A stretch of 64,000 nucleotides of DNA from Cyanobium sp. WAJ14-Wanaka (GTDB taxonomy: Bacteria; Cyanobacteriota; Cyanobacteriia; PCC-6307; Cyanobiaceae), in assembly GCF_024345375.1 (NCBI RefSeq), contig NZ_JAGQAZ010000001.1:310001-374000 (forward strand). The letters run 5' to 3'. The translations under genes were made by a program, and so were the position numbers. Shown one piece after another: positions 1 through 64,000 of this stretch; the first letter of the stretch is position 1; each line of letters starts with the position of its first letter. Below the pieces are notes generated by a model, which was not told the origin of the DNA, did not search any database, and saw only the letters and a program-made list of their open reading frames with translations.

Positions 1-108
1 TTGGGCATGACCTGCGTTGGTGGCAGTGCCGCCGAGGCCCAGGCGGTCTATCGGGCCACGGAAAGCCAGCTGATCGGCCGCGCCCAGTTGATCGCTAGTG
101 CCCCGTAA
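1..108 (+). CDS. 3' end of an unidentified protein gene
   Basis: The reading frame is open from the first base to a TAA at 106-108 and gives the last 35 residues of a protein ending in LIASAP. The visible part includes a TCVGGSAAEAQAVYRATE stretch, probably helical, with one cysteine. I do not recognise the family and the start lies outside the window. It converges on the DUF2811 gene, with 29 bp between the two stop codons. Confidence 0.5.
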   Translation: MGMTCVGGSAAEAQAVYRATESQLIGRAQLIASAP

Positions 109-137
109 ACAGCCCGGCCGTAGGCCGGCAAATCTCC

Positions 138-383
138 TTAGGGAGCGCTAGAGCCACTGTTGGCAGTTGCCCTCTGGAACAGGCCATTGAGGTAGTGGCG
201 AGCCACGGCCCGGTCCTTGCAGCCATGTTGGAAGAGAAAGCCCGCCAGAGCTGCCTGCATCAGCCGGTATTGGTCCCATTGGGGGTGGAGGCGCACAAAC
301 TCCTTCATCGCATCGAAGAGGTCTTCCGGGAATTGGTTTTCAACGCTGACGCTGCTGGGGGCGTGGTCGGGGATCTGCTGCAT
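138..383 (-). CDS. DUF2811 family small protein, copy A
   Basis: Small cytoplasmic protein of 81 residues from the ATG at 383. A start 30 codons upstream is possible, but the extra N-terminus is low-complexity and absent from the paralogue. The core has an acidic ED.FDAMKEFVR segment, then HPQWDQYRL, FLFQHGC and YLNGLFQ, which are the conserved blocks of the cyanobacterial DUF2811 family. No function is established. A paralogue sits at 4434-4652 in opposite orientation. Both have the same tandem TTTTCC(C/A)CA element about 240-260 bp before the start codon, suggesting shared regulation. No signal peptide or membrane segment is visible. Confidence 0.8.
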   Translation of the reverse strand: MQQIPDHAPSSVSVENQFPEDLFDAMKEFVRLHPQWDQYRLMQAALAGFLFQHGCKDRAVARHYLNGLFQRATANSGSSAP

Positions 384-620
384 GCGCCCTATTTGCTCGC
401 TTCTGGTTGGCTTAGATCCACCTTGGCCTGCCAGGCAAAATCCCGATCTCGGGCCTGTCTCTCGTGACGGCATCTGAGAAATCAGTGCCCGGAGCTGTTT
501 TGGCTGCTTTGATCGCCGCTGGCTGGAACCACTGGCAGCCTGACTGCAGGCGTCAAGCGATTCGCCCGTTTCCCCACCCCCTCGTTAAAGCTTTTGCGGC
601 CATTGGGCTTTCCGCTCCAG

Positions 621-675
621 CGCCTGTGGAAAACCCCGGTTTGGCTTGGGGAAAAGTGCCGGCGCCGGTGGAAAA
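621..675 (-). promoter_or_regulatory. DnaA-box-like tandem element upstream of DUF2811 copy A
   Basis: Read on the minus strand, this 384-765 gene-free stretch contains TTTTCCACC (675-667), TTTTCCCCA (655-647) and TTTTCCACAGGCG (633-621). Starts are 20 and 22 bp apart, close to two helical turns. TTTTCCACA matches the form of DnaA box described for cyanobacteria. The last two boxes and their 22-bp spacing recur upstream of the second DUF2811 gene. I see no gene in the rest of 384-765. Confidence 0.6.
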
Positions 676-765
676 AATCGGCCCACAGCTTTGCTGATCG
701 GTGCGCCCCATTCCCCCAGACCTTCGTATGTCCCGGGTTCCTGTTGGCCAGCTAGGCCAATGGGC

Positions 766-1452
766 TCAGCTGGCGGGTTGCCAATCGGCAGGGGGTTCGG
801 GCTTATCGGTTTCCTTCAGCGACGGAAAGGTGCTGCGAATGAATTCGATAACCCCAGTGCGCACCTGGGCCCGGAAGGCTTCGGCCCCTTCCCCCTGGAG
901 CACCAGATAGCTGCTGGGGTTTGCCGCCGTTTCTGGCCGGAGCGCCTTCCATTTGCTGTGGCCCTGGGCCTTGGCGGCCTCCAGCGGTGCATCGAAATCA
1001 AAACTGAGGCTGCGGCCCTGACTTTCCGCCCCAGCCACCCACTGCTCCCGCAGGCTGATCAACTCCTTTGCCTTGATCGTGTCGGGCAGGCCGAGCACCG
1101 GTTGGTAATAGGCAAGGGCGCGCAGCTCCTCTTCTAGGACGATTTGCCAGGCCCCAAGCTCGTCTTCGGCCAGGCCAAGCTCAGGGGTACTGGCTTTCAT
1201 GGCATCGCAATAGCTCGATAACCACAGGTAGTGGGCCTTGTCCTGGATGGCCTTTTTGACCGAACCCTTGCCAGAAACCCTTTTGGGCAGCGCACCTTCA
1301 GCCTTTCGCAGAAACTGGCGGTCTTCCAGTTCGAGGTTGATCGCGCCCCAGCGCTGGCGGTATTCCCAGAGCTCTTCGTACTTGCGTACTTCCTCGGCGG
1401 TCCACCCCAGGGTCAGGAGTTCTGGTCCACGGCTTGATTCGTCTTTAGCCAC
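766..1452 (-). CDS. conserved hypothetical protein, 228 aa
   Basis: A soluble, charged protein of 228 residues with no signal peptide or membrane segment. It begins MAKDESSRGPELLTLGW and contains a WTAEEVRKYEELWEYRQRWG helix, a probable middle helical domain (residues 60-140) and a C-terminal segment with SSYLVLQGEGAEAFRAQ. I do not recognise a named family. It is the last gene of a leftward group following the UPF0016 gene by 35 bp and probably shares its transcript. Codon use matches its neighbours, so it looks like an ordinary chromosomal gene. Confidence 0.65.
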   Translation of the reverse strand: MAKDESSRGPELLTLGWTAEEVRKYEELWEYRQRWGAINLELEDRQFLRKAEGALPKRVSGKGSVKKAIQDKAHYLWLSSYCDAMKASTPELGLAEDELGAWQIVLEEELRALAYYQPVLGLPDTIKAKELISLREQWVAGAESQGRSLSFDFDAPLEAAKAQGHSKWKALRPETAANPSSYLVLQGEGAEAFRAQVRTGVIEFIRSTFPSLKETDKPEPPADWQPAS

Positions 1453-1487
1453 CGATTGCTTAGCTGCACTGAAAGGCAGCGTAGTTG

Positions 1488-2135
1488 TCAGACCAGGGCT
1501 TGTTTGAGGGCCACCAGACCAAAGGCCAGAAATAGGCCACCACTGAGTCGGTAGAGCAGCTGTTCATCTACCCGTTGACCGATCCACTTCCCCGCGTTTA
1601 CCGCCAGGGCCGTAACTAGGCCATGGCCAGCAAGGGATCCAGCCAGCAGCCCCGTAAAACTAAAGGCCGGTGCCGTGGCCAGGAAAATTGTGGCGAACTG
1701 GGTGCGATCACCTAGTTCGGCAATAAACACCAGCACGAAGGCTTCCCAGATCACCCCCCAGGCCGAATCAAAGTTTTTGCTGCTTTCGGCTTCATTCACG
1801 ATGGCTTCTGCCTGTTCGGCCTCCTGGTTGGCCGCTTGGGCCCCCAGGCCCTGGGCTTCGAGCAGCAGCTTCAGGCCGAAACCGAGGAAGAGCGCCGCAG
1901 CCAGCCAGGGCACCACCGCCTCGGGCAGGATTCCCTTGAAGCCATAACCCAGACCCAGGGAAATCATGGTCACGGCGGCCAGGGCCGCAAAGGCCCCCAC
2001 AAACACCCAACGGCGCGGGTGGCGGATCGCCAGGATCAAGGCCATAAAGAAGGTCTTGTCGCCCAATTCCGCCAGGCTGATCGCCGTGAGGCTGGAGCTA
2101 AATGCCGCCAGGCCAGAAGCTTCAGGCAGGGCCAT
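1488..2135 (-). CDS. UPF0016/GDT1 family cation exporter (Mnx-like)
   Basis: Integral membrane protein of 215 residues with about six hydrophobic segments. It has the two signature repeats of the UPF0016 (TMEM165/GDT1) family: ISLAELGDKTFFMALILA near residue 18 and FIAELGDRTQFATIFLA near residue 138, each with the E-x-G-D-K/R motif. They are separated by an acidic cytoplasmic loop rich in E, A and Q (about residues 98-125). Known cyanobacterial members export Mn2+ to protect the cytoplasm, and others move Ca2+. Mn2+ export is the most likely role but the substrate cannot be read from sequence. Its ATG lies 2 bp beyond the stop of the ParB-like gene, so the two are almost certainly co-translated. 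Confidence 0.88.
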   Translation of the reverse strand: MALPEASGLAAFSSSLTAISLAELGDKTFFMALILAIRHPRRWVFVGAFAALAAVTMISLGLGYGFKGILPEAVVPWLAAALFLGFGLKLLLEAQGLGAQAANQEAEQAEAIVNEAESSKNFDSAWGVIWEAFVLVFIAELGDRTQFATIFLATAPAFSFTGLLAGSLAGHGLVTALAVNAGKWIGQRVDEQLLYRLSGGLFLAFGLVALKQALV

Positions 2136-2137
2136 GG

Positions 2138-2797
2138 TCAGGGGTTGGGGCCTTTCCAGCCTGCCAGGTGGGATGCGGCCCGTGATCGGGCAAAGGCCCG
2201 TGCCGCCGGTAGGGCGGGATCGAGTTGCCCCGAGCTGAAGGGCGGCAATGCCCTGCTGCGTAACCAGGCGCCCCAGCGGAATTCATGGAAGGGAATTAGG
2301 GGGGCTGGATCAATCAGCTTTTCCTTTTTGAGCTTCCAGACCAGGCTTCTGTAGGGGTCGTCCTGCAGGCCGCTTAGCTGCGGTGGCAGGGCCGCCGGAT
2401 CAAGGGGGCCGAGGCCCCGGCCGTCGTAGAGGTACAGCCAGCCTCGGCTGTTGAGCTCGGCGAGCACCTGCTGGCGATCGGAGCAGTCCAGTTGCAGGGC
2501 CACATAGCCAAAGGCCGTGGCCTCTGGTTGGAGCTCGAATAGGGCCCTGAGGCGATGGTGGCGATCCACCATCCACACTTCCCCCTTCTTACTGCGCACC
2601 AGCGGTACGGGTTTGGTGCCCAGATAGGAACGCAGTTCCTGGCCGCTTTCGCTCGAGAAATCACTTTGGCGACTGCGCACCTCGGCCAGGCCAACGCAGA
2701 GCTGGGTGGGCTGGAGCTGGGCGATGGGAATTTCCAGCAGCTTCGCCTTGGGGCCGGGGGGCGGAAGCTGTTGGAAGGGGGGCAGGCGTAGGGCCAT
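2138..2797 (-). CDS. ParB-like (ParBc_2 type) protein
   Basis: A 219-residue soluble protein with IPIAQLQPTQLCVGLAEV at the N-terminus, VWMVDRHHRLRAL near residue 75 and a later F-HEFRWGAWLR block. This is the layout of the ParBc_2 putative ParB-like nuclease family rather than of chromosome-partitioning ParB: there is no helix-turn-helix or CTP-binding GERR box. It is the first gene of a leftward group with the UPF0016 exporter (2 bp apart) and the 228-residue hypothetical. It is divergent from cbiX, with an 82-bp shared upstream region. The biochemical role of this family is not established, so I give no function. Confidence 0.7.
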   Translation of the reverse strand: MALRLPPFQQLPPPGPKAKLLEIPIAQLQPTQLCVGLAEVRSRQSDFSSESGQELRSYLGTKPVPLVRSKKGEVWMVDRHHRLRALFELQPEATAFGYVALQLDCSDRQQVLAELNSRGWLYLYDGRGLGPLDPAALPPQLSGLQDDPYRSLVWKLKKEKLIDPAPLIPFHEFRWGAWLRSRALPPFSSGQLDPALPAARAFARSRAASHLAGWKGPNP

Positions 2798-2879
2798 GAA
2801 TTGGGCCGCTTTGCCCCATCCTCGCCCTAAACGAATCTGCCCCCCCTGGCGATAGGGTCAATGTCAGGTGTAATCGGCC

Positions 2880-4016
2880 ATGACAGCCCCTGGGCCAGCA
2901 GTTCTTCGGGAGGGGCCCCATGGCCCGCTTGGGGTTTTGGTTTGCGGCCATGGCAGCCGCAACAAGTTGGCGGTGGCCGAATTTGCCCAGCTAGCCCAGC
3001 AGCTCCAGGCCCTTTTGCCCCAGGTGCCGGTGGAATACGGCTACCTGGAATTCGCCCGCCCGATCCTGCGCGATGGCCTGGAGGCCCTGAGGGCCCGGGG
3101 GGTGCGCCATGTGCTGGCGGTGCCGGCGATGCTGTTTGCGGCGGGCCATGCCAAAAACGACATCCCCTCCGTTCTCAATACCTACGCCGCCGAAACGGGT
3201 CTAAAGATCGACTACGGCAGGGAGTTGGGGGTGGACCTCAAGATGATCCAGGCGGCCGGTGCCCGCATTCGCGAGTGCCTTGACCGTGAAGGGAGTGATC
3301 GTGAAGAGAGTGATCACAAATCTCCGGCTTCAGATCTGAGCGACACCCTGTTGGTGGTGGTGGGCCGGGGCTCTTCCGATCCCGATGCCAATTCCAATGT
3401 CGCCAAGGTGACGCGGATGCTGGTGGAGGGCTTTGGTTTTGGCTGGGGCGAAACCGTCTATTCGGGCGTCACCTTTCCCCTGGTGGAACCCGGCCTGCGC
3501 CATGTGGTGAAGCTCGGCTATCGGCGGATTGTGGTGTTCCCCTACTTCCTCTTCTCAGGGGTGTTGGTGAGCAGGATTTTTCAGCACACCGACCTGGTGG
3601 CCGCCGATCACCCGCAGGTCAGCTTCCTGAAGGCCAGCTACCTGGCCGATCACCCCCTGGTGCTCGACACCTTTGTGGAGCGGGTGGAGGAGGTGGTTCG
3701 GGGTGACACGAACATGAATTGTTCGCTTTGCAAATACCGGGCCCAGGTGCTCGGCTTTGAAACCGAGGTGGGGGCCCCTCAGCAAAGCCACCACCACCAT
3801 GTGGAAGGCCTCACCGATGGCTGTGACCTCTGTGAGCGCGAGTGCACGGGCGCCTGCCAGAGCGATGGGGCGCCGATCTCGGCTGGCCACGATCACCCGC
3901 ACGACCACGACCATCCCCATGACCATGGGCATTCCCATGATCACGACCACCATCACCCCACCTATCCCCACGCGGACCATCCACTAGGCCCCCGCACCCT
4001 GCGCAAGGGGGCCTAG
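2880..4016 (+). CDS. cbiX: CbiX/SirB-type sirohydrochlorin chelatase with His-rich tail
   Basis: A 378-residue chelatase expected to insert Co2+ (or Fe2+) into sirohydrochlorin for B12 or siroheme synthesis. It contains two homologous CbiX domains: the first with LVCGHGSRNKLAVAEF (residues 20-35) and FAAGHAKNDIPSV, the second with LLVVVGRGSSDPDANSN and VFPYFLFSGVL. After these come two cysteine groups, NCSLCKYRAQVLGFE and CDLCERECTGACQ, consistent with the Fe-S or metal site of long CbiX proteins. The last ~40 residues are repeated His-Asp, typical of metal buffering. Domains one and two are joined by an insert near residues 140-155 made by a 15-bp tandem duplication. The B12-dependent reductase at 43-46 kb is a likely consumer of the pathway. 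Confidence 0.88.
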   Translation: MTAPGPAVLREGPHGPLGVLVCGHGSRNKLAVAEFAQLAQQLQALLPQVPVEYGYLEFARPILRDGLEALRARGVRHVLAVPAMLFAAGHAKNDIPSVLNTYAAETGLKIDYGRELGVDLKMIQAAGARIRECLDREGSDREESDHKSPASDLSDTLLVVVGRGSSDPDANSNVAKVTRMLVEGFGFGWGETVYSGVTFPLVEPGLRHVVKLGYRRIVVFPYFLFSGVLVSRIFQHTDLVAADHPQVSFLKASYLADHPLVLDTFVERVEEVVRGDTNMNCSLCKYRAQVLGFETEVGAPQQSHHHHVEGLTDGCDLCERECTGACQSDGAPISAGHDHPHDHDHPHDHGHSHDHDHHHPTYPHADHPLGPRTLRKGA

Positions 4017-4143
4017 GTCCTCAAATCTTTAGACATCTGGTCGGTTTTGATTGGCTCAGATGTCTCTTCTCGGGCCGGGTTCCATGGGACTGGCCCCCAT
4101 AACTCCTGCTTATCGTTTTGCGCTTTACCCATCTCGCCGGAAG

Positions 4144-4178
4144 TTTTCCCCAGCCCAGCCAGCTCTTTTCCACAGGCG
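4144..4178 (+). promoter_or_regulatory. DnaA-box-like tandem element upstream of DUF2811 copy B
   Basis: TTTTCCCCA at 4144-4152 and TTTTCCACAGGCG at 4166-4178 start 22 bp apart and point toward the DUF2811 gene at 4434. A CGCCGG block precedes the pair here, as it does at the other copy (621-675). The gene-free stretch 4017-4433 holds this element and the inverted repeat at 4342-4374. I see no gene in it. Confidence 0.6.
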
Positions 4179-4341
4179 AGCCATTTGGGGGCTCGGTTCT
4201 GGGGGTATTCGGGGGATTGCGAGCAGACCTTGGCAACTGTCCAAGTGACCCTTGACAGGGACCAGGGAATTGCACTCCAGCCCACCCTGTGTTTTCCGCT
4301 TCCCCAGCAAGTTGCCCCATATACGGCCTGTCTCGCCCGAG

Positions 4342-4374
4342 AAAGCGATGGGATTGCATCGCTTGCATCGCTTT
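4342..4374. repeat. 9-bp inverted repeat with overlapping direct repeat
   Basis: AAAGCGATG (4342-4350) and CATCGCTTT (4366-4374) form a perfect 9-bp inverted repeat with a 15-bp loop. TTGCATCGC is also repeated head-to-tail at its right side. It sits 60-92 bp before the DUF2811 copy B start and could be an operator or leader hairpin. It is not followed by a T run, so it is not an obvious terminator. Confidence 0.5.
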
Positions 4375-4433
4375 GACTTCCGCTGCCTACCTATGGCCTA
4401 CTGGGACCCAAAAGAGCCCAACGGCAATTCAGG

Positions 4434-4652
4434 ATGACTTTGGAGAGGGGACTGTCAAATGCTTCGATCAGCCTGGAGGCTGAGGTGCCTGAGGTGCTCT
4501 ACCAAGGCATGCGCGAGTACATCCGCAGCCATCCCGATTGGGATCAATACCGGCTGGTGACCTCTGCCCTCGCCAACTTCCTATTTCAGAACGGCTGCCA
4601 GGAACCAGGGGTCTCCCGCCAATACCTCAAGGGCTTATTCCAGGAGCCATAG
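4434..4652 (+). CDS. DUF2811 family small protein, copy B
   Basis: A 72-residue protein starting MTLERGLSNASISLEAEVPEV. It shares with the copy at 138-383 the blocks YQGMREYIRSHP, WDQYRLV, NFLFQNGC and YLKGLFQ. This is the normal compact size of the cyanobacterial DUF2811 family, whose function is unknown. There is no transmembrane segment or known catalytic motif. The gene is followed by a strong stem-loop at 4667-4694 and stands alone in its transcription unit, with a 417-bp upstream region that carries the DnaA-box-like pair. Confidence 0.82.
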   Translation: MTLERGLSNASISLEAEVPEVLYQGMREYIRSHPDWDQYRLVTSALANFLFQNGCQEPGVSRQYLKGLFQEP

Positions 4653-4666
4653 CCAACTAGGCAAAT

Positions 4667-4694
4667 AAAAAAGCGGGAGTGCCAACCCCCGCTT
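4667..4694. terminator. bidirectional intrinsic terminator
   Basis: AAGCGGG (4671-4677) pairs with CCCGCTT (4688-4694). The six A residues at 4667-4672 give a T run on the minus strand, so termination is strongest for the leftward GMC gene that ends at 4824. On the plus strand the stem ends in only TTT, a weaker end for DUF2811 copy B. Confidence 0.75.
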
Positions 4695-4823
4695 TGGTCT
4701 CCCTTGCCCGACCCTTTGGAAAGGTCGCCCCCCCATTGTGCGGAACCAGGCAAGGCCAAACGGTGACCATTGACACAAGATGGAGGCTTGATCAGCAGCT
4801 CAAGACTTCCCTGTGGGGAGCCC

Positions 4824-6494
4824 CTAGTGCTGTTGGTCGTTTTTGAGTCTTTGGGCCGCCGCTTCACAGGCCCTCCAGGTAATCGCCATTTCGGTGAGGG
4901 TGGGGCTCTGCCAGGCCGCAGTTGGCCAGCAGGCCCCATCCACCACCAGCAGGTTTTTGGCGCCCCAGCACTGGTTGAGCCCATTCACCACACCACCTTC
5001 TGCGCTCGCTGCCATGCGGGCACCCCCTAGCTCGTGGATGTAGTAACCCGGCGGTGGTGCCCCAGGGCTGACCGCCAGGCTGGTTTTGATCCAGGGTTCG
5101 AGCAGCGGCAATACAAACAATTCCTCGATCGGCCGGATGCTGCCCCCCGCCGCCTGCACCACTGCCTCCATGCGGCGGTGCATGTGCTCGAGCATCAGTT
5201 TTTCGTTTGGGCCCCACCGGCAACTGATGTGGGCGATCGGGATACCCCAACGGTCCCGCCGCTCGGGATGCAGCGTTACCCGGTTGTCGGCATCGGCGAG
5301 CACCTCTCCATGGCCAATTAGGAAACCCACCGCTTCCCCACGGCGGCGTTGCAGCAGGGCGGGCGGGTCAAAGCGCTGGATGGCGCTCCAGATGCCATAG
5401 CCCCGCAGAAAGCCACTGGTTTGCTCCCCAGCTTTTGCCCCGTCTAGATTGACGGTATTGGGAATGAAGCAGCTGCCCGCCCCCGACAATTCATGGGGCC
5501 GCTCCGGTGCCGCGATCCCCGGGATTGAGAAGAAGCGGCTGGTCGAGATGTGGTCGAGCAGGTGGCGGCCCAGGCTGCCCGAGGGGTCAATCAGCCCGCC
5601 CGACTGGACCCCTTCGCTGGAGTGCAGCAGGATCCGCAGGGTTTCGATGGTGGAGGCACAGAGCACCACCAGGGGGGCCTCGAGCTGTTGGCGCGCGCCG
5701 CTCTGGCCATCTATCACCACCACCCCCCTAGCCCTGCTCTGGCAGCTAGCCAGCAGCACATGGCTCACCACACTGTTGCTGCGCACCGTCGTGCGGCCAG
5801 TGGCCAGGGCCCTTGCCAGCGTTACGCCGGGGCTGCTGGAGCGGGGCCAGGGATTGGCCCTACTGGGCGCCTCCAGGTTGAAGCCGCGCGAGTGGATCAG
5901 GGGCAGGCCCAACTCGCCCTCGATGGCGGTTTTGAGGTGTTTTTCGCCGGGGGTGAAGGGCAGGGGGGCCTGAAATTGGCCATCGGGCAGCTGGGAGAGG
6001 CCATCGCAGTGGCCGTGCACCTGCAGTAGCCGCTCGAGTCGGTCGTAGTAGCTGGATAGATCGGCGCTGGCGATTGGCCAACTGGGGCCATGGCCATCCC
6101 GCTCGCCGGCCTTGAATTCGTGGTCGGAAAGCCGCAGGGTGATGCCACCCCAGGTCAGGCTCTTACCCCCCACCTGCCGGCCCCGGCTCCAGAGGTAGGG
6201 GGCATCTACGGGGGTTGAGTAGGGGTTCTCCCGTTCATCGACAAACAGATCGGGGTTGTGCTTCCAGAAACCAGGGTGATGGCATTGCCGGGCCTGTTTG
6301 CCGCTGCTGATGTTGCGCAACCTCCGCAGGCTGTTGAGCGGTTCGGAGCCAAAGGCCTGGGCCGCCGCCAGGGATGGTCCGGCCTCCAGCACCAACACCC
6401 GCAGCCCGGCCTCAGCCAGCACCATGGCCGCCACCCCGCCAGTGGCGCCTGAGCCCACCACGATTGCGTCGGCATGGGTGGCCGGTTTTGCCAT
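4824..6494 (-). CDS. GMC family FAD-dependent oxidoreductase
   Basis: A 556-residue flavoprotein of the glucose-methanol-choline family. It has the N-terminal dinucleotide-binding motif AIVVGSGATGGVAAMVLAEAG (residues 10-30, broken by no gap), the LEAGPS strand end, a central RGRQVGGKSLTWGGI block (the GMC signature region) and the C-terminal VVDGACWPTAAWQSPT segment, which aligns with the FAD-contacting end of the family. No Tat or Sec signal is visible. The oxidised substrate cannot be told; many bacterial members act on alcohols, sugars or carotenoid-like compounds. The ATG at 6494 follows directly on the T run of the tRNA terminator with no ribosome-binding site. No alternative start exists upstream of the FAD motif. 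Confidence 0.85.
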   Translation of the reverse strand: MAKPATHADAIVVGSGATGGVAAMVLAEAGLRVLVLEAGPSLAAAQAFGSEPLNSLRRLRNISSGKQARQCHHPGFWKHNPDLFVDERENPYSTPVDAPYLWSRGRQVGGKSLTWGGITLRLSDHEFKAGERDGHGPSWPIASADLSSYYDRLERLLQVHGHCDGLSQLPDGQFQAPLPFTPGEKHLKTAIEGELGLPLIHSRGFNLEAPSRANPWPRSSSPGVTLARALATGRTTVRSNSVVSHVLLASCQSRARGVVVIDGQSGARQQLEAPLVVLCASTIETLRILLHSSEGVQSGGLIDPSGSLGRHLLDHISTSRFFSIPGIAAPERPHELSGAGSCFIPNTVNLDGAKAGEQTSGFLRGYGIWSAIQRFDPPALLQRRRGEAVGFLIGHGEVLADADNRVTLHPERRDRWGIPIAHISCRWGPNEKLMLEHMHRRMEAVVQAAGGSIRPIEELFVLPLLEPWIKTSLAVSPGAPPPGYYIHELGGARMAASAEGGVVNGLNQCWGAKNLLVVDGACWPTAAWQSPTLTEMAITWRACEAAAQRLKNDQQH

Positions 6495-6529
6495 AAAACA
6501 AAAACCCCGACAGGGATCTGCCGGGGTTT
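6495..6529 (-). terminator. intrinsic terminator after tRNA-fMet
   Basis: On the minus strand a 12-bp stem (arms 6518-6529 and 6502-6513, one G-T wobble) with a 4-base loop is followed by TTTTTGTTTT. The stem begins 8 bp after the tRNA end, and the T tract runs into the ATG of the GMC oxidoreductase at 6494. Confidence 0.85.
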
Positions 6530-6537
6530 GGAAGAAG

Positions 6538-6614
<77 letters not shown>

Positions 6615-6631
6615 TCGACAAGTTCAGCTTA

Positions 6632-7603
6632 TCAGTCGAAGCGCAGCTCCCCGCGCACATCCAGGCGTAGGTGGGGCGCAGGTGCCAAATATTTGGCGCG
6701 CAGATCCTCCAGGGTCATGGGCGTAAGCCAGTCGAGCTGCTCCAGTAGGTGGAGCGCCACGGCATGTTTTGCCCGGGCCGAGCCGTCTTCAACCTTGATG
6801 GCCACCCCCATCCCCTCGCCAACCCGGCTGAGGCATTGGATTCCTTCGGCTCCCCCCTTGCTGAGCACCTGGCCGTGGCCGCTGCGCATCACTTTGGTGT
6901 CGAAGCGGCCCTCGCCAGCCACCAGTTCTGGGTGGGCAAGCATCGCCCTGCTCAGCCGCTCCAAATCGGCCTGGGCGCCAGCGCCCAGGTGGGCGTAGAG
7001 CAGGGCCATCTGGGCCAGTTGCAGCTGCAGGGTGGGGGCGCCGCAGTCGTCGCGGGCAGATACCAGTTCTTCGGGCGGTAGGCCCAGCATTTCTGCCACC
7101 CGTTTGAGGATTTCCTGCTGCAGGGGGTGATCTTTCTGCAAATAGCTTTCGCTGCTCCAGCCCATGCGCCGGCAGGTGGCCAAAAAGGCGGCGTGCTTGC
7201 CCGAGCAGTTGTGCTCTAGGGCGCTGCTGCCGCATTCGGGGATGGGGCACTGCAGTTGATCCGACTCCAGCTCCGCCCCCCAGAGCACCTTGAAGGCCTC
7301 CCGGGCATGCATGGCCGTGCCGGCGTGGGAGGCGCAGGCAATGGCCAGGCCCCGCTCACCGCATTTGCACTGGTCAGCTGCGCCACTGGCCACAAACACC
7401 GTGGCCTGAAATGGTTTCAACGCCGAGCGGACAAAACTGAGCTGTTGGGGATCGCCGGCCCTCATCAACACCCGGCCGCGGCCATCGCAGACCACCGCAT
7501 GCACCCGGTGGCGGGATTCGGCAATGCCATTGCGCAGTAGCCGCACCTCGAGGGGCGGATTGCTATTGCGGCTAGTACCCCCGAAATTGGTCGCCAGGCT
7601 CAT
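6632..7603 (-). CDS. asparaginase (L-asparaginase II family)
   Basis: A 323-residue enzyme predicted to hydrolyse L-asparagine to aspartate and ammonia. It belongs to the PF06089 family, which is unrelated to the AnsA/AnsB fold. Recognisable blocks are EVRLLRNGIAESRHRVHAVV at the N-terminus, SFVRSALKPFQA (residues 56-67), CASHAGTAMH near 90, EHNCSGKHAAFLATCR near 129, DDCGAPTLQLQL near 184 and EGMGVAIKVEDGSARAKH near 263. The length is normal for the family. It follows the CGLD27 gene by 15 bp in a leftward operon that begins at DUF3318, and precedes the initiator tRNA. Confidence 0.88.
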   Translation of the reverse strand: MSLATNFGGTSRNSNPPLEVRLLRNGIAESRHRVHAVVCDGRGRVLMRAGDPQQLSFVRSALKPFQATVFVASGAADQCKCGERGLAIACASHAGTAMHAREAFKVLWGAELESDQLQCPIPECGSSALEHNCSGKHAAFLATCRRMGWSSESYLQKDHPLQQEILKRVAEMLGLPPEELVSARDDCGAPTLQLQLAQMALLYAHLGAGAQADLERLSRAMLAHPELVAGEGRFDTKVMRSGHGQVLSKGGAEGIQCLSRVGEGMGVAIKVEDGSARAKHAVALHLLEQLDWLTPMTLEDLRAKYLAPAPHLRLDVRGELRFD

Positions 7604-7618
7604 GTCAGACCACTTCTC

Positions 7619-8125
7619 CTAAAGAGCCTGACAGAGCCCGGCTCCCAGCCCCATCAGGGCGGCGCCCATGGCGGCGCTTTGGCGCAGGCGCTCCAGCACG
7701 GGTTTGACCTGGTGTTGGGCGACCAGTAGGTCCTGCTGGCGCCAGGCCAGGGGTTTCTCCCAGACCTGGCCGTCGTACCAGCCCGATTCTTCGTATTCCA
7801 CGGCCTCAGACACCAGGCGTTTGTGCACGTAGCTCCAGCCCAGCCACTGGCGCGCCAGCAGCAGCATCGGCAGCAGAATCGCCGCCACCGCCCCGATCGC
7901 CACAAGCTTGATTGGCTCATGGCGCAGCACCCAACTGCCGCTTGTTACCAGGCAGGTAATCGGCAGCAGGATCAGCCAACTGGTGGCCAGGGCCCGCAGT
8001 AGGCCACTGAGGCCCCGCGATGGCCAGATAAAAAACCAGGAGGCCAGCAGCTGCTCATATTCCTGCAGGGGCCTTTGCTCGGGCGGGACCGGACAGTTGG
8101 GCTGTTCATGACCGACGGTGTTCAC
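7619..8125 (-). CDS. CGLD27 family membrane protein (DUF1230)
   Basis: A 168-residue protein with the CPVPPEQRPLQEYEQL motif and SWFFIWP near the N-terminus, two membrane segments at about residues 45-65 and 75-92, then the conserved WSYVHKRLVSEAVEYEESGWYDGQ block. This is the CGLD27 ('conserved in green lineage and diatoms') family found in cyanobacteria and chloroplasts. Plant work links it to plastid ion or iron homeostasis, but the molecular role is not known. It lies 5 bp after rsfS and 15 bp before asparaginase, consistent with one operon. It starts with GTG. Confidence 0.85.
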   Translation of the reverse strand: MNTVGHEQPNCPVPPEQRPLQEYEQLLASWFFIWPSRGLSGLLRALATSWLILLPITCLVTSGSWVLRHEPIKLVAIGAVAAILLPMLLLARQWLGWSYVHKRLVSEAVEYEESGWYDGQVWEKPLAWRQQDLLVAQHQVKPVLERLRQSAAMGAALMGLGAGLCQAL

Positions 8126-8130
8126 AGCGA

Positions 8131-8532
8131 TCAGGGGGCCTCAGTGAGCTGGCTTGTGCCCACGTAGCTGGATTGTTCGCCGTGGCCCCAGAAGGCCTCC
8201 AGGTCGTAGTAGTTGCGCTCGCTGGGGGTGAGCACATGCACGATCACATCGCCGTAGTCGAGCAGCATCCACTTGCCCTCCTTCTGGCCCTCCCGGCGCA
8301 GGGGCAGGCGACCGGTGACCTCTTCTACCTGATCTTCCACGGAACGGGCGATGGCCCGCACCTGCACATCGGATAGGCCACTGCTGATCACAAACCAATC
8401 GGCCAGGGAAGACACCTCATCAACCCGGATCAGCCGGATATCAACAGCCTTGCGGTCATCGGAGGCTTCGGCGGCGAGCCGCGCCAGGGCTTCACTGTTT
8501 AGATCCTGCTTAGGGATCGTCTGACTATCCAT
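8131..8532 (-). CDS. rsfS: ribosomal silencing factor RsfS (Iojap)
   Basis: A 133-residue protein of the RsfS/Iojap/DUF143 family, which binds ribosomal protein L14 and blocks subunit joining when nutrients are low. Diagnostic parts are the ADWFVISSGLSDVQVRAI block near residue 45 and GKWMLLDYGDVIVHVLTPSERNYYDLEAFWG near residue 88. I use the ATG at 8532, which overlaps the upstream stop codon as ATGGATAG and implies translational coupling. Four more codons are possible upstream. The C-terminal tail after the tryptophan is short and variable, as usual. Confidence 0.93.
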   Translation of the reverse strand: MDSQTIPKQDLNSEALARLAAEASDDRKAVDIRLIRVDEVSSLADWFVISSGLSDVQVRAIARSVEDQVEEVTGRLPLRREGQKEGKWMLLDYGDVIVHVLTPSERNYYDLEAFWGHGEQSSYVGTSQLTEAP

Positions 8533-9160
8533 AGACGTTCTCACTGCTCACTGATTGACGGGATCCCTGCTGCTGGGCCATTTCGGCCCGGGCCTTGCCG
8601 GCACTCTTGCGCAGTGCTTCGAGACGGTCTTCGAGGAAGGCCCGCTTTTTCTTCTTGCGGGTCTGTTCGACCAGCTCCTTCAGGGCGCCCCCAAGGCTTT
8701 TGTAGGCATTGGGAAGGGTGTAACCAAAGCGGGTAGCCAAATCAATCGCCCGTTCATCGGCGGCAAGGGCGTCCTTTAGGCGCTTCTCTGAATTGTTTTT
8801 GAGATAGAGGCGGTAGCCGGCAAAGCCCGAAAGACCAAGGGCCATCACCAGAAGCAGACCGTCCTGGACCCAGAGCTCACCAATGGCACCACCTAGGCCA
8901 ATGGCCAGAGCTGCCATTTCCCAGCCATCCCTGGGCACGGCGTCGTTTTGCACCCGACCCACCTCATGCCAAAACAGCAGGTTGCGGTGGTCGAGGGCGA
9001 AGCCATCCCACTTTTCCAGATCGAGCTGGATCTCCACCTCATCCCGGCCGATCTCCTCAATGGTGATCAGGGGGGGATCCACGGAGGCCGCGGCTTCCAC
9101 AAACACCCAGCTCTGCATTTCCGGAGGCAGTAGCCCCTTCAAACGCTGGAGTTCACTCAT
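8525..9160 (-). CDS. DUF3318 family membrane-associated protein
   Basis: A 211-residue cyanobacterial protein. The N-terminal domain (MSELQRLKGLLPPEMQSW to DEVEIQLDLEKWDGF) is soluble and followed by RNLLFWHEVGRVQND. A hydrophobic hairpin at about residues 85-118 has two adjacent membrane segments. The C-terminal third is strongly basic and coiled (EQTRKKKKRAFLEDRLEALRK). The HEVGR box resembles a metalloprotease-like HExxx arrangement but lacks a second histidine, so I do not call it a protease. It is the first gene of the rsfS-CGLD27-asparaginase-tRNA unit and overlaps rsfS by 8 bp. Confidence 0.78.
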   Translation of the reverse strand: MSELQRLKGLLPPEMQSWVFVEAAASVDPPLITIEEIGRDEVEIQLDLEKWDGFALDHRNLLFWHEVGRVQNDAVPRDGWEMAALAIGLGGAIGELWVQDGLLLVMALGLSGFAGYRLYLKNNSEKRLKDALAADERAIDLATRFGYTLPNAYKSLGGALKELVEQTRKKKKRAFLEDRLEALRKSAGKARAEMAQQQGSRQSVSSENVYG

Positions 9161-9257
9161 GGATTGGAGTCGCTCTTGGATACTTGATGCCGTAGGGGCA
9201 GGTTAGCGACTGAAGGCCCCATGAGAGGCTGGGCAGGCTTGGCCTCCGCCTTACCCC

Positions 9258-12200
9258 ATGCCCCGCCGCACGGACCTGCGTCGCATCCTGCTGCTGGGTT
9301 CTGGACCGATCGTGATTGGTCAGGCCTGCGAATTCGACTATTCCGGCACCCAGGCCTGTAAAGCCCTGCGGGCCGAGGGATTTGAAGTGGTGTTGGTGAA
9401 CTCCAACCCCGCCTCGATCATGACCGATCCGGACATGGCGGATCGGACCTACATCGAGCCGCTCACCCCCGAGGTGGTTACCAGGGTGATCGAAATCGAG
9501 AAGCCCGATGCCCTGCTGCCCACCATGGGCGGCCAGACGGCCCTCAATTTGGCGGTGGCCTTGGCCGAAAACGGCACCCTCGCTAAGCACGGCATTGAGT
9601 TGATTGGCGCCAACCTGGCCGCCATCCAAAAGGCTGAAGACCGGCTTCTGTTTAAGGAGGCCATGGCCCGCATTGGCGTGGAGGTGTGCCCCTCAGGCAT
9701 TGCCAAAACCCAGGATGAAGCCGAGCTGGTGGGCGATCAAATTGGCAGCTATCCCCGCATCATTAGGCCCGCCTTCACCCTGGGGGGATCCGGCGGAGGC
9801 ATTGCCTACAACTGGGAGGAATTTCGGGCGATCTGTAAGAGCGGCCTGGAGGCCAGCCCGGTTTCCCAAATCCTGATTGAACAGTCGTTGCTGGGCTGGA
9901 AGGAGTTTGAGCTGGAGGTGATGCGCGACTCCGCCGACAACGTGGTGATTGTCTGCAGCATCGAAAACCTCGACCCGATGGGCGTTCACACCGGTGACTC
10001 GATCACCGTGGCTCCCGCCCAAACCCTCACCGACCGGGAATACCAGCGCCTGCGCGACCAATCGATTGCGATCATCCGCGAGATCGGCGTGGATACGGGC
10101 GGCAGCAACATCCAATTCGCCATCAATCCAGCCAATGGCGACGTGGTGGTGATTGAGATGAATCCGCGGGTGTCGCGCAGTTCGGCATTGGCCTCAAAGG
10201 CCACCGGTTTTCCGATCGCCAAAATCGCCGCCCGTCTGGCCGTTGGCTACACCCTCGATGAAATCGTCAACGACATCACCGGCGCCACCCCGGCCTGTTT
10301 TGAGCCCACGATTGATTACGTAGTCACCAAAATCCCCCGCTTTGCCTTTGAGAAGTTCCGCGGCAGTCCGGCGTTGCTGACCACCTCAATGAAATCGGTG
10401 GGTGAGGCGATGGCGATTGGCCGTTGTTTTGAGGAGTCGTTTCAAAAGGCGATGCGCTCCCTGGAAACGGGCCATGCCGGCTGGGGCTGCGATCGAGCCG
10501 ACCTGCCCATGGACCCCACCGACCTGGAGCGGGCCCTGCGGGCCGCCAGCCCCGATCGCATTTTTGCGGTGCGCAGCGCCATGCTCGCGGGCCGCAGTGA
10601 CGCTGAAATCCACCAGCTCAGTGCGATTGATCCCTGGTTCCTGGCCAAATTGCGCCGGATTGTCGATGCCCAAGGGCGCCTGTTGAGCGGCCGCGGCCTG
10701 GCTGATCTCCAGGCGGCGGCGTTGCTGGAGCTCAAGCAGCTCGGTTTTTCCGATCGTCAGATCGGCTGGGCCACAGGCAGCGATGAGCTGGAGGTGCGCC
10801 GCCATCGCCAGGCCCTAGGGGTCAATGCGGTGTTCAAAACGGTGGATACCTGCGCCGCCGAATTTGCCTCCAGCACCCCGTATCACTACGCCACCTATGA
10901 GCGGCCCCTGGAGCGGCTGGGGGCCGATGGCAGCCTGCGCCAACTTCCCGCCGAAGACGAGGTGCAACCCGATGGTCGCCGCAAAGTGATGATCCTCGGA
11001 GGTGGCCCCAACCGCATCGGCCAGGGCATTGAATTCGACTACTGCTGCTGCCATGCCTCCTTTGCCCTGCAGGAGGCCGGTTTTGCCACGGTGATGGTCA
11101 ACAGCAACCCGGAAACTGTTTCCACCGACTACGACAGCAGCGATCGCCTCTACTTCGAGCCCCTCACCCTTGAGGACGTGCTGAACATCATCGAGGCCGA
11201 AAAACCGGAGGGGGTGATCGTGCAGTTCGGGGGCCAAACTCCGCTCAAGCTCGCCATTCCGCTGCTGCGTTGGCTGGGAAGTGCGGAGGGCCTGGCCACC
11301 GGCACCCGCATTTGGGGCACATCCCCCGAATCGATCGACAGCGCTGAAGACCGGGAGCAATTTGAAGCGATCCTGCGCCGCCTGGATATTCGCCAGCCCC
11401 GCAACGGCCTGGCCCGCACCGAAGCGGAAGCCCGTGCGGTGGCGGAGCGGGTTGGTTACCCGGTGGTAGTGCGCCCCAGCTATGTGCTGGGGGGGCGCGC
11501 CATGGAGGTGGTCTACGGGGAAGAGGAGCTCAATCGCTACATGGTGGAGGCGGTGCAGGTGGAGCCCGACCATCCGGTTTTGATTGATCAATACCTCGAA
11601 AATGCCACCGAGGTGGATGTGGATGCCCTTTGCGATGGGGCCGGCCAGGTGGTGATTGGTGGCGTGATGGAGCACATCGAGCCAGCGGGCATCCACTCGG
11701 GAGATTCGGCCTGCTGCCTGCCCACGGTGAGTTTGAGCGCTGAGGCCCTGGCCACGATCCGCACCTGGAGCAAGGACCTGGCCCTAGCCCTTGATGTGCG
11801 TGGCCTGATCAACCTGCAATTTGCGGTGCAGGGCGACGCCCAGGGCAAGCCGATGGTTTTCATCATTGAGGCCAATCCGCGGGCATCGCGCACGGTGCCA
11901 TTTGTGGCCAAGGCCACCGGTGTGGCCCTGGCCAAGGTGGCCAGCCAGGTGATGGCGGGTAAAACCCTTGCAGAGCTGGGCCTTAGCGCCGAACCGAGGC
12001 CGCCCCTGCAAACCGTCAAGGAGGCGGTGCTGCCCTTTAAGCGTTTCCCCGGCTCCGACACCCTGCTGGGTCCGGAGATGCGCAGCACCGGTGAGGTGAT
12101 GGGGATTGCGGAGGGTTTTGGCCTGGCCTATGCCAAGGCGGAGCTGGCGGCAGGCGAAGCCCTGCCCACCGGTGGGATGGTGTTTCTCTCCACCCACGAC

Positions 12201-12572
12201 CGTGACAAGGAAGCCCTAGTTCCCGTGGCTAGCCGGCTGGCGGAGCTTGGTTTTTCCCTCACCGCCACCAGTGGCACGGCGGCCGTGCTGGCCGCCAGTG
12301 GCCTCAATGTGGAGCCGGTTCTGAAGGTGCATGAGGGCCGCCCCAACATCGAGGACTCGATCCGCTCCGGCCTGATCCAGTTGATCATCAACACGCCAAT
12401 TGGCCGCAAGGCCATTCACGACGACAAATATCTGCGCCGGGCCGCCCTGGACTACGCCGTGACCACGGTCACCACCCTGGCCGGGGCCCGGGCGGCGGTG
12501 GAGGCGATCGCCACCCTCCAGCAGCAGGAGCAGGTGGTGGTGCATGCCCTACAGGACATACACCCTCAGTAG
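9258..12572 (+). CDS. carB: carbamoyl-phosphate synthase large subunit
   Basis: A 1104-residue enzyme that makes carbamoyl phosphate from bicarbonate, ammonia from CarA-bound glutamine, and two ATP, feeding arginine and pyrimidine synthesis. The two homologous ATP-grasp halves are both complete: [23 protein letters not shown] at residue 8 and [22 protein letters not shown] near 577. Each is followed by its [12 protein letters not shown] or [12 protein letters not shown] nucleotide loop and by [18 protein letters not shown] or [18 protein letters not shown]. The C-terminal MGS-like domain (about residue 970 on, [11 protein letters not shown]) is the allosteric region. Length and order are normal. 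It is monocistronic here, with carA outside the window. Confidence 0.97.
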
Positions 12573-12595
12573 GGATACTGAGTTGCTTCCGAATT

Positions 12596-12642
12596 GCAAC
12601 GTGGTGATGCCATGCGCTTGGGGCCATGGATGATCACGTTGC
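12596..12642. repeat. inverted repeat between carB and the RTX gene
   Basis: GCAACGTG (12596-12603) and CACGTTGC (12635-12642) are perfect 8-bp arms around a 31-bp loop, located 24 bp after the carB stop. No T run follows, so it is either an imperfect terminator, an mRNA 3' hairpin or an operator. Confidence 0.4.
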
Positions 12643-12678
12643 TTAAGCGGCTGGAGCGGTGTGTCGGCTGAGGCGGGT

Positions 12679-13680
12679 TCACACCACCGTGAGCCTGCTC
12701 AGATCACCACTGAAACCAGTGATCTCAATGATTCCGTCGCTGCCGCCCTGGAATCCGGCCTGCCCATCATTTAGCGCCAGGAAGGTGCGGTTGTTGCTGC
12801 CAGCGCCGAGGCTGAAAGTCACTGCGTCGTTGGCGCTGAAGTTGCGGCCATTGAGCAAATTGCCCACTTCAGCCAAATCCAGGCTTGCCACCCGGCCCAA
12901 CTGGCTCACCTTGACTACCGCAGACCAACCATCGATCACATCGGTGCCAATCACCAAATCGGTGATGCGGTCGAAACCACTCAGCAGGCTGTCGCCCATG
13001 CCGAAAGCAAAGGTGTCGCTGCCAGCACCCCCGGTCAGGATGTCGCCGCCACCGAGGCCCCGCAGCAGGTCGTTACCGCCGCCGCCATTGAGATTATTGG
13101 CCAAGTTTGAACCGGTGATGCTGTCGGCATTTTCCGAGCCCACAACATCCTGAAAGCCCTTCACCACAAGGCTGGCGCTGCCCACAAAGGGAAGATTGTT
13201 GATGGTGAGCGATTCTTTGGAGAGGTCCACCGTCATTGTTGCGGTAGTGCCTGTGCTGCCATCGATAACATTGCGGCGATTGGGGTTGGCCTGGATCACC
13301 TCCACGTCGAAGCTGGCGATGGTGTCTGTGCCAAGGCCCCCGGATTTGCTGATAACGCCACCGCGGCTGAGGGTGATGTCGGCATTGAGGCCGGAGTAGT
13401 CGAGGGTGTCGATGCCGGCACCGCCACTAATTGAGTCGCTGCCTGCTGTTGCTAGCAAGCGATCGTTTCCATCCCCACCTGAGGAGTTATTGGAGCTGTT
13501 ATCGCCCACCAGCACGTCATTGCCGGCGCCGCCAAGCAGATTCAGCGGCAGGGGCCGGGGTGCGGGAGCGGGTGCTGGGCCTGGTGCTGGGCCTGGTGCT
13601 GGAGCTGGAGCAGGTGCTGGAGCTGCGCCGATAAGCGGAGCAACGATGGGAGGGCGTTCGGCCGAATTTGCTGGGGGCAT
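12679..13680 (-). CDS. RTX-repeat putative surface protein with bluetail C-terminal domain
   Basis: A 333-residue secreted or surface protein. Residues 1-45 are an Ala-Pro linker (repeated APAPGP) with no Sec signal. Nonapeptide RTX calcium-binding repeats follow in two blocks: LLGGAGNDVLVGD to SGGAGIDTLDYSG (residues 47-95), and NNLNGGGGNDLLRGLGGGDILTGGAGSD (195-222). The last 90 residues (VIGTDVIDGWSAVV to GFSGDLSRLTVV) match the picocyanobacterial 'bluetail' domain, which sits at the C-terminus of presumed type I secreted surface proteins. The protein is short for the class, and no T1SS genes are adjacent. Function is unknown; adhesion or S-layer-like roles are inferred for relatives. Confidence 0.83.
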   Translation of the reverse strand: MPPANSAERPPIVAPLIGAAPAPAPAPAPGPAPGPAPAPAPRPLPLNLLGGAGNDVLVGDNSSNNSSGGDGNDRLLATAGSDSISGGAGIDTLDYSGLNADITLSRGGVISKSGGLGTDTIASFDVEVIQANPNRRNVIDGSTGTTATMTVDLSKESLTINNLPFVGSASLVVKGFQDVVGSENADSITGSNLANNLNGGGGNDLLRGLGGGDILTGGAGSDTFAFGMGDSLLSGFDRITDLVIGTDVIDGWSAVVKVSQLGRVASLDLAEVGNLLNGRNFSANDAVTFSLGAGSNNRTFLALNDGQAGFQGGSDGIIEITGFSGDLSRLTVV

Positions 13681-13855
13681 GGGAAAGAGATTTCAAACTG
13701 CTTCGAACCAACTCTCCTGCATATATTTGTCTGAACTGTGACTAAGCCCTAGCAATTTGTGACTGGATCTGACTGGGGCCTGGTCATATTTGGCAATGAC
13801 TCCCCCATCTCCAGGCACAGTTCAGGCGCATTGCTCCCGGACATTGGTGGATGAA

Positions 13856-14281
13856 ATGAATCCCCATCCAATGGCAGTTTCCTTCTCTTCCCCAGGTTCT
13901 CTAGCACTTGGCCTTGTTCTGCTCACAGGTTTTGTTGGTACTCCGGGCCGTGCGCAAGAAACCACTAAAAATTTGAATACTGTTCCCGCAAGACTTGTGC
14001 CAGCAAAGGTGTTGCCGGAGCGAGCTCTATCCGAGCTGAAGGCCCTTGAACTTGAAAAATTGGCGAGCCTGCAGAAACTGAACCGTTTGGAAGAGGCTTG
14101 CATCAGTAGGGCCAGCAACCTGGAGGCACTCCACCAGTGCAGACGCGACGAGCACCAGGCCCACAGGGAACTGCGCAAGAATGTGGGTCAGAGGATGGCG
14201 GCGATCAGCCAGCGCTATGGGTTGCCATTGGCTAAGCCAAAACACGAATATGGTGGTTGCAAGGGCGAACCGCAGACTTGA
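13856..14281 (+). CDS. exported CX12C helical protein, cassette gene 1
   Basis: A 141-residue exported protein from the ATG at 13856; an in-frame ATG at 13790 would only add a hydrophilic leader. The signal peptide runs through SLALGLVLLTGFVGTPGRAQ and likely ends after GRA. The mature part is a long amphipathic helix rich in Leu, Glu and Lys. It contains a cysteine pair at residues 82 and 95 (C-ISRASNLEALHQ-C) followed by RRDEHQAHRELR. The same CX12C helix occurs in the last gene of this cassette (16353-16742), so the two are paralogues. It ends 9 bp before the response regulator. No known family recognised; the shape recalls periplasmic helical adaptors such as CpxP/Spy, but the LTxxQ motif is absent. 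Confidence 0.75.
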   Translation: MNPHPMAVSFSSPGSLALGLVLLTGFVGTPGRAQETTKNLNTVPARLVPAKVLPERALSELKALELEKLASLQKLNRLEEACISRASNLEALHQCRRDEHQAHRELRKNVGQRMAAISQRYGLPLAKPKHEYGGCKGEPQT

Positions 14282-14290
14282 TCAAAGCCC

Positions 14291-15016
14291 ATGGCTAAGC
14301 CCTTCAAGGTCTGGTTGGTAGACGACGATCCGGAGCTCAGGCAAATGCTGGGCTCCTATCTTTCTGACCATGGTTATGAAGTTCGCTGTTTTGAGACGGC
14401 TGAACTATTCCTAGTCCGTCTTGCGATTCAGCGGCCTGATCTGGTGGTGCTCGACGTGATGCTGCCCGGTCAGGATGGCCTCTCTTTGATGCGCCAGCTT
14501 CGGGGAGCCCAGGATGATCTGCCCGTTGTGATGTTGACCGCAAAGGGTGATCCGGTCGATCGCATTATTGGCCTTGAACAGGGGGCAGACGACTACCTGG
14601 CTAAACCATTTTTGCCCAGGGAACTAACGGCGCGGGTCGACTCGGTCCTGCGCCGCCATAGCCAGAGACCAGTGGGAGTGCCCTTGGAGGGGGAGGAGCC
14701 TGTGGTATTTGGTCAATGTGTGCTGAACCTCCATACCCGCACTCTGCAGAAAGGTGATTGTATTTTGGCTATTACTACTGGTGAATTTAGTCTGTTGATG
14801 GCTTTCGTTCAAAATGCCCATCGACCCTTGTCAAGACAAAGGTTGATTGATATTGCCAGGGGGCCTGCCAGCGAAACAGATCTGCGCAGTATGGATGTTC
14901 AGGTGTCCAGGCTAAGGAAGCTAATCGAGGCTGACCCACGTCGACCAAGATATATCCAGACGGTCTGGGGATTCGGCTATGTGTTTGTGCCTGAAGGAAA
15001 ACCAGCGGCCTGTTGA
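14291..15016 (+). CDS. OmpR-family response regulator
   Basis: A 241-residue DNA-binding response regulator. The receiver domain (residues 5-120) has the acidic pair D11-D12-D13, the phosphoacceptor D55 in LVVLDVMLPG, the conserved T in VMLTAKGD and the K in DDYLAKPF. The C-terminal half is a winged helix of the OmpR/PhoB type, ending in SMDVQVSRLRKLIEADPRRPRYIQTVWGFGYVF. It overlaps the histidine kinase by one base (TGATG at 15014-15018), so the pair is translationally coupled. Its position between two exported paralogues suggests that it controls envelope-related genes, possibly including this operon. Confidence 0.92.
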   Translation: MAKPFKVWLVDDDPELRQMLGSYLSDHGYEVRCFETAELFLVRLAIQRPDLVVLDVMLPGQDGLSLMRQLRGAQDDLPVVMLTAKGDPVDRIIGLEQGADDYLAKPFLPRELTARVDSVLRRHSQRPVGVPLEGEEPVVFGQCVLNLHTRTLQKGDCILAITTGEFSLLMAFVQNAHRPLSRQRLIDIARGPASETDLRSMDVQVSRLRKLIEADPRRPRYIQTVWGFGYVFVPEGKPAAC

Positions 15017-16350
15017 TGGCATTTCCTGTGCTTAACAAGGCATCGCTTTCTTTCCGCCTTGTTGGATTTTTTATGTTGTCTTGGTTGGGCAGTTTGTTGC
15101 TATTTCGCTCGGTTTTAGCTGCTAAAATTGAACAAAATCAGATTGGTCAGTCTGTAAATATTCTCGCACATAATATCAGCCTTAGTGAGCTTGCATTGGA
15201 GCGCTACCCGCCCGCTGCTGTTTCTAACCTTAATGGTTATCAGTTATTGGTGGACCAACTTCCCAGACAGGCTGGAAACAGTGATGGTGTATTGCTAAGG
15301 CAGCTATCAATTTTGAAGCCACTGCTGTGTGATCGGCTTGGCCATTGCCCGGAAATGGAGCCTGCCCTCAAGCCCGATAGGGGGATCTGGATTCACCTTG
15401 CTTCTCCTTTGGAGCCAGTGTGGCTTTTCTTTCCCCTGCCCTCCGCTCAATTTCTCAGCACCGATCCCCTGCTGCTTTCCCTTTCCCTTATCACCGGTAG
15501 CGTGATGGCTGGGGCAATGTTTTTATTCCTTGAGGTGCGTAGGCCATTGCGCCGATTGGAGCAGGCCATGGCCGAGGTGCGCAGCGGTGCCGACGGCTCA
15601 CCCGCTCCAGCAACTGGAGCCCTGGAAGTAAGGCAGTTGAGCCTCCATTTCAATTCCATGCTGTCCCGTATCCAGGCCAGTGAGAGGGAGCGACAGACGA
15701 TGCTGGCGGGTATAGCCCACGACTTGAATAGTCCGCTTACCCGCCTGAGGTTAAGGCTGCAGGGTGGTTCAGCACCAGGCGACTCGTTACTTTGCCTGGA
15801 TTCCCATGCCCAGCTAAAGCTGGGAGCAGATTTAGATGCCCTTGGGCGTATTACCCAGCAATTCCTTTTGTTCGCGGGATCAGGTAGCCGGGAAGGATTT
15901 GTGGAGGTTCCACTGCACCAACTGCTAGAGGAGCTATCTGCCCACTACGACGGCCAGGATTTGCGGCTGGAACTTGACGAAATCCAAGCCTTAGTGCAGC
16001 CGATAGCCCTCATCCGTGCCATTGGCAACCTTATCGACAACGCCCTCGAATATGGCGAAGCTCCATTGCTATTGCGCCTTATTTTGCTGAATCCGTATGC
16101 CTATGCGATCGAAGTGATTGATCGCGGCCCAGGCATTCCAGATCAGGAACTTGATTTGGCCGTTGAACCTTTTCAGCGCCTAGATCGCGCACGCAGGGGG
16201 GAGGGTCACTGCGGGCTCGGTTTGGCCATCGCCAAGAGGATTGCCCTGGTCCATGGGGGCGACCTCCTATTGAATCCCATCTCGGCAGCAGAGGGGGGTG
16301 GTCTTTGCGCATGTTTTTGGGGTAGCTGCCAGCCCCTGGAGCGGGCTTAG
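15016..16350 (+). CDS. EnvZ-like sensor histidine kinase with periplasmic cysteine pair
   Basis: A 444-residue membrane kinase. TM1 is at about residues 13-33, a periplasmic domain follows to about 145, TM2 is at 150-172, then a HAMP-like linker (RRPLRRLEQAMAEVRSG). The phosphoacceptor H235 is in GIAHDLNSPLTRLRLRLQ; NS replaces the usual RT after the DL. The N box (AIGNLIDNALEYG), G1 (VIDRGPGIPD) and G2 (GLGLAIAKR) are intact. The sensor domain contains C105 and C111 (CX5C). The TTG at 15013 could add one residue, but ATG at 15016 fits the TGATG coupling. The gene ends 2 bp before the second exported CX12C protein. Confidence 0.9.
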   Translation: MAFPVLNKASLSFRLVGFFMLSWLGSLLLFRSVLAAKIEQNQIGQSVNILAHNISLSELALERYPPAAVSNLNGYQLLVDQLPRQAGNSDGVLLRQLSILKPLLCDRLGHCPEMEPALKPDRGIWIHLASPLEPVWLFFPLPSAQFLSTDPLLLSLSLITGSVMAGAMFLFLEVRRPLRRLEQAMAEVRSGADGSPAPATGALEVRQLSLHFNSMLSRIQASERERQTMLAGIAHDLNSPLTRLRLRLQGGSAPGDSLLCLDSHAQLKLGADLDALGRITQQFLLFAGSGSREGFVEVPLHQLLEELSAHYDGQDLRLELDEIQALVQPIALIRAIGNLIDNALEYGEAPLLLRLILLNPYAYAIEVIDRGPGIPDQELDLAVEPFQRLDRARRGEGHCGLGLAIAKRIALVHGGDLLLNPISAAEGGGLCACFWGSCQPLERA

Positions 16351-16352
16351 CG

Positions 16353-16742
16353 ATGGGCATTCGATTGCCAAATTGTTGCCGTCCGGCCCTGGCCGGATCA
16401 TTGATATTGGCTTCCTTAATTGCACCTTTGCCAGGTCTCTGCCAGGACCAGAGGGCGTTCCAGGTTCTCAGGGAACTTGAACAACAAAAGTTGCTTGAGG
16501 CTCTTCAGCTGGTCCGTATCTCCTTTAGCTGTGTGGATGCGGCCCGCAACATCCACGCCCTACAGGAATGCCATCGGCAAGAGAGGGATCGGGAATGGGA
16601 GCAACGGGAGCGCTTTCGTCGGCAGATTGGGGCTGCCAGAGCCCGCTTTGGCCTGGGGAGGCCTAGGGAAGAACCTCCCCCCAGGCCTGGCTATGGCCCG
16701 CCCCCTGAGGGGCGAGAGGGCCGCCGGCCCCAGCCTTGGTGA
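16353..16742 (+). CDS. exported CX12C helical protein, cassette gene 4
   Basis: A 129-residue exported protein whose start is 2 bp after the kinase stop. The signal peptide (about residues 1-30) includes LAGSLILASLIAPLPGLCQ; a Cys near its end could make it a lipoprotein, but the LPGLC box is imperfect. The mature helix resembles cassette gene 1, with C60 and C73 in the same CX12C spacing. Shared positions are C-(V/I)-x-x-A-x-N-(I/L)-x-A-L-x-x-C-x-R-x-E, then (R)-x-G-(L) at the end of the helix. The C-terminus is a proline- and glycine-rich tail (PPPRPGYGPPPEG). No known family recognised. Confidence 0.75.
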   Translation: MGIRLPNCCRPALAGSLILASLIAPLPGLCQDQRAFQVLRELEQQKLLEALQLVRISFSCVDAARNIHALQECHRQERDREWEQRERFRRQIGAARARFGLGRPREEPPPRPGYGPPPEGREGRRPQPW

Positions 16743-16812
16743 ATTCAGCGCTAGTTGTCGGCCAGGGCTCAGTAGGGTGGCTACTTGCTTTCTCGACCGG
16801 GATACTTCCGCC

Positions 16813-17466
16813 ATGACCGTCGCCGGTAGCGATTGCACCGCAGCCTTCAAGGCCGCCTACTCAAACCGCTACACCTGGGAACCCGGTTTTGGTGGTTACC
16901 AGGGCCGTTGCGTCTGGGAGCAGGGCGACCAACGGGCGGAGGCCAGTTTCCAGGTGGGCGCCGATCTCAAGGCCCAGGTTGGCGGCATCGACGACGAAGA
17001 AATTAAAAAGGCCGTGGCCTCCCAGCTGTGGGAGGTGGCCATCCACCGGGTGCGTCGCTCCTTTGAGCAGACCCACGGCGAGAACACCTTCACGGCCGGC
17101 GACACCGACGCGGTCGGAACTGAGGTAATCGTGGGCGGCAAGAACAGCGGCGACCGCTACCGCATCAAGGGCGATGTGGTCACGATGGTGCACCGTCACA
17201 TCCACGGCACCGTGGTGACTATCTTCACCGAGAGCACCACCGACACCGGCAGCGGCTACTTGAGCCACACCTACACCAGCCAGTACGCCGATCCCACCAG
17301 TGGTGAGCTCAAGGGCGGAAAGAGTCGCTTCACCGACACCTTTGTACCCCTCACCCCTAGTGGCCCCTGGGTGTTGGGTGGACGCGTGGTCGAAACCGAG
17401 GCCCATGGCGAAGTGCCGGCCGGCCGCCAGGAGTTTCATTTCGAGGACTTGGCGCCCCTGGCCTAG
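16813..17466 (+). CDS. DUF3386 family protein
   Basis: A 217-residue soluble protein from the ATG at 16813; the frame is open further upstream, but that stretch overlaps the previous gene. It begins MTVAGSDCTAAFKAAYSNRYTWEPGFGGYQGRC and continues with a regular pattern of beta strands including GDRYRIKGDVVTMVHRHIHGTVVTIFTESTTDTGSGYL. This is the DUF3386 family, shared by cyanobacteria and plastid-bearing plants. A lipid- or ligand-binding barrel is plausible but unproven. No signal peptide. It lies 32 bp before the ABC transporter permease and may be transcribed with it. Confidence 0.8.
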   Translation: MTVAGSDCTAAFKAAYSNRYTWEPGFGGYQGRCVWEQGDQRAEASFQVGADLKAQVGGIDDEEIKKAVASQLWEVAIHRVRRSFEQTHGENTFTAGDTDAVGTEVIVGGKNSGDRYRIKGDVVTMVHRHIHGTVVTIFTESTTDTGSGYLSHTYTSQYADPTSGELKGGKSRFTDTFVPLTPSGPWVLGGRVVETEAHGEVPAGRQEFHFEDLAPLA

Positions 17467-17498
17467 TTCAGGGGGCGGGCTGGCGTCACAATGCGCCA

Positions 17499-18383
17499 AT
17501 GCTTTCCCTTTGGCTTGGCGCCTACGACCAGGGTTTGGCCTATGGGGGCCTGGCCCTGGGCACCTACCTGACCCTGCGGGTCCTCAATTTTCCCGACCTC
17601 ACGGTTGATGGCTCCTTTGCCCTGGGTGGCGGGGCCGCGGCGATGTTGATCAGCCAGGGAATCTCCGTGCCCTGGGCCCTGGCGGCGGCGGTGGCCTGCG
17701 GCTGCCTAGCCGGCATGCTTACGGGCCTGATCCACACCCGCCTGGGGGTGAACGATCTTTTTGCCGGCATCCTCACCACCACCGGGCTGTATTCGATCAC
17801 CCTGCGCCTGATGGGGCGCTCCAACATTCCCCTCACCGATACCCCAGCCGGGATCTTGAAGCTGCCGGATTTGATCCCCGGCCTCGATGACAACTGGGCA
17901 ATTGCCCTCAGCCTGGTGGTGCTTGGCCTGGGGTTATTGCTAGCCCTGCTGCTTTCCACCGATTTCGGCCTGGCCCTGAGGGCATTGGGCAACAACGCCA
18001 CCATGGCCCGGGCCAATGGCATCAACCAGGGACGCGGGCTCACCTTGGGCATTGCGGCTGCCAACGGTTTGGTGGCCCTATCCGGTGCCCTGGTGGCCAT
18101 CTACCAGGGCTTTGCCGACGTGACCATGGGCATTGGTTCCCTGATCTTGGGCCTGGGCATGGTGATCATTGGTGAATCGGTTTTGCGGCCCCGTTCCTTT
18201 TCGATGGCCCTTGTGGCGGTGGTGTTGGGGGCGGTGTTGTTCCGGGCCCTGATTGCGATTGCCCTGCAGTTGGGCCTCGATCCGATCGACCTCAAGCTGA
18301 CCACGGCCGCACTGCTGCTGTTTGCCCTGGCCTTTGGTCGCCTGCGCATTCCTGGCCTGGCGGACCAGGGCAGGGGCTCGTAA
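17499..18383 (+). CDS. ABC transporter permease (TrpXYZ/COG4120 type)
   Basis: A 294-residue inner-membrane permease with eight or more hydrophobic segments. It carries the features of the COG4120 group: LRVLNFPDLTVDGSFALGG near residue 25, LAGMLTGLIHTRLGVNDLFAGILTT near 68 and LRALGNNATMARANGINQGR near 160. It should form the channel of an importer with the two following genes. Relatives with this gene trio have been proposed to import aromatic amino acids such as tryptophan, or other organic compounds; the substrate cannot be read here. Its stop overlaps the next ATG as TAATG. Confidence 0.85.
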   Translation: MLSLWLGAYDQGLAYGGLALGTYLTLRVLNFPDLTVDGSFALGGGAAAMLISQGISVPWALAAAVACGCLAGMLTGLIHTRLGVNDLFAGILTTTGLYSITLRLMGRSNIPLTDTPAGILKLPDLIPGLDDNWAIALSLVVLGLGLLLALLLSTDFGLALRALGNNATMARANGINQGRGLTLGIAAANGLVALSGALVAIYQGFADVTMGIGSLILGLGMVIIGESVLRPRSFSMALVAVVLGAVLFRALIAIALQLGLDPIDLKLTTAALLLFALAFGRLRIPGLADQGRGS

Positions 18384-19213
18384 TGGCAGCGGCTGGCCTG
18401 AGCATCAGGGAGCTCGATTGGGGCCACCCCCTGCCCGGTGGCGAGTGGCGCCAGCTGTTTAGGGATTTTTCGCTGGATTGCCCCCGGGGCCAATTTGTGG
18501 TGGTGATTGGCAGCAATGGTTCGGGTAAATCCACCCTGCTCAACCTGGTGGCCGGCACCCTTAAAGCCGCGGCCGGCAGCATTCGCCTGGGGGAGCGCCC
18601 CCTGGAGCGCCTGCCCGACCACGGCCGTGCCCGCTGGATTGGCCGGGTGATGCAAAACCCCCTCGACGGCACCTGCCCCACCTTGAGCATTGCTGAGAAT
18701 TTGCGCCTGGCCGAAAGGCGTCACCGCCCAGCCCTAAGCCTGCAGGGGCTTTTAGGGCTCCATCCCAGCCCCGGCGATCGCCGTCGCTACAGAAGCCTGC
18801 TGGCTGGATTGGGCCTGCCCCTGGCCGACCGCCTCGATGAACCGGTGGGTCAACTCTCGGGCGGTCAGCGCCAGACCCTCAGCCTGGTGATGGCCACCCT
18901 GGGATCCCCCGATTTGCTGCTGCTTGACGAGCACACCGCCGCCCTTGACCCCCGGGCCGAAGCCACCGTGATTGGCCTTACCGAGCAATTGGTGTGCCAG
19001 TTGGGCACCACCACCTTGATGGTTACCCACAGCCTCAAGCAGGCCCTAAGCCATGGCGATCGGTTGGTGATGCTCCACGACGGCCAGCTGATTGGCGATT
19101 GGAATGGGGAGCAGCGCCGGAGCTTGAGCGAGGAGTCGTTGCGGGCCCTCTATGGCTCGGCCATAGTGAAATCAACCAGCCAAACCCATCCCGATGGCCC
19201 TGCAACGGCGTGA
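18383..19213 (+). CDS. ABC transporter ATP-binding protein (COG1101 type)
   Basis: A 276-residue ATPase subunit. Walker A is GSNGSGKSTLLNL (about residue 43), the Q-loop is in RVMQNPLDGTC, the signature is QLSGGQRQTLSL, Walker B is LLLLDEHTAALDP and the switch histidine is in MVTHSL. The H in DEHTAALD, in place of the usual DEPT, is typical of this subfamily. It overlaps the permease by one base and the binding protein by 20 bp, so the three are one operon: permease, ATPase, binding protein. Confidence 0.9.
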   Translation: MAAAGLSIRELDWGHPLPGGEWRQLFRDFSLDCPRGQFVVVIGSNGSGKSTLLNLVAGTLKAAAGSIRLGERPLERLPDHGRARWIGRVMQNPLDGTCPTLSIAENLRLAERRHRPALSLQGLLGLHPSPGDRRRYRSLLAGLGLPLADRLDEPVGQLSGGQRQTLSLVMATLGSPDLLLLDEHTAALDPRAEATVIGLTEQLVCQLGTTTLMVTHSLKQALSHGDRLVMLHDGQLIGDWNGEQRRSLSEESLRALYGSAIVKSTSQTHPDGPATA

Positions 19214-20204
19214 ATTCCTTGGCCTGATGGGGGCCGGTGCCGTCAGCACCATCGCCCTGGCCGCCTGCGGCCGCCTGGGGACCCCCAAGGTGAAGGGGCC
19301 GACGATCGGCATGTTGCAGATGGTTGATGCGCCGCCCCCCACCCTCACCCGCAAGGGTTTTGAGGCTGCCCTGGCGGAGGCCGGATACCTGCCCGGCAAA
19401 ACGGTCAATTTCATCCAGAAAGATGCCGCCGGCGAACTGCCAAACACCACCCTTGTGATGAAGCAATTCGTGGGCGAGCCGGTCGACATGATCTTGGCCG
19501 TGGGCACCCCACCCCTGCAGGCGGCCATGAAGGTGGCACCGGAAACCACGCCGGTGATTTTTTGCTACTGCTCCAATCCTTGGGGAGCTGGTGCCGGCAC
19601 CCCCCCAGGCGGGGTGGGCGAGCACAGACCAAATGTGGTTGGCACAATTGGCACCAATCCGGTGGGTAGGGAGCTTGACCTGGCCCGGGCCTTTAATCCC
19701 AACCTCAAAACCGTGGGTTTGATCTTTAACCCGGGTGAACCCAATTCCTCCTACGAAGCCGAGATCCTTAAGCAGGAGGCCGCCAAGCGGGGCATCACCG
19801 TGGTGGAACAATCTGTGGCCAATTCAGGGGAGGTGCTCCAGGCCGCCCAGGTGCTGGCGCAAAAGAAGGTGGAGGCATTTGTGAAAATCGGCGATTACGC
19901 CACCATTCAGGGCTTCGCCTCGATCACAAAGGTGGGCGCGGCTAATAAGATCCCCGTCTATTCAGTTGATGCCGATGACATCAAGTTGCCCGGTTGTTTG
20001 GCCACAATTGGCTGGGCCTACTTTGACGATGGCTATGCCGCAGGCCAATTGGCAATTAAGGTTCTGAAGGGTGAATCACCCGCCAAACTCCCCTTTGAGC
20101 CCCTAACTAAAACCGAGCTACTTGTTAACGAGTCAACAGCAAAGGCCCTGGGATTGGAGATTCCCAAGGCCGTGCTCGCTGAGGCAAAGCAAGTAGTTAG
20201 TTAG
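19194..20204 (+). CDS. ABC transporter substrate-binding lipoprotein (COG2984)
   Basis: A 336-residue periplasmic binding protein of the ABC_sub_bind family (PF04392). The N-terminus MALQRREFLGLMGAGAVSTIA has a twin-Arg-like RRxFL start, and the lipobox LAAC is just after it, so it is probably a lipid-anchored protein, possibly Tat-exported. Family blocks include IGMLQMVDAPPPTLTRKGF, VTPVIFCYCSNP near residue 120, TVGLIFNPGEPNSSYEAE near 175, and IGWAYFDDGYAAGQLA near 265. The start lies inside the ATPase gene (20-bp overlap). It supplies ligand to the upstream permease. Confidence 0.88.
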   Translation: MALQRREFLGLMGAGAVSTIALAACGRLGTPKVKGPTIGMLQMVDAPPPTLTRKGFEAALAEAGYLPGKTVNFIQKDAAGELPNTTLVMKQFVGEPVDMILAVGTPPLQAAMKVAPETTPVIFCYCSNPWGAGAGTPPGGVGEHRPNVVGTIGTNPVGRELDLARAFNPNLKTVGLIFNPGEPNSSYEAEILKQEAAKRGITVVEQSVANSGEVLQAAQVLAQKKVEAFVKIGDYATIQGFASITKVGAANKIPVYSVDADDIKLPGCLATIGWAYFDDGYAAGQLAIKVLKGESPAKLPFEPLTKTELLVNESTAKALGLEIPKAVLAEAKQVVS

Positions 20205-20249
20205 GTAGTTTTTTAGCACTAGAATTTGCCAGGTATCTAAAAGTGACCC

Positions 20250-20489
20250 CTATTCGGGGAGTGCCTCTACATCTTTGAGGCGCTCATTTAGCTGCATCGC
20301 CATGGACTGACGGCCAACTGCTAAAACCTTCAGGGTGTCTTCGTGCATGCGCAATTGGGCATCGGCCACCTGCATGCCCCTCACCAGCTCCTTTAGCTCA
20401 TCGGGAAGGGTGGCGAGGTCGTAGCGCTTGCCCTCGAAGGTCAGAATTGGGGGCTGGTTGTCTTGGCCGGCGGGGTTGGAGTTGTCCAA
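20250..20489 (-). CDS. DUF6447-like small protein
   Basis: A 79-residue soluble protein, MDNSNPAGQDNQPPILTFEG onward, with the segment ILTFEGKRYDLATLPDELKELVRGMQVADAQLRMHE (broken here for description) and a coiled C-terminal helix. The layout, an N-terminal ILTF-G-KYD strand pair followed by one long helix, fits the DUF6447 family of small proteins. Function unknown. It sits between the convergent binding-protein gene and the ABC exporter gene, 40 bp downstream of the exporter on the same strand. Confidence 0.62.
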   Translation of the reverse strand: MDNSNPAGQDNQPPILTFEGKRYDLATLPDELKELVRGMQVADAQLRMHEDTLKVLAVGRQSMAMQLNERLKDVEALPE

Positions 20490-20528
20490 GGAGGGGGAAT
20501 TAGCGTGTGCTCAAGATAGGGCAGGGGA

Positions 20529-22268
20529 TCAGTTTTGTAGATGGATGAACTGGCGCTCACACAGCTCCCGGTAGCGGCCACCGGCGGCCATCAGCTGCCG
20601 GTGGTTACCCCGCTCCACAATCGTGCCGCGCTCGAGCACCAGGATTTGGTCGGCCTGCTGAACCGTGGCCAAACGGTGGGCGATCACCAGCACCGTGCGG
20701 CCGGCCATCGCCTGTTTCAGCCCCATTTGCACCGCCTCTTCTGCCTCCGCATCCAGGGCGCTGGTGGCCTCATCCAACAGCAGTACCCCCGGGTTACCAA
20801 GCACGGCTCTAGCTATGGCCAGGCGCTGCAGTTGGCCCCCTGAAAAATTGAGGCCCCGCTCCTCAATCCTGCTGGCATAGCCCTGGGGCAGGGCTTCGAT
20901 GAAGCCTGCGGCGTTGGCCAGCTGGGCTGCCTGGCGAATTTCTGCGGCGCTGGCGGGCCGGCCAAAGGCAATGGCCTCCGCCACCGTGCCTGAAAACACA
21001 CTGCTCTGTTGGGGCACCAGGGCCACCGCCTGGCGCAGCTCCCGTGCCCGCAGGCAGGCCAAATCATGGCCATCGATCCGCACCTGGCCCCGTTGGGCGG
21101 TGTTGAAGCGCAGCAGCAGCGAAAACAGGGTGCTCTTGCCAGCTCCGGATGGACCCACCAGTGCCACCAGCTGGCCCGGCTCCACCTTCAGGTCCACACC
21201 CCTCAGGACGGGCTGGCTGGGCTCGTAGCCAAAGGACACCCCCTCCAGCAGCAGCTCCCCGCGCACCGCCCCCAAGGCTTCTGGATTGGCCCTGTCGGGG
21301 GGCTCTACGGGCTCTGCTTCGATGGCCCTGAGCCTATTTAGGGATGCTTGGCCCTGTTTGAGCTCATTGAAGTTGGTGGTTAGGTGGGCAATTGGATCGA
21401 TCAGCATCAACAGGGCCGCCACATAGCTGCTGAAGCCCTGGCTGTTTAGGCCCTGGGCCTGAATCCGCCAGGCCCCAATCAACAGCACGCTGAGGATGCC
21501 GGCCGCTTCTAAAAATCCCACCACCGGATGCTGGAGGGCCAGCAGTTTCAAGGTGCGATAGCGGGCCTGGCGGTGCAGGTTGATTTCCGTATCGAAGCGT
21601 TTTTGCAGCCAGGGTTCGGCGGCAAAGGCCCTAACTAGGGGCAGGCCGTTGATTGCTTCCCCCAGGAGGCCGGCCAGTTCACTCACCTGCTTCTGGCTGC
21701 GCTCGGCTGCCCCCATCACCCGGGCGCCAAAGCTGCTCACCAGCAGGGCCACTAGCGGGGCCAGCAGCAGGGTGGCCAGGGCCAGGGGCCAATCCAGCCA
21801 CACCATGTAACCGAGCACCACCACCAGCTGCAGGGCGCTGGGGGTGGTGTCCTGGATCGTCTTGTAGATCACCTCCCCGACCCGGTCGGCGTCTTCCGTG
21901 AGCCGGTAGGTGAGATCGCCGGCGGAGAGCTTTTCTAAGGCCCCAAATTGGAGGGTTTGCAGCCGGGCAAACAGGCTGCGCCGCAGCTCCTGACTCACCC
22001 GTAGGGCGGGTCCGGCCAGGAGGATGTCCTGGCCAAATTGGGCGGCCTTTTGCAGCAAAAACACCGCCAATGCCAGGCCAATGCAGCGGGCCACGGTGCC
22101 CAGATCGCCCGCCCCGATCGCCGGGATCAGTTGGCCAGCCAGCCAGGCCAGCAGGGGCCAGCAGGCCACAAAGATCAGCATGCAGACCCCGCCAGCGGCA
22201 AGTCGACGCCGATGGGGCTTCAACAGCGGCAGCAGGCTGCCGAAGCCGGCCGTTGGGGATGCGAGCAT
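20529..22268 (-). CDS. ABC exporter, fused permease-ATPase (ABCB/MsbA-like)
   Basis: A 579-residue half-transporter. Six membrane helices span residues 10-310, and the ATPase domain follows, with Walker A LVGPSGAGKSTLFSLL, signature LNFSGGQLQRLAIARA, Walker B GVLLLDEATSALD and the VIAHRLATV switch. It probably works as a homodimer exporting lipid or drug-like molecules; the substrate is not readable. I use the ATG at 22268 (MLASPTAGF); a TTG 15 codons upstream would overlap the divergent S4 gene. Only 30 bp separate the two start codons, so their promoters must lie inside each other's coding sequence or overlap. Confidence 0.88.
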   Translation of the reverse strand: MLASPTAGFGSLLPLLKPHRRRLAAGGVCMLIFVACWPLLAWLAGQLIPAIGAGDLGTVARCIGLALAVFLLQKAAQFGQDILLAGPALRVSQELRRSLFARLQTLQFGALEKLSAGDLTYRLTEDADRVGEVIYKTIQDTTPSALQLVVVLGYMVWLDWPLALATLLLAPLVALLVSSFGARVMGAAERSQKQVSELAGLLGEAINGLPLVRAFAAEPWLQKRFDTEINLHRQARYRTLKLLALQHPVVGFLEAAGILSVLLIGAWRIQAQGLNSQGFSSYVAALLMLIDPIAHLTTNFNELKQGQASLNRLRAIEAEPVEPPDRANPEALGAVRGELLLEGVSFGYEPSQPVLRGVDLKVEPGQLVALVGPSGAGKSTLFSLLLRFNTAQRGQVRIDGHDLACLRARELRQAVALVPQQSSVFSGTVAEAIAFGRPASAAEIRQAAQLANAAGFIEALPQGYASRIEERGLNFSGGQLQRLAIARAVLGNPGVLLLDEATSALDAEAEEAVQMGLKQAMAGRTVLVIAHRLATVQQADQILVLERGTIVERGNHRQLMAAGGRYRELCERQFIHLQN

Positions 22269-22298
22269 GCCCGAAACGCTATCAGCGCTGCTCTGGCC

Positions 22299-22493
22299 TT
22301 GAAACTTGATCAATTTCTGAAGCTCCAGGGCCTGGTTAGCACCGGTGGGGAAGCCAAGTTGCGAATCCAGCGGGGCGACGTGCGCGTCAATGGCTCAATC
22401 GATACCCGGCGTGGTCGCCAGCTATGCCTCGGAGACGCCGTAGAGATTGATGGACGGGAGCTGCTGGTGACCCCGATTCCCGCCGACCATTAA
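22299..22493 (+). CDS. S4-domain RNA-binding protein (YbcJ/RlbP-like)
   Basis: A 64-residue protein consisting of one S4 domain: KLDQFLKLQGLVSTGGEAKL, then RIQRGDVRVNGSIDTRRGRQL and GDAVEIDGREL. This is the pattern of YbcJ-type single-domain S4 proteins that bind structured RNA. No ATG precedes the domain at a sensible distance, so the TTG at 22299 is the likely start; the frame is open further upstream but only antisense to the exporter gene. It ends 28 bp before tpiA and may be co-transcribed with it. Confidence 0.75.
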   Translation: MKLDQFLKLQGLVSTGGEAKLRIQRGDVRVNGSIDTRRGRQLCLGDAVEIDGRELLVTPIPADH

Positions 22494-22521
22494 GTTGCCC
22501 CAATACGACTGAGGAGTTCCA

Positions 22522-23250
22522 GTGCGCAAGGCTGTCATTGCGGGCAACTGGAAGATGCACATGACCTGCGCTGAGACGCGGGTTTTTGCTGCCACCTTCC
22601 GCCCTTTGATTGCCGACCTGCCCGACGATCGGCAGGTGGTGATCGCTCCCCCCTTTACCTCCATTCCCACCCTCTCGCGCCATTTGGATGGGGCCGGGGT
22701 GGCGGTAGCCGGCCAAAACGTCCACTGGGAGGAGAAGGGCGCCTATACCGGCATGATTTCAGCCCCGATGCTCGTGGAACACGGCGTCAGCCACGCGATC
22801 GTGGGCCACAGCGAACCCCGCAAGTACTACAGCGAATCGGACGAGCAGATCAACCTGCGGGCCCGCACGGCCCAGAGGCACGGTTTGATCCCGATCCTTT
22901 GCGTGGGCGAGAGCCTGGACCAGCGCGAGGCCAGTGAAACCGAAAGGGTGATCCACCGCCAAATCGAGCAGGGACTCCACGCCGTGGATGCCAAAAGGTT
23001 GATCGTGGCCTATGAGCCGATCTGGGCGATTGGCACCGGCAAGACCTGTGCGGCCGAGGAGGCAAACCGGATCTGTGGCCTGATTCGCGGCTGGGTGGGT
23101 AACCCGGAGGTTGTGGTGCAATACGGAGGTTCGGTCACCCCCGCCACCATCGACGACCTGATGGCCCAAAGCGACATCGACGGGGTGTTGGTGGGTGGAG
23201 CCTCCCTTGATCCGGTTGGCTTTGGGCGTATCGCCAACTACGGGCGCTGA
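22522..23250 (+). CDS. tpiA: triose-phosphate isomerase
   Basis: A 242-residue TIM barrel that interconverts dihydroxyacetone phosphate and glyceraldehyde 3-phosphate, in glycolysis and the Calvin cycle. It starts at GTG with [10 protein letters not shown] (catalytic Lys), has [11 protein letters not shown] (catalytic His), [15 protein letters not shown] (catalytic Glu and the flexible loop 6) and VQYGGSV for the phosphate loop. The His motif reads GHSEPR instead of GHSERR, a variation I regard as normal for this lineage. Its stop overlaps the folP start as TGATG. Confidence 0.96.
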
Positions 23251-24092
23251 TGTTCTCCTGGGGTGAGCGCACTGCCGTGATGGGGGTGCTCAACCTCACC
23301 CCCGACTCCTTCAGTGATGGCGGCCGCTTTGAATCGCCCCTCGCCGCCTTGAAACAGGCTGGACGCCTGCTGGGCCAGGGCGCCGACCTGCTCGACCTGG
23401 GCGCCCAAAGCACCCGGCCCGGCGCCGTGGAACTCGATGCCGAGCAGGAGTGGCAACGGCTGGCAGGCCCCCTGGGGGCGATCCGCGGCGCCCATCCCCA
23501 GGCCCTGCTGTCAGTCGATACCTTTTCGGCGGCGGTTGCTGAAAAAGCCCTGGCCGGGGGCGCCAACTGGATCAACGACGTGCGGGGCGCCAGTGGCCGC
23601 CGGGATCCGGCGATGTTGGCTGTGGTGGCCCAGGCGGCCTGTCCCTACGTGTTGATGCACAGCCGGGGGACGGCCAGTTCGATGGACCAGCTTGGGGTTT
23701 ACGGGGATGTGGTGATTGAGGTGCGGGATGCTTTGCGCGCTGCCACCGACGAGGCCCTGGCAGCGGGGATTTCAGAGGCTGCCCTGATCTGGGATCCTGG
23801 CCTTGGTTTCGCCAAGGGCACCGACGCCAACCTGGAATTGCTGCGGCGCCTGGAGCTGCTGGTGGCGGAGGGATTCCCTCTGTTGGTGGGCCCCTCCCGC
23901 AAGCGTTTTATCGGCGATGTGCTCAACCAACCGCGCTCCCAGGCCCGCCTCTGGGGCACGGCAGCCGTCTGCGCCCAGGTGATTGGCAAGGGTGCCCAGA
24001 TCCTGCGGGTCCACGATGTGGGGCCGATCGTGCAGATCGCCCGGATGGCCGATGCCCTCAAGGGCCCTAGTTCTGCGGGTCCTATCCCGTAG
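23250..24092 (+). CDS. folP: dihydropteroate synthase
   Basis: A 280-residue enzyme of folate synthesis that joins p-aminobenzoate to the pterin diphosphate. The family motifs are VMGVLNLTPDSFSDGG (residues 10-25), DLLDLGAQSTRPGA near 48, WINDVRGASG near 110 and the phosphate-binding PLLVGPSRKRFIG near 212. The first ATG overlaps the tpiA stop, so expression is coupled. It runs 11 bp into the end of the convergent antiporter gene. In the second signature, GAQSTRPG replaces the commoner GGESTRPG. Confidence 0.95.
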   Translation: MFSWGERTAVMGVLNLTPDSFSDGGRFESPLAALKQAGRLLGQGADLLDLGAQSTRPGAVELDAEQEWQRLAGPLGAIRGAHPQALLSVDTFSAAVAEKALAGGANWINDVRGASGRRDPAMLAVVAQAACPYVLMHSRGTASSMDQLGVYGDVVIEVRDALRAATDEALAAGISEAALIWDPGLGFAKGTDANLELLRRLELLVAEGFPLLVGPSRKRFIGDVLNQPRSQARLWGTAAVCAQVIGKGAQILRVHDVGPIVQIARMADALKGPSSAGPIP

Positions 24093-25323
24093 GGCCGTAG
24101 CCCAGCCTGCTGAGTAGGGGGCCCGTCATAACGGTCGTGACCAGGGCCATCAGCACCCCCATCGTGAATAGTTCGGTGCTGATCACCCCCAGCCCCAAGC
24201 CCACATTGAGGATCACCAATTCGGTGAGGCCGCGGGTATTCATCAGCCAGCCCAGGGCCTGGGCCTCCCTGGGCTCGATGCCACTGAGCCGGGCCATGGC
24301 CCACGCCCCTAAAAACTTGCCCAGCACGGCCAGCACCAGCACCAGCAGGGCGGCTGTCCAAAGCGGGCCTGAATTGAGGCTGCCGATCCTGGTGCTCAGG
24401 CCGCTAATTGCAAAAAACAGGGGCAGCAGCAGCTGGAGGACCACGGCCTCCAGGCGCAGTTCAAGGCGCCGCCGCAGCGGTTCATAGCGGGGCATGGCCA
24501 GGCCCCAGAGGAAGGCCCCAAAGATGGCGTGAACACCGATCCATTCCGTCACCGCGGCGCTGAATAGGGCCCCGCCAAACAGACTGGTTTGCAGCAGGGG
24601 CCCCAGCTGGTGGCCCTGGCGGTAGCGGTGCTCGAGCCAGCGTCTCAGCGGCCGCAGGCCCACCAGCAGCAACCAGCTCCAGGCGGCGGTGCCTACCAGG
24701 GGCAGAAGTACGCCGGCCCAGGAGCTGGAGCGGGCTATGGCCACCACCACCGCCAGCAGCACCCAGCTCACCACGTCTTCGAGGGCCGCTGCGGTGATTG
24801 CCAGGGCCCCGAGGGGCTGGTTCATCAACCCCCGCTCCTTGAGGATCCTTGCCAGCACCGGGAAGGCGGTGATTGCCATGGCGGTGCCCATGAACAGGGC
24901 GCCACTGAGGGCCCGGTCGCCAGGCAGCAGCTGGGGTTGCCACTGCTCAAATCCCATCGCCAGGCAAACCCCCAGGCCCAGGGGCAGCAGCACACCCACG
25001 CTGGTGATCCGGCTGGCCAGGGGGATCCGCCCCTGCAGGAGCTTGGGATTTAGCTCCAGGCCAATCAAAAACATGAACAACACCAGCCCCAGCTGACCCA
25101 ACAGGTCCAGCTGGCTGCGCACCTCAGGGGTAAAAAGATGGGCCTCTAGGTCTGGGGCCACGGCGCCCAGCAGGCTGGGTCCCAGCACAATTCCGCCGAC
25201 GATCTCGCCGATCACCCGGGGTTGCTGCCAGCGCTGGGCTAGCTCGCCCAAAAGTTGGGCGACCACAACTATTAAGGCAACGGCCACCAGCGACGTTGCC
25301 AAGGGTGAGACGGCTACGGCCAA
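24082..25323 (-). CDS. cation:proton antiporter (CPA2/KefB-like)
   Basis: A 413-residue membrane protein with about twelve hydrophobic helices and the family segments QPRVIGEIVGGIVLGPSLLG (residues 32-51), MFLIGLELNPKLL near 84 and the MNTRGLTELVILNVGLG helix near 365. It exchanges Na+ or K+ for H+ across the membrane. There is no C-terminal RCK/TrkA-N regulatory domain, unlike full KefB/KefC. It lies 3 bp after the chlH stop on the same strand, so it may be read from the chlH transcript; a functional link to chlorophyll synthesis is only inference. Confidence 0.86.
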   Translation of the reverse strand: MAVAVSPLATSLVAVALIVVVAQLLGELAQRWQQPRVIGEIVGGIVLGPSLLGAVAPDLEAHLFTPEVRSQLDLLGQLGLVLFMFLIGLELNPKLLQGRIPLASRITSVGVLLPLGLGVCLAMGFEQWQPQLLPGDRALSGALFMGTAMAITAFPVLARILKERGLMNQPLGALAITAAALEDVVSWVLLAVVVAIARSSSWAGVLLPLVGTAAWSWLLLVGLRPLRRWLEHRYRQGHQLGPLLQTSLFGGALFSAAVTEWIGVHAIFGAFLWGLAMPRYEPLRRRLELRLEAVVLQLLLPLFFAISGLSTRIGSLNSGPLWTAALLVLVLAVLGKFLGAWAMARLSGIEPREAQALGWLMNTRGLTELVILNVGLGLGVISTELFTMGVLMALVTTVMTGPLLSRLGYGPTG

Positions 25324-25326
25324 GAC

Positions 25327-28300
25327 CTACCTAGTGACACCTTCGATGCGATCTTCAATTTCCTGATAGATCTCCTGAAGTTGGGCAATGTTCTCGTCGG
25401 AGGTCTCCCAATAGCCCCGGCCGTTTACCTCCAGCAAGGTGCCAACGATGCGGCGGAAGCTGTGGGGGTTGAGCTCCATCAGCCGCTTGCGCATCTCCGG
25501 GTCGTTGATGAAGGTTTCGTTGGCTTCCTCGTAGACAAAGTTGTCTACGGCGCCGCTGGTGGCACTCCAGCCCAGGGTGAAATTGAGCCGCTTGGCCACC
25601 TCACGCACCCCCTCGTAGCCGGAGTTGAGCATGCCCTCGTACCACTTGGGGTTGAGCAGCTTGGTGCGCGAATCGAGGCGAATGGTTTCGCTCAAGGAGC
25701 GCACCTGGGCGTTGGCGGTGGTGGTGTCGGCGATATAGCTGGTGGGAGCCTTGCCGTCTTCGCGAAGGCCAGCAATCAACTTGGTGGGGTCGGAGTCGAA
25801 ATAGTGGCTCACATCGGTGAGGGAAATTTCGGCTGAATCCAGGTTTTGGAAGGTCACATCGGCGGTTTTCATGGCCGATTCGAACACTTCACGATTCTGG
25901 TTCATTTCGCCAGGATTGTCGGCATTAAAGGCAAATGTTTTGCGGGAGAGATACATCTCCTGCAGTTCATTTTCCTCTTCCCAGGTGCTGTTTTCCACCG
26001 CCAGATTCACGTTTGATGAATAGCTGCCGCTGGCATTGGAGAAGACCCGGGTGGCCGCGTCCCGCAGGGAGATGCCCTGGGCTTCGGCCTGCTCTTGGCT
26101 GTGCTTACGCACGAAGTTGAGCTCCAGGGGCTCATCCGCTTCTGCGGCCATCTTCACGCCCTGGTCGATCAGGGCCATTTGGTTGATGAACAGGTCGCGG
26201 AATACCCCCGAGCAGTTGACCACCACATCGATACGGGGCCGGCCCAGCTCCTCAAGGGAGAGCAGTTCAAGTTTGTTGACCCGGCCGAGGGAATCGGGCA
26301 CGGGCCGCACGCCGATGAACCAAAGGATCTGGGCCAGGGATTCGCCGTAGGTCTTGATGTTGTCGGTGCCCCAAAGCACGCAGGCGATCGTTTCTGGCCA
26401 GGTGCCCTGCTCGGCCTTTTGGCGCTCAATCAGGCGATCAACCACCAACTTGGCGGCGGCGATGGCAGCTCTGGTGGGAATGGATTGGGGGTCGAGGGCG
26501 TGGATGTTTTTGCCGCTGGGAAGCACCCCGGGGTTGCGAATCGGGTCACCGCCAGGGCCAGGCAACACGTATTCGCCGTCGAGGGCCCGCAGCAGGCTCT
26601 CCATCTCCATGTCGGCGCAGATTTGCTCTAGGCAAAAGCGCAGGTACCCAAACAAGTTGTCGAGCTCGACCTGGTCGACCGCCGGGAAGCCGGCTTTGCG
26701 GCAGGCGCCAAACCAGGCCGACTTCCGCTTGAAGCCGAGGCGTTCGAACAGCGCCCTGAGCAGGCCCATGCGCTTGCCCAGGTTTACGCGGCCATCGGCG
26801 CCGGTCACGGCCCGAACCATGGCACCCACGGCGCTGCGGCTGGCTTCGGTGATGGTGCGGTTCAGCTCCACGTCGGCGAGCACCCCGCGGTCGTTGCCCT
26901 TGTAGACGTCGTCGATGCTGCGGCCCAGGCTCTCGGCCAGCAGGCCGGGCAGACAGCGATAACCCTCTTCCTGGCGCTCCAGGGCGGCGATGCTCACCAG
27001 GGTGGCGATCGCCTCTTCGGCGGTGGGGGGTTTGCCGATGGTGTGCAGGCCGCAGGGCAACAGCCGGCTTTCAATCTCCATCAACTGCCGGTACACCGCT
27101 CCGATCACGGAGTCGCGGCCATCCAGGTCGAGCTCAGAAGCATCGACCTCGGGCAGGGTTACGTCCTTGTCGAGGTTGCACTGGCGGGCCGTTTCCACGA
27201 CCGCATTGACGATCTGTACGCCCCGGCTGCTTTCACGCAGTTGTTGGTAGGAACCCACCAGTTCCCCCAGCTCCTTAAGGCCCTTGTAGAGGCCAGCATT
27301 TTCCGCGGGGGGCGTCAGGTAGCTGATGGTGGAGGCATAGCCCCGCCGCTTGGCGATGGTGGCCTCGGAGGGGTTGTTGGCGGCGTAGTAGTAGAGGTTG
27401 GGCAGGGAGCCGATCAGGGAATCGGGGTAGCAGGTTTCGCTCATGCCCATCTGCTTGCCAGGCATGAACTCCAGGGAGCCGTGGGTGCCGAAGTGCAGCA
27501 CCGCGTCGGCGCCCCAGACCTTCTCCAGATAGGTGTAGTAGGCGGCAAAACCGTGGTGCGGGCTGGCGCTGCGTGAATAGAGCAGCCGCATTGGGTCGCC
27601 TTCGTAGCCGAAGGTCGGCTGCACCCCCACAAAGACGTTGCCGAAGTGGCGGCCGTAGATCAGCAGGTTGGTGCCATCGGAGTTGAGGTTGCCTGGGGGC
27701 TTGCCCCAGTTCTCCTCCAGCCGTTTGGAGTAGGGGGTCAGGCGCTCGTATTCCTCGACGCCCATGCGGTGGGCAATCGCCAGCTCGGGAGCGCCCTCGA
27801 GGGCCCCAGGATCGCTGAGCACGGCCTCCATTAGCTCCTTGGAGTTGGCGGGCATGTCCTTAATGGCGTAGCCCTTTGCCTCCATCCCCTGCAGCAGCTG
27901 GTAGATGGAGCCGAACACATCTAGGTAGGCGGCCGTGCCGACGTTGCCCTTGTCTGGGGGGAAGCTGAAGACGGTGATGGCCAGCTTCTTTTCTGAGCGG
28001 GGCTTGATGCGAAGGGATGCCCAGCGAATGGCCCGCTCGGCAATGGCTTCGACCCGGTCCTGGAGGGTATGGGCCTTGCCCGTGGCGTCGTCGCGGCCAC
28101 TGAGCACGATCGGTTCGATGGCGCCATCGAGCTCGGGGATGGCGATTTGGAGGGCCACCTGCACGGGGTGCAAACCGAGGTCGCTCTCTTCCCATTCCTG
28201 GGTTGTTTGGAACACCAGCGGTAGGGCCACCATGTAGGGGCGGTTGAGGCTCTTGAGCACCTCGATCGCCTTGGGGTGGTCCTGACGGGCTGGGCCGCCC

Positions 28301-29340
28301 ACCAGGGCAAAACCGGTGAGGCTGACAACCCCATCCACCAGCGGTTGGTCGGGGTTGAGGGGATCTTTGAAGAAGGCGTTTACCGGTTTGGTGAAGTCGA
28401 GGCCACCGCAGAACACCGGAATAACCGTGGCGCCCCGATATTCCAGCTCCTGAATGATTGCTACGTAGTGGGCCTCATCGCCGGTGACGATGTGGCTGCG
28501 CTGCAACACAAGGCCGATCACCGGACCCCTGCGCGCCTTCTCGGAGAGGTCGCTGCGGCTGGAGTTCCAGTTGAGGTATTCCTTGAGATCCTCAAACATC
28601 CCCGGGGCCAGGGGATGCCAGATACCTAGATCGGGAAACACGACCGGCTCTGCTACCTCAACGGCCGCCCGGTTGCTGCCTTCGCCGCTGCCAACCCTGG
28701 GGAAGACGTATTTATCGGCCAGCATCAGCAGGAAATTCCGGAGGTTGTCCGGGGTGCCGCCCAGCCAGTACTGGAAGCTGAGCATGAAGGAGCGGGCGTC
28801 CTGGGCCTTTTCCACCGGCAGATACTTCAACACCGTGGGCAGGGTGTTGAGCAGCTTCAACATCGCGTCTTGGAAGCCGGCACCACCGGCCTCCTTGCGC
28901 TTTTTCATGAAGCTGGCAATGGCGCTCTTGCTCTGGCCCAACTGGGCCATGGAGAAGGTGCCGAGCTTGTTGAGGCGCATCACCTCCGGCATCGAGGGGA
29001 ACACCACTGCCGCCTTGAGCCTGTCGCGGTGGGGCGCTACTGCTTCCACCACCTTCTGGGCCAGGTCTTCGATGAAGATCAGCGAGGCGATGAACACGTC
29101 CGCTGCGGCCACATCGGCGCAGAAATCGGCGTAGTTCTGTGGATCGCGCAGTTCCTCGATTAGGTAGCCGCTGAGCTCAATGGCCAGGGGTCCGTTTTGA
29201 TCATTGAGGGAGGTGGCCGCCTGGGTGAGGGCGTTTTGGTACTGGGGTTCAAGCACCACATAGACGGCCTTCATCACAGATCGGCCATTCACTTCGGCCG
29301 GGCTGACCCGGCGGTTGGAGGAGCGGACCTGCGTGAACAT
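25327..29340 (-). CDS. chlH: magnesium chelatase subunit H
   Basis: A 1337-residue subunit that binds protoporphyrin IX and, with ChlI and ChlD, inserts Mg2+ as the first step of chlorophyll synthesis. The sequence follows the CobN/BchH family throughout: [19 protein letters not shown] near residue 23, [25 protein letters not shown] (family entry to the second domain; given in parts), [20 protein letters not shown] near 635 and the C-terminal [20 protein letters not shown]. The length is normal for ChlH. It is divergent from dapB with a 98-bp intergenic region, in which I cannot single out a promoter with confidence. Confidence 0.97.
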
Positions 29341-29438
29341 CAGCGCTGACGGGCTTTTCTTGTTCGGACGAGCTTACGAAGCTTTAAGGCTTCACGGGGC
29401 GTGGTCCCCATAGGCTCAACAGCAATGGTTAATCCGTG

Positions 29439-30314
29439 ATGGCCGGCCTTTCCCTAGCTAGCGACCCCCAATCCAGGCCGGCGCCCATTCCAGTGGTGGT
29501 GGCAGGTGCCCTCGGTCGCATGGGCGCTGAGGTGGTGAAGGCGGTGCTGCAGTCGGCCGATTGCAGCCTGGTGGGGGCGGTTGACACCACCCCCGGTAAG
29601 GAGGGTGCAGATCTGGGTTTGGAGCTGGGGCTTGGCGAGCTGGAGGTGGCCGTAACCGCCGACCTGGAGGGCTGTCTTTGTCAGGCCAGCCAAGCGGTGC
29701 GTCAAAGCGGGCCCGGCGGCGGGGCAGTGCTGGTGGATTTCACCCACCCGAAGGTGGTTTATGAGCACACCCGGTCGGCGATTGCCTATGGAGTGCATCC
29801 GGTGATTGGCACCACGGGTCTCGGCCCCCAGCAGTTGGCTGATTTGGCCGCCTTTGCCGAAAAATCTGGGGTTGGGGGCGCCGTGATTCCCAATTTCTCC
29901 GTGGGCATGGTGCTGCTGCAGCAGGCGGCGGCGGCGGCGGCCCGCTTCTACGACTTCGCCGAGCTGACGGAACTACACCACAACCGCAAGGCCGATGCTC
30001 CGAGTGGCACCTGCATCAAGACAGCCGAGCTGATGGAGGAGCTGGGCAAGGGCTTCAATCCCCTGCAGGTGGAGGAGCACGAATCCCTGGCGGGTTGCCG
30101 CGGCGGCCAGCGGGAGAGCGGCCTGAGGCTCCATTCGCTGCGGTTGCCGGGTCTGGTGGCCCACCAGGAGGTGATGTTCGGTGCCCCCGGTGAGACGTAT
30201 ACCCTGCGCCACGACACGATTGAACGCTCGGCCTACATGCCCGGGGTATTGCTCACGGTGCGCAAGGTGCGCAGTCTGGGCGGGTTGGTGTATGGCCTGG
30301 AGCGGCTGATCTGA
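29439..30314 (+). CDS. dapB: 4-hydroxy-tetrahydrodipicolinate reductase
   Basis: A 291-residue NAD(P)H-dependent enzyme of the lysine/diaminopimelate pathway. The Rossmann motif [19 protein letters not shown] is near residue 18, IGTTGL at about 128, the catalytic segment [21 protein letters not shown] near 178 (His and Lys of the H-H-x-x-K motif) and the C-terminal [24 protein letters not shown] at 29436 immediately precedes the ATG at 29439; either works. It ends on the first base of the next gene (TGATG), indicating coupling. Confidence 0.96.
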
Positions 30315-30964
30315 TGCTGATTCCCCTGCGCCCAGGTGAGTTGTCCAGGCTGATTCCGGCGGTGGCTACGGGGCCGCAATTCAATGCCTGTACGGGTAAT
30401 CCGGAAAAGGTGCTGCAGCGGGTCTTGATTTCGGTGATCGGCGCGGTTATCACCCTGTTGATTAGCCAGACCCTGCTCTTCTCTAGCCAATTCGGCTCGG
30501 CCTTTTTGGTGGTGGGCGTGGTGTTCGCCCTCTACTTGCTCTGGGGACCAATCCTGGAGGCGGGCCAGAAAAACGCCACCCTGCGCCGCTATCCGGCGGC
30601 GGCGATTTTTGAGGGTGAGATCGGCGACATGTACACCACCGATGTGGTGGAGGAGCGAAGGGAGCAGGCCAATAAACAGGGGCGGCTGGAGTTGGTGGAA
30701 AACCGCCGTGCCTGGCTCACCCTGGAGCTGGAGGACGAGGAGGGCTACCTGGGCAAGGTGCGCTTCCCCTTCAATAACAAGAAGCACAAAGTGCTGCGCA
30801 AGGGGATGCTGGTGAGGGTGCTGGTTTTAAGTGAGCGCAATGATTTTTCCCGGGTGGGGGCCCTCACTGATGCCTGGCTGCCCCAGTTGAAGCTCTGGGT
30901 TGGCGAGTACCCCTTCCTGCTGAAGCCTGCCTTTGAGGAGCTCTGCTTGCGTCGGCTGCGCTGA
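30314..30964 (+). CDS. conserved cyanobacterial membrane protein, 216 aa
   Basis: A 216-residue protein widely conserved in cyanobacteria. The N-terminus is LIPLRPGELSRLIPAVATGP, then FNACTGNPEKVLQR and two adjacent membrane helices at about residues 38-80. The cytoplasmic C-terminal domain contains RRYPAAAIFEGEIGDMYTTDVV, KVRFPFNNKKHKVLRKGM and EYPFLLKPAFEELC. Similar proteins are often labelled 'phosphate ABC transporter permease', but nothing here resembles a permease fold, so I do not use that name. It is translationally coupled to dapB. Function unknown. Confidence 0.7.
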   Translation: MLIPLRPGELSRLIPAVATGPQFNACTGNPEKVLQRVLISVIGAVITLLISQTLLFSSQFGSAFLVVGVVFALYLLWGPILEAGQKNATLRRYPAAAIFEGEIGDMYTTDVVEERREQANKQGRLELVENRRAWLTLELEDEEGYLGKVRFPFNNKKHKVLRKGMLVRVLVLSERNDFSRVGALTDAWLPQLKLWVGEYPFLLKPAFEELCLRRLR

Positions 30965-30980
30965 GCTGATGGGCAACTTG

Positions 30981-31030
30981 TTGTGGTTTCCGCAATATTG
31001 CGTTACAATTCCGTCACAACCCGTTACGAG
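30981..31030 (+). promoter_or_regulatory. promoter and operator of the hli gene
   Basis: TTGTGG (30981-30986) and TACAAT (31004-31009) are separated by 17 bp, a good sigma-70 promoter. The spacer holds the perfect 12-bp palindrome CGCAATATTGCG (30991-31002). Three direct repeats, GTTACA (31002), GTCACA (31013) and GTTACG (31023), overlap the -10 box and the expected start of transcription at 11- and 10-bp spacing. They resemble the HLR1 sites bound by RpaB at cyanobacterial high-light genes. Confidence 0.65.
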
Positions 31031-31036
31031 GTTCCA

Positions 31037-31282
31037 GTGACTCAATCCACCCCCGCCGTGATCCGCGGAGCCCAGGTGACCACCGAAGACGGCGGCCGCC
31101 TCAACGCCTTTGCTGCCGAGCCCCGCATGGAAGTGGTGGCTGCTGAGAGCAGCTGGGGTTTCCACGAGCGCGCTGAAAAGCTCAATGGCCGCATGGCAAT
31201 GCTCGGCTTTATCGCCCTGCTCGCAACTGAATTCGCCCTTGGCGGTGAATCTTTCACCCGCGGTCTGCTAGGTATCGGCTGA
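31037..31282 (+). CDS. hli: high light-inducible protein (HLIP)
   Basis: An 81-residue thylakoid protein of the HLIP/Scp family with one chlorophyll-binding helix, [25 protein letters not shown] (residues 50-73). It has the ExxNGRxAM signature of light-harvesting-like proteins. The N-terminal 45 residues are polar and start at GTG (31037), which lies 20-25 bp after the predicted transcription start. HLIPs bind pigment near photosystem II and Chl synthase and limit photodamage. The gene follows a membrane protein gene but has its own promoter, with HLR1-like repeats fitting light regulation by RpaB. Confidence 0.93.
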
Positions 31283-31292
31283 AAATTGAACT

Positions 31293-32444
31293 TTGGTTCA
31301 ACCTTTTCAAGCCTTAGTTAGGGGCGCCGGCCCGACCGGTGCCCTGGCTGCTTTAGCCCTGGCTGATGCCGGCTGGCTAGTGGCCATTTCTGACCCATTA
31401 GATCGGGCCCGCTTGCTGGACCGCAGCAGGGCCTACGCCTTTAGCCATTCGAGCCGGCGGCTACTGGAATATCTGGGCCTCTGGACCCAGCTCGAGGCCG
31501 TGATGGTGCCTTTTAGGCACCTGGAATTACAAGACTTGGGCGCCAGAGCCCAGGTCACTTTTGAATTGCCTGATCTGGGACGCCGCCTTGCCCAGCAACC
31601 CGGTGCGGCCCTCGGTTGGATCGCCCAGCACGGTCCCTTGATGGAGGTCTTGTTCGATCAACTTGCCTGCCATCCAGCCATCACCCTTTCCTTGGGTAGT
31701 GAGGCGGCTGATTTGCAGGCTGAACCTGATTTGCTTGTGGCTGCTGATGGCCCCCACTCGCCCACCAGGGAAGGGCTCGGGATCGGCCAATGGCAGTGGA
31801 GCTATCGCCAGAATTGTTTATCAGCCCTGGTGGGCCTGCGCGGCAGCGAAGCAGACCAGGCCTGGGAGTTGCTTCGGCCCGAGGGACCCTTTGCCCTGCT
31901 GCCCCTTGGTGGTGGAAAGGTGCAGGCGGTTTGGAGCGCCCCGACGGCTCGATGCCGCCAGCTTGAGAGCCTCAGTGATGGGGGCTTCCTGGACGCCCTG
32001 GCCTCAGCCCTGCCGGATCGTTTCCAGCCCGATGCACTGTTTGATTCGCCCCGGGCCTTCCCCGTGGCCTGGCAACTGGCCCACCGCCTGCACCGGGGAA
32101 ACTGCGTACTGGTGGGGGAAAGCGGCCATCGCTGCCATCCCGTCGGGGGCCAGGGCCTCAACCTCTGCTGGCGGGATGTGGCCGAACTGCATCGCCAGGC
32201 CAGGAGGGTTGCCGCTGGCCGGCTCCGAGTGCAAAGGCTTGCTTCTGCCTATGCCCTACGCCGTTGGCCGGATCTGCTGCTCACCTTGATCGCCACAGAC
32301 CTTCTAGTGCGGCTGTTTTCAAATCGCTCTAATTTGCTCTTGCCCCTACGGCGCCTGGCCCTGGCTGCCATGGCGCGGCTGGCGCCCCTGCGGCGGTTGA
32401 GCCTGGGGGCAATGACCCATGGCCCCTGTCAGTTGCGATGGTGA
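31293..32444 (+). CDS. UbiH-like FAD-dependent monooxygenase
   Basis: A 383-residue flavin monooxygenase of the UbiH/PHBH group, most likely hydroxylating a quinone ring precursor. The dinucleotide-binding motif is degenerate (VRGAGPTGALAALALADAG, residues 8-26). The middle motif is ADGPHSPTREGLGI (near 150), and the FAD/ribityl motif is VLVGESGHRCHPVGGQGLNL (near 272), where GESGHRCHP stands for the usual GDAAHxxxP. Start is at TTG 31293; no ATG is available before the FAD motif. It starts 10 bp after the hli stop and overlaps the DUF2949 gene by 7 bp. Confidence 0.85.
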   Translation: MVQPFQALVRGAGPTGALAALALADAGWLVAISDPLDRARLLDRSRAYAFSHSSRRLLEYLGLWTQLEAVMVPFRHLELQDLGARAQVTFELPDLGRRLAQQPGAALGWIAQHGPLMEVLFDQLACHPAITLSLGSEAADLQAEPDLLVAADGPHSPTREGLGIGQWQWSYRQNCLSALVGLRGSEADQAWELLRPEGPFALLPLGGGKVQAVWSAPTARCRQLESLSDGGFLDALASALPDRFQPDALFDSPRAFPVAWQLAHRLHRGNCVLVGESGHRCHPVGGQGLNLCWRDVAELHRQARRVAAGRLRVQRLASAYALRRWPDLLLTLIATDLLVRLFSNRSNLLLPLRRLALAAMARLAPLRRLSLGAMTHGPCQLRW

Positions 32445-32653
32445 TCAGCAGCTCTCCCCAGCCCCCACCTGCCGCCGAGTTGGTGCGCTACCTACGCCAT
32501 CAAATCGGCTTGAGCGAAGGCGCCCTGGCCCTGGGGTTCAAGCAGTCGCAGCTGGAGCAGGCCCCCTTGCCGGTGGTGCTTTGGCGGTTTGGCCTGATCA
32601 GCCTGGACCAGTTTGGGCAGGTGCTCAGCTGGCAGGCCGAGGCCTCCCCTTAG
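32438..32653 (+). CDS. DUF2949 family protein
   Basis: A 71-residue protein with the block [20 protein letters not shown] followed by [24 protein letters not shown]. This matches the cyanobacterial DUF2949 family, small all-helical proteins of unknown role. No signal or membrane segment. The ATG overlaps the end of the UbiH-like gene (ATGGTGA), implying coupling. Its stop overlaps the stop of the convergent apt gene by 4 bp. Confidence 0.82.
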
Positions 32654-33201
32654 CTGTAGATCAAGAGGGACGTGACCGGTTTGCCGGCGGGCAATTTGCT
32701 GCGCCCATCTAGGGCAGCCAATTCGGCCACAAAGCCAAAGCCACATAGGGAGCCCCCTGCGGCTGTCACCAGCTCGGCGCAGGCGGCGGCCGTGCCGCCG
32801 GTGGCCAGGAGGTCGTCGACGACCAGCACCTTTTCGCCACCACTGAGGGCGTCGCTACTGATCTCCAGGCGATCGGAGCCGTATTCGAGGGCGTAGTCCA
32901 CGCCGGTGACGGCGCCGGGCAATTTGCCTGGTTTACGCACCGGTACAAAGCCCAGGCGCACGGCAGTGGCCAGGGCCGTGCCAACGATGAAGCCCCTGGC
33001 TTCGATGCCCACGATTAGGTCGGGTTGGAGCTGGTCGCAGAGCTCTGAAAGCTGACGAATCACCTCCTGCCAGCCCTCGGGATGGCGCATCAGAGGCGTG
33101 AGATCCCTGAACAAAATGCCTGGCTTGGGGAAGTCGGGCACATCTCGCACCAGTTGGCGCAGATCCAGCTCAGTCCGTGCAACGGATACCGGAATGGCCA
33201 T
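32650..33201 (-). CDS. apt: adenine phosphoribosyltransferase
   Basis: A 183-residue purine-salvage enzyme making AMP from adenine and PRPP. The type I phosphoribosyltransferase motif [20 protein letters not shown] lies near residue 120. The family-specific N-terminal [21 protein letters not shown] and the [16 protein letters not shown] block are intact. I chose the ATG at 33201 over a TTG seven codons upstream. The gene is monocistronic and divergent from DUF3038, with 41 bp between the starts. Confidence 0.95.
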
Positions 33202-33242
33202 GGGCGTGACGCTGGGGCTCAATTGCTGGCATCATCGCAGCC

Positions 33243-33800
33243 ATGCCCCACGACTACTTGGCTCCGCAAACTGCCCAAGATCTATCTCGCCGAGCCCTGT
33301 CTCGGCGCGGGCTGGAGCGTCTCGATCTGTTGCTGCTCAGCCTGGAAGCCCTTGATTACAACGGCGGTGAGGCCCTGGTGTGGATGAGCGAGCATCTGGG
33401 CTTTCAGGATCTCTTCCCCAACCGGGTCGAGCTCTGGAAAAGCCGTTGCCATAACCCCCTGCGCCGCAACACCCGCCGCGGCGTGCTCAACAGCACCGAA
33501 AGCGATGCCCTGATTCGCATCCTCTGTGGCATGGCCGACCGCCTCTATCCGCTGGTGCGCAGCCTGCTTTCCCAGGCTGAAGCGCCCGAGCTCCTGGCCC
33601 AGCGCTGGGAGATTTTCCACGGACGGCTATCCGAATTGGTGCGCGAACGGATGAATCTGCGCCGTGGTGGGGTTCAAAAGCTGCTGAATCGGGAGCAGGG
33701 CATGGCCCAGTGCCGCCAGCTGATTCAGGCCTTGGCCCTGGGATCGGGGGCCGGGGGTTTTGATCGCCTTAAGTCCAGCCTGCTGGATGCGGCCGCCTAA
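33243..33800 (+). CDS. DUF3038 family protein
   Basis: A 185-residue helical protein with the DUF3038 blocks LERLDLLLLSLEALDYNGGEA (residues 24-43, given in part), GFQDLFPNRVELWKSRCHNPLRR and RGVLNSTESDALIRILCGMADRLYPLVR. The family is confined to cyanobacteria and its function is unknown. It heads a four-gene rightward cluster with DUF4335 and two small proteins; DUF3038 and DUF4335 are commonly neighbours, which suggests a shared role. No signal peptide or membrane segment. Confidence 0.83.
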   Translation: MPHDYLAPQTAQDLSRRALSRRGLERLDLLLLSLEALDYNGGEALVWMSEHLGFQDLFPNRVELWKSRCHNPLRRNTRRGVLNSTESDALIRILCGMADRLYPLVRSLLSQAEAPELLAQRWEIFHGRLSELVRERMNLRRGGVQKLLNREQGMAQCRQLIQALALGSGAGGFDRLKSSLLDAAA

Positions 33801-33853
33801 CTGGCCATGACAAACAGGATTTCTCCCCATACCCGCCCCAGAGCCCAGCAACC

Positions 33854-34513
33854 ATGAAGCAAACCCTTCGCTACGACCAGGTCAGTTGTCGCCTAAGGCT
33901 GGAGGGACTGCCCGATGTGTCGGCCAACCAGGGGGCAGACAGCCTGGGCATCATCACGGGCTGGAGCCTGGAATGGGCTGGTCGGCCTGAGCTGGAGGGC
34001 CGCAAGGAGCACCTGGTGGCGATGATGCAGGTGGTGCTGCCCTACGCCCGCCATTTGGTCAGTGGCATCGCCCGGCCCTTTGGCGACAACTCCCAGCCGG
34101 TGGCGGTGGGTCCCGCTGCTGGCGGAAGCGGCCACCTTCTGCAACTGCGCAGTAGCCAGAGCGATGTGCCGCCGCTGGAGCTCCAGCTAGACGACGCCGA
34201 ATTGGCCGATCTGGTCAGGGTGCTCGATGAGGTGCATCTCGACCCCCGGGTGCTGGTTCAACTTGAGATTGCGCCCCCCCTGCCCCTCAAGGCCAGGGAG
34301 GTACTTGGGCGCACCCCGTTGCCCCAACGGCTGGCGGCCCCGATCGGGGGTGCGGTGGTGCTGGCCCTGGCTGCGGCGCTTGGCCTAATGCTGCCCCAGC
34401 CCAAGCAGCCCCAGCCCAAACAGTCGGCGGCCCCGGCCGGCTCCAGCCCTGCCGCCGGCAAGAGCTCCCCAGGACTTGACGTTTTTGCCTCCCTGCCCAC
34501 ACTTAAAGAATGA
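33854..34513 (+). CDS. DUF4335 family protein
   Basis: A 219-residue protein. The N-terminal 140 residues form the DUF4335 domain (LRYDQVSCRLRLEGLPDVSA, GIITGWSLEW, LVAMMQVVLPYARHLVSG). A hydrophobic helix (PIGGAVVLALAAALGLMLP, about 160-178) and a Pro/Lys/Gln/Ser-rich tail follow. It is therefore probably a single-pass membrane protein with the domain in the cytoplasm. It follows DUF3038 by 53 bp and overlaps the next gene as ATGA. Function unknown. Confidence 0.8.
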   Translation: MKQTLRYDQVSCRLRLEGLPDVSANQGADSLGIITGWSLEWAGRPELEGRKEHLVAMMQVVLPYARHLVSGIARPFGDNSQPVAVGPAAGGSGHLLQLRSSQSDVPPLELQLDDAELADLVRVLDEVHLDPRVLVQLEIAPPLPLKAREVLGRTPLPQRLAAPIGGAVVLALAAALGLMLPQPKQPQPKQSAAPAGSSPAAGKSSPGLDVFASLPTLKE

Positions 34514-34758
34514 CAGTGATGAGTTGGTCCCAACTGCGCATTCGCGTTGCAGGCCTGGGCGCCAACCTGGGGGTGGTGGTGCGCAGTGATCCGGAGGTGT
34601 GCGGCCTGAGCGGAGATGGCTTCCATATTTCCCTGCACCACGGCGGCCAGGGCGATTGCACGGTTGGCGATTTGTCGTTGATTGAGTGCCCCAACGAGCT
34701 CGTATTGATTGAATTTGAACGCTGGATGCGCGGTGCTGGCTACAGCCTTGAGACATGA
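34510..34758 (+). CDS. small conserved hypothetical protein, 82 aa
   Basis: A short soluble protein with predicted beta strands (LRIRVAGLGANLGVVVRSD; FHISLHHGGQGDCTVGDLSL) and a closing helix FERWMRGAGYSL. It is coupled by ATGA overlaps both to DUF4335 upstream and to the membrane protein gene downstream, which is good evidence that it is real. I do not recognise the family. A start at the second ATG (MSWSQL) is equally possible. Confidence 0.65.
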   Translation: MTVMSWSQLRIRVAGLGANLGVVVRSDPEVCGLSGDGFHISLHHGGQGDCTVGDLSLIECPNELVLIEFERWMRGAGYSLET

Positions 34759-35117
34759 CCCGCTCTCCCTTGCCCCGCAACAAAAAGCGAACGGCAAGGG
34801 CCGGCAAGGGGGAGCGCAGGGTTTTTAATAAGCGCCGCCCCAATCCCCCCTGGAGGCGAGCTGGCTCGGGTCTGCTGCTGGCGGCGGTTGGTGGGGGTTT
34901 AGTGGCGGCCCTGATGCAGCTTCCCCAGCGCTTCGACACCTTGCTGTTGCTCAGTAAGGCCCTGGCCAATGTGATCCGCGGCATTCAGTTGTTTGGCCTG
35001 GGAATCCTCGAGGTGGCGGCGGTGGTGCTGCTGGTGGCCGTGGCAGTGGGGGCCCTGGCGCTAGTGGTGGCTGGGATAGTGAGAGTTGTCAGGGCTTTCC
35101 TGCCGCCCCGTATATAA
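34755..35117 (+). CDS. small membrane protein with basic N-terminus, 120 aa
   Basis: The first 37 residues are strongly basic (RNKKRTARAGKGERRVFNKRR). Two hydrophobic segments follow at about 38-58 (GLLLAAVGGGLVAALM) and 78-112 (LFGLGILEVAAVVLLVAVAV). It is the last gene of the DUF3038-DUF4335 cluster and overlaps the preceding one as ATGA. I recognise no family. The positive N-terminus would face the cytoplasm and could contact nucleic acid or ribosomes, but that is inference. Confidence 0.65.
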   Translation: MTRSPLPRNKKRTARAGKGERRVFNKRRPNPPWRRAGSGLLLAAVGGGLVAALMQLPQRFDTLLLLSKALANVIRGIQLFGLGILEVAAVVLLVAVAVGALALVVAGIVRVVRAFLPPRI

Positions 35118-35169
35118 ATTGGGGAGTGATTGATTGCCAAATTGCTTGGCAGTTTTGTGTAGCCAATGC

Positions 35170-35283
35170 CTATCCCTGCAGCTTTTCGAACCAGAAGCCA
35201 GCCAACTGGTAGCTGCTCCAGAGAAAGATCAATAGAAACAACCAGTTCAGCCAGGGCGGACGGCTGGGGTTCTCGGGAACCAT
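35170..35283 (-). CDS. possible single-pass membrane micro-protein, 37 aa
   Basis: A short frame from ATG 35283 to TAG 35170. It reads MVPENPSRPPWLNW, a strongly hydrophobic LFLLIFLWSSYQLAGFWF helix and a KLQG tail. The proline-rich start, tryptophan-flanked helix and short charged end are typical of genuine small membrane subunits. It fills an otherwise empty gap between two plus-strand genes. No clear ribosome-binding site precedes it and I do not recognise a family, so it stays a candidate. Confidence 0.5.
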   Translation of the reverse strand: MVPENPSRPPWLNWLFLLIFLWSSYQLAGFWFEKLQG

Positions 35284-35350
35284 GGAAGGGGGTTGGATGG
35301 CTGACTAGGTTGAACCATCCCGGCTGCCTGGGCTAGCCCCGGCGTGGATC

Positions 35351-35980
35351 ATGCAACTGATTGCCACCTATCAAGACCCCGATCTGGCGGCATTGGGCCA
35401 GCGGGTAGCCGATTTTTTTGAATTGCGCAGCGACCTGCACACCTCCGGGGCCAGCTTTGGTGGCGGCGTGACCAACCCAGACAAGGTCTCCACCGATATC
35501 TCCCTGGTGTGGCTGGATCGCAGCGACCCGGAGGCCCATGGTCTAAGCGACGCGATCATGTTGGCCGTTTCCCGTTGCCTAAAGCAGTACTTAGCCGAGC
35601 GGCGGGAGTTCCTGCAGGTTTGCCCTGAGCGCTCGCTTTTTGTAAATCCAATCTTCAATCTGCAGCGCTATAAACCGGGGGAAGGTTTTAAAAATTGGCA
35701 CTGCGACTGGACCACCGCCGACGATGCCACCGAACCGATTCGGCGGGTGCTGGCCTGGATTCTTTACTGCAATTCGCTGGAGAATGGGGGCACCGAATTC
35801 CTTTGGCAGAAGCACCATGTGGAGGCGGTGCAGGGCCAGATGGCGATTTTCCCGGCGGGCATGTCGCACGTGCATAGGGGCCGGGTCAGCCAGGAGCACA
35901 CCAAGCTGATCGCCACCGGCTGGATCAATGTGGGTTCATTGGATGGCTATGTGCAAAGGCTCGGCCAGGTCAGCCAGTAG
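35351..35980 (+). CDS. 2OG-Fe(II) oxygenase superfamily protein
   Basis: A 209-residue protein with a double-stranded beta-helix oxygenase pattern. The Fe ligands are readable as H-x-D in NWHCDWTTADD (near residue 115) and the distal His in FPAGMSHVHRGRVS (near 175), and RV(S) after it supplies a basic 2-oxoglutarate contact. The middle has RRVLAWILYCNSLENGGTEFLW, typical of prolyl-hydroxylase-like members. Length fits a single-domain enzyme. The substrate is unknown. It stands alone between small ORFs at the left edge of the accessory region. Confidence 0.8.
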   Translation: MQLIATYQDPDLAALGQRVADFFELRSDLHTSGASFGGGVTNPDKVSTDISLVWLDRSDPEAHGLSDAIMLAVSRCLKQYLAERREFLQVCPERSLFVNPIFNLQRYKPGEGFKNWHCDWTTADDATEPIRRVLAWILYCNSLENGGTEFLWQKHHVEAVQGQMAIFPAGMSHVHRGRVSQEHTKLIATGWINVGSLDGYVQRLGQVSQ

Positions 35981-35990
35981 TAAAAGACTG

Positions 35991-36026
35991 GTGTGTAACC
36001 AAAGGCTTGTGTGTAACAAAAGGCAT
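35991..36026. repeat. two tandem 18-bp repeats
   Basis: GTGTGTAACCAAAGGCTT (35991-36008) is followed directly by GTGTGTAACAAAAGGCAT (36009-36026), differing at two positions. They lie between the oxygenase stop and the DUF723-like gene, at the left edge of the accessory region, and may be operator copies or a recombination scar. Confidence 0.6.
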
Positions 36027-36107
36027 TCCCAACTGCCGGCCTCTATGCTTCCAAGCTATGGTCCGATTCCCTCCGGGGGCTAGGGCGTTTCTGCTGGGCA
36101 TGGGTCC

Positions 36108-36401
36108 ATGGGCAATCCAATTAGCCATGAATTATTTTTAGAGCGTGCCATTTCGCGCTTTGGCGATCACTACGACTATGGTGAAATAGTCTATAGAAGT
36201 TATAAATCACCGGTTAAAATAAAGTGCAATATCCATCCTGTTAAGCAGATTTCCATTACGCCTGAAAAGCATCTTCAAACCACCGGCGGCTGCAAGTATT
36301 GTTTGCGGGAAATGCGGATCACCATGCTCGAAAGGGAGCTGCTGCGTAAATCTGCTGAACACCCAATTAACCAGCTAAGGGTGATTGCTCAGAAGAAATA
36401 G
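36108..36401 (+). CDS. DUF723-like protein with zinc-ribbon-like motif
   Basis: A 97-residue protein with FLERAISRFGDHYDYGEIVY, VKIKCNIHPVKQISITPEKHL and a GCKYC pair. This pattern (aromatic-rich repeat, K-C-x-x-H, then H...GC-x-x-C) resembles DUF723 and related treble-clef modules of phage and homing-endonuclease proteins, with Cys/His positions to bind zinc. Such modules usually accompany a nuclease domain, which is missing here, so it could be a fragment. The gene is clearly richer in A and T than its neighbours, a sign of transfer. Confidence 0.6.
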   Translation: MGNPISHELFLERAISRFGDHYDYGEIVYRSYKSPVKIKCNIHPVKQISITPEKHLQTTGGCKYCLREMRITMLERELLRKSAEHPINQLRVIAQKK

Positions 36402-36607
36402 TCGGGAAAGCCATCGTCGATGCCACCCCAGCTTGGGCCCCAGCCCCAGCCCGGTTCCACCTCCCAGCCATGGTGCTTGGGCTTGATGGGGCCTGGGCCT
36501 GCGGGTCCAGCGAGGTCGTCGATGCTTATATCAAGCCCCTGGCTAGCTGGTGGCGAGATCACTGGGGCTGGCGTGGATGCCACCAGCACAAGGGCGAGAA
36601 GCAGCAT
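36389..36607 (-). CDS. small secreted Pro/Gly/Trp-rich protein
   Basis: A 72-residue protein with an N-terminal hydrophobic segment (MLLLALVLVASTPAPVIS) that fits a signal peptide, and a mature part rich in Gly, Pro and Trp (GWEVEPGWGWGPSWGG). It overlaps the end of the convergent DUF723-like gene by 13 bp. It is the last of three small minus-strand genes encoding envelope proteins. No family recognised. Confidence 0.5.
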   Translation of the reverse strand: MLLLALVLVASTPAPVISPPASQGLDISIDDLAGPAGPGPIKPKHHGWEVEPGWGWGPSWGGIDDGFPDYFF

Positions 36608-36619
36608 GCTCTTTGGGGC

Positions 36620-36859
36620 TTAGCCGGCAATCCTGACGCATAGGGCCATGGCCCGCTGGCGTTGGCTGGCTGGGGAGCCGGTTGTTGGTTGATTGGCGGC
36701 CTTCAGCAACGCTTCGATGCCAGCAGGATTGCCATAGCCCAGGTTTGCCAGGTCGGCGCAGCGCTCATCGAGGCCCACGCTTTTGCTGCCACAGCCAGTG
36801 CAGAGCAGGGTCAAGGCAGCTGTGGTGGCTAGGCGTGATTGCCAGGATTTGGATTTCAT
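36620..36859 (-). CDS. small lipoprotein, 79 aa
   Basis: Starting at ATG 36859 the protein reads MKSKSWQSRLATTAALTLL then CTGC, giving a basic n-region, hydrophobic core and lipobox LLCTGC; the mature part is about 58 residues. It contains ERCADLANLGYGNPAGIEALLKAA and a Cys near the C-terminus that could pair with the one in ERC. The upstream 24 codons of the same frame overlap the next gene and are not needed. Its ATG overlaps the preceding stop as ATGA. No family recognised. Confidence 0.62.
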   Translation of the reverse strand: MKSKSWQSRLATTAALTLLCTGCGSKSVGLDERCADLANLGYGNPAGIEALLKAANQPTTGSPASQRQRAMALCVRIAG

Positions 36860-37044
36860 GGGGTCTCTTCCGCTGGCGGTCCGAGTCTGCGCTCGACCTG
36901 GACAAAGATCAGCCATGCCAGGCCTGAGCATATGCCGGTGCTCCAGTTTGAGCTCAGCAATTCAATGATCGAGAAGGTGCTGGCGCCAATCCGCAGGCCC
37001 CTAAGGGCAAATCGCCCTAACTTCTCGATCCTTTCTGGCTGCAT
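36856..37044 (-). CDS. small membrane protein, 62 aa
   Basis: A 62-residue frame MQPERIEKLGRFALRGLRIG followed by a moderately hydrophobic STFSIIELLSSNWSTGICSGLAWLIFV segment (in parts) and a charged QVERRLGPPAEETP end. This is consistent with one or two membrane passes. It is coupled by ATGA to the lipoprotein gene downstream. I recognise no family. The divergent ParA-like gene starts 75 bp away. Confidence 0.5.
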   Translation of the reverse strand: MQPERIEKLGRFALRGLRIGASTFSIIELLSSNWSTGICSGLAWLIFVQVERRLGPPAEETP

Positions 37045-37118
37045 GGCTAGGGGCGTGACCGTATTTACAGAAAAATCAGGTCTGATCCGACTATCTTCCC
37101 CTTAGTTGTTGATTTGCG

Positions 37119-37790
37119 GTGTTCATCACCGTCTCTGGTCAGAAGGGAGGGGTCGCCAAGACCTGCACCAGCATCCACTTGGCCACTGTTTGGGCTGAGA
37201 GGGGGCGTTCGGTTTGCGTTGTTGATGCCGACCGCAATCGCTCAGCTTTGGCCTATGGCATCCGCGGTGAGCTGCCCTTTGTGGTGGTGCCAGTGGAGGC
37301 GGCTGCAAAGGCGACCCGTTCTGCTGATGTGGTGATCACAGACGGCCAGGCCAGTAGCGATGAAGAGGAGCTGCGGCATCTGGCGGTGGGCTCGGATCTG
37401 GTGCTGCTTCCCACTTCACCGAAGGCCCGGGCCGTGGAGTTGACCGTTGAATTGGCCCAGTTGCTCCGCAGGGTTGATGTGCCCCATGCGGTTGTGTTGG
37501 TGAAGGTGGATGTGCGGCAACAGCGCGCTGCCCAGGAGGCCAGGGCCGCATTGCAAGCATTTGGCCTGACGGTTTTGGCGGCGGAGGTGCCGCTTTTGGC
37601 TGCCTTCGACAAGGCTGAAAGCCAGGGAATACCTGTTTTCTCAGCTACCGATGACCGGGGTCGGGCAGACCCTCGACGCATGGCCGGTTGGTCGGCCTAT
37701 CAATCCATAGCCGAGGAAATTGAATGCCTGATTTCGAAGCCCTTGTCCGTCGCCAGCAGGAGCATCAGTCCGCTGCCGCTGAGCGCCTAG
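37119..37790 (+). CDS. ParA-family ATPase without ParB partner
   Basis: A 223-residue P-loop ATPase of the ParA/MinD class. The deviant Walker A is SGQKGGVAKTCTSIHLA (residues 6-22) with the signature lysine, and Walker A' is VCVVDADRNRSAL. A later VVITDGQASSDEEE replaces the usual Walker B DxP. It is at the short end for orphan chromosomal or plasmid ParA proteins. GTG start. The downstream 69-residue membrane protein overlaps its last 67 bp in another frame. No parB or centromere-like repeats are adjacent. Possible roles are segregation of an element or subcellular placement of a cargo. Confidence 0.82.
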   Translation: MFITVSGQKGGVAKTCTSIHLATVWAERGRSVCVVDADRNRSALAYGIRGELPFVVVPVEAAAKATRSADVVITDGQASSDEEELRHLAVGSDLVLLPTSPKARAVELTVELAQLLRRVDVPHAVVLVKVDVRQQRAAQEARAALQAFGLTVLAAEVPLLAAFDKAESQGIPVFSATDDRGRADPRRMAGWSAYQSIAEEIECLISKPLSVASRSISPLPLSA

Positions 37791-37933
37791 GTCCGCCCAC
37801 ACCTGTCGCCCCAGCTAGTCAGGCCGTTGGCACACCGATTGGAATTCTTGCTTTTGCTGGAGCCCTGGTGGGTGGCCTGATCGGCACGGTTGGTCTGCAA
37901 TGGGCCATGGCCCAGGGCTGGATCAGCTTTTAG
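37724..37933 (+). CDS. small membrane protein overlapping the ParA-like gene
   Basis: A 69-residue protein: a polar N-terminal half (MPDFEALVRRQQEHQSAAAE, then a Pro-rich linker) and one membrane helix, PIGILAFAGALVGGLIGTVGLQWAMA. It starts 67 bp inside the ParA-like gene in a different frame, so expression is likely coupled. A membrane-anchored partner for a ParA ATPase is plausible, since MinD/ParA proteins are often stimulated by short peptides with basic residues (RRQQ here). That is inference; I know no named family. Confidence 0.6.
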   Translation: MPDFEALVRRQQEHQSAAAERLGPPTPVAPASQAVGTPIGILAFAGALVGGLIGTVGLQWAMAQGWISF

Positions 37934-37946
37934 GAAACACCCAAAG

Positions 37947-38319
37947 ACCAATGGCCACTCCATGGAGGAAGATGCCGGGGGCTGGGAAGCCGCATCCGAT
38001 CGCACTTTGCCCAGCTGGGAGGAGTTGAGTTGGAGTTGCCAGACCGCCGCCGGTCCTTGGCAATGCCGGCCGTTTTTGATGCAGCAGATGGGGTTTCTGC
38101 GGAGTGATCGTGCTCGACACCAACGTGATCTCAGAGTTGATGCGACCCATCCCAAATCCACAGGTGCTGGCCTGGGCCAATGCTGTCGATCCAGATGACC
38201 TGGCGATCACGGCCATGAACGAAGCCGAGATCCGACATGGCTTGGCGCGGCTACCGAAAATGGGCCAGGCGGGCCAGACTGTGCCAAGCAAGACCGAGAA
38301 AATGGGGTTGGGGTTATGA
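37947..38319 (+). pseudogene. decayed FitAB/VapBC-type toxin-antitoxin pair
   Basis: Antitoxin remnants are seen in two frames. NGHSMEEDA at 37950-37976 matches the NGHSMEEEA helix of FitA-like antitoxins. LGSRIRSHFAQLGGVELELP resumes in another frame after a run of five G (37977-37981) and ends at TGA 38105. The toxin then starts at GTG 38104 with MIVLDTNVISELMRPIP and reaches NEAEIRHGLARLP, the first half of a PIN ribonuclease. Foreign sequence and a stop follow at 38319, after 71 of about 140 residues. Acidic residues of the second half are lost, so the toxin should be inactive. The stop overlaps the next ATG (ATGA). Confidence 0.72.
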
Positions 38320-38651
38320 GCCAGCACGATCAAGACATGGGAGCGCTCCCGCTCACCAAGCCCCAACTCGCTGTCATTACTGCAGCCTGCAGCCAACACC
38401 AAGTTTCACGGCTCTATTTATTTGGTTCGATGCTGCGCCCCGACTACCGCCCAGGGCAGAGCGACATCGACCTGCTGGTGGAATTCCAACCGCTAGAACC
38501 AACCGAGCTTGTCGATGCCTACTTCGGGCTTGAAGAACAGCTCACAGGCAGCCTTGGCACTGCTGTGGATCTGGTCATGGCAACAGCCAGGCGCAATCCC
38601 ATCGTGCAGGCCGACATCGACGCCTCTAAGCAGTTGCTCTATGCGGCGTGA
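38316..38651 (+). CDS. mntA: MNT-type nucleotidyltransferase antitoxin (MntA-like), module 1
   Basis: A 111-residue minimal nucleotidyltransferase with YLFGSMLRPDYRPGQSDIDLLVEF (residues 33-56, given whole elsewhere), the GS-x-DxD catalytic motif with one residue more than the usual GSX10DXD spacing. In MntA/HepT pairs this enzyme adds AMP to a tyrosine of the HEPN toxin and so neutralises it. The start overlaps the truncated PIN toxin stop as ATGA. The HEPN gene begins 11 bp before its end, so the pair is translationally coupled. Confidence 0.85.
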   Translation: MSQHDQDMGALPLTKPQLAVITAACSQHQVSRLYLFGSMLRPDYRPGQSDIDLLVEFQPLEPTELVDAYFGLEEQLTGSLGTAVDLVMATARRNPIVQADIDASKQLLYAA

Positions 38652-38997
38652 TTCCAGGGTGCTGCTCATGGCTGTCGTCGAATCTGCAGACGCCATTGCC
38701 GACGCGGTCGAGGGTATAAGTTTCGATGACTACTGCAATAGCCGTCTAATCCGTGCTGCCGTTGAGAGGGAGTTCATCACCATTGGCGAAGCTCTCAACA
38801 ATCTTTCTCGGGTCGACAGTGACGTTTTTGCCCGCATTGATCAGGCTGTGAGAATCATCGGCTTTCGCAATAAGCTCGCCCATGAATACGACAGGGTTGA
38901 TGATGCACTTGTTTGGGGCGTCATTCAAAAATCTCTCTCATCATTGTGTGCCACCTGTTGTGCATTGATTGACAGCCTGCAACGTGAGGAGAGTTGA
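38641..38997 (+). CDS. hepT: HEPN-domain toxin (HepT-like, DUF86), module 1
   Basis: A 118-residue helical protein. It has the complete HEPN ribonuclease motif RX4HXY as RNKLAHEY near residue 80, in a FRNKLAHEYDRVDDALVW helix, and the REFITIGEALNNLSR segment typical of DUF86/HepT. Its tyrosine is the expected AMPylation target of the partner nucleotidyltransferase. The gene is lower in GC than the flanking core genes. Start at ATG 38641, 11 bp inside the partner gene. Confidence 0.85.
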   Translation: MRRDSRVLLMAVVESADAIADAVEGISFDDYCNSRLIRAAVEREFITIGEALNNLSRVDSDVFARIDQAVRIIGFRNKLAHEYDRVDDALVWGVIQKSLSSLCATCCALIDSLQREES

Positions 38998-39021
38998 TCC
39001 ATACCAGATAGGCCTGGCGCT

Positions 39022-39120
39022 ATGAGCAGCTCAACCGGCCCGTCTGCACTGCGCCTGGAAGCGGTGCTTCCCGCACTTCTGACCCAATGCACCCAGCTGC
39101 TCAGCGATCTAGATGGATGA
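39022..39120 (+). CDS. possible 32-residue peptide
   Basis: A short frame, MSSSTGPSALRLEAVLPALL to LLSDLDG, fills part of the gap between hepT and the dehydrogenase remnant. It has no good ribosome-binding site and no recognised family. It may be a fragment of a lost gene. Confidence 0.2.
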   Translation: MSSSTGPSALRLEAVLPALLTQCTQLLSDLDG

Positions 39121-39168
39121 ACTAATGCCGAGCTGCTTGGCTAACCCCGTTCAACCTGGCGTAAACGT

Positions 39169-39897
39169 GTGACCGGATCTGAGAGGCCGCCCCTGGGCTG
39201 GATCGGTCTCGGTGCCCTGGGGGCGCCGATGGCCTCGAACCTTTTGGCGGCAGGCTTTCCGTTAACTGTGTACAACCGCACCACGGGCCCCGAGCAACCC
39301 CTGGTGGCAAAGGGGGCGCTGCTGGCGACCAGTCCAGCGGCAACTTCAGCGACGGCCGAGCTGTTCTGTCTCTGCGTGAGCGACGACGCGGCAGCTGAGG
39401 CGGTGCTGTTTTCTCACCAGAGCGATCCAGAGCGAGCTCCTGCCAGCGCTGGCTTACGCCCCGGCAGCCTGGTTATCGACTTCTCCACAATCGTCCCGGC
39501 CACTAGCCAATCGCTGGCGATGCGGCTGGCCGATCTGGGGGTGGCCAATTTGGATGCCCCGGTGACCGGTGGCACGGAAGGGGCCCGGGCCGGCAACCTG
39601 TCTGTGCTGGTGGGTGGTGACGCGTCCGATCTGGAGCGGGCCCGTCCCGTGCTCGAGGTTGTGGGCGCTCGTGTAAGCCACCTGGGGCCGGTGGGGGCAG
39701 GTCAGCAGGCCAAGGCGGTCAACCAGGTGCTTGTTGCCGGTAGTTACGCCGCCGTTGCAGAGGCCATGGCCCTGGGCCAGCGCTTGGCGCAGCCCGTGAG
39801 CGCACTGGTGGCCTCCCTAGAAGACGAGCTGCTGGCAGCAGGCCACGGCAATGACGACGTTTCGGCCCTAGCCCGCTGGTTCAGCAGGCCCAGCTAA
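39169..39897 (+). pseudogene. beta-hydroxyacid dehydrogenase family protein with internal deletion
   Basis: A 242-residue frame beginning at GTG with the NAD(P) motif IGLGALGAPMASNLLAAGF, then FSTIVPATSQ, DAPVTGGTEGARAGNLSVLVGG and GAGQQAKAVNQVLVAG, the segment with the catalytic lysine of 3-hydroxyisobutyrate-dehydrogenase-like enzymes. The usual following region (about 45 residues with GSWALENR and the HKDL helix) is absent: AQPVSALVASLEDEL runs straight into the family's C-terminal AAGHGNDDVSALARWF. The protein is about 50 residues shorter than the usual 290, so the dimer and substrate side is incomplete. The frame itself is intact, so it may still be expressed. Confidence 0.68.
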
Positions 39898-40259
39898 GGC
39901 AGCTTCCTACGCAGCTTCTGGCATTGCTCAAGCAAAGCCGGTAGCTCCACCGTCACCACATCCCAAACGATCTCCAAATCAATTCCCAGATAGCCATGGA
40001 TCAACTGATTGCGCATGGCCACGATTTGCCGCCAGGCAATTCCCGGATTTGACTCCCGTACCTCAGGCGGTATTCGGGTGGCTGCTTCTCCGATTAACTC
40101 GATATTCCTCAGAACAGCATCCTGAACAAGGGGATTGCCCTCGAAGTCGTTCTGGCTGAGCTCAGCGCAGTAACTGATGGCACGGGAGGCAAATCCCTCC
40201 ATGTCTTGGAGGTAGAGCAGCCAGTCTCTTGGTGGGCGCTGCTCAGATGGTGATGGCAT
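39894..40259 (-). CDS. hepT: HEPN-domain toxin (HepT-like, DUF86), module 2
   Basis: A 121-residue DUF86/HepT protein with DWLLYLQDMEGFASRAISY at the N-terminus, AVLRNIELIGEAATRIPPEV near residue 47 and the RX4HXY motif RNQLIHGYLGID near residue 83. It is predicted to be an RNase kept inactive by AMPylation of the motif tyrosine. It overlaps its nucleotidyltransferase gene by 17 bp, and its stop overlaps that of the convergent dehydrogenase remnant by 4 bp. The sequence is not a close copy of module 1. Confidence 0.88.
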   Translation of the reverse strand: MPSPSEQRPPRDWLLYLQDMEGFASRAISYCAELSQNDFEGNPLVQDAVLRNIELIGEAATRIPPEVRESNPGIAWRQIVAMRNQLIHGYLGIDLEIVWDVVTVELPALLEQCQKLRRKLP

Positions 40260-40539
40260 CGGCTTCCACCATGGGGCGCAGCTCTTTGCGCAGAGCCTTT
40301 TCGCTCACTAGGTCCACTGGACTATCGAGGAGGTCTTCCAGAAAAAACTGCAAGCCAAAAAAGCATTTGGCGCTGGCAACTACCTCGAATTCCACCAGCA
40401 AGTCCACATCACTCTCCGGCCCAGCGGAACCCCGCGCCCACGAGCCAAACAGCCGCAGCCGGCGCACACCGAACAGCTCTCGCATCTGCGAACTGTGCTC
40501 GCGGATGCAACTGAGCAACTGTTGGGTGCTTTCAGCCAT
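40243..40539 (-). CDS. mntA: MNT-type nucleotidyltransferase antitoxin (MntA-like), module 2
   Basis: A 98-residue minimal nucleotidyltransferase with LFGSWARGSAGPESDVDLLV, an exact GSX10DXD catalytic motif preceded by FGVRRLRLFGS. The third acidic position is plausibly in SPVDLVS. It precedes and overlaps the HEPN gene by 17 bp, the standard MntA-HepT order. Expected to adenylylate the HEPN partner. Confidence 0.87.
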   Translation of the reverse strand: MAESTQQLLSCIREHSSQMRELFGVRRLRLFGSWARGSAGPESDVDLLVEFEVVASAKCFFGLQFFLEDLLDSPVDLVSEKALRKELRPMVEADAITI

Positions 40540-40701
40540 TGCAGTGCCTGGCGAGAATCTTTAGTGAACTGTAGGCAGGGTGGATGTTCTTGCAGCCAGG
40601 GACCCTCAAGCCCCTGATCACGGCTTTGCCCCAGCGCCATTACCGGCAGGTGGTGCACTTAATCCGGTGGCGAGCCGCCGCTGCCCGATCAATGCGCCAG
40701 C

Positions 40702-40968
40702 ATGGGTGAAAGTGAGGGTTTGTTTGTGTTTTTAAATCCGTTTTTTCCGTTCACCACGGCCAAGGTGCTTTCCCTTAAGGCCTCCGTGCTGCTGCTGTTG
40801 ACCCTGCTGATCAAGGCCAGGGTGCAGATCGTTACTGGCTCCGCCGTAGGGATCTTGCTGCTAATGCTGCAGACCCTGGTGTTCCTGGCCATTAGCGGTG
40901 GCTTGGTGCTTGCGGCTGGTGGAGCAGCGGTCTACGCCACCCAGAAGCGTCGGTCTGCAGCGGCCTAA
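40702..40968 (+). CDS. small membrane protein, 88 aa
   Basis: An 88-residue protein with two hydrophobic segments: VLSLKASVLLLLTLLI (residues 22-38) and GILLLMLQTLVFLAISGGLVL (about 49-70). It ends in a basic KRRSAAA tail and starts MGESEGLFVFLNPFFPFTTA. There is no recognised family or partner. The sequence upstream (40540-40701) shows no gene. It lies within the toxin-antitoxin region but has normal GC. Confidence 0.5.
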   Translation: MGESEGLFVFLNPFFPFTTAKVLSLKASVLLLLTLLIKARVQIVTGSAVGILLLMLQTLVFLAISGGLVLAAGGAAVYATQKRRSAAA

Positions 40969-41040
40969 ATCCATGGCCGCTGGCTGCCTGGGGCATTTAG
41001 GCGGGCATCTTCATCCGGGTGAAACATCGGCGCCTGGCCC

Positions 41041-41469
41041 ATGAGGGTTGTTCCATTGCGGCTGATGCCTGGCGACGACCTGCGCCTTGCGCTGGAGTCC
41101 TGGATGGGCGCTCAACAGGAACAGGCAGGCTGTTTGATCAGCGCCATCGGCAGCCTGTCGGTGGCCCAGCTGCGCTTGGCGGGAGCGTCCCAAGCCACCG
41201 TGATCCATGGCGACCTGGAGATCCTCAGCCTGGCCGGCACCCTTTCGATCGATGGTTCCCATCTACACATCGCCATCGCCGACAGCCGCGGCACCTTGAT
41301 CGGCGGTCACCTCTGCAGCGGCTCGCTGTTACGCACCACCGCCGAACTAGTAGTTGGCCTGCTGCCCGAGTGGCAGTTCAGCAGGGAGCTGGATCCGGCA
41401 ACTGGCTACGCCGAGCTCCAGATCACCCGGCGGCCTCCAGAAATAGCAGCCAGCAAGCCCCGCCACTGA
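41041..41469 (+). CDS. PPC-domain (DUF296) DNA-binding-like protein
   Basis: A 142-residue single-domain protein of the PPC/DUF296 fold, known from plant AT-hook proteins and free-standing bacterial proteins that form trimers. Recognisable parts are RLMPGDDLRLALESWM, AGCLISAIGSLSVAQLRLA, LEILSLAGTLSIDGSHLHIAI and GTLIGGHLCSGSLLRTTAE. The IGGHL/G segment carries the histidine often found at the metal or ligand site. Free-standing bacterial members lack an AT-hook, and their role is uncertain. Confidence 0.82.
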   Translation: MRVVPLRLMPGDDLRLALESWMGAQQEQAGCLISAIGSLSVAQLRLAGASQATVIHGDLEILSLAGTLSIDGSHLHIAIADSRGTLIGGHLCSGSLLRTTAELVVGLLPEWQFSRELDPATGYAELQITRRPPEIAASKPRH

Positions 41470-41776
41470 TATCCGCTTCGATGTTGCCGTTGCCATCGCG
41501 ATCTTTCCAGTGGAGGACGTGTCGATTGCTGTTGGATCTAGATGGAATCAAGGAGGACTCAGCCAGTTACCAGATCAGCACACTGGGATCGAGAAGAAAG
41601 CCTGCGCCGCTCAAGTAATCAGAAACTCCTCAGCCAAGGCCGTCGAAGTCGGTATGGGTGTGAATCTTGCATGGCTGCCAACAGAGCGCCCACCAAAGTG
41701 ATCCACGGGCAATGGCTCGGCCTATGGTGCCAAAAAGAGCGCCCGCGGAAGGCCTTCGAATCTGTGGAGGTGGAAC
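41470..41776. other. degenerate stretch before MNT/HEPN module 3
   Basis: These 307 bp hold no convincing gene except the end of a short frame at 41671-41784 (MAANRAPTKVIHGQWLGLWC, ending EVEHA). That frame overlaps the nucleotidyltransferase start as ATGCCTGA and contains the first copy of the 35-bp repeat. The rest looks like eroded coding sequence: short open frames exist on both strands but none resembles a family I know. Confidence 0.4.
41689..41723 (+). repeat. 35-bp direct repeat, left copy
   Basis: Matches 42551-42585 at 32 of 35 positions; the centre ATCCACGGGCAATGGCTCGG is identical. The pair flanks MNT/HEPN module 3. In both copies the repeat encodes PT(K/N)VIHGQWLGL in a short frame coupled to the module. 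Confidence 0.75.
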
Positions 41777-42130
41777 ATGCCTGAATCCAGCCTTCTTTCG
41801 GAAGACCTGCGAAGCGTTCGCATTGTCACGCGTGATGGGCTTGAGGCGTTCACCAGGCAGTTAGTGGAAAAGTTTGCCCCTGAAAAGGTGATCCTGTTTG
41901 GATCCCAGGCCAGAGGTGATGCCGGCTTGCATTCGGATGCCGACATTCTGGTGGTGATGCCATACGAAGGCAGGCCATTTGCAAAGAGCCGTGAAATCCG
42001 CAGGGCCTGCAAACCAGGTTTTCGAGTGGATCTGGTGATCTGGCGTCCCGAAGATATCGAATCTCGTTATCGCTGGGGTGATCCAATCATTCGCGAGGCG
42101 CTGGACCATGGGGAGGTGTTGCATGGCTGA
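41777..42130 (+). CDS. nucleotidyltransferase-domain protein, module 3
   Basis: A 117-residue protein with ILFGSQARGDAGLHSDADIL, an exact GSX10DXD motif, followed by VVMPYEGRPFAKSREIRRAC and FRVDLVIW, the third acidic residue. This is the larger MNT type with a C-terminal RPEDIESRYRWGDPIIREAL helix, which usually pairs with HEPN proteins of the PF05168 type. It overlaps its partner by 8 bp. It is likely an adenylyltransferase antitoxin, by analogy with MntA. Confidence 0.85.
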   Translation: MPESSLLSEDLRSVRIVTRDGLEAFTRQLVEKFAPEKVILFGSQARGDAGLHSDADILVVMPYEGRPFAKSREIRRACKPGFRVDLVIWRPEDIESRYRWGDPIIREALDHGEVLHG

Positions 42131-42533
42131 ACACAACCCTCTGGTTGATGAGTGGATCGCTAAGGCCGAGGGAGACTGGGAATGGACTGATGTTGATATA
42201 ACTCAGATCAGATCTCGCATGCGCGATGGATATGTTTATCACCTACAGCAATGCATCGAAAAGCTCATGAAAGCACGCCTGCTTCAACTGGGGCAGACAT
42301 TCCGAAAAACACATGATTTAGTTGGCCTATCCTTTGCGCTTCATGCTGTAGATCCTGCTTGGAGCTGGGATGAAGACGAACTGGAGGACTTAACAGAATC
42401 GGGTGTAATGAATCGCTACCCAGGTTTCGACACATCCATAGAGGAACTCGAGGAGCTCAAGGAGATCGCCAGCCGCCTGCGCCAGGCGCTTCTGCTTCGG
42501 CTTGGATCCGTTTCCCCGGAGGTAAGCACCTGA
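42123..42533 (+). CDS. HEPN-domain protein (PF05168 type), module 3
   Basis: A 136-residue helical protein starting MAEHNPLVDEWIAKAEGDWEW. It has the PF05168 helix YHLQQCIEKLMKARLLQLGQ, then RKTHDLVGLS and RYPGFDTSIEELEELKEIA. Unlike modules 1 and 2 it has no RX4HXY motif at the usual late position; RDGYVYH in the early helix fits RX5H but is at a different place. So it may act by another mechanism or be a regulatory HEPN. Low GC. Its stop overlaps a short downstream frame as TGATG. Confidence 0.82.
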   Translation: MAEHNPLVDEWIAKAEGDWEWTDVDITQIRSRMRDGYVYHLQQCIEKLMKARLLQLGQTFRKTHDLVGLSFALHAVDPAWSWDEDELEDLTESGVMNRYPGFDTSIEELEELKEIASRLRQALLLRLGSVSPEVST

Positions 42534-42550
42534 TGGCCTACTACGGCATC

Positions 42551-42585
42551 CCCACCAACGTCATCCACGGGCAATGGCTCGGGCT
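42551..42585 (+). repeat. 35-bp direct repeat, right copy
   Basis: Second copy of the repeat at 41689-41723. It lies inside a 19-residue frame at 42533-42592 (MAYYGIPTNVIHGQWLGLV) that is coupled to the HEPN stop by TGATG. The copies start 862 bp apart and enclose the whole MNT/HEPN module. Confidence 0.75.
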
Positions 42586-42709
42586 GGTCTAATCCGTGGG
42601 CCTGGAACAATCGTTTGCGGGGGTGTATCTCCTGCGAACGACAAGGCAGCATCAAGGGCCAAGGGTTTAGGCGGACTTGCCAGACCCTTTGGGAACTGTA
42701 AAAAAAAAA

Positions 42710-42794
42710 CGGAGAGGGCGGGATTCGAACCCGCGGGAGCTTTCACTCCGCTGGTTTTCAAGACCAGAGCCATCAACCACTCGACCACCTCTCC
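42710..42794 (-). tRNA. tRNA-Ser (TGA)
   Basis: An 85-nt tRNA with a long variable arm, acceptor GGAGAGG paired with CCTCTCC, anticodon TGA in loop CTTGAAA and T-arm GCGGGTTCGAATCCCGC. CCA is not encoded. A T10-like run follows directly on the minus strand and can end transcription. The accessory region with three MNT/HEPN modules lies immediately beyond its 3' end. Confidence 0.93.
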
Positions 42795-42835
42795 AGGGGG
42801 TCGTTACCGAGCAAATCGGCAACTAAACCATTTTC

Positions 42836-42883
42836 CCATGCGGTGCTCCGCCCAAGTGGTTCTCCTTCCATGCGGTGCTCCGC
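42836..42883. repeat. 16-bp direct repeat, two copies
   Basis: CCATGCGGTGCTCCGC occurs at 42836-42851 and 42868-42883 with a 16-bp unrelated spacer. It lies between tRNA-Ser and the lipoprotein gene. Only two copies, so not a CRISPR array. Confidence 0.6.
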
Positions 42884-42885
42884 GA

Positions 42886-43350
42886 TCAAGGGCTGGCTGG
42901 TGGCACGGGGGGGCAGCCCTGTTGGCGCAGTTTTTGGGCTTTGGCCTGGAGGCCCAATTCCAGCTGCCGTTCGCGGCGGGTGTGGTCCGCAAGCCATAGC
43001 CGATAGCGCTCGGCATTTAATTGCTGCCAATCGAGCAAGGCCGTTTGATAGCGCTGTTCATCGAGATCCCGATCCTCCTGGGTGTAGCGCTCAGCCAGGG
43101 CCGGATCGATGGCAGTCGGTTTGGTAGGCGGAATGAAGGCCTCGGCCTTGATGCTCGCCAATGCCTTTTGCTGCAGGGCCAGGCCCTTGGTTTGGGTGTT
43201 GAGCTGTTCAGGGCTAAGGCGGCAGTTGCCCTGGCCTGGGCTGCCGCCATTGCCCTGGTTATTCCAGGGCAACCAGCTTTGGCAACCACCTACCAATAGG
43301 GCCAAAGCAACGACGCCCAGGCCAGTTTTTAGCGAAGCCGGCATCGCCAC
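42886..43350 (-). CDS. putative lipoprotein, 154 aa
   Basis: The N-terminus MAMPASLKTGLGVVALALLV plus GGC gives a clear lipobox (LVGGC, Cys about 23). After a Gly/Asn-rich stretch (NNQGNGGSPGQGN) the protein is a long charged helix with RYTQEDRDLDEQRYQ and HTRRERQLELGLQAKAQKLR, probably coiled coil, with Cys residues at both ends (GNCRLSP and QGCPP). It follows nrdJ by 6 bp on the same strand. No family recognised; an envelope-anchored helical protein. Confidence 0.7.
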   Translation of the reverse strand: MAMPASLKTGLGVVALALLVGGCQSWLPWNNQGNGGSPGQGNCRLSPEQLNTQTKGLALQQKALASIKAEAFIPPTKPTAIDPALAERYTQEDRDLDEQRYQTALLDWQQLNAERYRLWLADHTRRERQLELGLQAKAQKLRQQGCPPVPPASP

Positions 43351-43356
43351 TAATGC

Positions 43357-45738
43357 CTAGTTGCCGCTGGGTTTAGCCAGGGGCAGCAGGCACTTATCGG
43401 AGTCGCAGCCGGCCGGACCCGCTTCCACCAGTTCACCGCGGTCGTAGCGCTGCAGGGCTTCAAAGAAGTCTGGGCAGCTACGGCGCCCAGCCACCTCGGC
43501 ATTGAGGCTGAGGTAGGTGGCGTGATCGATCGGCTCGAAGGGCAGCCGGGGGAAGGTGGCATTGGCATCAAAGCGGGCCAGCAGGGCCGCCGAGATGTAG
43601 CCCTCTCCTTTGTCGATGGCCTGGTGGATGGCCTCTGCCAGGGGTTCAATTTCGTTTTCGCGGAACTCAACGGTGGCAGAGGTGTTGTGGGCCGTGTAGT
43701 GCTTTTGCACCTGCATGTAGAAATCGAACTGGGCCATGGCGGAGAAGTTGTTGATCTCCACCGCATCGGCGCCGGGAATATTGGCCCAGCTCACTTCGGT
43801 GGGGATCTCCACCAGCCACTCGGTGCAGCGGGGATCAAATGGATCGTTGAGCAGACGCCCCTGTTCGTCCTTGTCGGATTGGGAGGGCACGATCGAGTAG
43901 CCGTAATCGAGGCAGGCCAGGGCCACCGGATCGTTCTTGCGGAAGGTGATGCGGCGAATAAAGCGTTGGGCCTTGGGGGGGTGCCAGCCGGGTGAAGCAC
44001 CGGTGAGCAGGCTCTTGGTGCCGGCTGGTTGCACCGTGGTGCAGCGGTTCGGGCGGCGCAGGCCCTGGCGGTCGCAGTATTCCCAGACCGCTTCGTTGAC
44101 GATCTCCTTCCAGCGGCCCAGGTAGGTAGCCTCCTGCTGCTTAAAGGCCATCCCCTCTTCGGTTTCGGGGCGGCCGGCCTCCCACCACTTCAACCAGGGG
44201 GTGCCAAAGGCATGCACGAAGAAGTCGAACAGGCCGGTGAAGCTCACGCCCACGATCGGATCCCAGGCACGGCTCTGGCGGTAGCGCTCCACATCGAAGC
44301 GGTGGTTGAGCAGGCAGGCCACGGCCAGGCCTGCGGCCTTGAAGGCATCGGCCTGGGCCTGGTGGTCGGCGGGATCGATCTGGTTGAGATGGATCTCGGC
44401 GAGGTTGCAGTGGAAGTCGGCGCCGAGGATTTCACCGCAGGGGTTGAGGCCATAGCGGCCCAGGCGGTGCTCCAGTTCGGCGGGGCTGATTTCAGGGTGG
44501 TGGGTGGTCAGCCAACGGCCGGCCTGTTCCCGGCCCTGGTCGCAGTAGATGTCGATGAACTCGGTGCGCAGCTCGGGGGTGCTGAGCAGGTCGGCATTGG
44601 AGCGGGCGATGGCCTCGGGTGCGAATTGGATTGCCCCTTCACCGCTCTGGAACTGCTTGACCACGGCCTCATGCACCACCTCTTTTGAGGGGCGGGTGTG
44701 GAACACCCGGGTGTGGTTGGCCATGCGCAGGGCATCGCGCTCGGGATCGATGCGCCAATTGCCCTCGCTGTCCTGCTGCCAAAGGTTTTCCTTGGCGCCG
44801 GCGGCGCTGTTGTCTTCGGCGCTGAACTGGCGCATGCCGGCGCTGCGGCGAATGTTGCCCGCCACGATCGTGACTGCGGCCTCATCAATCAACAGGCAGC
44901 ACTCCACCGAGGTGAGCTGGCGGCCGATGGCCCTGTTGAGCAGCTGGGCCACCCGGCCGTAGAGATCCTTCAGCTTGACGGGGTTTGCCATGCCGCCAAA
45001 GCCCTTGAGGGTTTCGCCCACGGGCCGCACATCGGAGAGGTCGATGCTGATGTGCACCTCATCGCCCTGGCCATTTTCGCCAAAGCGCTCATCACTGCAC
45101 AGCTCAAGCAGTAGCTGGTAGCTGTCGACCCAGCCGCGGCGGGTGTCACCGACCTTGACCGTCACCAGGTTGACGCCACCGTTGGTGGTGATGTTGGTGC
45201 TGGTGTGCTCCTGGCGCTGGCCAGGGGGGGTGGCGCCGATGTCGGTGACTGCATCGATCACCAGCCGGTTGCGCACGGCCGGCAGGCGACTGATCAGGTG
45301 GGGCTCAATGATTGCGCCGGTGCCGCAACCCATCATCGCCAGGTCCATCATCAGACCGAAGGCTTCCCAATCCACCAGGTTGGTGGAGGTGCAGTTGTAG
45401 GCGCCGGAGAAGTTGTAGTGGCGCTCAATCCACTCGGTGCCACCAATCCAGAGCCAGCGGCCCGAGGGCAGGGCCTTTTGCTGCTGCTGCATGCGCCGCA
45501 GCAGGGTCACTTCCGCTTCGTTGAGGTGGCCGAGCACCCGCAGGCCCTCGAGGTTGCGCTCGGCCACCTGGTGCCAGCTCTCCCTGCCGCTGGGGGTTTT
45601 GCGGCTGTAGGTGCGGTAAAAAACCGGGTTGGCAGCTGGCGCCGTCGCCGGAAAATCTCCGCCCACCGGGGTGCCCGCCGGAGCCGCGTAGGCGGCTTCT
45701 GCTGCTAGGGCCGCTGCGGGGGTGGTGGAGATGGTCAT
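43357..45738 (-). CDS. nrdJ: adenosylcobalamin-dependent ribonucleoside-triphosphate reductase (class II)
   Basis: A 793-residue monomeric class II reductase that makes deoxynucleotides using B12. The active-site block is RYGLNPCGEILGADFHCNL (thiyl-radical Cys and NPCGE motif, about residue 430). The N-terminal half has RTYSRKTPSGRESW and LVDWEAFGLMMDLAMMGCGTG (one redox Cys), and the C-terminal redox pair is in GPAGCDSDKCLLP (CX4C). No intein interrupts the frame, although inteins are common in this family. Class II reductase agrees with oxygen-independent dNTP supply and a B12 requirement. It is divergent from the methyltransferase gene; I found no cobalamin riboswitch pattern in 45739-45864. 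Confidence 0.95.
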   Translation of the reverse strand: MTISTTPAAALAAEAAYAAPAGTPVGGDFPATAPAANPVFYRTYSRKTPSGRESWHQVAERNLEGLRVLGHLNEAEVTLLRRMQQQQKALPSGRWLWIGGTEWIERHYNFSGAYNCTSTNLVDWEAFGLMMDLAMMGCGTGAIIEPHLISRLPAVRNRLVIDAVTDIGATPPGQRQEHTSTNITTNGGVNLVTVKVGDTRRGWVDSYQLLLELCSDERFGENGQGDEVHISIDLSDVRPVGETLKGFGGMANPVKLKDLYGRVAQLLNRAIGRQLTSVECCLLIDEAAVTIVAGNIRRSAGMRQFSAEDNSAAGAKENLWQQDSEGNWRIDPERDALRMANHTRVFHTRPSKEVVHEAVVKQFQSGEGAIQFAPEAIARSNADLLSTPELRTEFIDIYCDQGREQAGRWLTTHHPEISPAELEHRLGRYGLNPCGEILGADFHCNLAEIHLNQIDPADHQAQADAFKAAGLAVACLLNHRFDVERYRQSRAWDPIVGVSFTGLFDFFVHAFGTPWLKWWEAGRPETEEGMAFKQQEATYLGRWKEIVNEAVWEYCDRQGLRRPNRCTTVQPAGTKSLLTGASPGWHPPKAQRFIRRITFRKNDPVALACLDYGYSIVPSQSDKDEQGRLLNDPFDPRCTEWLVEIPTEVSWANIPGADAVEINNFSAMAQFDFYMQVQKHYTAHNTSATVEFRENEIEPLAEAIHQAIDKGEGYISAALLARFDANATFPRLPFEPIDHATYLSLNAEVAGRRSCPDFFEALQRYDRGELVEAGPAGCDSDKCLLPLAKPSGN

Positions 45739-45864
45739 AGGGGGTATGGCGGATCAGTGTGCCGAACCATAACGCCACTGATGGGGTGTGCAACCATTCG
45801 TTGCCACTATCCACAGCGCAACCCCAGCGCGGCCTCGGTGCAACGGACCTGCGAGCCTGAATTG

Positions 45865-46545
45865 ATGGACGACCGCCAGCAGGCCCTGGCCTACGGCGCC
45901 GCCGATTTCGCCAGCAGCGACCAGGCCTTTGTGGATCGGCTGGCCGATTTCTTTCCCGGGGGCCTGGGTGATCGGCTGGTGGACCTGGGCTGCGGGCCCG
46001 GAAATATCAGTTTTCGCCTGGCGGAACGCTTTGCTTCGGCTTCGGTGCTGGCGGTGGATGGTGCCGGGGCGATGCTCGAGCTGGGCCGGCAGGCGCTGGC
46101 GGCCATTCCGGCGGAGCGGGCGGGCCGGATTCAGTTTGTGCAGGCCGTTTTGCCCGATCCAGCCCTGCCTGGGGGCTTCAGCGGCCTACTGAGCAACAGC
46201 CTTTTGCACCATCTGCACGACCCCCAGGTGCTCTGGCGGGCCTTGGGCCAGCTGGGTTGTCCGGGGGCGGCGGTCTACGTCAAGGATTTGCGTAGGCCGG
46301 CCAGCCCCGAGGCGGCCCTGGCCCTCCAGGAGCTGCACCTGGGCCAGCTGGATGGCACGGGTGCGGCGCTTTTGCGGCGCGACTACCTGGCCTCCCTGCA
46401 TGCGGCCTTCACGGCCGAAGAGGTGCGGACCCAGTTGCGGGAGGCGGGCCTGGTGGGTTTGCAGGTGGCCGAGTTGGGGGATCGCTACCTGGAGGTGTGG
46501 GGGCGCCTGGCAGGCTGGTCCGATGACCAGCCTGTCCAGCCCTGA
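45865..46545 (+). CDS. class I SAM-dependent methyltransferase
   Basis: A 226-residue methyltransferase. Motif I is [19 protein letters not shown] (about residue 35), followed by [17 protein letters not shown] and the motif IV region [20 protein letters not shown]. The following YVKDLRRP replaces the usual acidic motif. The substrate is unknown; the fold is the general Methyltransf_25/11 type. I use ATG 45865 because the upstream extension is not family-like. The end overlaps the prfC start by 23 bp. Confidence 0.82.
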
Positions 46546-48157
46546 ATCAGCCGAGCTGGCCGCAGCGGTAGCCCGGCGGCGCAACTTTGCGATCATTTCC
46601 CACCCCGACGCGGGTAAGACCACCCTTACGGAAAAGCTGCTGCTTTACGGGGGGGCGATTCAGCAGGCTGGCGCCGTAAAGGCCAAGGGCGAACAGCGCA
46701 AGGTGACCTCCGACTGGATGGAGATCGAGAAGCAGCGGGGCATCTCGATTACCTCCACGGTGCTGCAGTTCGACTACGCCGGCACCACGATCAACCTGCT
46801 CGACACCCCAGGCCACCAGGACTTTTCGGAGGACACCTACCGCACCCTGGCCGCCGCCGACAACGCGGTGATGCTCGAGGACGCGGCCAAGGGCCTGGAG
46901 CCCCAGACCCGCAAGTTGTTTGAGGTCTGCCGCATGCGCCAGATCCCGATCTTCACCTTCATCAACAAGATGGACCGGCCCGGGCGCGAACCCCTGGAGC
47001 TGCTCGATGAGATTGAGCAGGAGCTGGGCCTGGCCTGCTGGCCGGTGAATTGGCCGATCGGCAGCGGTGACCGCTTCCGCGGCGTGATTGATCGGCGCAG
47101 CAAGGAGGTGGTGCTGTTTGAGCGGGCCGAGCGGGGCAAGCAGAGTGAAGAGCGGCGCCTGGATGCCAGGGATCCGGAACTGGCCCAACTGGTGGAACCG
47201 GAACTGCTGGCTACGGCCCTTGAGGAACTGGAGTTGCTAGATGGAGCCGGTGCCGACCTCGACCTGGAGCTGGTGCATGGGGGCGAGCTAAGCCCGGTTT
47301 TCTTTGGTTCGGCCATGACCAACTTCGGCGTGAGGCCGTTTTTGGATGCCTTCCTGGAACTGGCCCAACGGCCCTGCAGCAGGCCATCGGCCAGCGGCGA
47401 TGTGGACCCACTCAGCCCAGATTTCAGTGGCTTTGTCTTCAAATTGCAGGCCAACATGGACCCCCGCCACCGCGACCGGGTCGCCTTTGTGCGGGTGTGC
47501 AGCGGCAAGTTTGAAAAGGACATGAGCGTGCGCCATGCCCGGAGCGGTAAGACCATTCGCCTATCGAGGCCCCAGAAGCTGTTTGGCCAGGATCGGGAGG
47601 TGGTGGAAGACGCCTATCCGGGCGATGTGATCGGCCTAAATAATCCGGGCATGTTTGCCATTGGCGACACCCTCTATGTGGGGCCCAAGGTGGAATACGA
47701 GGGGATCCCCTGCTTCAGTCCGGAGATTTTTTCCTGGTTGCGCAATCCCAACCCCTCGGCCTTTAAAAGCTTCCGAAAAGGGGTGAATGAGCTGCGCGAG
47801 GAGGGGGCGGTGCAGGTGCTCTATGACACCGACCAAAGCAAGCGCGACCCGATCCTGGCGGCGGTGGGCCAATTGCAGTTGGAGGTGGTCCAGTACCGGC
47901 TGGAAAACGAATATGGAGTGGAAACCCGCCTCGAACCCCTGGGTTTCAGCGTGGCCCGCTGGGTAACCGGCGGTTGGCCGGCCCTGGAGCAGGTCGGTCG
48001 CATTTTCAATTGCAAGACCGTGCGCGATGCCTGGGATCGGCCGGTGCTGCTGTTTAAGAACGACTGGAACCTCAACCAGCTGGCCGAGGACCATCCTGAG
48101 TTCAGCTTGAGCGCAGTGGCCCCGGTGGTCAGTGGCGTCGAGCCCATCGCCCTCTAG
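46523..48157 (+). CDS. prfC: peptide chain release factor 3
   Basis: A 544-residue GTPase that recycles RF1/RF2 after termination. The GTP-binding motifs are [20 protein letters not shown] (G1), [12 protein letters not shown] (G2 region), [16 protein letters not shown] (G3) and [12 protein letters not shown] (G4). The RF3-specific C-terminal portion runs from [20 protein letters not shown] to [18 protein letters not shown]. Length is slightly above the typical 530. Start at ATG 46523 inside the methyltransferase gene (23-bp overlap), so expression is probably coupled. Confidence 0.95.
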
Positions 48158-48230
48158 CCCATCGCCCTGTAGGCCTAATCGCGGTGTTGCTCTCGCCGCG
48201 CCAGACTGACTTTAATAAATCATCACAGCG

Positions 48231-48470
48231 ATGCCGAAGCCTATCTGGCTGGTGCGTCCCCGCCCTGACGGGGGCTGCGATTACGTCAATTTCCAGGCCA
48301 AGTTGGAGGGTGCAAACCCAGGCACCATCGAAATGCGTGAGGGCAGCCACCTGCCCCCCCAAATGCCCCTGCTCAAGCGTCGCCACTGCCTGCCAGCCGC
48401 CGAGGCTGAGTTGCGCCGCCGGGCGCTCCAGCAGGATGCCGGCTTCCAAAGCAGCGAGCCGCTCTTCTAA
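48231..48470 (+). CDS. small conserved hypothetical protein, 79 aa
   Basis: A 79-residue protein beginning MPKPIWLVRPRPDGGCDYVN, then KLEGANPGTIEMREGSHLPPQMPLL and a basic helix HCLPAAEAELRRRALQQDAG. No signal or membrane segment. I recognise no named family. It lies between prfC and the CPP1-like gene, 22 bp before the latter, and may be transcribed with it. Confidence 0.55.
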   Translation: MPKPIWLVRPRPDGGCDYVNFQAKLEGANPGTIEMREGSHLPPQMPLLKRRHCLPAAEAELRRRALQQDAGFQSSEPLF

Positions 48471-48492
48471 GCCACCTCTAGGCTCTTAGCTA

Positions 48493-49236
48493 ATGAATCA
48501 ACGCTCCGATTTGGGCCCCTACGAGCGGCTGGGCGTAGCTGCAGATGCCAGCTTTGATGTGGTGCAGGAGGCCAAGCAGGCCCGCCTGGCCGAGGTGGGC
48601 GACGACACCATGGCCCGTTCCCGGATAGAGGCGGCCTACGACAGCGTGCTGATGGATCGGCTCAAGGAGCGCCAACAGGGCAAGGTGAGCAGTGCGGCCA
48701 AGACAGCTTCCCAGCGGGAGCAGGCAACCGTGACCGCCAAAGGGCCTGCCCTGAAGGTGCCTGGTTTAAAGGGGGGTGGCCTGAAGGTTCCCGCTTTTAA
48801 GGTGCCGGCGTTTAAGGCATCGATGCCAGGTTTGCCAGCGATGCCTGGTATGCCTTCGCTGCCAAGCCTGGCCCTGCCCACCGAGCCCCTGGAGCTCTGG
48901 TTGCCGGTGGCTGTTTTTGCCGTGCTCTTCTCCCTAATCCTTTTTGTGCCTGGGGCCCCGGCCGAATTGCTGTTGGCCGTGGCCACGGGTACCACGGTGG
49001 TAAGCCTGCAGCGCCGCAATCGGCGTTTCTTGCCCGCCGTGCTCTGGGGATTTGGCCTTTTGGCCGTGGGCTTGCTGCTGGGGGGCCTGCTCAATGCCCT
49101 GGTGGTTGCCGCCCTGCCGGATCCATTAATTGCCAATACGGCCTCGCCCCAGGGCCTAGCAATTGGACCTTTGCAGCTGCAGAGTTTGCCGGCTTTGGTG
49201 ATGCTCCTTCTTGGCGCATTGTTGATAGTCATTTGA
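48493..49236 (+). CDS. CPP1-like (DUF3353) J-like membrane protein
   Basis: A 247-residue protein. The N-terminal 60 residues (DLGPYERLGVAADASFDVVQ to RSRIEAAYDSVLMDRLKERQ) form the degenerate J-like domain of the CPP1 family, which in plants protects the light-dependent protochlorophyllide oxidoreductase. A repetitive linker (about 80-125) follows, with short KVPAFKVPAFK and MPGLPAMPGMPSLP repeats. The C-terminal part has three to four membrane helices (AVFAVLFSLILFVPGAPAEL on). It likely acts as a membrane-bound chaperone for chlorophyll-enzyme assembly, an inference from plants. The linker is longer and more repetitive than I expect for the family. Confidence 0.82.
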   Translation: MNQRSDLGPYERLGVAADASFDVVQEAKQARLAEVGDDTMARSRIEAAYDSVLMDRLKERQQGKVSSAAKTASQREQATVTAKGPALKVPGLKGGGLKVPAFKVPAFKASMPGLPAMPGMPSLPSLALPTEPLELWLPVAVFAVLFSLILFVPGAPAELLLAVATGTTVVSLQRRNRRFLPAVLWGFGLLAVGLLLGGLLNALVVAALPDPLIANTASPQGLAIGPLQLQSLPALVMLLLGALLIVI

Positions 49237-49264
49237 ACTGCGCCTAGGTTGGGGCCAATGTTGC

Positions 49265-50491
49265 TTGGGCCCTTTGGCGTTACGTTCACGGCTTTGGTTC
49301 AAGGTAAGTGCGCAAATTCGAAGGTTTCTGATATTTGTTTTTAGCTTGAGCCTATGTGCGGGCCTAGGCGTTTCAGCCCTGGCTGCCAATTCGGCTGTTA
49401 ACGCGAAAAAGCCAGCTACAGCCTTGCCTGCTGCCAACCAGGCTGAAAAGTTTAAATCTGCTAAAAAGATAGATTCCCTAATTAATTGCTTTCCCATTGC
49501 TGCGATTGGTGTGGATCCGCTCGCCCCACCAATAGCAGTACCTGGGCAACCCCTCAAGGTGGATGTGGATTTACACGTTGATCAAATTCCCAAAATTGAG
49601 CCAAATGAAAATTATTTCATTTTGGATGCTTTTTTGGATGCCAATTGGTGTGACCCCAGGCTTGCTAAGGAGCTCCTCCCTGGCGAGGCAGAGCGAGTTT
49701 ATGCCAACGATGAGGCCCATGATTTTCTGAAAACCCACTGGGACCCCCAAATCACCTTCATCAATGAGCTGGGTGCGACCGAGGGGGATGATTTTAATTT
49801 GGCCATCTTCAGCAATGGTCGAGCTGAGCTGACCCGCAGATTGCAGGTGAAGCTTGCCTCAAATTTCGACCTGCACCGCTTCCCCTTTGATAAGCAAAAG
49901 CTGGTGGCAGAGATTTCCTCTTTTGCCTGGGACCGAGATATCATAAGTTTTATTGATGATGGTAAAAATCTCAGTGTAAGTAAGGGTTTTGATATCACTG
50001 AATGGGATGTGACGCGTTTTGAAAGTCGGGTGTTCGACTATGACGAACCTGACCATGGAGACGATATTTTCTCCATGCTCAGGCTGGAGGTCGACGTCAG
50101 CAGAAAGAGTGATTTTTATCTGTATAAGATATTTATTCCCTTGGCCGTTCTTAGTTTTACCAGTATCTTCTTTCTGGCTATTCCGATCGACGCCATTGGC
50201 GATCGAATTGCCTTTGTCAGCAGCCTGCTGTTCACCACCCTTGCCTACCAGCTGATCATTGCCACTTCAATACCTCGGGTTCCCTATTTCACAATTGGCG
50301 ATCAATACACCCTGTTTCTGTTCTTCTTCATGATGGCCGAGCTATTCATTGGCTATTTCATATCCCTGGTGAATCGCTTTGGTGGTGAAAGCAAGCTGCT
50401 AGTGAACCGTGTTGAGACGGGATTTGAGATTGGTCTGCCCCTTGTTTTTGTTTTGACGAATGTTTTCTTCTATGTTCATGCCGTTGGCTGA
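49265..50491 (+). CDS. pentameric ligand-gated ion channel homologue
   Basis: A 408-residue protein of the pLGIC (Cys-loop receptor) superfamily, starting at TTG. After an N-terminal signal peptide, the beta-sandwich extracellular domain contains THWDPQITFINE, the W-x-P-x(5)-N motif (near residue 158), and FDLHRFPFDKQKL (near 200), which corresponds to the Cys-loop FPFDxQ motif but without disulfide cysteines, as in prokaryotic channels. Four membrane helices follow at about 283-307, 310-335 (pore-lining), 343-366 and 388-407. The ligand is unknown; the bacterial homologue GLIC is proton-gated. The gene is distinctly A/T-richer than its neighbours, suggesting transfer. Confidence 0.87.
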   Translation: MGPLALRSRLWFKVSAQIRRFLIFVFSLSLCAGLGVSALAANSAVNAKKPATALPAANQAEKFKSAKKIDSLINCFPIAAIGVDPLAPPIAVPGQPLKVDVDLHVDQIPKIEPNENYFILDAFLDANWCDPRLAKELLPGEAERVYANDEAHDFLKTHWDPQITFINELGATEGDDFNLAIFSNGRAELTRRLQVKLASNFDLHRFPFDKQKLVAEISSFAWDRDIISFIDDGKNLSVSKGFDITEWDVTRFESRVFDYDEPDHGDDIFSMLRLEVDVSRKSDFYLYKIFIPLAVLSFTSIFFLAIPIDAIGDRIAFVSSLLFTTLAYQLIIATSIPRVPYFTIGDQYTLFLFFFMMAELFIGYFISLVNRFGGESKLLVNRVETGFEIGLPLVFVLTNVFFYVHAVG

Positions 50492-50541
50492 GCGGAACGC
50501 GCCTAGGTTGATACTTCAATTGGATATGGCTTGGATTTCCC

Positions 50542-51630
50542 ATGAGCCTTGACCGTTATCGCGAGGAGCTGGCCGAGACGGCCGCTGCCCTTGCTGCTCC
50601 AGGCACAGGACTGTTGGCCGCCGATGAATCGACCGGCACCATTGGCAAACGCTTTGAGGCGATTGGCGTTGAAAACAGCGAAGAAAATCGCCGCGCTTTC
50701 CGGACCCTTTTGGCCACCACACCGGGTCTGGCGGAACACATTTCTGGGGTGATTCTCTACGAGGAAACCCTCTTCCAAGACTCGACGGTGACCGCAGGAG
50801 CTGGCCCTAGCCCCCTGGTGGATCTGTTCCGGGACCAGGGAATCCGCGTTGGCATCAAGGTTGATCTGGGGGTTGAGGCCTTGGCCGGAGCCCTGCCCGG
50901 TGAAACCTGGTGCACGGGGCTAAGGGGCCTGGCGGAACGGGCCGAGCGTTATTACGCCCGTGGTGCCCGATTTGCCAAATGGCGCGCAGTTTTACGGATT
51001 AGTTCCGACGGTTGTCCATCGGAACTGTCGGTGCGTGAAAACGCCTGGGGCCTGGCCCGCTACGCCCGCACCTGCCAGGAGCAGGGTTTGGTGCCAATTG
51101 TGGAGCCGGAAATCCTGATGGATGGCGACCACGACATCGCCACTACGGCGGCGGTGCAGGAGTGGGTGCTGCGCACCGTCTATCGGGCCCTGGCGGTCAA
51201 TGGGGTGTTCCTGGAGGGCAGCTTGCTCAAACCCTCGATGACCACGGCCGGTGCCGATTGCCCGGAGAGTCCTCCGCCTGGGCAGGTGGGTGAATTCACC
51301 CTGCGGACGTTGGCTCGCACGGTGCCAGCGGCGGTGCCGGCAATCCTTTTCCTTTCTGGTGGCCTGGCGGAGGAGGACGCCAGCATTTGCCTGAACGAGA
51401 TAAACCGGGCCGCCCATCAGGCGGGTGCCCCCTGGCACCTGGGCTTCTCCTTCGGCCGGGCGCTGCAGCACTCCTGTCTGCAGGGCTGGGCAGGAAGCGA
51501 TCTGGTGGCGGGTCAGCAGGCACTGCTGGCCAGGGCTAGGGCCAACGGTGAGGCCAGCCTTGGCACCTACCAGCCCGGCTCCCAGCCCTCCAGTGACGCC
51601 AGCCTGTTCGTGGCTAACTACAGCTACTGA
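50542..51630 (+). CDS. fbaB: class I fructose-bisphosphate aldolase
   Basis: A 362-residue Schiff-base aldolase of glycolysis and the Calvin cycle. Family blocks include GLLAADESTGTIGKRFEAIG near residue 27, ETLFQDSTV, AKWRAVLRI near 150, VPIVEPEILMDGDHD near 183, the catalytic lysine in FLEGSLLKPSM near 226 and PAILFLSGGLAEEDA near 262. It ends with a Tyr (VANYSY), as eukaryotic-type class I enzymes do. Cyanobacteria often have class II as well; none is in this window. Monocistronic, 50 bp after the ion channel gene. Confidence 0.93.
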   Translation: MSLDRYREELAETAAALAAPGTGLLAADESTGTIGKRFEAIGVENSEENRRAFRTLLATTPGLAEHISGVILYEETLFQDSTVTAGAGPSPLVDLFRDQGIRVGIKVDLGVEALAGALPGETWCTGLRGLAERAERYYARGARFAKWRAVLRISSDGCPSELSVRENAWGLARYARTCQEQGLVPIVEPEILMDGDHDIATTAAVQEWVLRTVYRALAVNGVFLEGSLLKPSMTTAGADCPESPPPGQVGEFTLRTLARTVPAAVPAILFLSGGLAEEDASICLNEINRAAHQAGAPWHLGFSFGRALQHSCLQGWAGSDLVAGQQALLARARANGEASLGTYQPGSQPSSDASLFVANYSY

Positions 51631-51716
51631 CTAGGGCCCCTGCAGCCCTCAGCTGGGTCCGTTGCAGGTCAAAATGGAGCGAAACGTGGAGTGGGTCTGT
51701 GAAGGAGGTGAGTGGA

Positions 51717-51842
51717 ATGCAGGTGTTGTTGCGCTTTGCCGGTGGTGCAGCTGCGGTTTCGGGGGGTGTGGCACTGCTGGTTTGGGTGACCTGGGTGATG
51801 TTGGATTTGAAGAACCTCCAGTCCGGTTTCACCCTCCCCTGA
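51717..51842 (+). CDS. small membrane protein, 41 aa, with strong ribosome-binding site
   Basis: The frame MQVLLRFAGGAAAVSGGVAL, continuing LVWVTWVMLDL to SGFTLP, is a single hydrophobic helix with a short polar end. AGGAGG at 51703-51708 lies 8 bp before the ATG, the best Shine-Dalgarno match I see in the window, which argues that this short gene is translated. No family recognised. It lies between fbaB and the convergent hslO. Confidence 0.6.
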   Translation: MQVLLRFAGGAAAVSGGVALLVWVTWVMLDLKNLQSGFTLP

Positions 51843-51887
51843 TGGGGATTTAGCTAGGTCAAATCGGCTGTTAAGCCAAATCGGTAG

Positions 51888-52808
51888 TTAATCCACATCT
51901 GTGGTTAGCCCATCAATCAACTCCTGCAGTTCCTCTGGCCCAACTAGATAATGCTCGTTGCAGAAATGGCAGATGATCTCCGCCTGGCCGTCTTCGGCGA
52001 GCATGGCGCTGAGCTCGCTGCGGCCCAACAGCATTAGGGCCGCGACGCTGCGGTCGCGGCTGCACGGACACTCAAAGCGCACCTGCTGGCGGGTGGCGGC
52101 GGTTTCCAGGGGCTGGGGATCCAGGTCGGGAAAGATGTCTTCCAGCAATGCCTGCAGATTGTCTGCGTTGTTGGCAAGCCTTTGGCTGAAGCCACTTACC
52201 TCCTGGCAACGGGCATCTAGCAGGGCCACCAGGGCCGGTTCACGGGCGGCCTTTGGCAGCACCTGCACCAGCACGCCGCCGCTGCAGCGCACCCCCTGGC
52301 TGTCGATTTGCTCCCCGACAAACACCGCAGATGGGGTCTGTTCGGAATGGAGTAGGTAGGAGGCGAGGTCTTCGCCGATGCCGCCACTGACCAGCTCCAC
52401 CGTTGAGCTGAAGGGCTCCCCTTCCCCCAGATCCCGCACCACATGCAGATAGCCGGTGCCGGTGGCAGTTTTGAAGTCGAACTGGGCCAGGCCCCCCGGG
52501 CCATCGACCAAATCAAGCTCCAGGGCTGGGGTGCCCACGTAGCCCCGCACCGTGCCGTTGCGGCCGGCATCCACCATCAAGCCCCGCAGGGGGCCGTCGG
52601 ATTGGATCCGCAGATTCACCCTGCCGTGGGCCACCTTCATCGAGCTGGCCAGCAGCAGGCCGGCGGTCATCGCCCTACCCAACAGGGCCGTAGCCAAAAA
52701 TGAAAGGCCATGGCGCTCCCGGGCCTGCCGGCTGGCTTCAGTGGTGGTAACTGCCACCAATCGGATCCCGCCCCCGGCGGCGGTGGCCCGCAACAGCTGG
52801 TCGCTCAA
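51888..52808 (-). CDS. hslO: redox-regulated chaperone Hsp33
   Basis: A 306-residue chaperone that is activated when oxidation releases zinc from its four C-terminal cysteines. They are present as CPC in RFECPCSRD (near residue 250) and CHFC in [12 protein letters not shown] (near 285), the CxC...CxxC pattern of the family. The N-terminal domain has [19 protein letters not shown] and [15 protein letters not shown]. Complete and of normal length. It is downstream of an ABC ATPase gene, with 2 bp between them, and ends convergent to the small membrane protein gene. Confidence 0.95.
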
Positions 52809-52810
52809 CG

Positions 52811-53458
52811 CTATTTATCCCTGACCAGGGCATCGTAAGGATTGAGCTGGCCCGTCTCCAGGCGCCAGCAGGCATCAATGCGGCCCCTAAATAAATCCGG
52901 CTCGTGGCTGACCACCAACACGGCCCGCTCCTTGGCTAGGGCCTGCAGCATGGCCAGGATTTCGCCCCGCACTTCCCAGTCGAGGCCTGCTGTCGGTTCA
53001 TCCAGCAGCAGCACCTTGGGGTTACGCAGCAGCTGCACCGCCAGGGCCAGCCGCCGCTGTTGGCCGCCGCTGAGCTGTTCGGGGGGCTGCTGCAGCGACA
53101 ACCCCGCCAGCCCCACCAACTCCAGCACCGCATTGGCGTCATCGGCGCTGAGCCGGCGGTGACCCACCTTCAGCTCCTGGCCCACGCTCAGCCCCAGGAA
53201 GTGGCGCTCTGGAAATTGAAAAACCAGGCCGCAGAGCCAGCGCCGTTGGCGGCCGTTAAGCGCCTGCCCCTGCCAGCAGACCTCACCCTGATCGGCCTCG
53301 GCCAGGCCGCAGATCACCTCCAGCATGGTGGTTTTGCCACAGCCACTGGCACCCGCCACCAGGCCCAGCTGGCCCTCCTTCAGGGCCAGGTTGAGCCCCT
53401 GAAGCACCGGGGTGCTGCAGGTGGCTGGTTGGTAGGTGATGCCACGCAGCTCAATCAT
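52811..53458 (-). CDS. ABC transporter ATP-binding protein (EcfA/NAP-like)
   Basis: A 215-residue free-standing ATPase. Walker A is [15 protein letters not shown], the Q-loop [13 protein letters not shown] (FQFPE is typical of EcfA-type coupling-factor ATPases), the signature [15 protein letters not shown], Walker [13 protein letters not shown] and the switch VVSHEP. Homologues exist in plastid-bearing plants (ABCI non-intrinsic type). No permease or S-component gene is adjacent, so the transported substrate is unknown. It precedes hslO by 2 bp on the same strand. Confidence 0.86.
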
Positions 53459-53511
53459 TCACCCAGCATGCCTGGTTTGATAGGGCGATCCCCACTGCAG
53501 ACCGATCGACC

Positions 53512-53955
53512 ATGGAGGTGCGCTTCCGCGATTTCGATCCCTTCAATTGCTGGTTTTGGTTGCGCTTTGCCAACCCCCCCGGGGGCGGTGAGCGGGGCTA
53601 TGTGGAGACCGCTTTCGACAGCTGGTTTTTCCTGGGTAAGTGCGGCGCCTTCAACGCCGAAGCCCTGCAGGTCCATGAGGAGGGGGCCGACCTCAGCTGG
53701 ATGGCCTACGACCAGGAAGACGCCGAGGCGGCCATGCCGGCCCTGATGCACAACATGGGTCCGATGGAATATCAGGACGCCTGGGCCCGTTGCTGGGTAG
53801 ACCTGGGCACCAGCGACGGCTTTGGCCTCGACGTGTTGATCAACGCCCTCCGCCAGCTGAACCGCGACATGGTGGAGATCGAGGAGCTGTTGGTGGGCGG
53901 CCTCAACGACGACTGGCCGATTGAGGAGCAGCCCGAATCCGTATTTGATAGCTAG
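53512..53955 (+). CDS. DUF3531 family protein
   Basis: A 147-residue soluble acidic protein, VRFRDFDPFNCWFWLRFANP near the N-terminus, then VETAFDSWFFLGKCGAFNAE and DAWARCWVDLGTSDGFGLDV. This is the cyanobacterial and plastid DUF3531 family of unknown function. Its last base overlaps the GTG start of rsmE, suggesting coupling. It is divergent from the ABC ATPase gene (53 bp between starts). Confidence 0.85.
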   Translation: MEVRFRDFDPFNCWFWLRFANPPGGGERGYVETAFDSWFFLGKCGAFNAEALQVHEEGADLSWMAYDQEDAEAAMPALMHNMGPMEYQDAWARCWVDLGTSDGFGLDVLINALRQLNRDMVEIEELLVGGLNDDWPIEEQPESVFDS

Positions 53956-54725
53956 TGGCCAAGGAACGGCGGCGGCTGCTGGTTCCTCCGGCCCGGCTGG
54001 GGGCCCTGGCTGGCAGCTCCCTAGCCCTTAATCAGCTGCCCCTGCTGGAGAGCGAGCTCCACTACCTGCGTCGGGTTTTGCGCCTGCGCCAGGGGGATGG
54101 CTTTGCCCTGGTGGATGGTGCTGGCCGCCTCTGGCATGCCGCCCTTACGGCCGAGGGCCTGGCCCAGCTCGAGCAGCCCCTCGATGCACCCCTGCAGCAG
54201 CTGGATGCCCCCAGCTGGCCACTGGAGCTGGTGGTGGCCTGGCCCAAACGGGATGGGGAGCTGCTGCTACGGATGGCCTGCGAATTGGGGATTGATTGCA
54301 TCACCCCGGTGATTGCCGAGCGCAGCACGGCGCCGGAGCTGCGTAGCCACGAACGCCACCAGACAATCCTGCGGGAAGCGGCCGAGCAATGTGAGCGGCT
54401 TTGGCTGCCGCAGCTGGGCTGCCAGCAGCGGGCAGTGGCGCTTTTTGCCGCTCCCAGGCCCGGCTTGAGGCTGCTGCCCACCACCAGAACCGAGGGCTTG
54501 CCCTTGTTGGCCGCAGCCCTTGGCCACCTGGCCAATCAGGAGTGCCAAATGGGCCAGGAGATCACCGTGGCGGTGGGGCCGGAGGGGGGCTGGAGCCCCC
54601 TGGAGCAGGAATGCGCCATCAGCCATGGCTGGCAGCCCGTCAGCCTGGGGCCAACGATTTTGCGCACATCTACAGCCGCCGTGGCAGCGGCGGCCCAGCT
54701 ATCTGCCTGGAGAGCCGCTCTCTAG
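53955..54725 (+). CDS. rsmE: 16S rRNA (uracil(1498)-N(3))-methyltransferase
   Basis: A 256-residue SPOUT-fold methyltransferase. The N-terminal PUA-like domain has ELHYLRRVLRLRQGDGFALVDG, then WPKRDGELLLRMACELGIDCI (in parts). The C-terminal trefoil knot is TVAVGPEGGWSPLEQECAI and SLGPTILRTSTAAVAA, the SAM site of RsmE. It methylates U1498 of 16S rRNA at N3. GTG start on the last base of DUF3531. It overlaps the end of the convergent hypothetical gene by 4 bp. Confidence 0.93.
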   Translation: MAKERRRLLVPPARLGALAGSSLALNQLPLLESELHYLRRVLRLRQGDGFALVDGAGRLWHAALTAEGLAQLEQPLDAPLQQLDAPSWPLELVVAWPKRDGELLLRMACELGIDCITPVIAERSTAPELRSHERHQTILREAAEQCERLWLPQLGCQQRAVALFAAPRPGLRLLPTTRTEGLPLLAAALGHLANQECQMGQEITVAVGPEGGWSPLEQECAISHGWQPVSLGPTILRTSTAAVAAAAQLSAWRAAL

Positions 54726-55093
54726 GGCTTGAACAGGCCTTTGCCCATGTCCCGGAAGCCATTGAGATTGGCCCCTGCTTTGCGCCGCCGGGTGGGCACG
54801 GCATTGGCTGGATTGAGGCAATCCGGGGCAAAGGTGATGTTGCTGGGGGGAGGTAGGGCCTCCTGGCTAGCGCGCAACTCTGCGGCAATGGCCTCGGCAG
54901 TTGTTTGGCTGGAGCTGGAGCTGCCCGCAGGGCTTGCGCTTGGCGCAGGGCTGGGCGCAGCTGCTTTAGCAGCAGCTCCATCGATCGCTGCCTCTTCCTG
55001 GATCGCCACCTCTTCCTTGATGGCGACCTTGGCCGGTTGGGCCCCTTCGCTGCCCAGGTCCAGGAAGAATGTTTCCTTACTGTTAAACACCAT
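54722..55093 (-). CDS. conserved hypothetical protein with Ala/Pro/Ser-rich centre
   Basis: A 123-residue protein in three parts: an N-terminal MVFNSKETFFLDLGSEGAQ, a low-complexity centre rich in Ala, Glu, Pro and Ser (about residues 20-75), and a structured-looking C-terminus with PPSNITFAPDCLNPANAVPTRRRK and FRDMGKGLFKP. The ends look conserved and the centre is a linker. No known family. Its last 4 bp overlap rsmE. The central GCx-rich repeats cause long open frames on other strands. Confidence 0.6.
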   Translation of the reverse strand: MVFNSKETFFLDLGSEGAQPAKVAIKEEVAIQEEAAIDGAAAKAAAPSPAPSASPAGSSSSSQTTAEAIAAELRASQEALPPPSNITFAPDCLNPANAVPTRRRKAGANLNGFRDMGKGLFKP

Positions 55094-55180
55094 CAGGGCA
55101 GCAGCGTCATGGGGCGATTATCTGCTGCCCAAGGCCCCTTTCTCCATCGGGCTTAGACCTGTGCAACACAACTGCCCTGA

Positions 55181-55936
55181 ATGGTCCTATCCCATCCGCT
55201 CCTGATCGCCCTGCTGGTCAATGGCGGCCTAATTGCCTGGGCCCAGCGCCTGCCGCTCCTAACCCGCTCCGGCTGGGTGCATGCCGGCATCCTCGGGACC
55301 CTGCTCTGGACGGGCCTGGGTCCCCGTGGTTGGTTGGCGGTGGTGGTTTACCTGGCCCTTGGTTCAGCCGTAACTAAGCTGGGATTTCGCACCAAGGCCG
55401 CCCTGGGCCTGGCCGAGGCCAGGGGCGGTAAGCGCGGTCCGGAGAACGTCTGGGGATCGGCTGCCACCGGGGCGATTCTGGCCATTGCATATGCCCTGCT
55501 GCCGGCCCCGGCGCGCCCCCTGCTTTTGCTGGGATTTGCGGCCAGTTTTGCGGCCAAATTGGCCGACACCTTTGGCAGTGAAATTGGAAAACGCTGGGGT
55601 CGCCACACCATCTTGATCACCACCTGGAGGCCTGTTTCCCCCGGCACCGAGGGGGCAATCAGCCTGGAGGGCACGGCCGCCAGCCTGGTGGGATCGGCCC
55701 TGATGGCCCTGGTTATGGCCGCCCTGGCTCTGGTGCCCGGCGGCAGGGCCTGGGCGCTCGTTACGGCTGTGGGTCTGCTGGCAACCCTGATCGAAAGCTT
55801 GATTGGGGCGAGCCTCCAGCGCCGCTTCGCCTGGCTCAGTAATGAGCTGGTCAATGGGATGCAAACGGCCATCGCCGCGCTGCTGGCCATCGGCTTGGCC
55901 CTGCTGTTCCAGCTCCCCCTCCAGGCTGCTGCGTAG
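55181..55936 (+). CDS. DUF92 membrane protein, phytyl-phosphate kinase (VTE6) homologue
   Basis: A 251-residue integral membrane protein with about seven helices. The DUF92/TIGR00297 hallmarks are SGWVHAGILGTLLWTGLGPRG near residue 30, KAALGLAEARGGKRGPENVWGSAATG (in parts), ASFAAKLADTFGSEIGKRWG and PVSPGTEGAISLEGTAASL. The plant member VTE6 phosphorylates phytyl phosphate so that phytol released from chlorophyll can be reused for tocopherol and chlorophyll. The same role is likely here. The stretch 55364-55936 is overlapped on the other strand by the open tail of the sigma-factor gene. Confidence 0.86.
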   Translation: MVLSHPLLIALLVNGGLIAWAQRLPLLTRSGWVHAGILGTLLWTGLGPRGWLAVVVYLALGSAVTKLGFRTKAALGLAEARGGKRGPENVWGSAATGAILAIAYALLPAPARPLLLLGFAASFAAKLADTFGSEIGKRWGRHTILITTWRPVSPGTEGAISLEGTAASLVGSALMALVMAALALVPGGRAWALVTAVGLLATLIESLIGASLQRRFAWLSNELVNGMQTAIAALLAIGLALLFQLPLQAAA

Positions 55937-56752
55937 GCGCATCAGGGCAGCCTCACCCCGCTTCTGGGCCTGTTTCCTTTCCAGGCCGTGCAGCTGGGCC
56001 AGTTCGCTCCAGGTCTGGCCATCGAGCCAGTGGCCCTCGAGCAGGTGGCGATCGAGGGGCTCCAACTCCGCCAACTTTTGCTTGAGCCAGGCCTGTTGGG
56101 CTGCGGTTTCGCCGTCGGGCTCGAGGGGCACCGTGGCGGCAATTTGATCCAGCAAGCAGCTGCCCTCAGCTGGATCCTCCCCGCAGCCCGGCAAGGGGGC
56201 ATCGAGGCTGCGCACCTGGAGGGCCAGCTGCACCGCCTGGGCCTCCTGCAATTGCTCCACCCGGCAGCCCAGGGCCTCGGCCAGGTCTGGGCTGGTCAGG
56301 CTTTCGCTAGTAGGGCTTGGGCTGGTCTGGCCCTTTTGCCGCAGCATCCGGCAGGCCCTCTGGTGCAGTTCCCGCATCCGGCGGGGGGTGTGGATCGGCT
56401 GCTCCCGATCGCGGATGTCGTGCAGGATTGCGCCGCGGATAAAGGGCACGGCAAAGGAGCTCAGGGCACCGTCGCGCCCAAGGGAGAAGGTTTCCACGGC
56501 CCGAATTAGGCCCAGGTTGCCCGCTGAAACCAGGTCTTCAAAGGGCCTGCCGGTGAGCTTGCTTTGGCGATGGGCTACCTGCTTGACCAGGGCGAGGTTG
56601 TTCGTCACCAAGGCATTGCGCCAATGCAGGCGGAGGTGATCTTCAGAGGCTGTGGCCATGGCCTTCAGCCATTGGCGGTTTGATGAATGCAGAGTGGATT
56701 GCTCGAGGTTGGCTTGCTCGGGGTTGGCTTGCAGGAGGTTGGATTGGGCCAT
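55364..56752 (-). CDS. sigma-70 family RNA polymerase sigma factor with antisense-encoded tail
   Basis: The frame encodes 462 residues from ATG 56752. The normal part is about the first 272: a repetitive N-terminus (LLQANPEQANLEQ), region 2 (LRLHWRNALVTNNLALVKQVAH, FEDLVSAGNLGLIRAVETF, FAVPFIRGAILHDIRDRE), a spacer and region 4 (ELEPLDRHLLEGHWLDGQTWSE to ALMRLRSSLE), a layout closest to group 3 alternative sigma factors. The frame does not stop there but continues 190 codons, entirely antisense to DUF92, giving a Gln/Gly/Arg-rich tail without recognisable domain. Either the stop was lost or the tail is an artefact of a frameshift. It is last in the leftward phn-type operon. Confidence 0.78.
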   Translation of the reverse strand: MAQSNLLQANPEQANLEQSTLHSSNRQWLKAMATASEDHLRLHWRNALVTNNLALVKQVAHRQSKLTGRPFEDLVSAGNLGLIRAVETFSLGRDGALSSFAVPFIRGAILHDIRDREQPIHTPRRMRELHQRACRMLRQKGQTSPSPTSESLTSPDLAEALGCRVEQLQEAQAVQLALQVRSLDAPLPGCGEDPAEGSCLLDQIAATVPLEPDGETAAQQAWLKQKLAELEPLDRHLLEGHWLDGQTWSELAQLHGLERKQAQKRGEAALMRLRSSLEGELEQQGQADGQQRGDGRLHPIDQLITEPGEAALEARPNQAFDQGCQQTHSRNERPGPAAGHQSQGGHNQGHQGRSHQAGGRALQADCPLGAGGNRPPGGDQDGVATPAFSNFTAKGVGQFGRKTGRKSQQKQGARRGRQQGICNGQNRPGGSRSPDVLRTALTAPGLGQAQGGLGAKSQLSYG

Positions 56753-56859
56753 GGGTTGGGCATCGCTGCTTTCACCTTCCCCAGAAACCCCCTCCTCCCC
56801 CCTCACCCAGCCCGTGGAATCGCTCTCACCGGATTGGGGGATCTACCAGCCTTGGGGAT

Positions 56860-57537
56860 CTACCAACCCCGGGTGGAGGTTGGCAGGTTTAGGGGTTTCA
56901 GCTCGGCCCACTCCAAAAGGGCCGGCCAGCGCTGCAGTCGCCCATAGACCTGGCCGTGGCCATCGCTGTTGAGATGGAGGCCATCACTGCAAAGCCACTG
57001 GGGCCAGTCCGGATCGGCCAACAGGCCATCGAGCATTGGCAGAAACGGCACATTTGCCTCGAGGCAGGCCTCCTCGAGCAGGCCTTCGTAGCGGCGAATC
57101 GAGTCGAGCCCGTACCAGAGCACCCCGGCGTAGGGCATCGCCTGATCCAGCACAGGTGTCAGGCCGATCACATGCACTGGCGCCAGGGCCTTGGCCTGGT
57201 TCAGCAGTTGGCCCATGCCAAATAAAAAGGCCTCGGGATCCAGTTGGGGGCGCCCGTCAATGCGGCCGATTCGGGCGGTATCGTTGAGGCCGATGCCCAG
57301 CAGGATTCCCTGGGGAGTTTGGCGGCGCAATTCCCCCCTGCGGCCCACCTCATCAATGAGCCTGGCGGCCAGGCGCTCCAGGCCATCACCCCGAACCCCC
57401 AGGTTGTAGATCACCGGTGCGGCGGGCAGCTCCATCCAGTGGCGCCTTAGCCGTTCACACCAACCCCCCTCCAGCGGATCCCCCCAGCCATGGACGCCGC
57501 TATCGCCAAGCACCACCAGCTTCTTGGGAATTTGCAT
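56860..57537 (-). CDS. SGNH/GDSL-family hydrolase
   Basis: A 225-residue esterase-like hydrolase. The catalytic Ser is in VVLGDSGVHGWG (block I, residues 8-19), block II is around NLGVRGDGLERLAARL, the Asn is in LGIGLNDTARIG (block III), and the Asp-His pair is in CSDGLHLNSDGHGQVY (block V). All four SGNH residues are present. No signal peptide, so it should be cytoplasmic. It starts 38 bp inside the end of the transporter permease gene, hence coupled to it. Whether it acts on the imported compound is inference. Confidence 0.87.
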   Translation of the reverse strand: MQIPKKLVVLGDSGVHGWGDPLEGGWCERLRRHWMELPAAPVIYNLGVRGDGLERLAARLIDEVGRRGELRRQTPQGILLGIGLNDTARIGRIDGRPQLDPEAFLFGMGQLLNQAKALAPVHVIGLTPVLDQAMPYAGVLWYGLDSIRRYEGLLEEACLEANVPFLPMLDGLLADPDWPQWLCSDGLHLNSDGHGQVYGRLQRWPALLEWAELKPLNLPTSTRGW

Positions 57538-59101
57538 GCAACTGGCGGCGGGCGCGGTCGCTGAGATCTTCCCCCAGCAGGGTCAAAACGGCATAGACCG
57601 CCATCAGGGCCAGGAGTTGGTCCCAGGCAAAGGAGCTCAGGGCCTCCAGCAGCTGGCTGCCCAAACCGGTTGCCCCCACCAGGCCCACCACCACCGATTC
57701 CCGCAGGATTACATCGCTGCGGTAGGCCCCATAGGCCAGGTAGGGCCGGGCCAGGGCGCTGAAGGAGCCATAGAGCAGCGCCATTCGGGGTGGAGTGCCT
57801 GCCGCCAGCAATGCTTCCTGGCCGGAGAGGTTGGTTTCACTGGCCTCCAGCAGCAGCCGGCCCAGGATGCCCAGGTTGTGGAAGCCCAGGGCCAGGGCCG
57901 CGGTAATCACCCCCGGCTTGAGCAAAAACAACAGCAGCAGGGCCGTCAGCGGGGGTGGCCAGAGCCGTCCCATTAGCCAGAGCGCCCGCAGCGCCAGCTG
58001 GGCCCAGGGCCAGGGGGCCACTAGCAACAGCAGCAGGGGTGCCACCCCCACGGCCAATGCCGAGGCCAGCAGGGTCAGCAGCAGGGTGTTGCCAATCAGT
58101 TGGGGCCAGGGCAGGGCCAGCAGGGCGGGCCAGTCGGCCGGAGCCATGGGCGGCAGCTGCTGCCATTTCCCCAAATCCTGGGGGGAAACCTGCAGGGCCC
58201 AGGCGGCGGCGATCAGCACGGGCACCAGCACCAGGCCGGCGCCAATAATTTCCAGGCCCTGGCGACCGATCCGGGCTGGCTTGAGGGCTAGCCGTTGGGG
58301 CATGGCCCAGCGTCGCCGCAGTAATCCCACCAGTGCTTCTAGGGCCACCATCGCCAGCAGCAGCAGCCACAGGCCGCTCCACAGTTCGGGGAAGTTGAGC
58401 GACTGCAAGGTCAGCCGTAGGTCGGTGCCCAGGCCCCCCAGGCCAAAGACCCCCAGCAAGGTGGCGCTGCGCAGGGCGCATTCCAGCCGGTAGCCCCCAT
58501 AGCTGAGCAATTGGGGCAGCAGGGGAGGTCCCAGGGCGGTGAGCAGGGCTGCTGGGGCACAGGCCCCACCACTGCTGAGCGCCTCCAGGCTGGCGATCGG
58601 CAGGGCATCGAGTTGGTCGCTGATTACCCGGGCCACCAGGGCCCCAAAGGGAATGGCAATTGCCGCCACCGCCACCACCGGATGGAGCCCCAGCAGTTGC
58701 AGCAGCAGCAAACCCCACAACAACTCATGGATCGAGCGCGGCAGGGCCCCCAGCTTGCGCAGTAGCTCCGCCGGGTAGGCACTGCCAAACCAGCTCAGCC
58801 ATACCCGGCGGGAACTGGCGATCCCCAAGATCAGCCCGATCACCAGGCTGGCGGCCCAGCCCAATAGGGCCATGCCCGCGGTGGTACCTAGCCCCTGCAG
58901 TTGGGCCAGGAGCACCTGGGGATCCAGGCATGGATGCAGGGCCGCCCAGGCAAATTGGCCCACCAGCTCCCAGCCGCCGCCGTGGACCAGCTGGGGCAGC
59001 AACAACGCCAGGGGAATGAGCACCAGGGCCGGTGCCAGTACCCACAGGGGCGCCGCCCCGGTCTTCAGGTACCTAATTGGAGGCACCGGCATAGAGCCCA
59101 T
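57500..59101 (-). CDS. phnE: fused PhnE-type ABC transporter permease
   Basis: A 533-residue membrane protein made of two PhnE-like permease halves in tandem (about residues 1-265 and 275-533). Each half ends in the conserved permease loop: YRLECALRSATLLGVFGLGGL in the first and YRSDVILRESVVVGLVGATGL in the second. Separate PhnE proteins are about 270 residues, so this is a fusion that supplies both channel subunits from one gene. It should import phosphonate, phosphite or a similar oxyanion with the following ATPase and binding protein. It overlaps the ATPase gene by 29 bp. Confidence 0.86.
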   Translation of the reverse strand: MGSMPVPPIRYLKTGAAPLWVLAPALVLIPLALLLPQLVHGGGWELVGQFAWAALHPCLDPQVLLAQLQGLGTTAGMALLGWAASLVIGLILGIASSRRVWLSWFGSAYPAELLRKLGALPRSIHELLWGLLLLQLLGLHPVVAVAAIAIPFGALVARVISDQLDALPIASLEALSSGGACAPAALLTALGPPLLPQLLSYGGYRLECALRSATLLGVFGLGGLGTDLRLTLQSLNFPELWSGLWLLLLAMVALEALVGLLRRRWAMPQRLALKPARIGRQGLEIIGAGLVLVPVLIAAAWALQVSPQDLGKWQQLPPMAPADWPALLALPWPQLIGNTLLLTLLASALAVGVAPLLLLLVAPWPWAQLALRALWLMGRLWPPPLTALLLLFLLKPGVITAALALGFHNLGILGRLLLEASETNLSGQEALLAAGTPPRMALLYGSFSALARPYLAYGAYRSDVILRESVVVGLVGATGLGSQLLEALSSFAWDQLLALMAVYAVLTLLGEDLSDRARRQLHANSQEAGGAWR

Positions 59102-59816
59102 CGAGCTGGTGGCTGCCCAGGCTGGCCACGCTTTGATCCACCACTAGCTGGCCATCGCGCAGCCCAACCACCCGATCAAAGTGGTGCAGTAAGTCAGGCC
59201 GGTGCAGGCTCATCAGCAGGCCCCTTGGGGCTTGGGCCTGCTCCAAAAGCAGCTGGAGCAGTTCGTCGGCCAGGCGGGGATCGAGGCTGGCCAGCGGTTC
59301 ATCGGCCAGCAACAGCATGGGGTCCTGGCGCAGTAGCCGGGCCAGGGCAACCCGTTGGCGTTGGCCCCCGGAGAGGGCAGATACCGGCTGGCATAGCAGG
59401 GCAGGGTCGAGCTCGAGCCGTCCCAATACGGCGGCGCAGGCCTCGGTTTCGATGGGTAGCAGCAGATTTAGTAGGGCCTGGGGCCAGCCCCATTGGCCCA
59501 GGCGCCCGGCATTGATGTTTTGTTGGACGCTCAGCTCCTCTATCAGGCGCAGGTCTTGCCAGAGGGTGCCGATCCGGGCCTGTTGGCGCCTTCTTCTGTG
59601 GGGGCTTTTGGAGCGCTCCTCACCGAGCCACACCACCCGACCGCCCTGGGCGGCCAGCAGGCCATTGGCCACCGCCAGCAGGCTGCTTTTACCAGCGCCA
59701 CTGGGGCCGATCAGGGCAACCCGTTCCCCCGGCTGGAGTACCAGGGAAATGTGGTCGAGGCGGGGCCTTTGGCGGCCCCTAACCACGATCTGATCGAGCT
59801 CCAGCAGGGCCTTCAC
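59073..59816 (-). CDS. phnC: PhnC-type ABC transporter ATP-binding protein
   Basis: A 247-residue ATPase of the phosphonate type. Walker A is IGPSGAGKSSLLAVANGLLA, the Q-loop GTLWQDLRLIEELSVQQN (WQD and the L-x-E-x-L spacing are PhnC-like), the signature SALSGGQRQRVALARLL, Walker B LLLADEPLASLDP and the switch LMSLHRPDLL. Starts at GTG, 35 bp after the binding-protein stop. It overlaps the permease gene by 29 bp. Confidence 0.88.
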   Translation of the reverse strand: MKALLELDQIVVRGRQRPRLDHISLVLQPGERVALIGPSGAGKSSLLAVANGLLAAQGGRVVWLGEERSKSPHRRRRQQARIGTLWQDLRLIEELSVQQNINAGRLGQWGWPQALLNLLLPIETEACAAVLGRLELDPALLCQPVSALSGGQRQRVALARLLRQDPMLLLADEPLASLDPRLADELLQLLLEQAQAPRGLLMSLHRPDLLHHFDRVVGLRDGQLVVDQSVASLGSHQLDGLYAGASN

Positions 59817-59851
59817 TGTTTTCAGGGGCTCTTGTTTCAGCGGATGTTGTT

Positions 59852-60817
59852 TCAGCGGATCTTGCCGATCTGCCTGCCCACCGCCTCAATTTGCCTGTAT
59901 TCGGCCGCATTCACGCTGGTGAACTGTTGGGCGCCAAAGAGATTCAGGATCTGCTTCTGTTCTGGATCGCTGGATCGCCAGCTAATGATCGCCTTGGCGA
60001 GCTTGTTGGTGAAGCCCTTGCCGAAGCTTTTATCGAGGTTGGGTTGGGCCAACCAGAGGTAGTCGGCGTAGGGGGCGGTGCGCCAGATCACCGACACCTT
60101 TTTGCGATTTACCTTGCCGCTGCGCAGGCTGGACTTCCACACCTGTTCGTTGACTGCCCCGGCCTCATAGGCCCCGCTTTGCACCAGGGCAATGGTGGCG
60201 TCGTGGCTGCCACTGAAACCGGGGGCACCGCCGGCGAAATCAGTCAATTTGACCCCCGCCTGCATCAGAAAGTATTGGGGCATCAGCCGCCCTGAGGTCG
60301 AACTTTCCGAGCCAAAGGTGAAGCGTTTTCCCTTCAGTTCAACCAGCCCTTTCACCGAATTAATCGGCTTTAGGCCACTGCCGCTATTGGCGATAAAGAC
60401 CGAATAAAACTGGGCATCAATATCCCGCTGGGCGACCATCTTGGCCCCGGGTTTTTGCAGTTTTGCCTGCACGCCGGTCAGGCCGCCAAACCACACCAGA
60501 TCAAGCTGGCCGGTGCGGAAGGCACTCACGGCAGCGGCGTAGTCAGTCACGGGCACGTATTGCACAGCCACGCCGAGTTGTTGGCCCAATTCATTTGCCA
60601 CAAGCCCGTAGAGCCGGTTCAGCTTTTCTGGGTTTTGATCCGGAATTGCGCCAATGCGCAACACCGGTTTCTGCACCTCTGCCGCCGCGGGGCTGATCCC
60701 CAGGGCTTGGGGGGAAAGGGGCAGCAGGGCCGGGGCCGTTGCCAGGGCAACACCTGCTGCGGTGGCGCTGAGGATGGCGCGGCCCAGGCGCCAGACGGGC
60801 AGTGGTAGGCGATTCAT
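59852..60817 (-). CDS. phnD: PhnD-like oxyanion ABC transporter substrate-binding protein
   Basis: A 321-residue periplasmic binding protein. A signal peptide (residues 1-about 45) precedes KPVLRIGAIPDQNPEKLNRLY, then VPVTDYAAAVSAFRTGQLDLVWFGGL, FTFGSESSTSGRLMPQYFL and GFSGSHDATIALV. The FGSESSTSG loop contacts the anion in phosphonate-type binders. The sequence as a whole resembles a subgroup annotated as putative selenate ABC transporter binding proteins, so the ligand may be phosphonate, phosphite, selenate or another oxyanion. It is 25 bp after the aminotransferase stop. Confidence 0.84.
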   Translation of the reverse strand: MNRLPLPVWRLGRAILSATAAGVALATAPALLPLSPQALGISPAAAEVQKPVLRIGAIPDQNPEKLNRLYGLVANELGQQLGVAVQYVPVTDYAAAVSAFRTGQLDLVWFGGLTGVQAKLQKPGAKMVAQRDIDAQFYSVFIANSGSGLKPINSVKGLVELKGKRFTFGSESSTSGRLMPQYFLMQAGVKLTDFAGGAPGFSGSHDATIALVQSGAYEAGAVNEQVWKSSLRSGKVNRKKVSVIWRTAPYADYLWLAQPNLDKSFGKGFTNKLAKAIISWRSSDPEQKQILNLFGAQQFTSVNAAEYRQIEAVGRQIGKIR

Positions 60818-60842
60818 CGGGGCGGTTCTAAAAAGCTGGGGG

Positions 60843-62021
60843 TCAGAGGCCGACCAGAAAGCGCTCGAGGCGATCTAGGCCGTCGTTGATCGTCGCAGGT
60901 GAAACGGCACAGGAAAGACGAATGCAGCGGTCGTCGCCAAATGCCACCCCTGGCACCACCGCCAAGCCCACCTCATCGAGCAGGCGATTGCAGAGGGTCA
61001 TCGAATCGAGCCCGTATTCGCCCACATCTGGGAAGGCATAAAAGGCCCCCTCCGGCGCCAGCAGCTTCAGGCCCCTAATCGCCATCAATCGCTCGGAGAG
61101 CAGGGCCCGGCGACCGTTGAATTCGGCGGCCATCTGCTGCACGCAATCCCTGGAGCCGGTGATGGCGGCCAGGGCTCCGTATTGGGCAAAGGTGCAGACA
61201 TTGCTGGTGCTTTGGCTCTGTAGGGCCGTGGCCGCAGCGATCACCTCCCTGTTGCCGGCCAGCCAACCGATGCGCCAGCCGGTCATCGCCCAGCCCTTGG
61301 CAAAACCATTCACCGTGAAAATCCGATCCGCCAGGTCCGGGGCCACCGCCGCAAAGCTGTGGTGGCTGTGGCCAGGGGCCAGCAGGAATTCGTAGATCTC
61401 GTCGCACACCACCAACACCTGGGGGTGGCGGCGCAATACCGCAGCTAGGGCCTCCAATTCCGGCCGGCCCAAGACCATGCCGGTGGGGTTGGAGGGGCTG
61501 TTGAGCACCAGCAGCCGACTGGCCGGGGTGATCGCCGCTTCCAACTGCTCGGGCCTAAGTCGGAAGCCCTGGTCGGCATCGCTGGGCAGCAATTTGACCG
61601 AGGCTCCGGCCAGCTGGGCAATTTCCGGGTAGCTCAGCCAATAGGGGGAGGGCAGCAACACCTCATCGCCCGGGGCCAGGATCACCTGGAAAAGGTTGAA
61701 CAGGGCCTGCTTGCCCCCATTGGTGACCAGCACCTCGGCGGCCTTGGTGGCCACCTGGTTCTCCTGGCTGAGCTTGGCGGCAATTGCTTCGCGCAGGGCC
61801 GGCTCCCCAGCGGCTGGTCCGTATCGGGTTTGGCCCTCTTCCAGGGCCTGGGCCGCTGCGGCACGGATAAAGGCGGGGGTTTCGAAATCCGGCTCGCCTG
61901 CGCTCAGGCTGCAGATGTCGCGGCCATCCGCGCGCAGCTGCTTGGCCTTGGCGGCGATGGCCAGCGTCAGCGAGGGCTGCAGCGCCTGGGCCCTTGGGGA
62001 AAGCAGTGCCCGATCCTGCAT
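60843..62021 (-). CDS. aspC: pyridoxal-phosphate aminotransferase (aspartate aminotransferase family)
   Basis: A 392-residue class I aminotransferase. The substrate-binding start is SLSAGEPDFETPAFIRAAA, the cofactor loop NGGKQALFNLFQ, LNSPSNPTG and CDEIYEFLL, and the Schiff-base lysine FAKGWAMTGWRIGW. The arginine for the alpha-carboxylate is in RCIRLSCA. The KGWAMTGWR variant of the usual KTYAMTGWR is a sequence oddity at the catalytic loop. I use ATG 62021; the 33 extra upstream codons are not family-like. It heads the leftward chain with the phn-type transporter. Confidence 0.88.
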   Translation of the reverse strand: MQDRALLSPRAQALQPSLTLAIAAKAKQLRADGRDICSLSAGEPDFETPAFIRAAAAQALEEGQTRYGPAAGEPALREAIAAKLSQENQVATKAAEVLVTNGGKQALFNLFQVILAPGDEVLLPSPYWLSYPEIAQLAGASVKLLPSDADQGFRLRPEQLEAAITPASRLLVLNSPSNPTGMVLGRPELEALAAVLRRHPQVLVVCDEIYEFLLAPGHSHHSFAAVAPDLADRIFTVNGFAKGWAMTGWRIGWLAGNREVIAAATALQSQSTSNVCTFAQYGALAAITGSRDCVQQMAAEFNGRRALLSERLMAIRGLKLLAPEGAFYAFPDVGEYGLDSMTLCNRLLDEVGLAVVPGVAFGDDRCIRLSCAVSPATINDGLDRLERFLVGL

Positions 62022-62092
62022 CGGCGATTCCAAGGCCCGGCTACGGCCGGCGCGGCAGCTGTAATACCCCCATCCTGCCCCATCCTGAAGGC

Positions 62093-62710
62093 ATGACCAG
62101 CAACTCCCATCTGCTGCCAAACCATGGGCTGCCCGATCTTGGGGCGCTGACCCTGGCCTGTGGCGAATGTCAGCAATGCTCCCTTGCGGCCAGCCGCCAG
62201 CAGGTGGTGGTGGGCCGGGGTAATCCCGAGGCCCGGCTGATGTTGATTGGCGAGGCCCCCGGGGCCGAGGAGGATGCCACGGGCCTGCCGTTCGTGGGGC
62301 GTTCGGGTCTGCTGCTGGATCAGTTGCTGGCCGAAGTGGGCCTTGATCGCGACCACGACCTCTACATCTGCAATGGGCTCAAGTGCCGCCCGCCCGCAAA
62401 CCGTAAACCGAAACCCGCCGAGCTGGAGGCCTGCAGGCCCTGGCTCGAGCAGCAGATCAGCCTGGTGAATCCTGCCGTAATTGGCCTGGTTGGTGCCACC
62501 GCCCTTGCTGCAGTGATGGGCATCAAGGCGGGGATTAGCCAGTTGCGGGGCCAATGGCTGGCAGGTGAGGGCCCGCTGCTGGGCGGTAGGGCCCTTATGC
62601 CCCTTTTCCATCCCTCCTATCTATTGCGCAATCCCTCAAGGCTCGAGGGAAAACCCCGTTCGCTAACGGTTGGCGATCTGGCCAGGCTTGCCAGGCGAAT
62701 TAGTCAGTAG
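62093..62710 (+). CDS. uracil-DNA glycosylase, type 4 (Fe-S)
   Basis: A 205-residue DNA repair enzyme that removes uracil from DNA. The four Fe-S cysteines are in ACGECQQCS (two), [13 protein letters not shown] (one) and EACRPWL (one). Motif A is [20 protein letters not shown], with the family-4 GEAPG-x-x-E/D, and motif B is [11 protein letters not shown]. Start at ATG 62093. Divergent from the aminotransferase gene, with 71 bp between starts. Confidence 0.92.
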
Positions 62711-62756
62711 CCAGCCCCTTTGTGACAGGCTTGATCCAGCAACTGGTGTCTTAGTG

Positions 62757-63965
62757 ATGGGCGGCAGCATGGATTGGGAGAACGATCCCCGCTTCGACAC
62801 GGTCATCCATCGCCGCCAAACCCGCAATGTGCGGGTGGGAAGTGTCTGGATTGGCAGCGACCACCCGGTGGTTGTGCAGTCGATGATCAACGAGGACACC
62901 CTTGACATCGAGGGTGCAACGGCCGGAATCCGCCGCCTGCATGAGGCTGGCTGCGAGATCGTGCGCCTCACCGTGCCGAGCCTGGCCCATGCCAAGGCGG
63001 TAAAGGAGATTCGCCAAAAGCTGGAAGACACCTACCAGCCGGTGCCCCTGGTGGCCGACGTGCACCACAACGGCATGAAGATTGCCCTGGAGGTGGCCCA
63101 GCACGTCGACAAGGTGCGGATCAATCCGGGGCTTTTTGTCTTCGATAAGCCAGATCCAAACCGCACTTCCTTCTCCGAGGAGGAAATCGCTGAGATTGGC
63201 GAGCGGATCGCCGCCACCTTCGAACCCCTGGTCAGCCTGCTCAAGGCCCAGGACAAGGCCCTGCGCATTGGCGTGAACCATGGCTCCCTGGCGGAGCGGA
63301 TGTTGTTTGCCTACGGCGACACCCCGGCAGGGATGGTGGAGTCGGCCTTGGAATTCATTCGCATCTGCGATCGGCTCGACTTCCACAACATCGTGGTTTC
63401 GATGAAGGCTTCCCGGGCGCCAGTGATGCTTTCGGCCTATCGCCTGATGGCCTATCGCATGGATGCCGAGGGTTTCAATTACCCCCTCCACCTGGGGGTT
63501 ACGGAAGCCGGCGATGGCGATTACGGCCGCATCAAAAGCACGGCGGGCATTGCCACCCTGCTGGCCGATGGCCTGGGCGACACGATCCGGGTATCCCTCA
63601 CCGAGGCCCCAGAGAAGGAAATCCCCGTCTGCTACTCGATTCTGCAGGCCCTAGGGCTGCGCAAGACGATGGTGGAATACGTGGCCTGCCCCAGCTGCGG
63701 GCGCACCCTCTTCAACCTCGAGGAGGTGCTGCATGTGGTGCGCAACGCCACTGCCCACCTAACGGGCCTAGACATCGCCGTGATGGGCTGCATTGTCAAT
63801 GGACCAGGTGAGATGGCTGATGCCGATTACGGCTATGTGGGCAAAACTCCCGGCACCATTTCCCTATATCGCGGTCGTGATGAGATCCGGCGGGTGCCCG
63901 AGGCCGAGGGCGTTGAGGCCCTAATTGCCCTGATTAAGGAAGACGGCCGTTGGTTTGATCCCTAG
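62757..63965 (+). CDS. ispG: 4-hydroxy-3-methylbut-2-en-1-yl diphosphate synthase
   Basis: A 402-residue Fe-S enzyme of the MEP pathway to isoprenoids. Family blocks are [20 protein letters not shown] near residue 20, [29 protein letters not shown] and [20 protein letters not shown]. The [4Fe-4S] cysteines are in [16 protein letters not shown] and [20 protein letters not shown]. In cyanobacteria the electrons come from ferredoxin. ATG at 62757 or 62769 (MDWEND) are both reasonable. The gene ends 35 bp before the window edge. Confidence 0.95.
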
Positions 63966-64000
63966 GTCGCTAGCTTGAGTTGAGTAAAAGAGCTTGGGGG

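What the first reader, a model, noticed from the sequence alone, without database searches (positions are those of the whole stretch)
13856..16742. Two-component system enclosed by two paralogous exported CX12C proteins
Seen: four genes in one direction with gaps of 9, -1 and 2 bp: exported helical protein, OmpR-type regulator, EnvZ-like kinase, second exported helical protein. The outer two share a CX12C helix (C82/C95 and C60/C73) with matching A, N, AL, R and E positions. The kinase's periplasmic domain has its own pair, C105/C111. Inference: the exported proteins are periplasmic partners or signal modulators of the kinase, possibly thiol-based, comparable in position but not in sequence to CpxP with CpxA. 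I know no described family for the flanking proteins.
Basis: partly seen in the sequence, partly recalled or inferred. Interest (0 to 1): 0.72.

Follow-up and report, generated by a model that had tools for sequence, protein, structure and literature searches.

The report
Periplasmic hairpin proteins tied to kinase
Two small exported proteins flanking a bacterial sensor kinase belong to an undescribed protein family found only in tiny oceanic and lake cyanobacteria, where its genes co-occur with and share promoter signals with that kinase system, so they are probably its dedicated periplasmic partners.

Summary
Four co-directional genes (13856-16742) encode exported protein A, an OmpR-type regulator, an EnvZ-like kinase and exported protein B; gaps are 9, -1 and 2 bp. 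A and B are paralogues (BLASTP 5e-11) of an undescribed family, found only in Cyanobiaceae. All 47 aligned members keep C-x12-C, which AlphaFold2 places at the turn of a helical hairpin, not along one helix. The kinase's periplasmic C105/C111 is invariant in 46 orthologues. In 300 Cyanobiaceae genomes family and kinase co-occur (both 142, family only 15, kinase only 7, neither 136), although only 63 of 150 listed family genes adjoin the kinase. Most unlinked copies occupy the slot that elsewhere holds regulator-kinase-family (murG-P260-[RR-HK]-family-pgk). Many family genes and RR-HK operons, linked or not, share an upstream OmpR-like repeat (GTCAnATCyGGTCA); the window operon has it at 13759-13775. 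Best reading: the family is the dedicated target of this two-component system and probably its periplasmic feedback partner, working like CpxP or ZraP without detectable homology to them. Binding, feedback sign and thiol chemistry are not shown. The A-RR-HK-B enclosure is a rare local duplication (window plus one relative).

The parts
13759..13775 (-). OmpR-like direct-repeat site (plus-strand GTGACTGGATCTGACTG; minus-strand AGTCAGATCCAGTCA, two GTCA half-sites 10 bp apart), 81 bp upstream of gene A
   Evidence: Only zero-mismatch match of the pattern GTGACYGGATCYGACTG in the 2.14 Mb genome; same element and orientation upstream of RR genes in other genera
13856..14281 (+). Protein A, exported, CX12C hairpin family member (141 aa; C82, C95)
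14291..15016 (+). OmpR-type response regulator (receiver plus winged helix)
   Evidence: PF00072 and PF00486; NF007005 OmpR 301 bits, below cut-off 331
15016..16350 (+). EnvZ-like sensor histidine kinase (444 aa) with periplasmic sensor domain, HAMP, HisKA and HATPase_c; codons of C105 at 15328-15330 and of C111 at 15346-15348
   Evidence: sensor cysteines invariant in 46/46 orthologues and all 41 rows of A3; model m079be9012707
16353..16742 (+). Protein B, exported, CX12C hairpin family member (129 aa; C60, C73)
   Evidence: AlphaFold2 model m6d1b8362d276

Best explanation
The locus is a picocyanobacterial OmpR/EnvZ-like two-component system together with its dedicated small periplasmic proteins. 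A and B are exported, then fold as alpha-helical hairpins whose turn is probably stapled by the C-x12-C disulfide. The regulator binds an OmpR-type direct repeat upstream of its own operon and upstream of the family's genes elsewhere, so the hairpin protein is made when the kinase is active; in the periplasm it most likely contacts the kinase's small disulfide-bearing sensor domain and tunes it (negative feedback or client titration, as CpxP does with CpxA). Shown by computation: family, cysteine conservation, co-occurrence, ancestral slot, shared promoter element. Inferred: that this regulator is what binds the element, that the hairpin binds the kinase, the sign of feedback, disulfide formation, and the stimulus, which is unknown. 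In the window's lineage the family gene has been duplicated to both ends of the operon.
For: A and B homologous and part of a family with two invariant cysteines, found in Cyanobiaceae only. Genome co-occurrence with the kinase: both 142, family only 15, kinase only 7, neither 136 of 300. Shared slot murG-P260-RR-HK-family-pgk; unlinked copies mostly sit in the same slot without RR-HK. Upstream element GTCRGATCYGGTCA with at most 2 mismatches in 45% of RR upstreams, 41% of unlinked and 55% of linked family genes against about 1% in shuffles, in fixed orientation and mostly 86-104 bp from the start codon; further GTCA half-sites downstream in many. Of 10 exact genome-wide matches of GTCRSATCYGGTCAY in 16 genomes, 9 lie just upstream of family genes. 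Family distances follow sensor-domain distances beyond kinase core and RR (partial r 0.23, none of 2000 permutations as high) but not kinase core (partial r -0.02). Precedent: CpxP is among the most highly expressed Cpx regulon members and inhibits CpxA through its periplasmic domain (PMC6737893).
Against: More than half of listed members do not adjoin the kinase. Six genomes of at least 99% completeness (G089, G131, G234, G242, G143, G214) keep the family but lack kinase and regulator, and G049, G080 and G253 show kinase and regulator without a detected family member. The co-occurrence count is not corrected for phylogeny. The sensor cysteines are also conserved in kinases of genomes without a detected family member. 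No complex was modelled and nothing shows binding.
Confidence: 0.55

Rival explanations
1. The hairpin proteins are effectors only: periplasmic stress or chaperone-like proteins whose genes are the main output of the two-component system but which do not touch the kinase (like Spy rather than CpxP).
For: Retained in near-complete genomes that lost kinase and regulator; unlinked in most marine genera; promoter evidence fits an output gene equally well; repeated tandem duplication (L049, L051, L062, G062) fits dosage of an effector.
Against: Tight co-occurrence and shared slot; co-variation with the sensor domain beyond the kinase core and the regulator; three of the four tested family-only loci lack a recognisable site (L120, L121, L124; L123 keeps it), so expression there is under other control.
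Confidence: 0.32
2. Thiol-redox sensing: the hairpin's cysteine pair and the kinase's C105/C111 exchange disulfides, so the module reads periplasmic redox state.
For: Both pairs are invariant and both lie on exported segments.
Against: Invariant pairs are what structural disulfides look like; C105-C111 joins the end of a helix to just before a strand, and C60-C73 spans a hairpin turn, both good structural positions; the kinase pair is kept where no family member is found.
Confidence: 0.08
3. A gene-neighbourhood accident: unrelated small exported proteins that happen to lie near a kinase.
For: Unlinked members in many genera; the enclosure itself is seen in only two genomes.
Against: Homology, 142/300 co-occurrence with 22 discordant genomes, shared ancestral slot, shared promoter element.
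Confidence: 0.05

Closest known systems
CpxP with CpxA-CpxR (Cpx envelope stress response)
   Same: Small periplasmic helical protein, gene next to an OmpR-family regulator and its membrane kinase, probably under that regulator's control; CpxP damps its kinase through the periplasmic domain (PMC6737893).
   Different: No detectable homology (profile comparison with cyanobacterial LTXXQ proteins 9.6% over 22 columns); hairpin with an invariant C-x12-C; gene downstream of the kinase rather than divergent; kinase is EnvZ-like, not CpxA.
ZraP with ZraS-ZraR
   Same: Periplasmic helical-hairpin protein that represses its own two-component system (title of Appia-Ayme 2012, quoted); ZraP 3lay appears in the fold search.
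   Different: Fold match not significant (E 2.6); no sequence relation found; ZraSR is not an OmpR/EnvZ-type pair (own knowledge).
QseG with QseE
   Same: Accessory envelope protein encoded beside its kinase and binding it directly (PMC12691602).
   Different: QseG is an outer-membrane lipoprotein and an activator; the family here looks like soluble signal-peptidase I products.
EnvZ-OmpR; Synechococcus WH8102 SYNW0807-SYNW0808
   Same: The pair is EnvZ/OmpR-like by family models, and a WH8102 EnvZ/OmpR-like pair has been proposed for osmoregulation by computation only (PMC2874817).
   Different: Sensor domain has an invariant cysteine pair and no PDB sequence match; both proteins score below the EnvZ and OmpR equivalog cut-offs; no small periplasmic partner has been described for it in the papers found. 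Identity with SYNW0807-0808 was not tested directly.

Membership tests
LTXXQ / CpxP / Spy superfamily (PF07813, PF13801) | Match to the family model over its curated cut-off | tested here: not met
   Best single-member E 0.06 (PF07813) and 0.046 (PF13801), one member each of 36; NCBIfam CpxP 0.055, one member
LTXXQ / CpxP / Spy superfamily (PF07813, PF13801) | Homology by profile-profile comparison | tested here: not met
   hhalign against 8 LTXXQ proteins from cyanobacterial genomes: probability 9.6%, 22 columns
LTXXQ / CpxP / Spy superfamily (PF07813, PF13801) | Spy/CpxP/ZraP fold | tested here: inconclusive
   Hairpin model; no PDB match at E <= 0.001; ZraP 3lay at E 2.6, TMt 0.56
CpxP-like feedback partner (functional class) | Gene controlled by the cognate regulator | tested here: inconclusive
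   Shared OmpR-like repeat upstream of family genes and RR operons, rare elsewhere; binding by the regulator not shown
CpxP-like feedback partner (functional class) | Binds and inhibits the cognate kinase | not testable with these tools
   Only indirect: partial co-variation with the sensor domain
EnvZ equivalog | NCBIfam NF007004 at or above cut-off | tested here: not met
   159.5 bits against a cut-off of 415
OmpR equivalog | NCBIfam NF007005 at or above cut-off | tested here: not met
   301.1 bits against a cut-off of 331, by far the best model
CX12C hairpin family (this report) | Both cysteines, hairpin profile, signal peptide | tested here: met
   A and B in the 47-member profile with both cysteines kept; hydrophobic N-terminal segments seen in the sequences (by inspection; no signal-peptide predictor was available)

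The most novel reading that the evidence does not exclude
A family found only in Cyanobiaceae forms a closed signalling module: an OmpR/EnvZ-like pair whose regulon is almost nothing but itself and its cysteine-stapled periplasmic hairpin partners, with A and B acting as a divergent modulator pair on one kinase and the invariant cysteine pairs on both sides passing redox information between partner and sensor.
Probability: 0.12. Interest if true: 0.75.

Novelty: new variant of a known kind. Interest (0 to 1): 0.55.

Why it matters
It gives an undescribed protein family a testable partner, promoter element and evolutionary history in some of the most abundant phototrophs. Cyanobiaceae have few two-component systems, and this EnvZ/OmpR-like pair has been assigned to osmoregulation only by analogy; a dedicated periplasmic partner and a very narrow predicted regulon point instead to an envelope-sensing circuit that can be tested with one deletion and one binding assay. 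It would also be another independent origin of CpxP-style accessory control.

Tried and rejected
(1) Membership of LTXXQ/CpxP/Spy, suggested by LTPxQ at the start of many domains: not supported. (2) Fold match in the PDB: only generic hairpins, none at E <= 0.001. (3) That gene A is the displaced pgk-locus copy: the tree puts A with L032:7830 inside the same 13-row clade as B (support 100/99), so A is a duplicate within the relocated system; the window genome's pgk-P260 slot has no family member. (4) That the promoter element is merely the first codons of a divergent dehydrogenase (ATGACCGGATC = MTGS): that gene overlaps the site in 10 loci, but the element also occurs where it is absent (L053, L066, L069, L113, L118), in HK-family gaps and upstream of RR. 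(5) search for related loci with the diverse family alignment failed for lack of conserved stretches; the kinase alignment was used instead. (6) Sensor-domain profile against PDB: nothing. (8) Literature: only a computational osmoregulation model and an expression table that name a WH8102 EnvZ-like kinase.

Full report
What is in the window. The four genes are as described: A 13856-14281, an OmpR-type regulator (RR) 14291-15016, an EnvZ-like kinase (HK) 15016-16350 and B 16353-16742, with gaps of 9, -1 and 2 bp. RR carries a receiver and a winged-helix domain; HK carries HAMP, HisKA and HATPase_c. The best NCBIfam models are OmpR (301 bits) and EnvZ (160 bits), each below its equivalog cut-off. 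A and B have no Pfam or NCBIfam model over cut-off. They align with each other at 32% identity over 76 residues, E 5e-11. They are the only two members found in this 2.14 Mb genome.

The family. Searching 300 Cyanobiaceae genomes with B and iterating a profile gave 47 members in the loci fetched, all with C-x12-C. Members are about 120-220 aa with a hydrophobic N-terminal segment and mostly a variable, Gly/Pro-rich tail. A profile search finds the family in 157 of 300 Cyanobiaceae genomes. In 291 genomes drawn from the phylum, matches outside Cyanobiaceae are limited to one at E 0.009 with two stops in the frame, that is, noise. AlphaFold2 for B gives a two-helix hairpin, residues 29-63 and 67-99, block pLDDT 91-98. 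The two cysteines therefore flank the turn and could staple it; I could not inspect side-chain geometry, so the disulfide is an inference. No PDB fold matches significantly, and profile comparison with LTXXQ proteins from cyanobacterial genomes is negative.

The kinase. Its orthologues (46 aligned) keep C105 and C111 without exception while neighbouring residues vary (also invariant in the 41-row alignment). The model of the kinase shows an alpha/beta sensor domain between two long helices; its sequence has no PDB relative. The pair is conserved also in kinases from genomes with no detected family member (L104-L107), which argues for a structural disulfide.

Linkage of family and kinase. In the 300 genomes, family and kinase occur together in 142, family alone in 15, kinase alone in 7, neither in 136 (Fisher p 8e-58, not corrected for phylogeny, and many of the 'neither' genomes are small Prochlorococcus-like ones). 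Within the window's own genus the pattern is 9 both, 2 family only, 0 kinase only, 5 neither. Of 150 listed family genes, 63 lie within 4 kb of the kinase (57 genomes); 75 genomes have listed copies only elsewhere. The non-neighbouring copies are not random: most lie between P260 (an uncharacterised exported protein, next to murG) and pgk, and in several genera that same slot reads murG - P260 - RR - HK - family - pgk. Those genomes have RR-HK at another place. A further set, including the window, has RR-HK-family at a new locus; several of these keep an extra family copy at pgk (for example G047: L033 and L119), while the window genome has none there. In the tree, A and B fall in one well-supported clade of 13 made up of these relocated copies; A pairs with the upstream copy of G082. 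Only 77 columns support that tree. So the enclosure in the window is a lineage-level duplication inside a relocated operon, not the general form of the system.

Promoter element. Reading the upstream regions showed a repeated element, GTCAnATCyGGTCA, two GTCA half-sites 10 bp apart, upstream of unlinked family genes and, in reverse orientation, upstream of RR-HK. With the consensus GTCRGATCYGGTCA, matches with at most 2 mismatches occur in 45% of 42 RR upstreams, 41% of 34 unlinked and 55% of 33 linked family upstreams, against 0.6-1% in dinucleotide shuffles. In family genes the best sites are nearly all on the forward strand and mostly 86-104 bp from the start codon, even in short HK-family gaps. 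Many carry additional GTCA half-sites about 31-32 and 42 bp downstream, the helical phasing expected of OmpR-family arrays. The consensus was drawn from these same upstream regions, so the independent points are genome-wide rarity and the match in the window: GTGACYGGATCYGACTG has one exact match in the window's genome, at 13759-13775, 81 bp before A. The two degenerate positions were set wide enough to take the window's bases; the strict RR consensus would give 2 mismatches there. In 16 genomes, 9 of 10 exact matches of GTCRSATCYGGTCAY lie just upstream of family genes; one-mismatch matches exceed the backward control less clearly, so a broader regulon cannot be read from them. A divergent dehydrogenase gene whose start codon overlaps the site in 10 loci could mimic conservation there, but the element is present where that gene is absent. 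Among four tested loci from genomes without RR and HK, three no longer show the site (L120, L121, L124) and one does (L123).

Co-variation. Over 38 genomes, family distances correlate with sensor-domain distances after removing kinase-core and RR distances (partial r 0.23; none of 2000 permutations as high), while the partial correlation with the kinase core is -0.02. This is suggestive, not proof: saturation, shared linkage and the choice among paralogues can distort it.

Mechanism. The best-supported account is a two-component system that controls its own operon and a small periplasmic hairpin protein, which most likely acts back on the kinase. [quoted passage not shown] QseG shows that an accessory envelope protein can bind a kinase directly (PMC12691602). 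Co-occurrence, slot and promoter element are shown by computation; regulator binding, kinase binding, feedback sign, disulfides and stimulus are inferred or unknown. The main rival, effector without kinase contact, is not excluded, since the family outlives the kinase in six near-complete genomes.

Relation to what is known. The pair resembles the WH8102 EnvZ/OmpR-like pair SYNW0807-0808, proposed for osmoregulation by computation only (PMC2874817); WH7803 and many named Synechococcus, Cyanobium and Vulcanococcus strains encode orthologues of the kinase. I found no paper describing the hairpin family. It works like CpxP or ZraP but failed the tests for membership in that superfamily, so I rate it a new variant of a known kind.

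Noticed in passing
window 39169-39185: Second-best match of the promoter element in the window (2 mismatches) sits on the GTG start of a 3-hydroxyisobutyrate-dehydrogenase-like gene; relatives of that gene lie divergently beside the hairpin-family gene or the RR gene at the pgk locus of other genomes, with the ATG overlapping the element in several. It may be part of the regulon or a relic.
   Followed up: partly
L045:4715-5518 and equivalents; own genome L155:7513-8514: P260, a conserved protein of about 260 aa with an apparent signal peptide and no Pfam match, lies between murG and the hairpin gene (or RR-HK) in most Cyanobiaceae loci examined.
   Followed up: partly
window 12679-13680, minus strand: RTX-type calcium-binding repeat protein with a Pro/Ala-repeat N-terminal segment, transcribed divergently from gene A.
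   Followed up: no
L065, L067, L110: In one genus (g30) the hairpin gene sits in a different place, between a rhodanese-like gene and an aminopeptidase-like gene, far from both pgk and the kinase, yet keeps a GTCA half-site array upstream.
   Followed up: partly
L103 (G062), 3695-7100: Up to four tandem hairpin-family copies between the kinase and pgk; repeated local duplication also in L049, L051 and L062.
   Followed up: partly
L048 (G111), 3070-3624: Kinase gene reduced to a fragment next to an intact hairpin-family gene; could be decay or an assembly or frameshift error in a fragmented genome.
   Followed up: no
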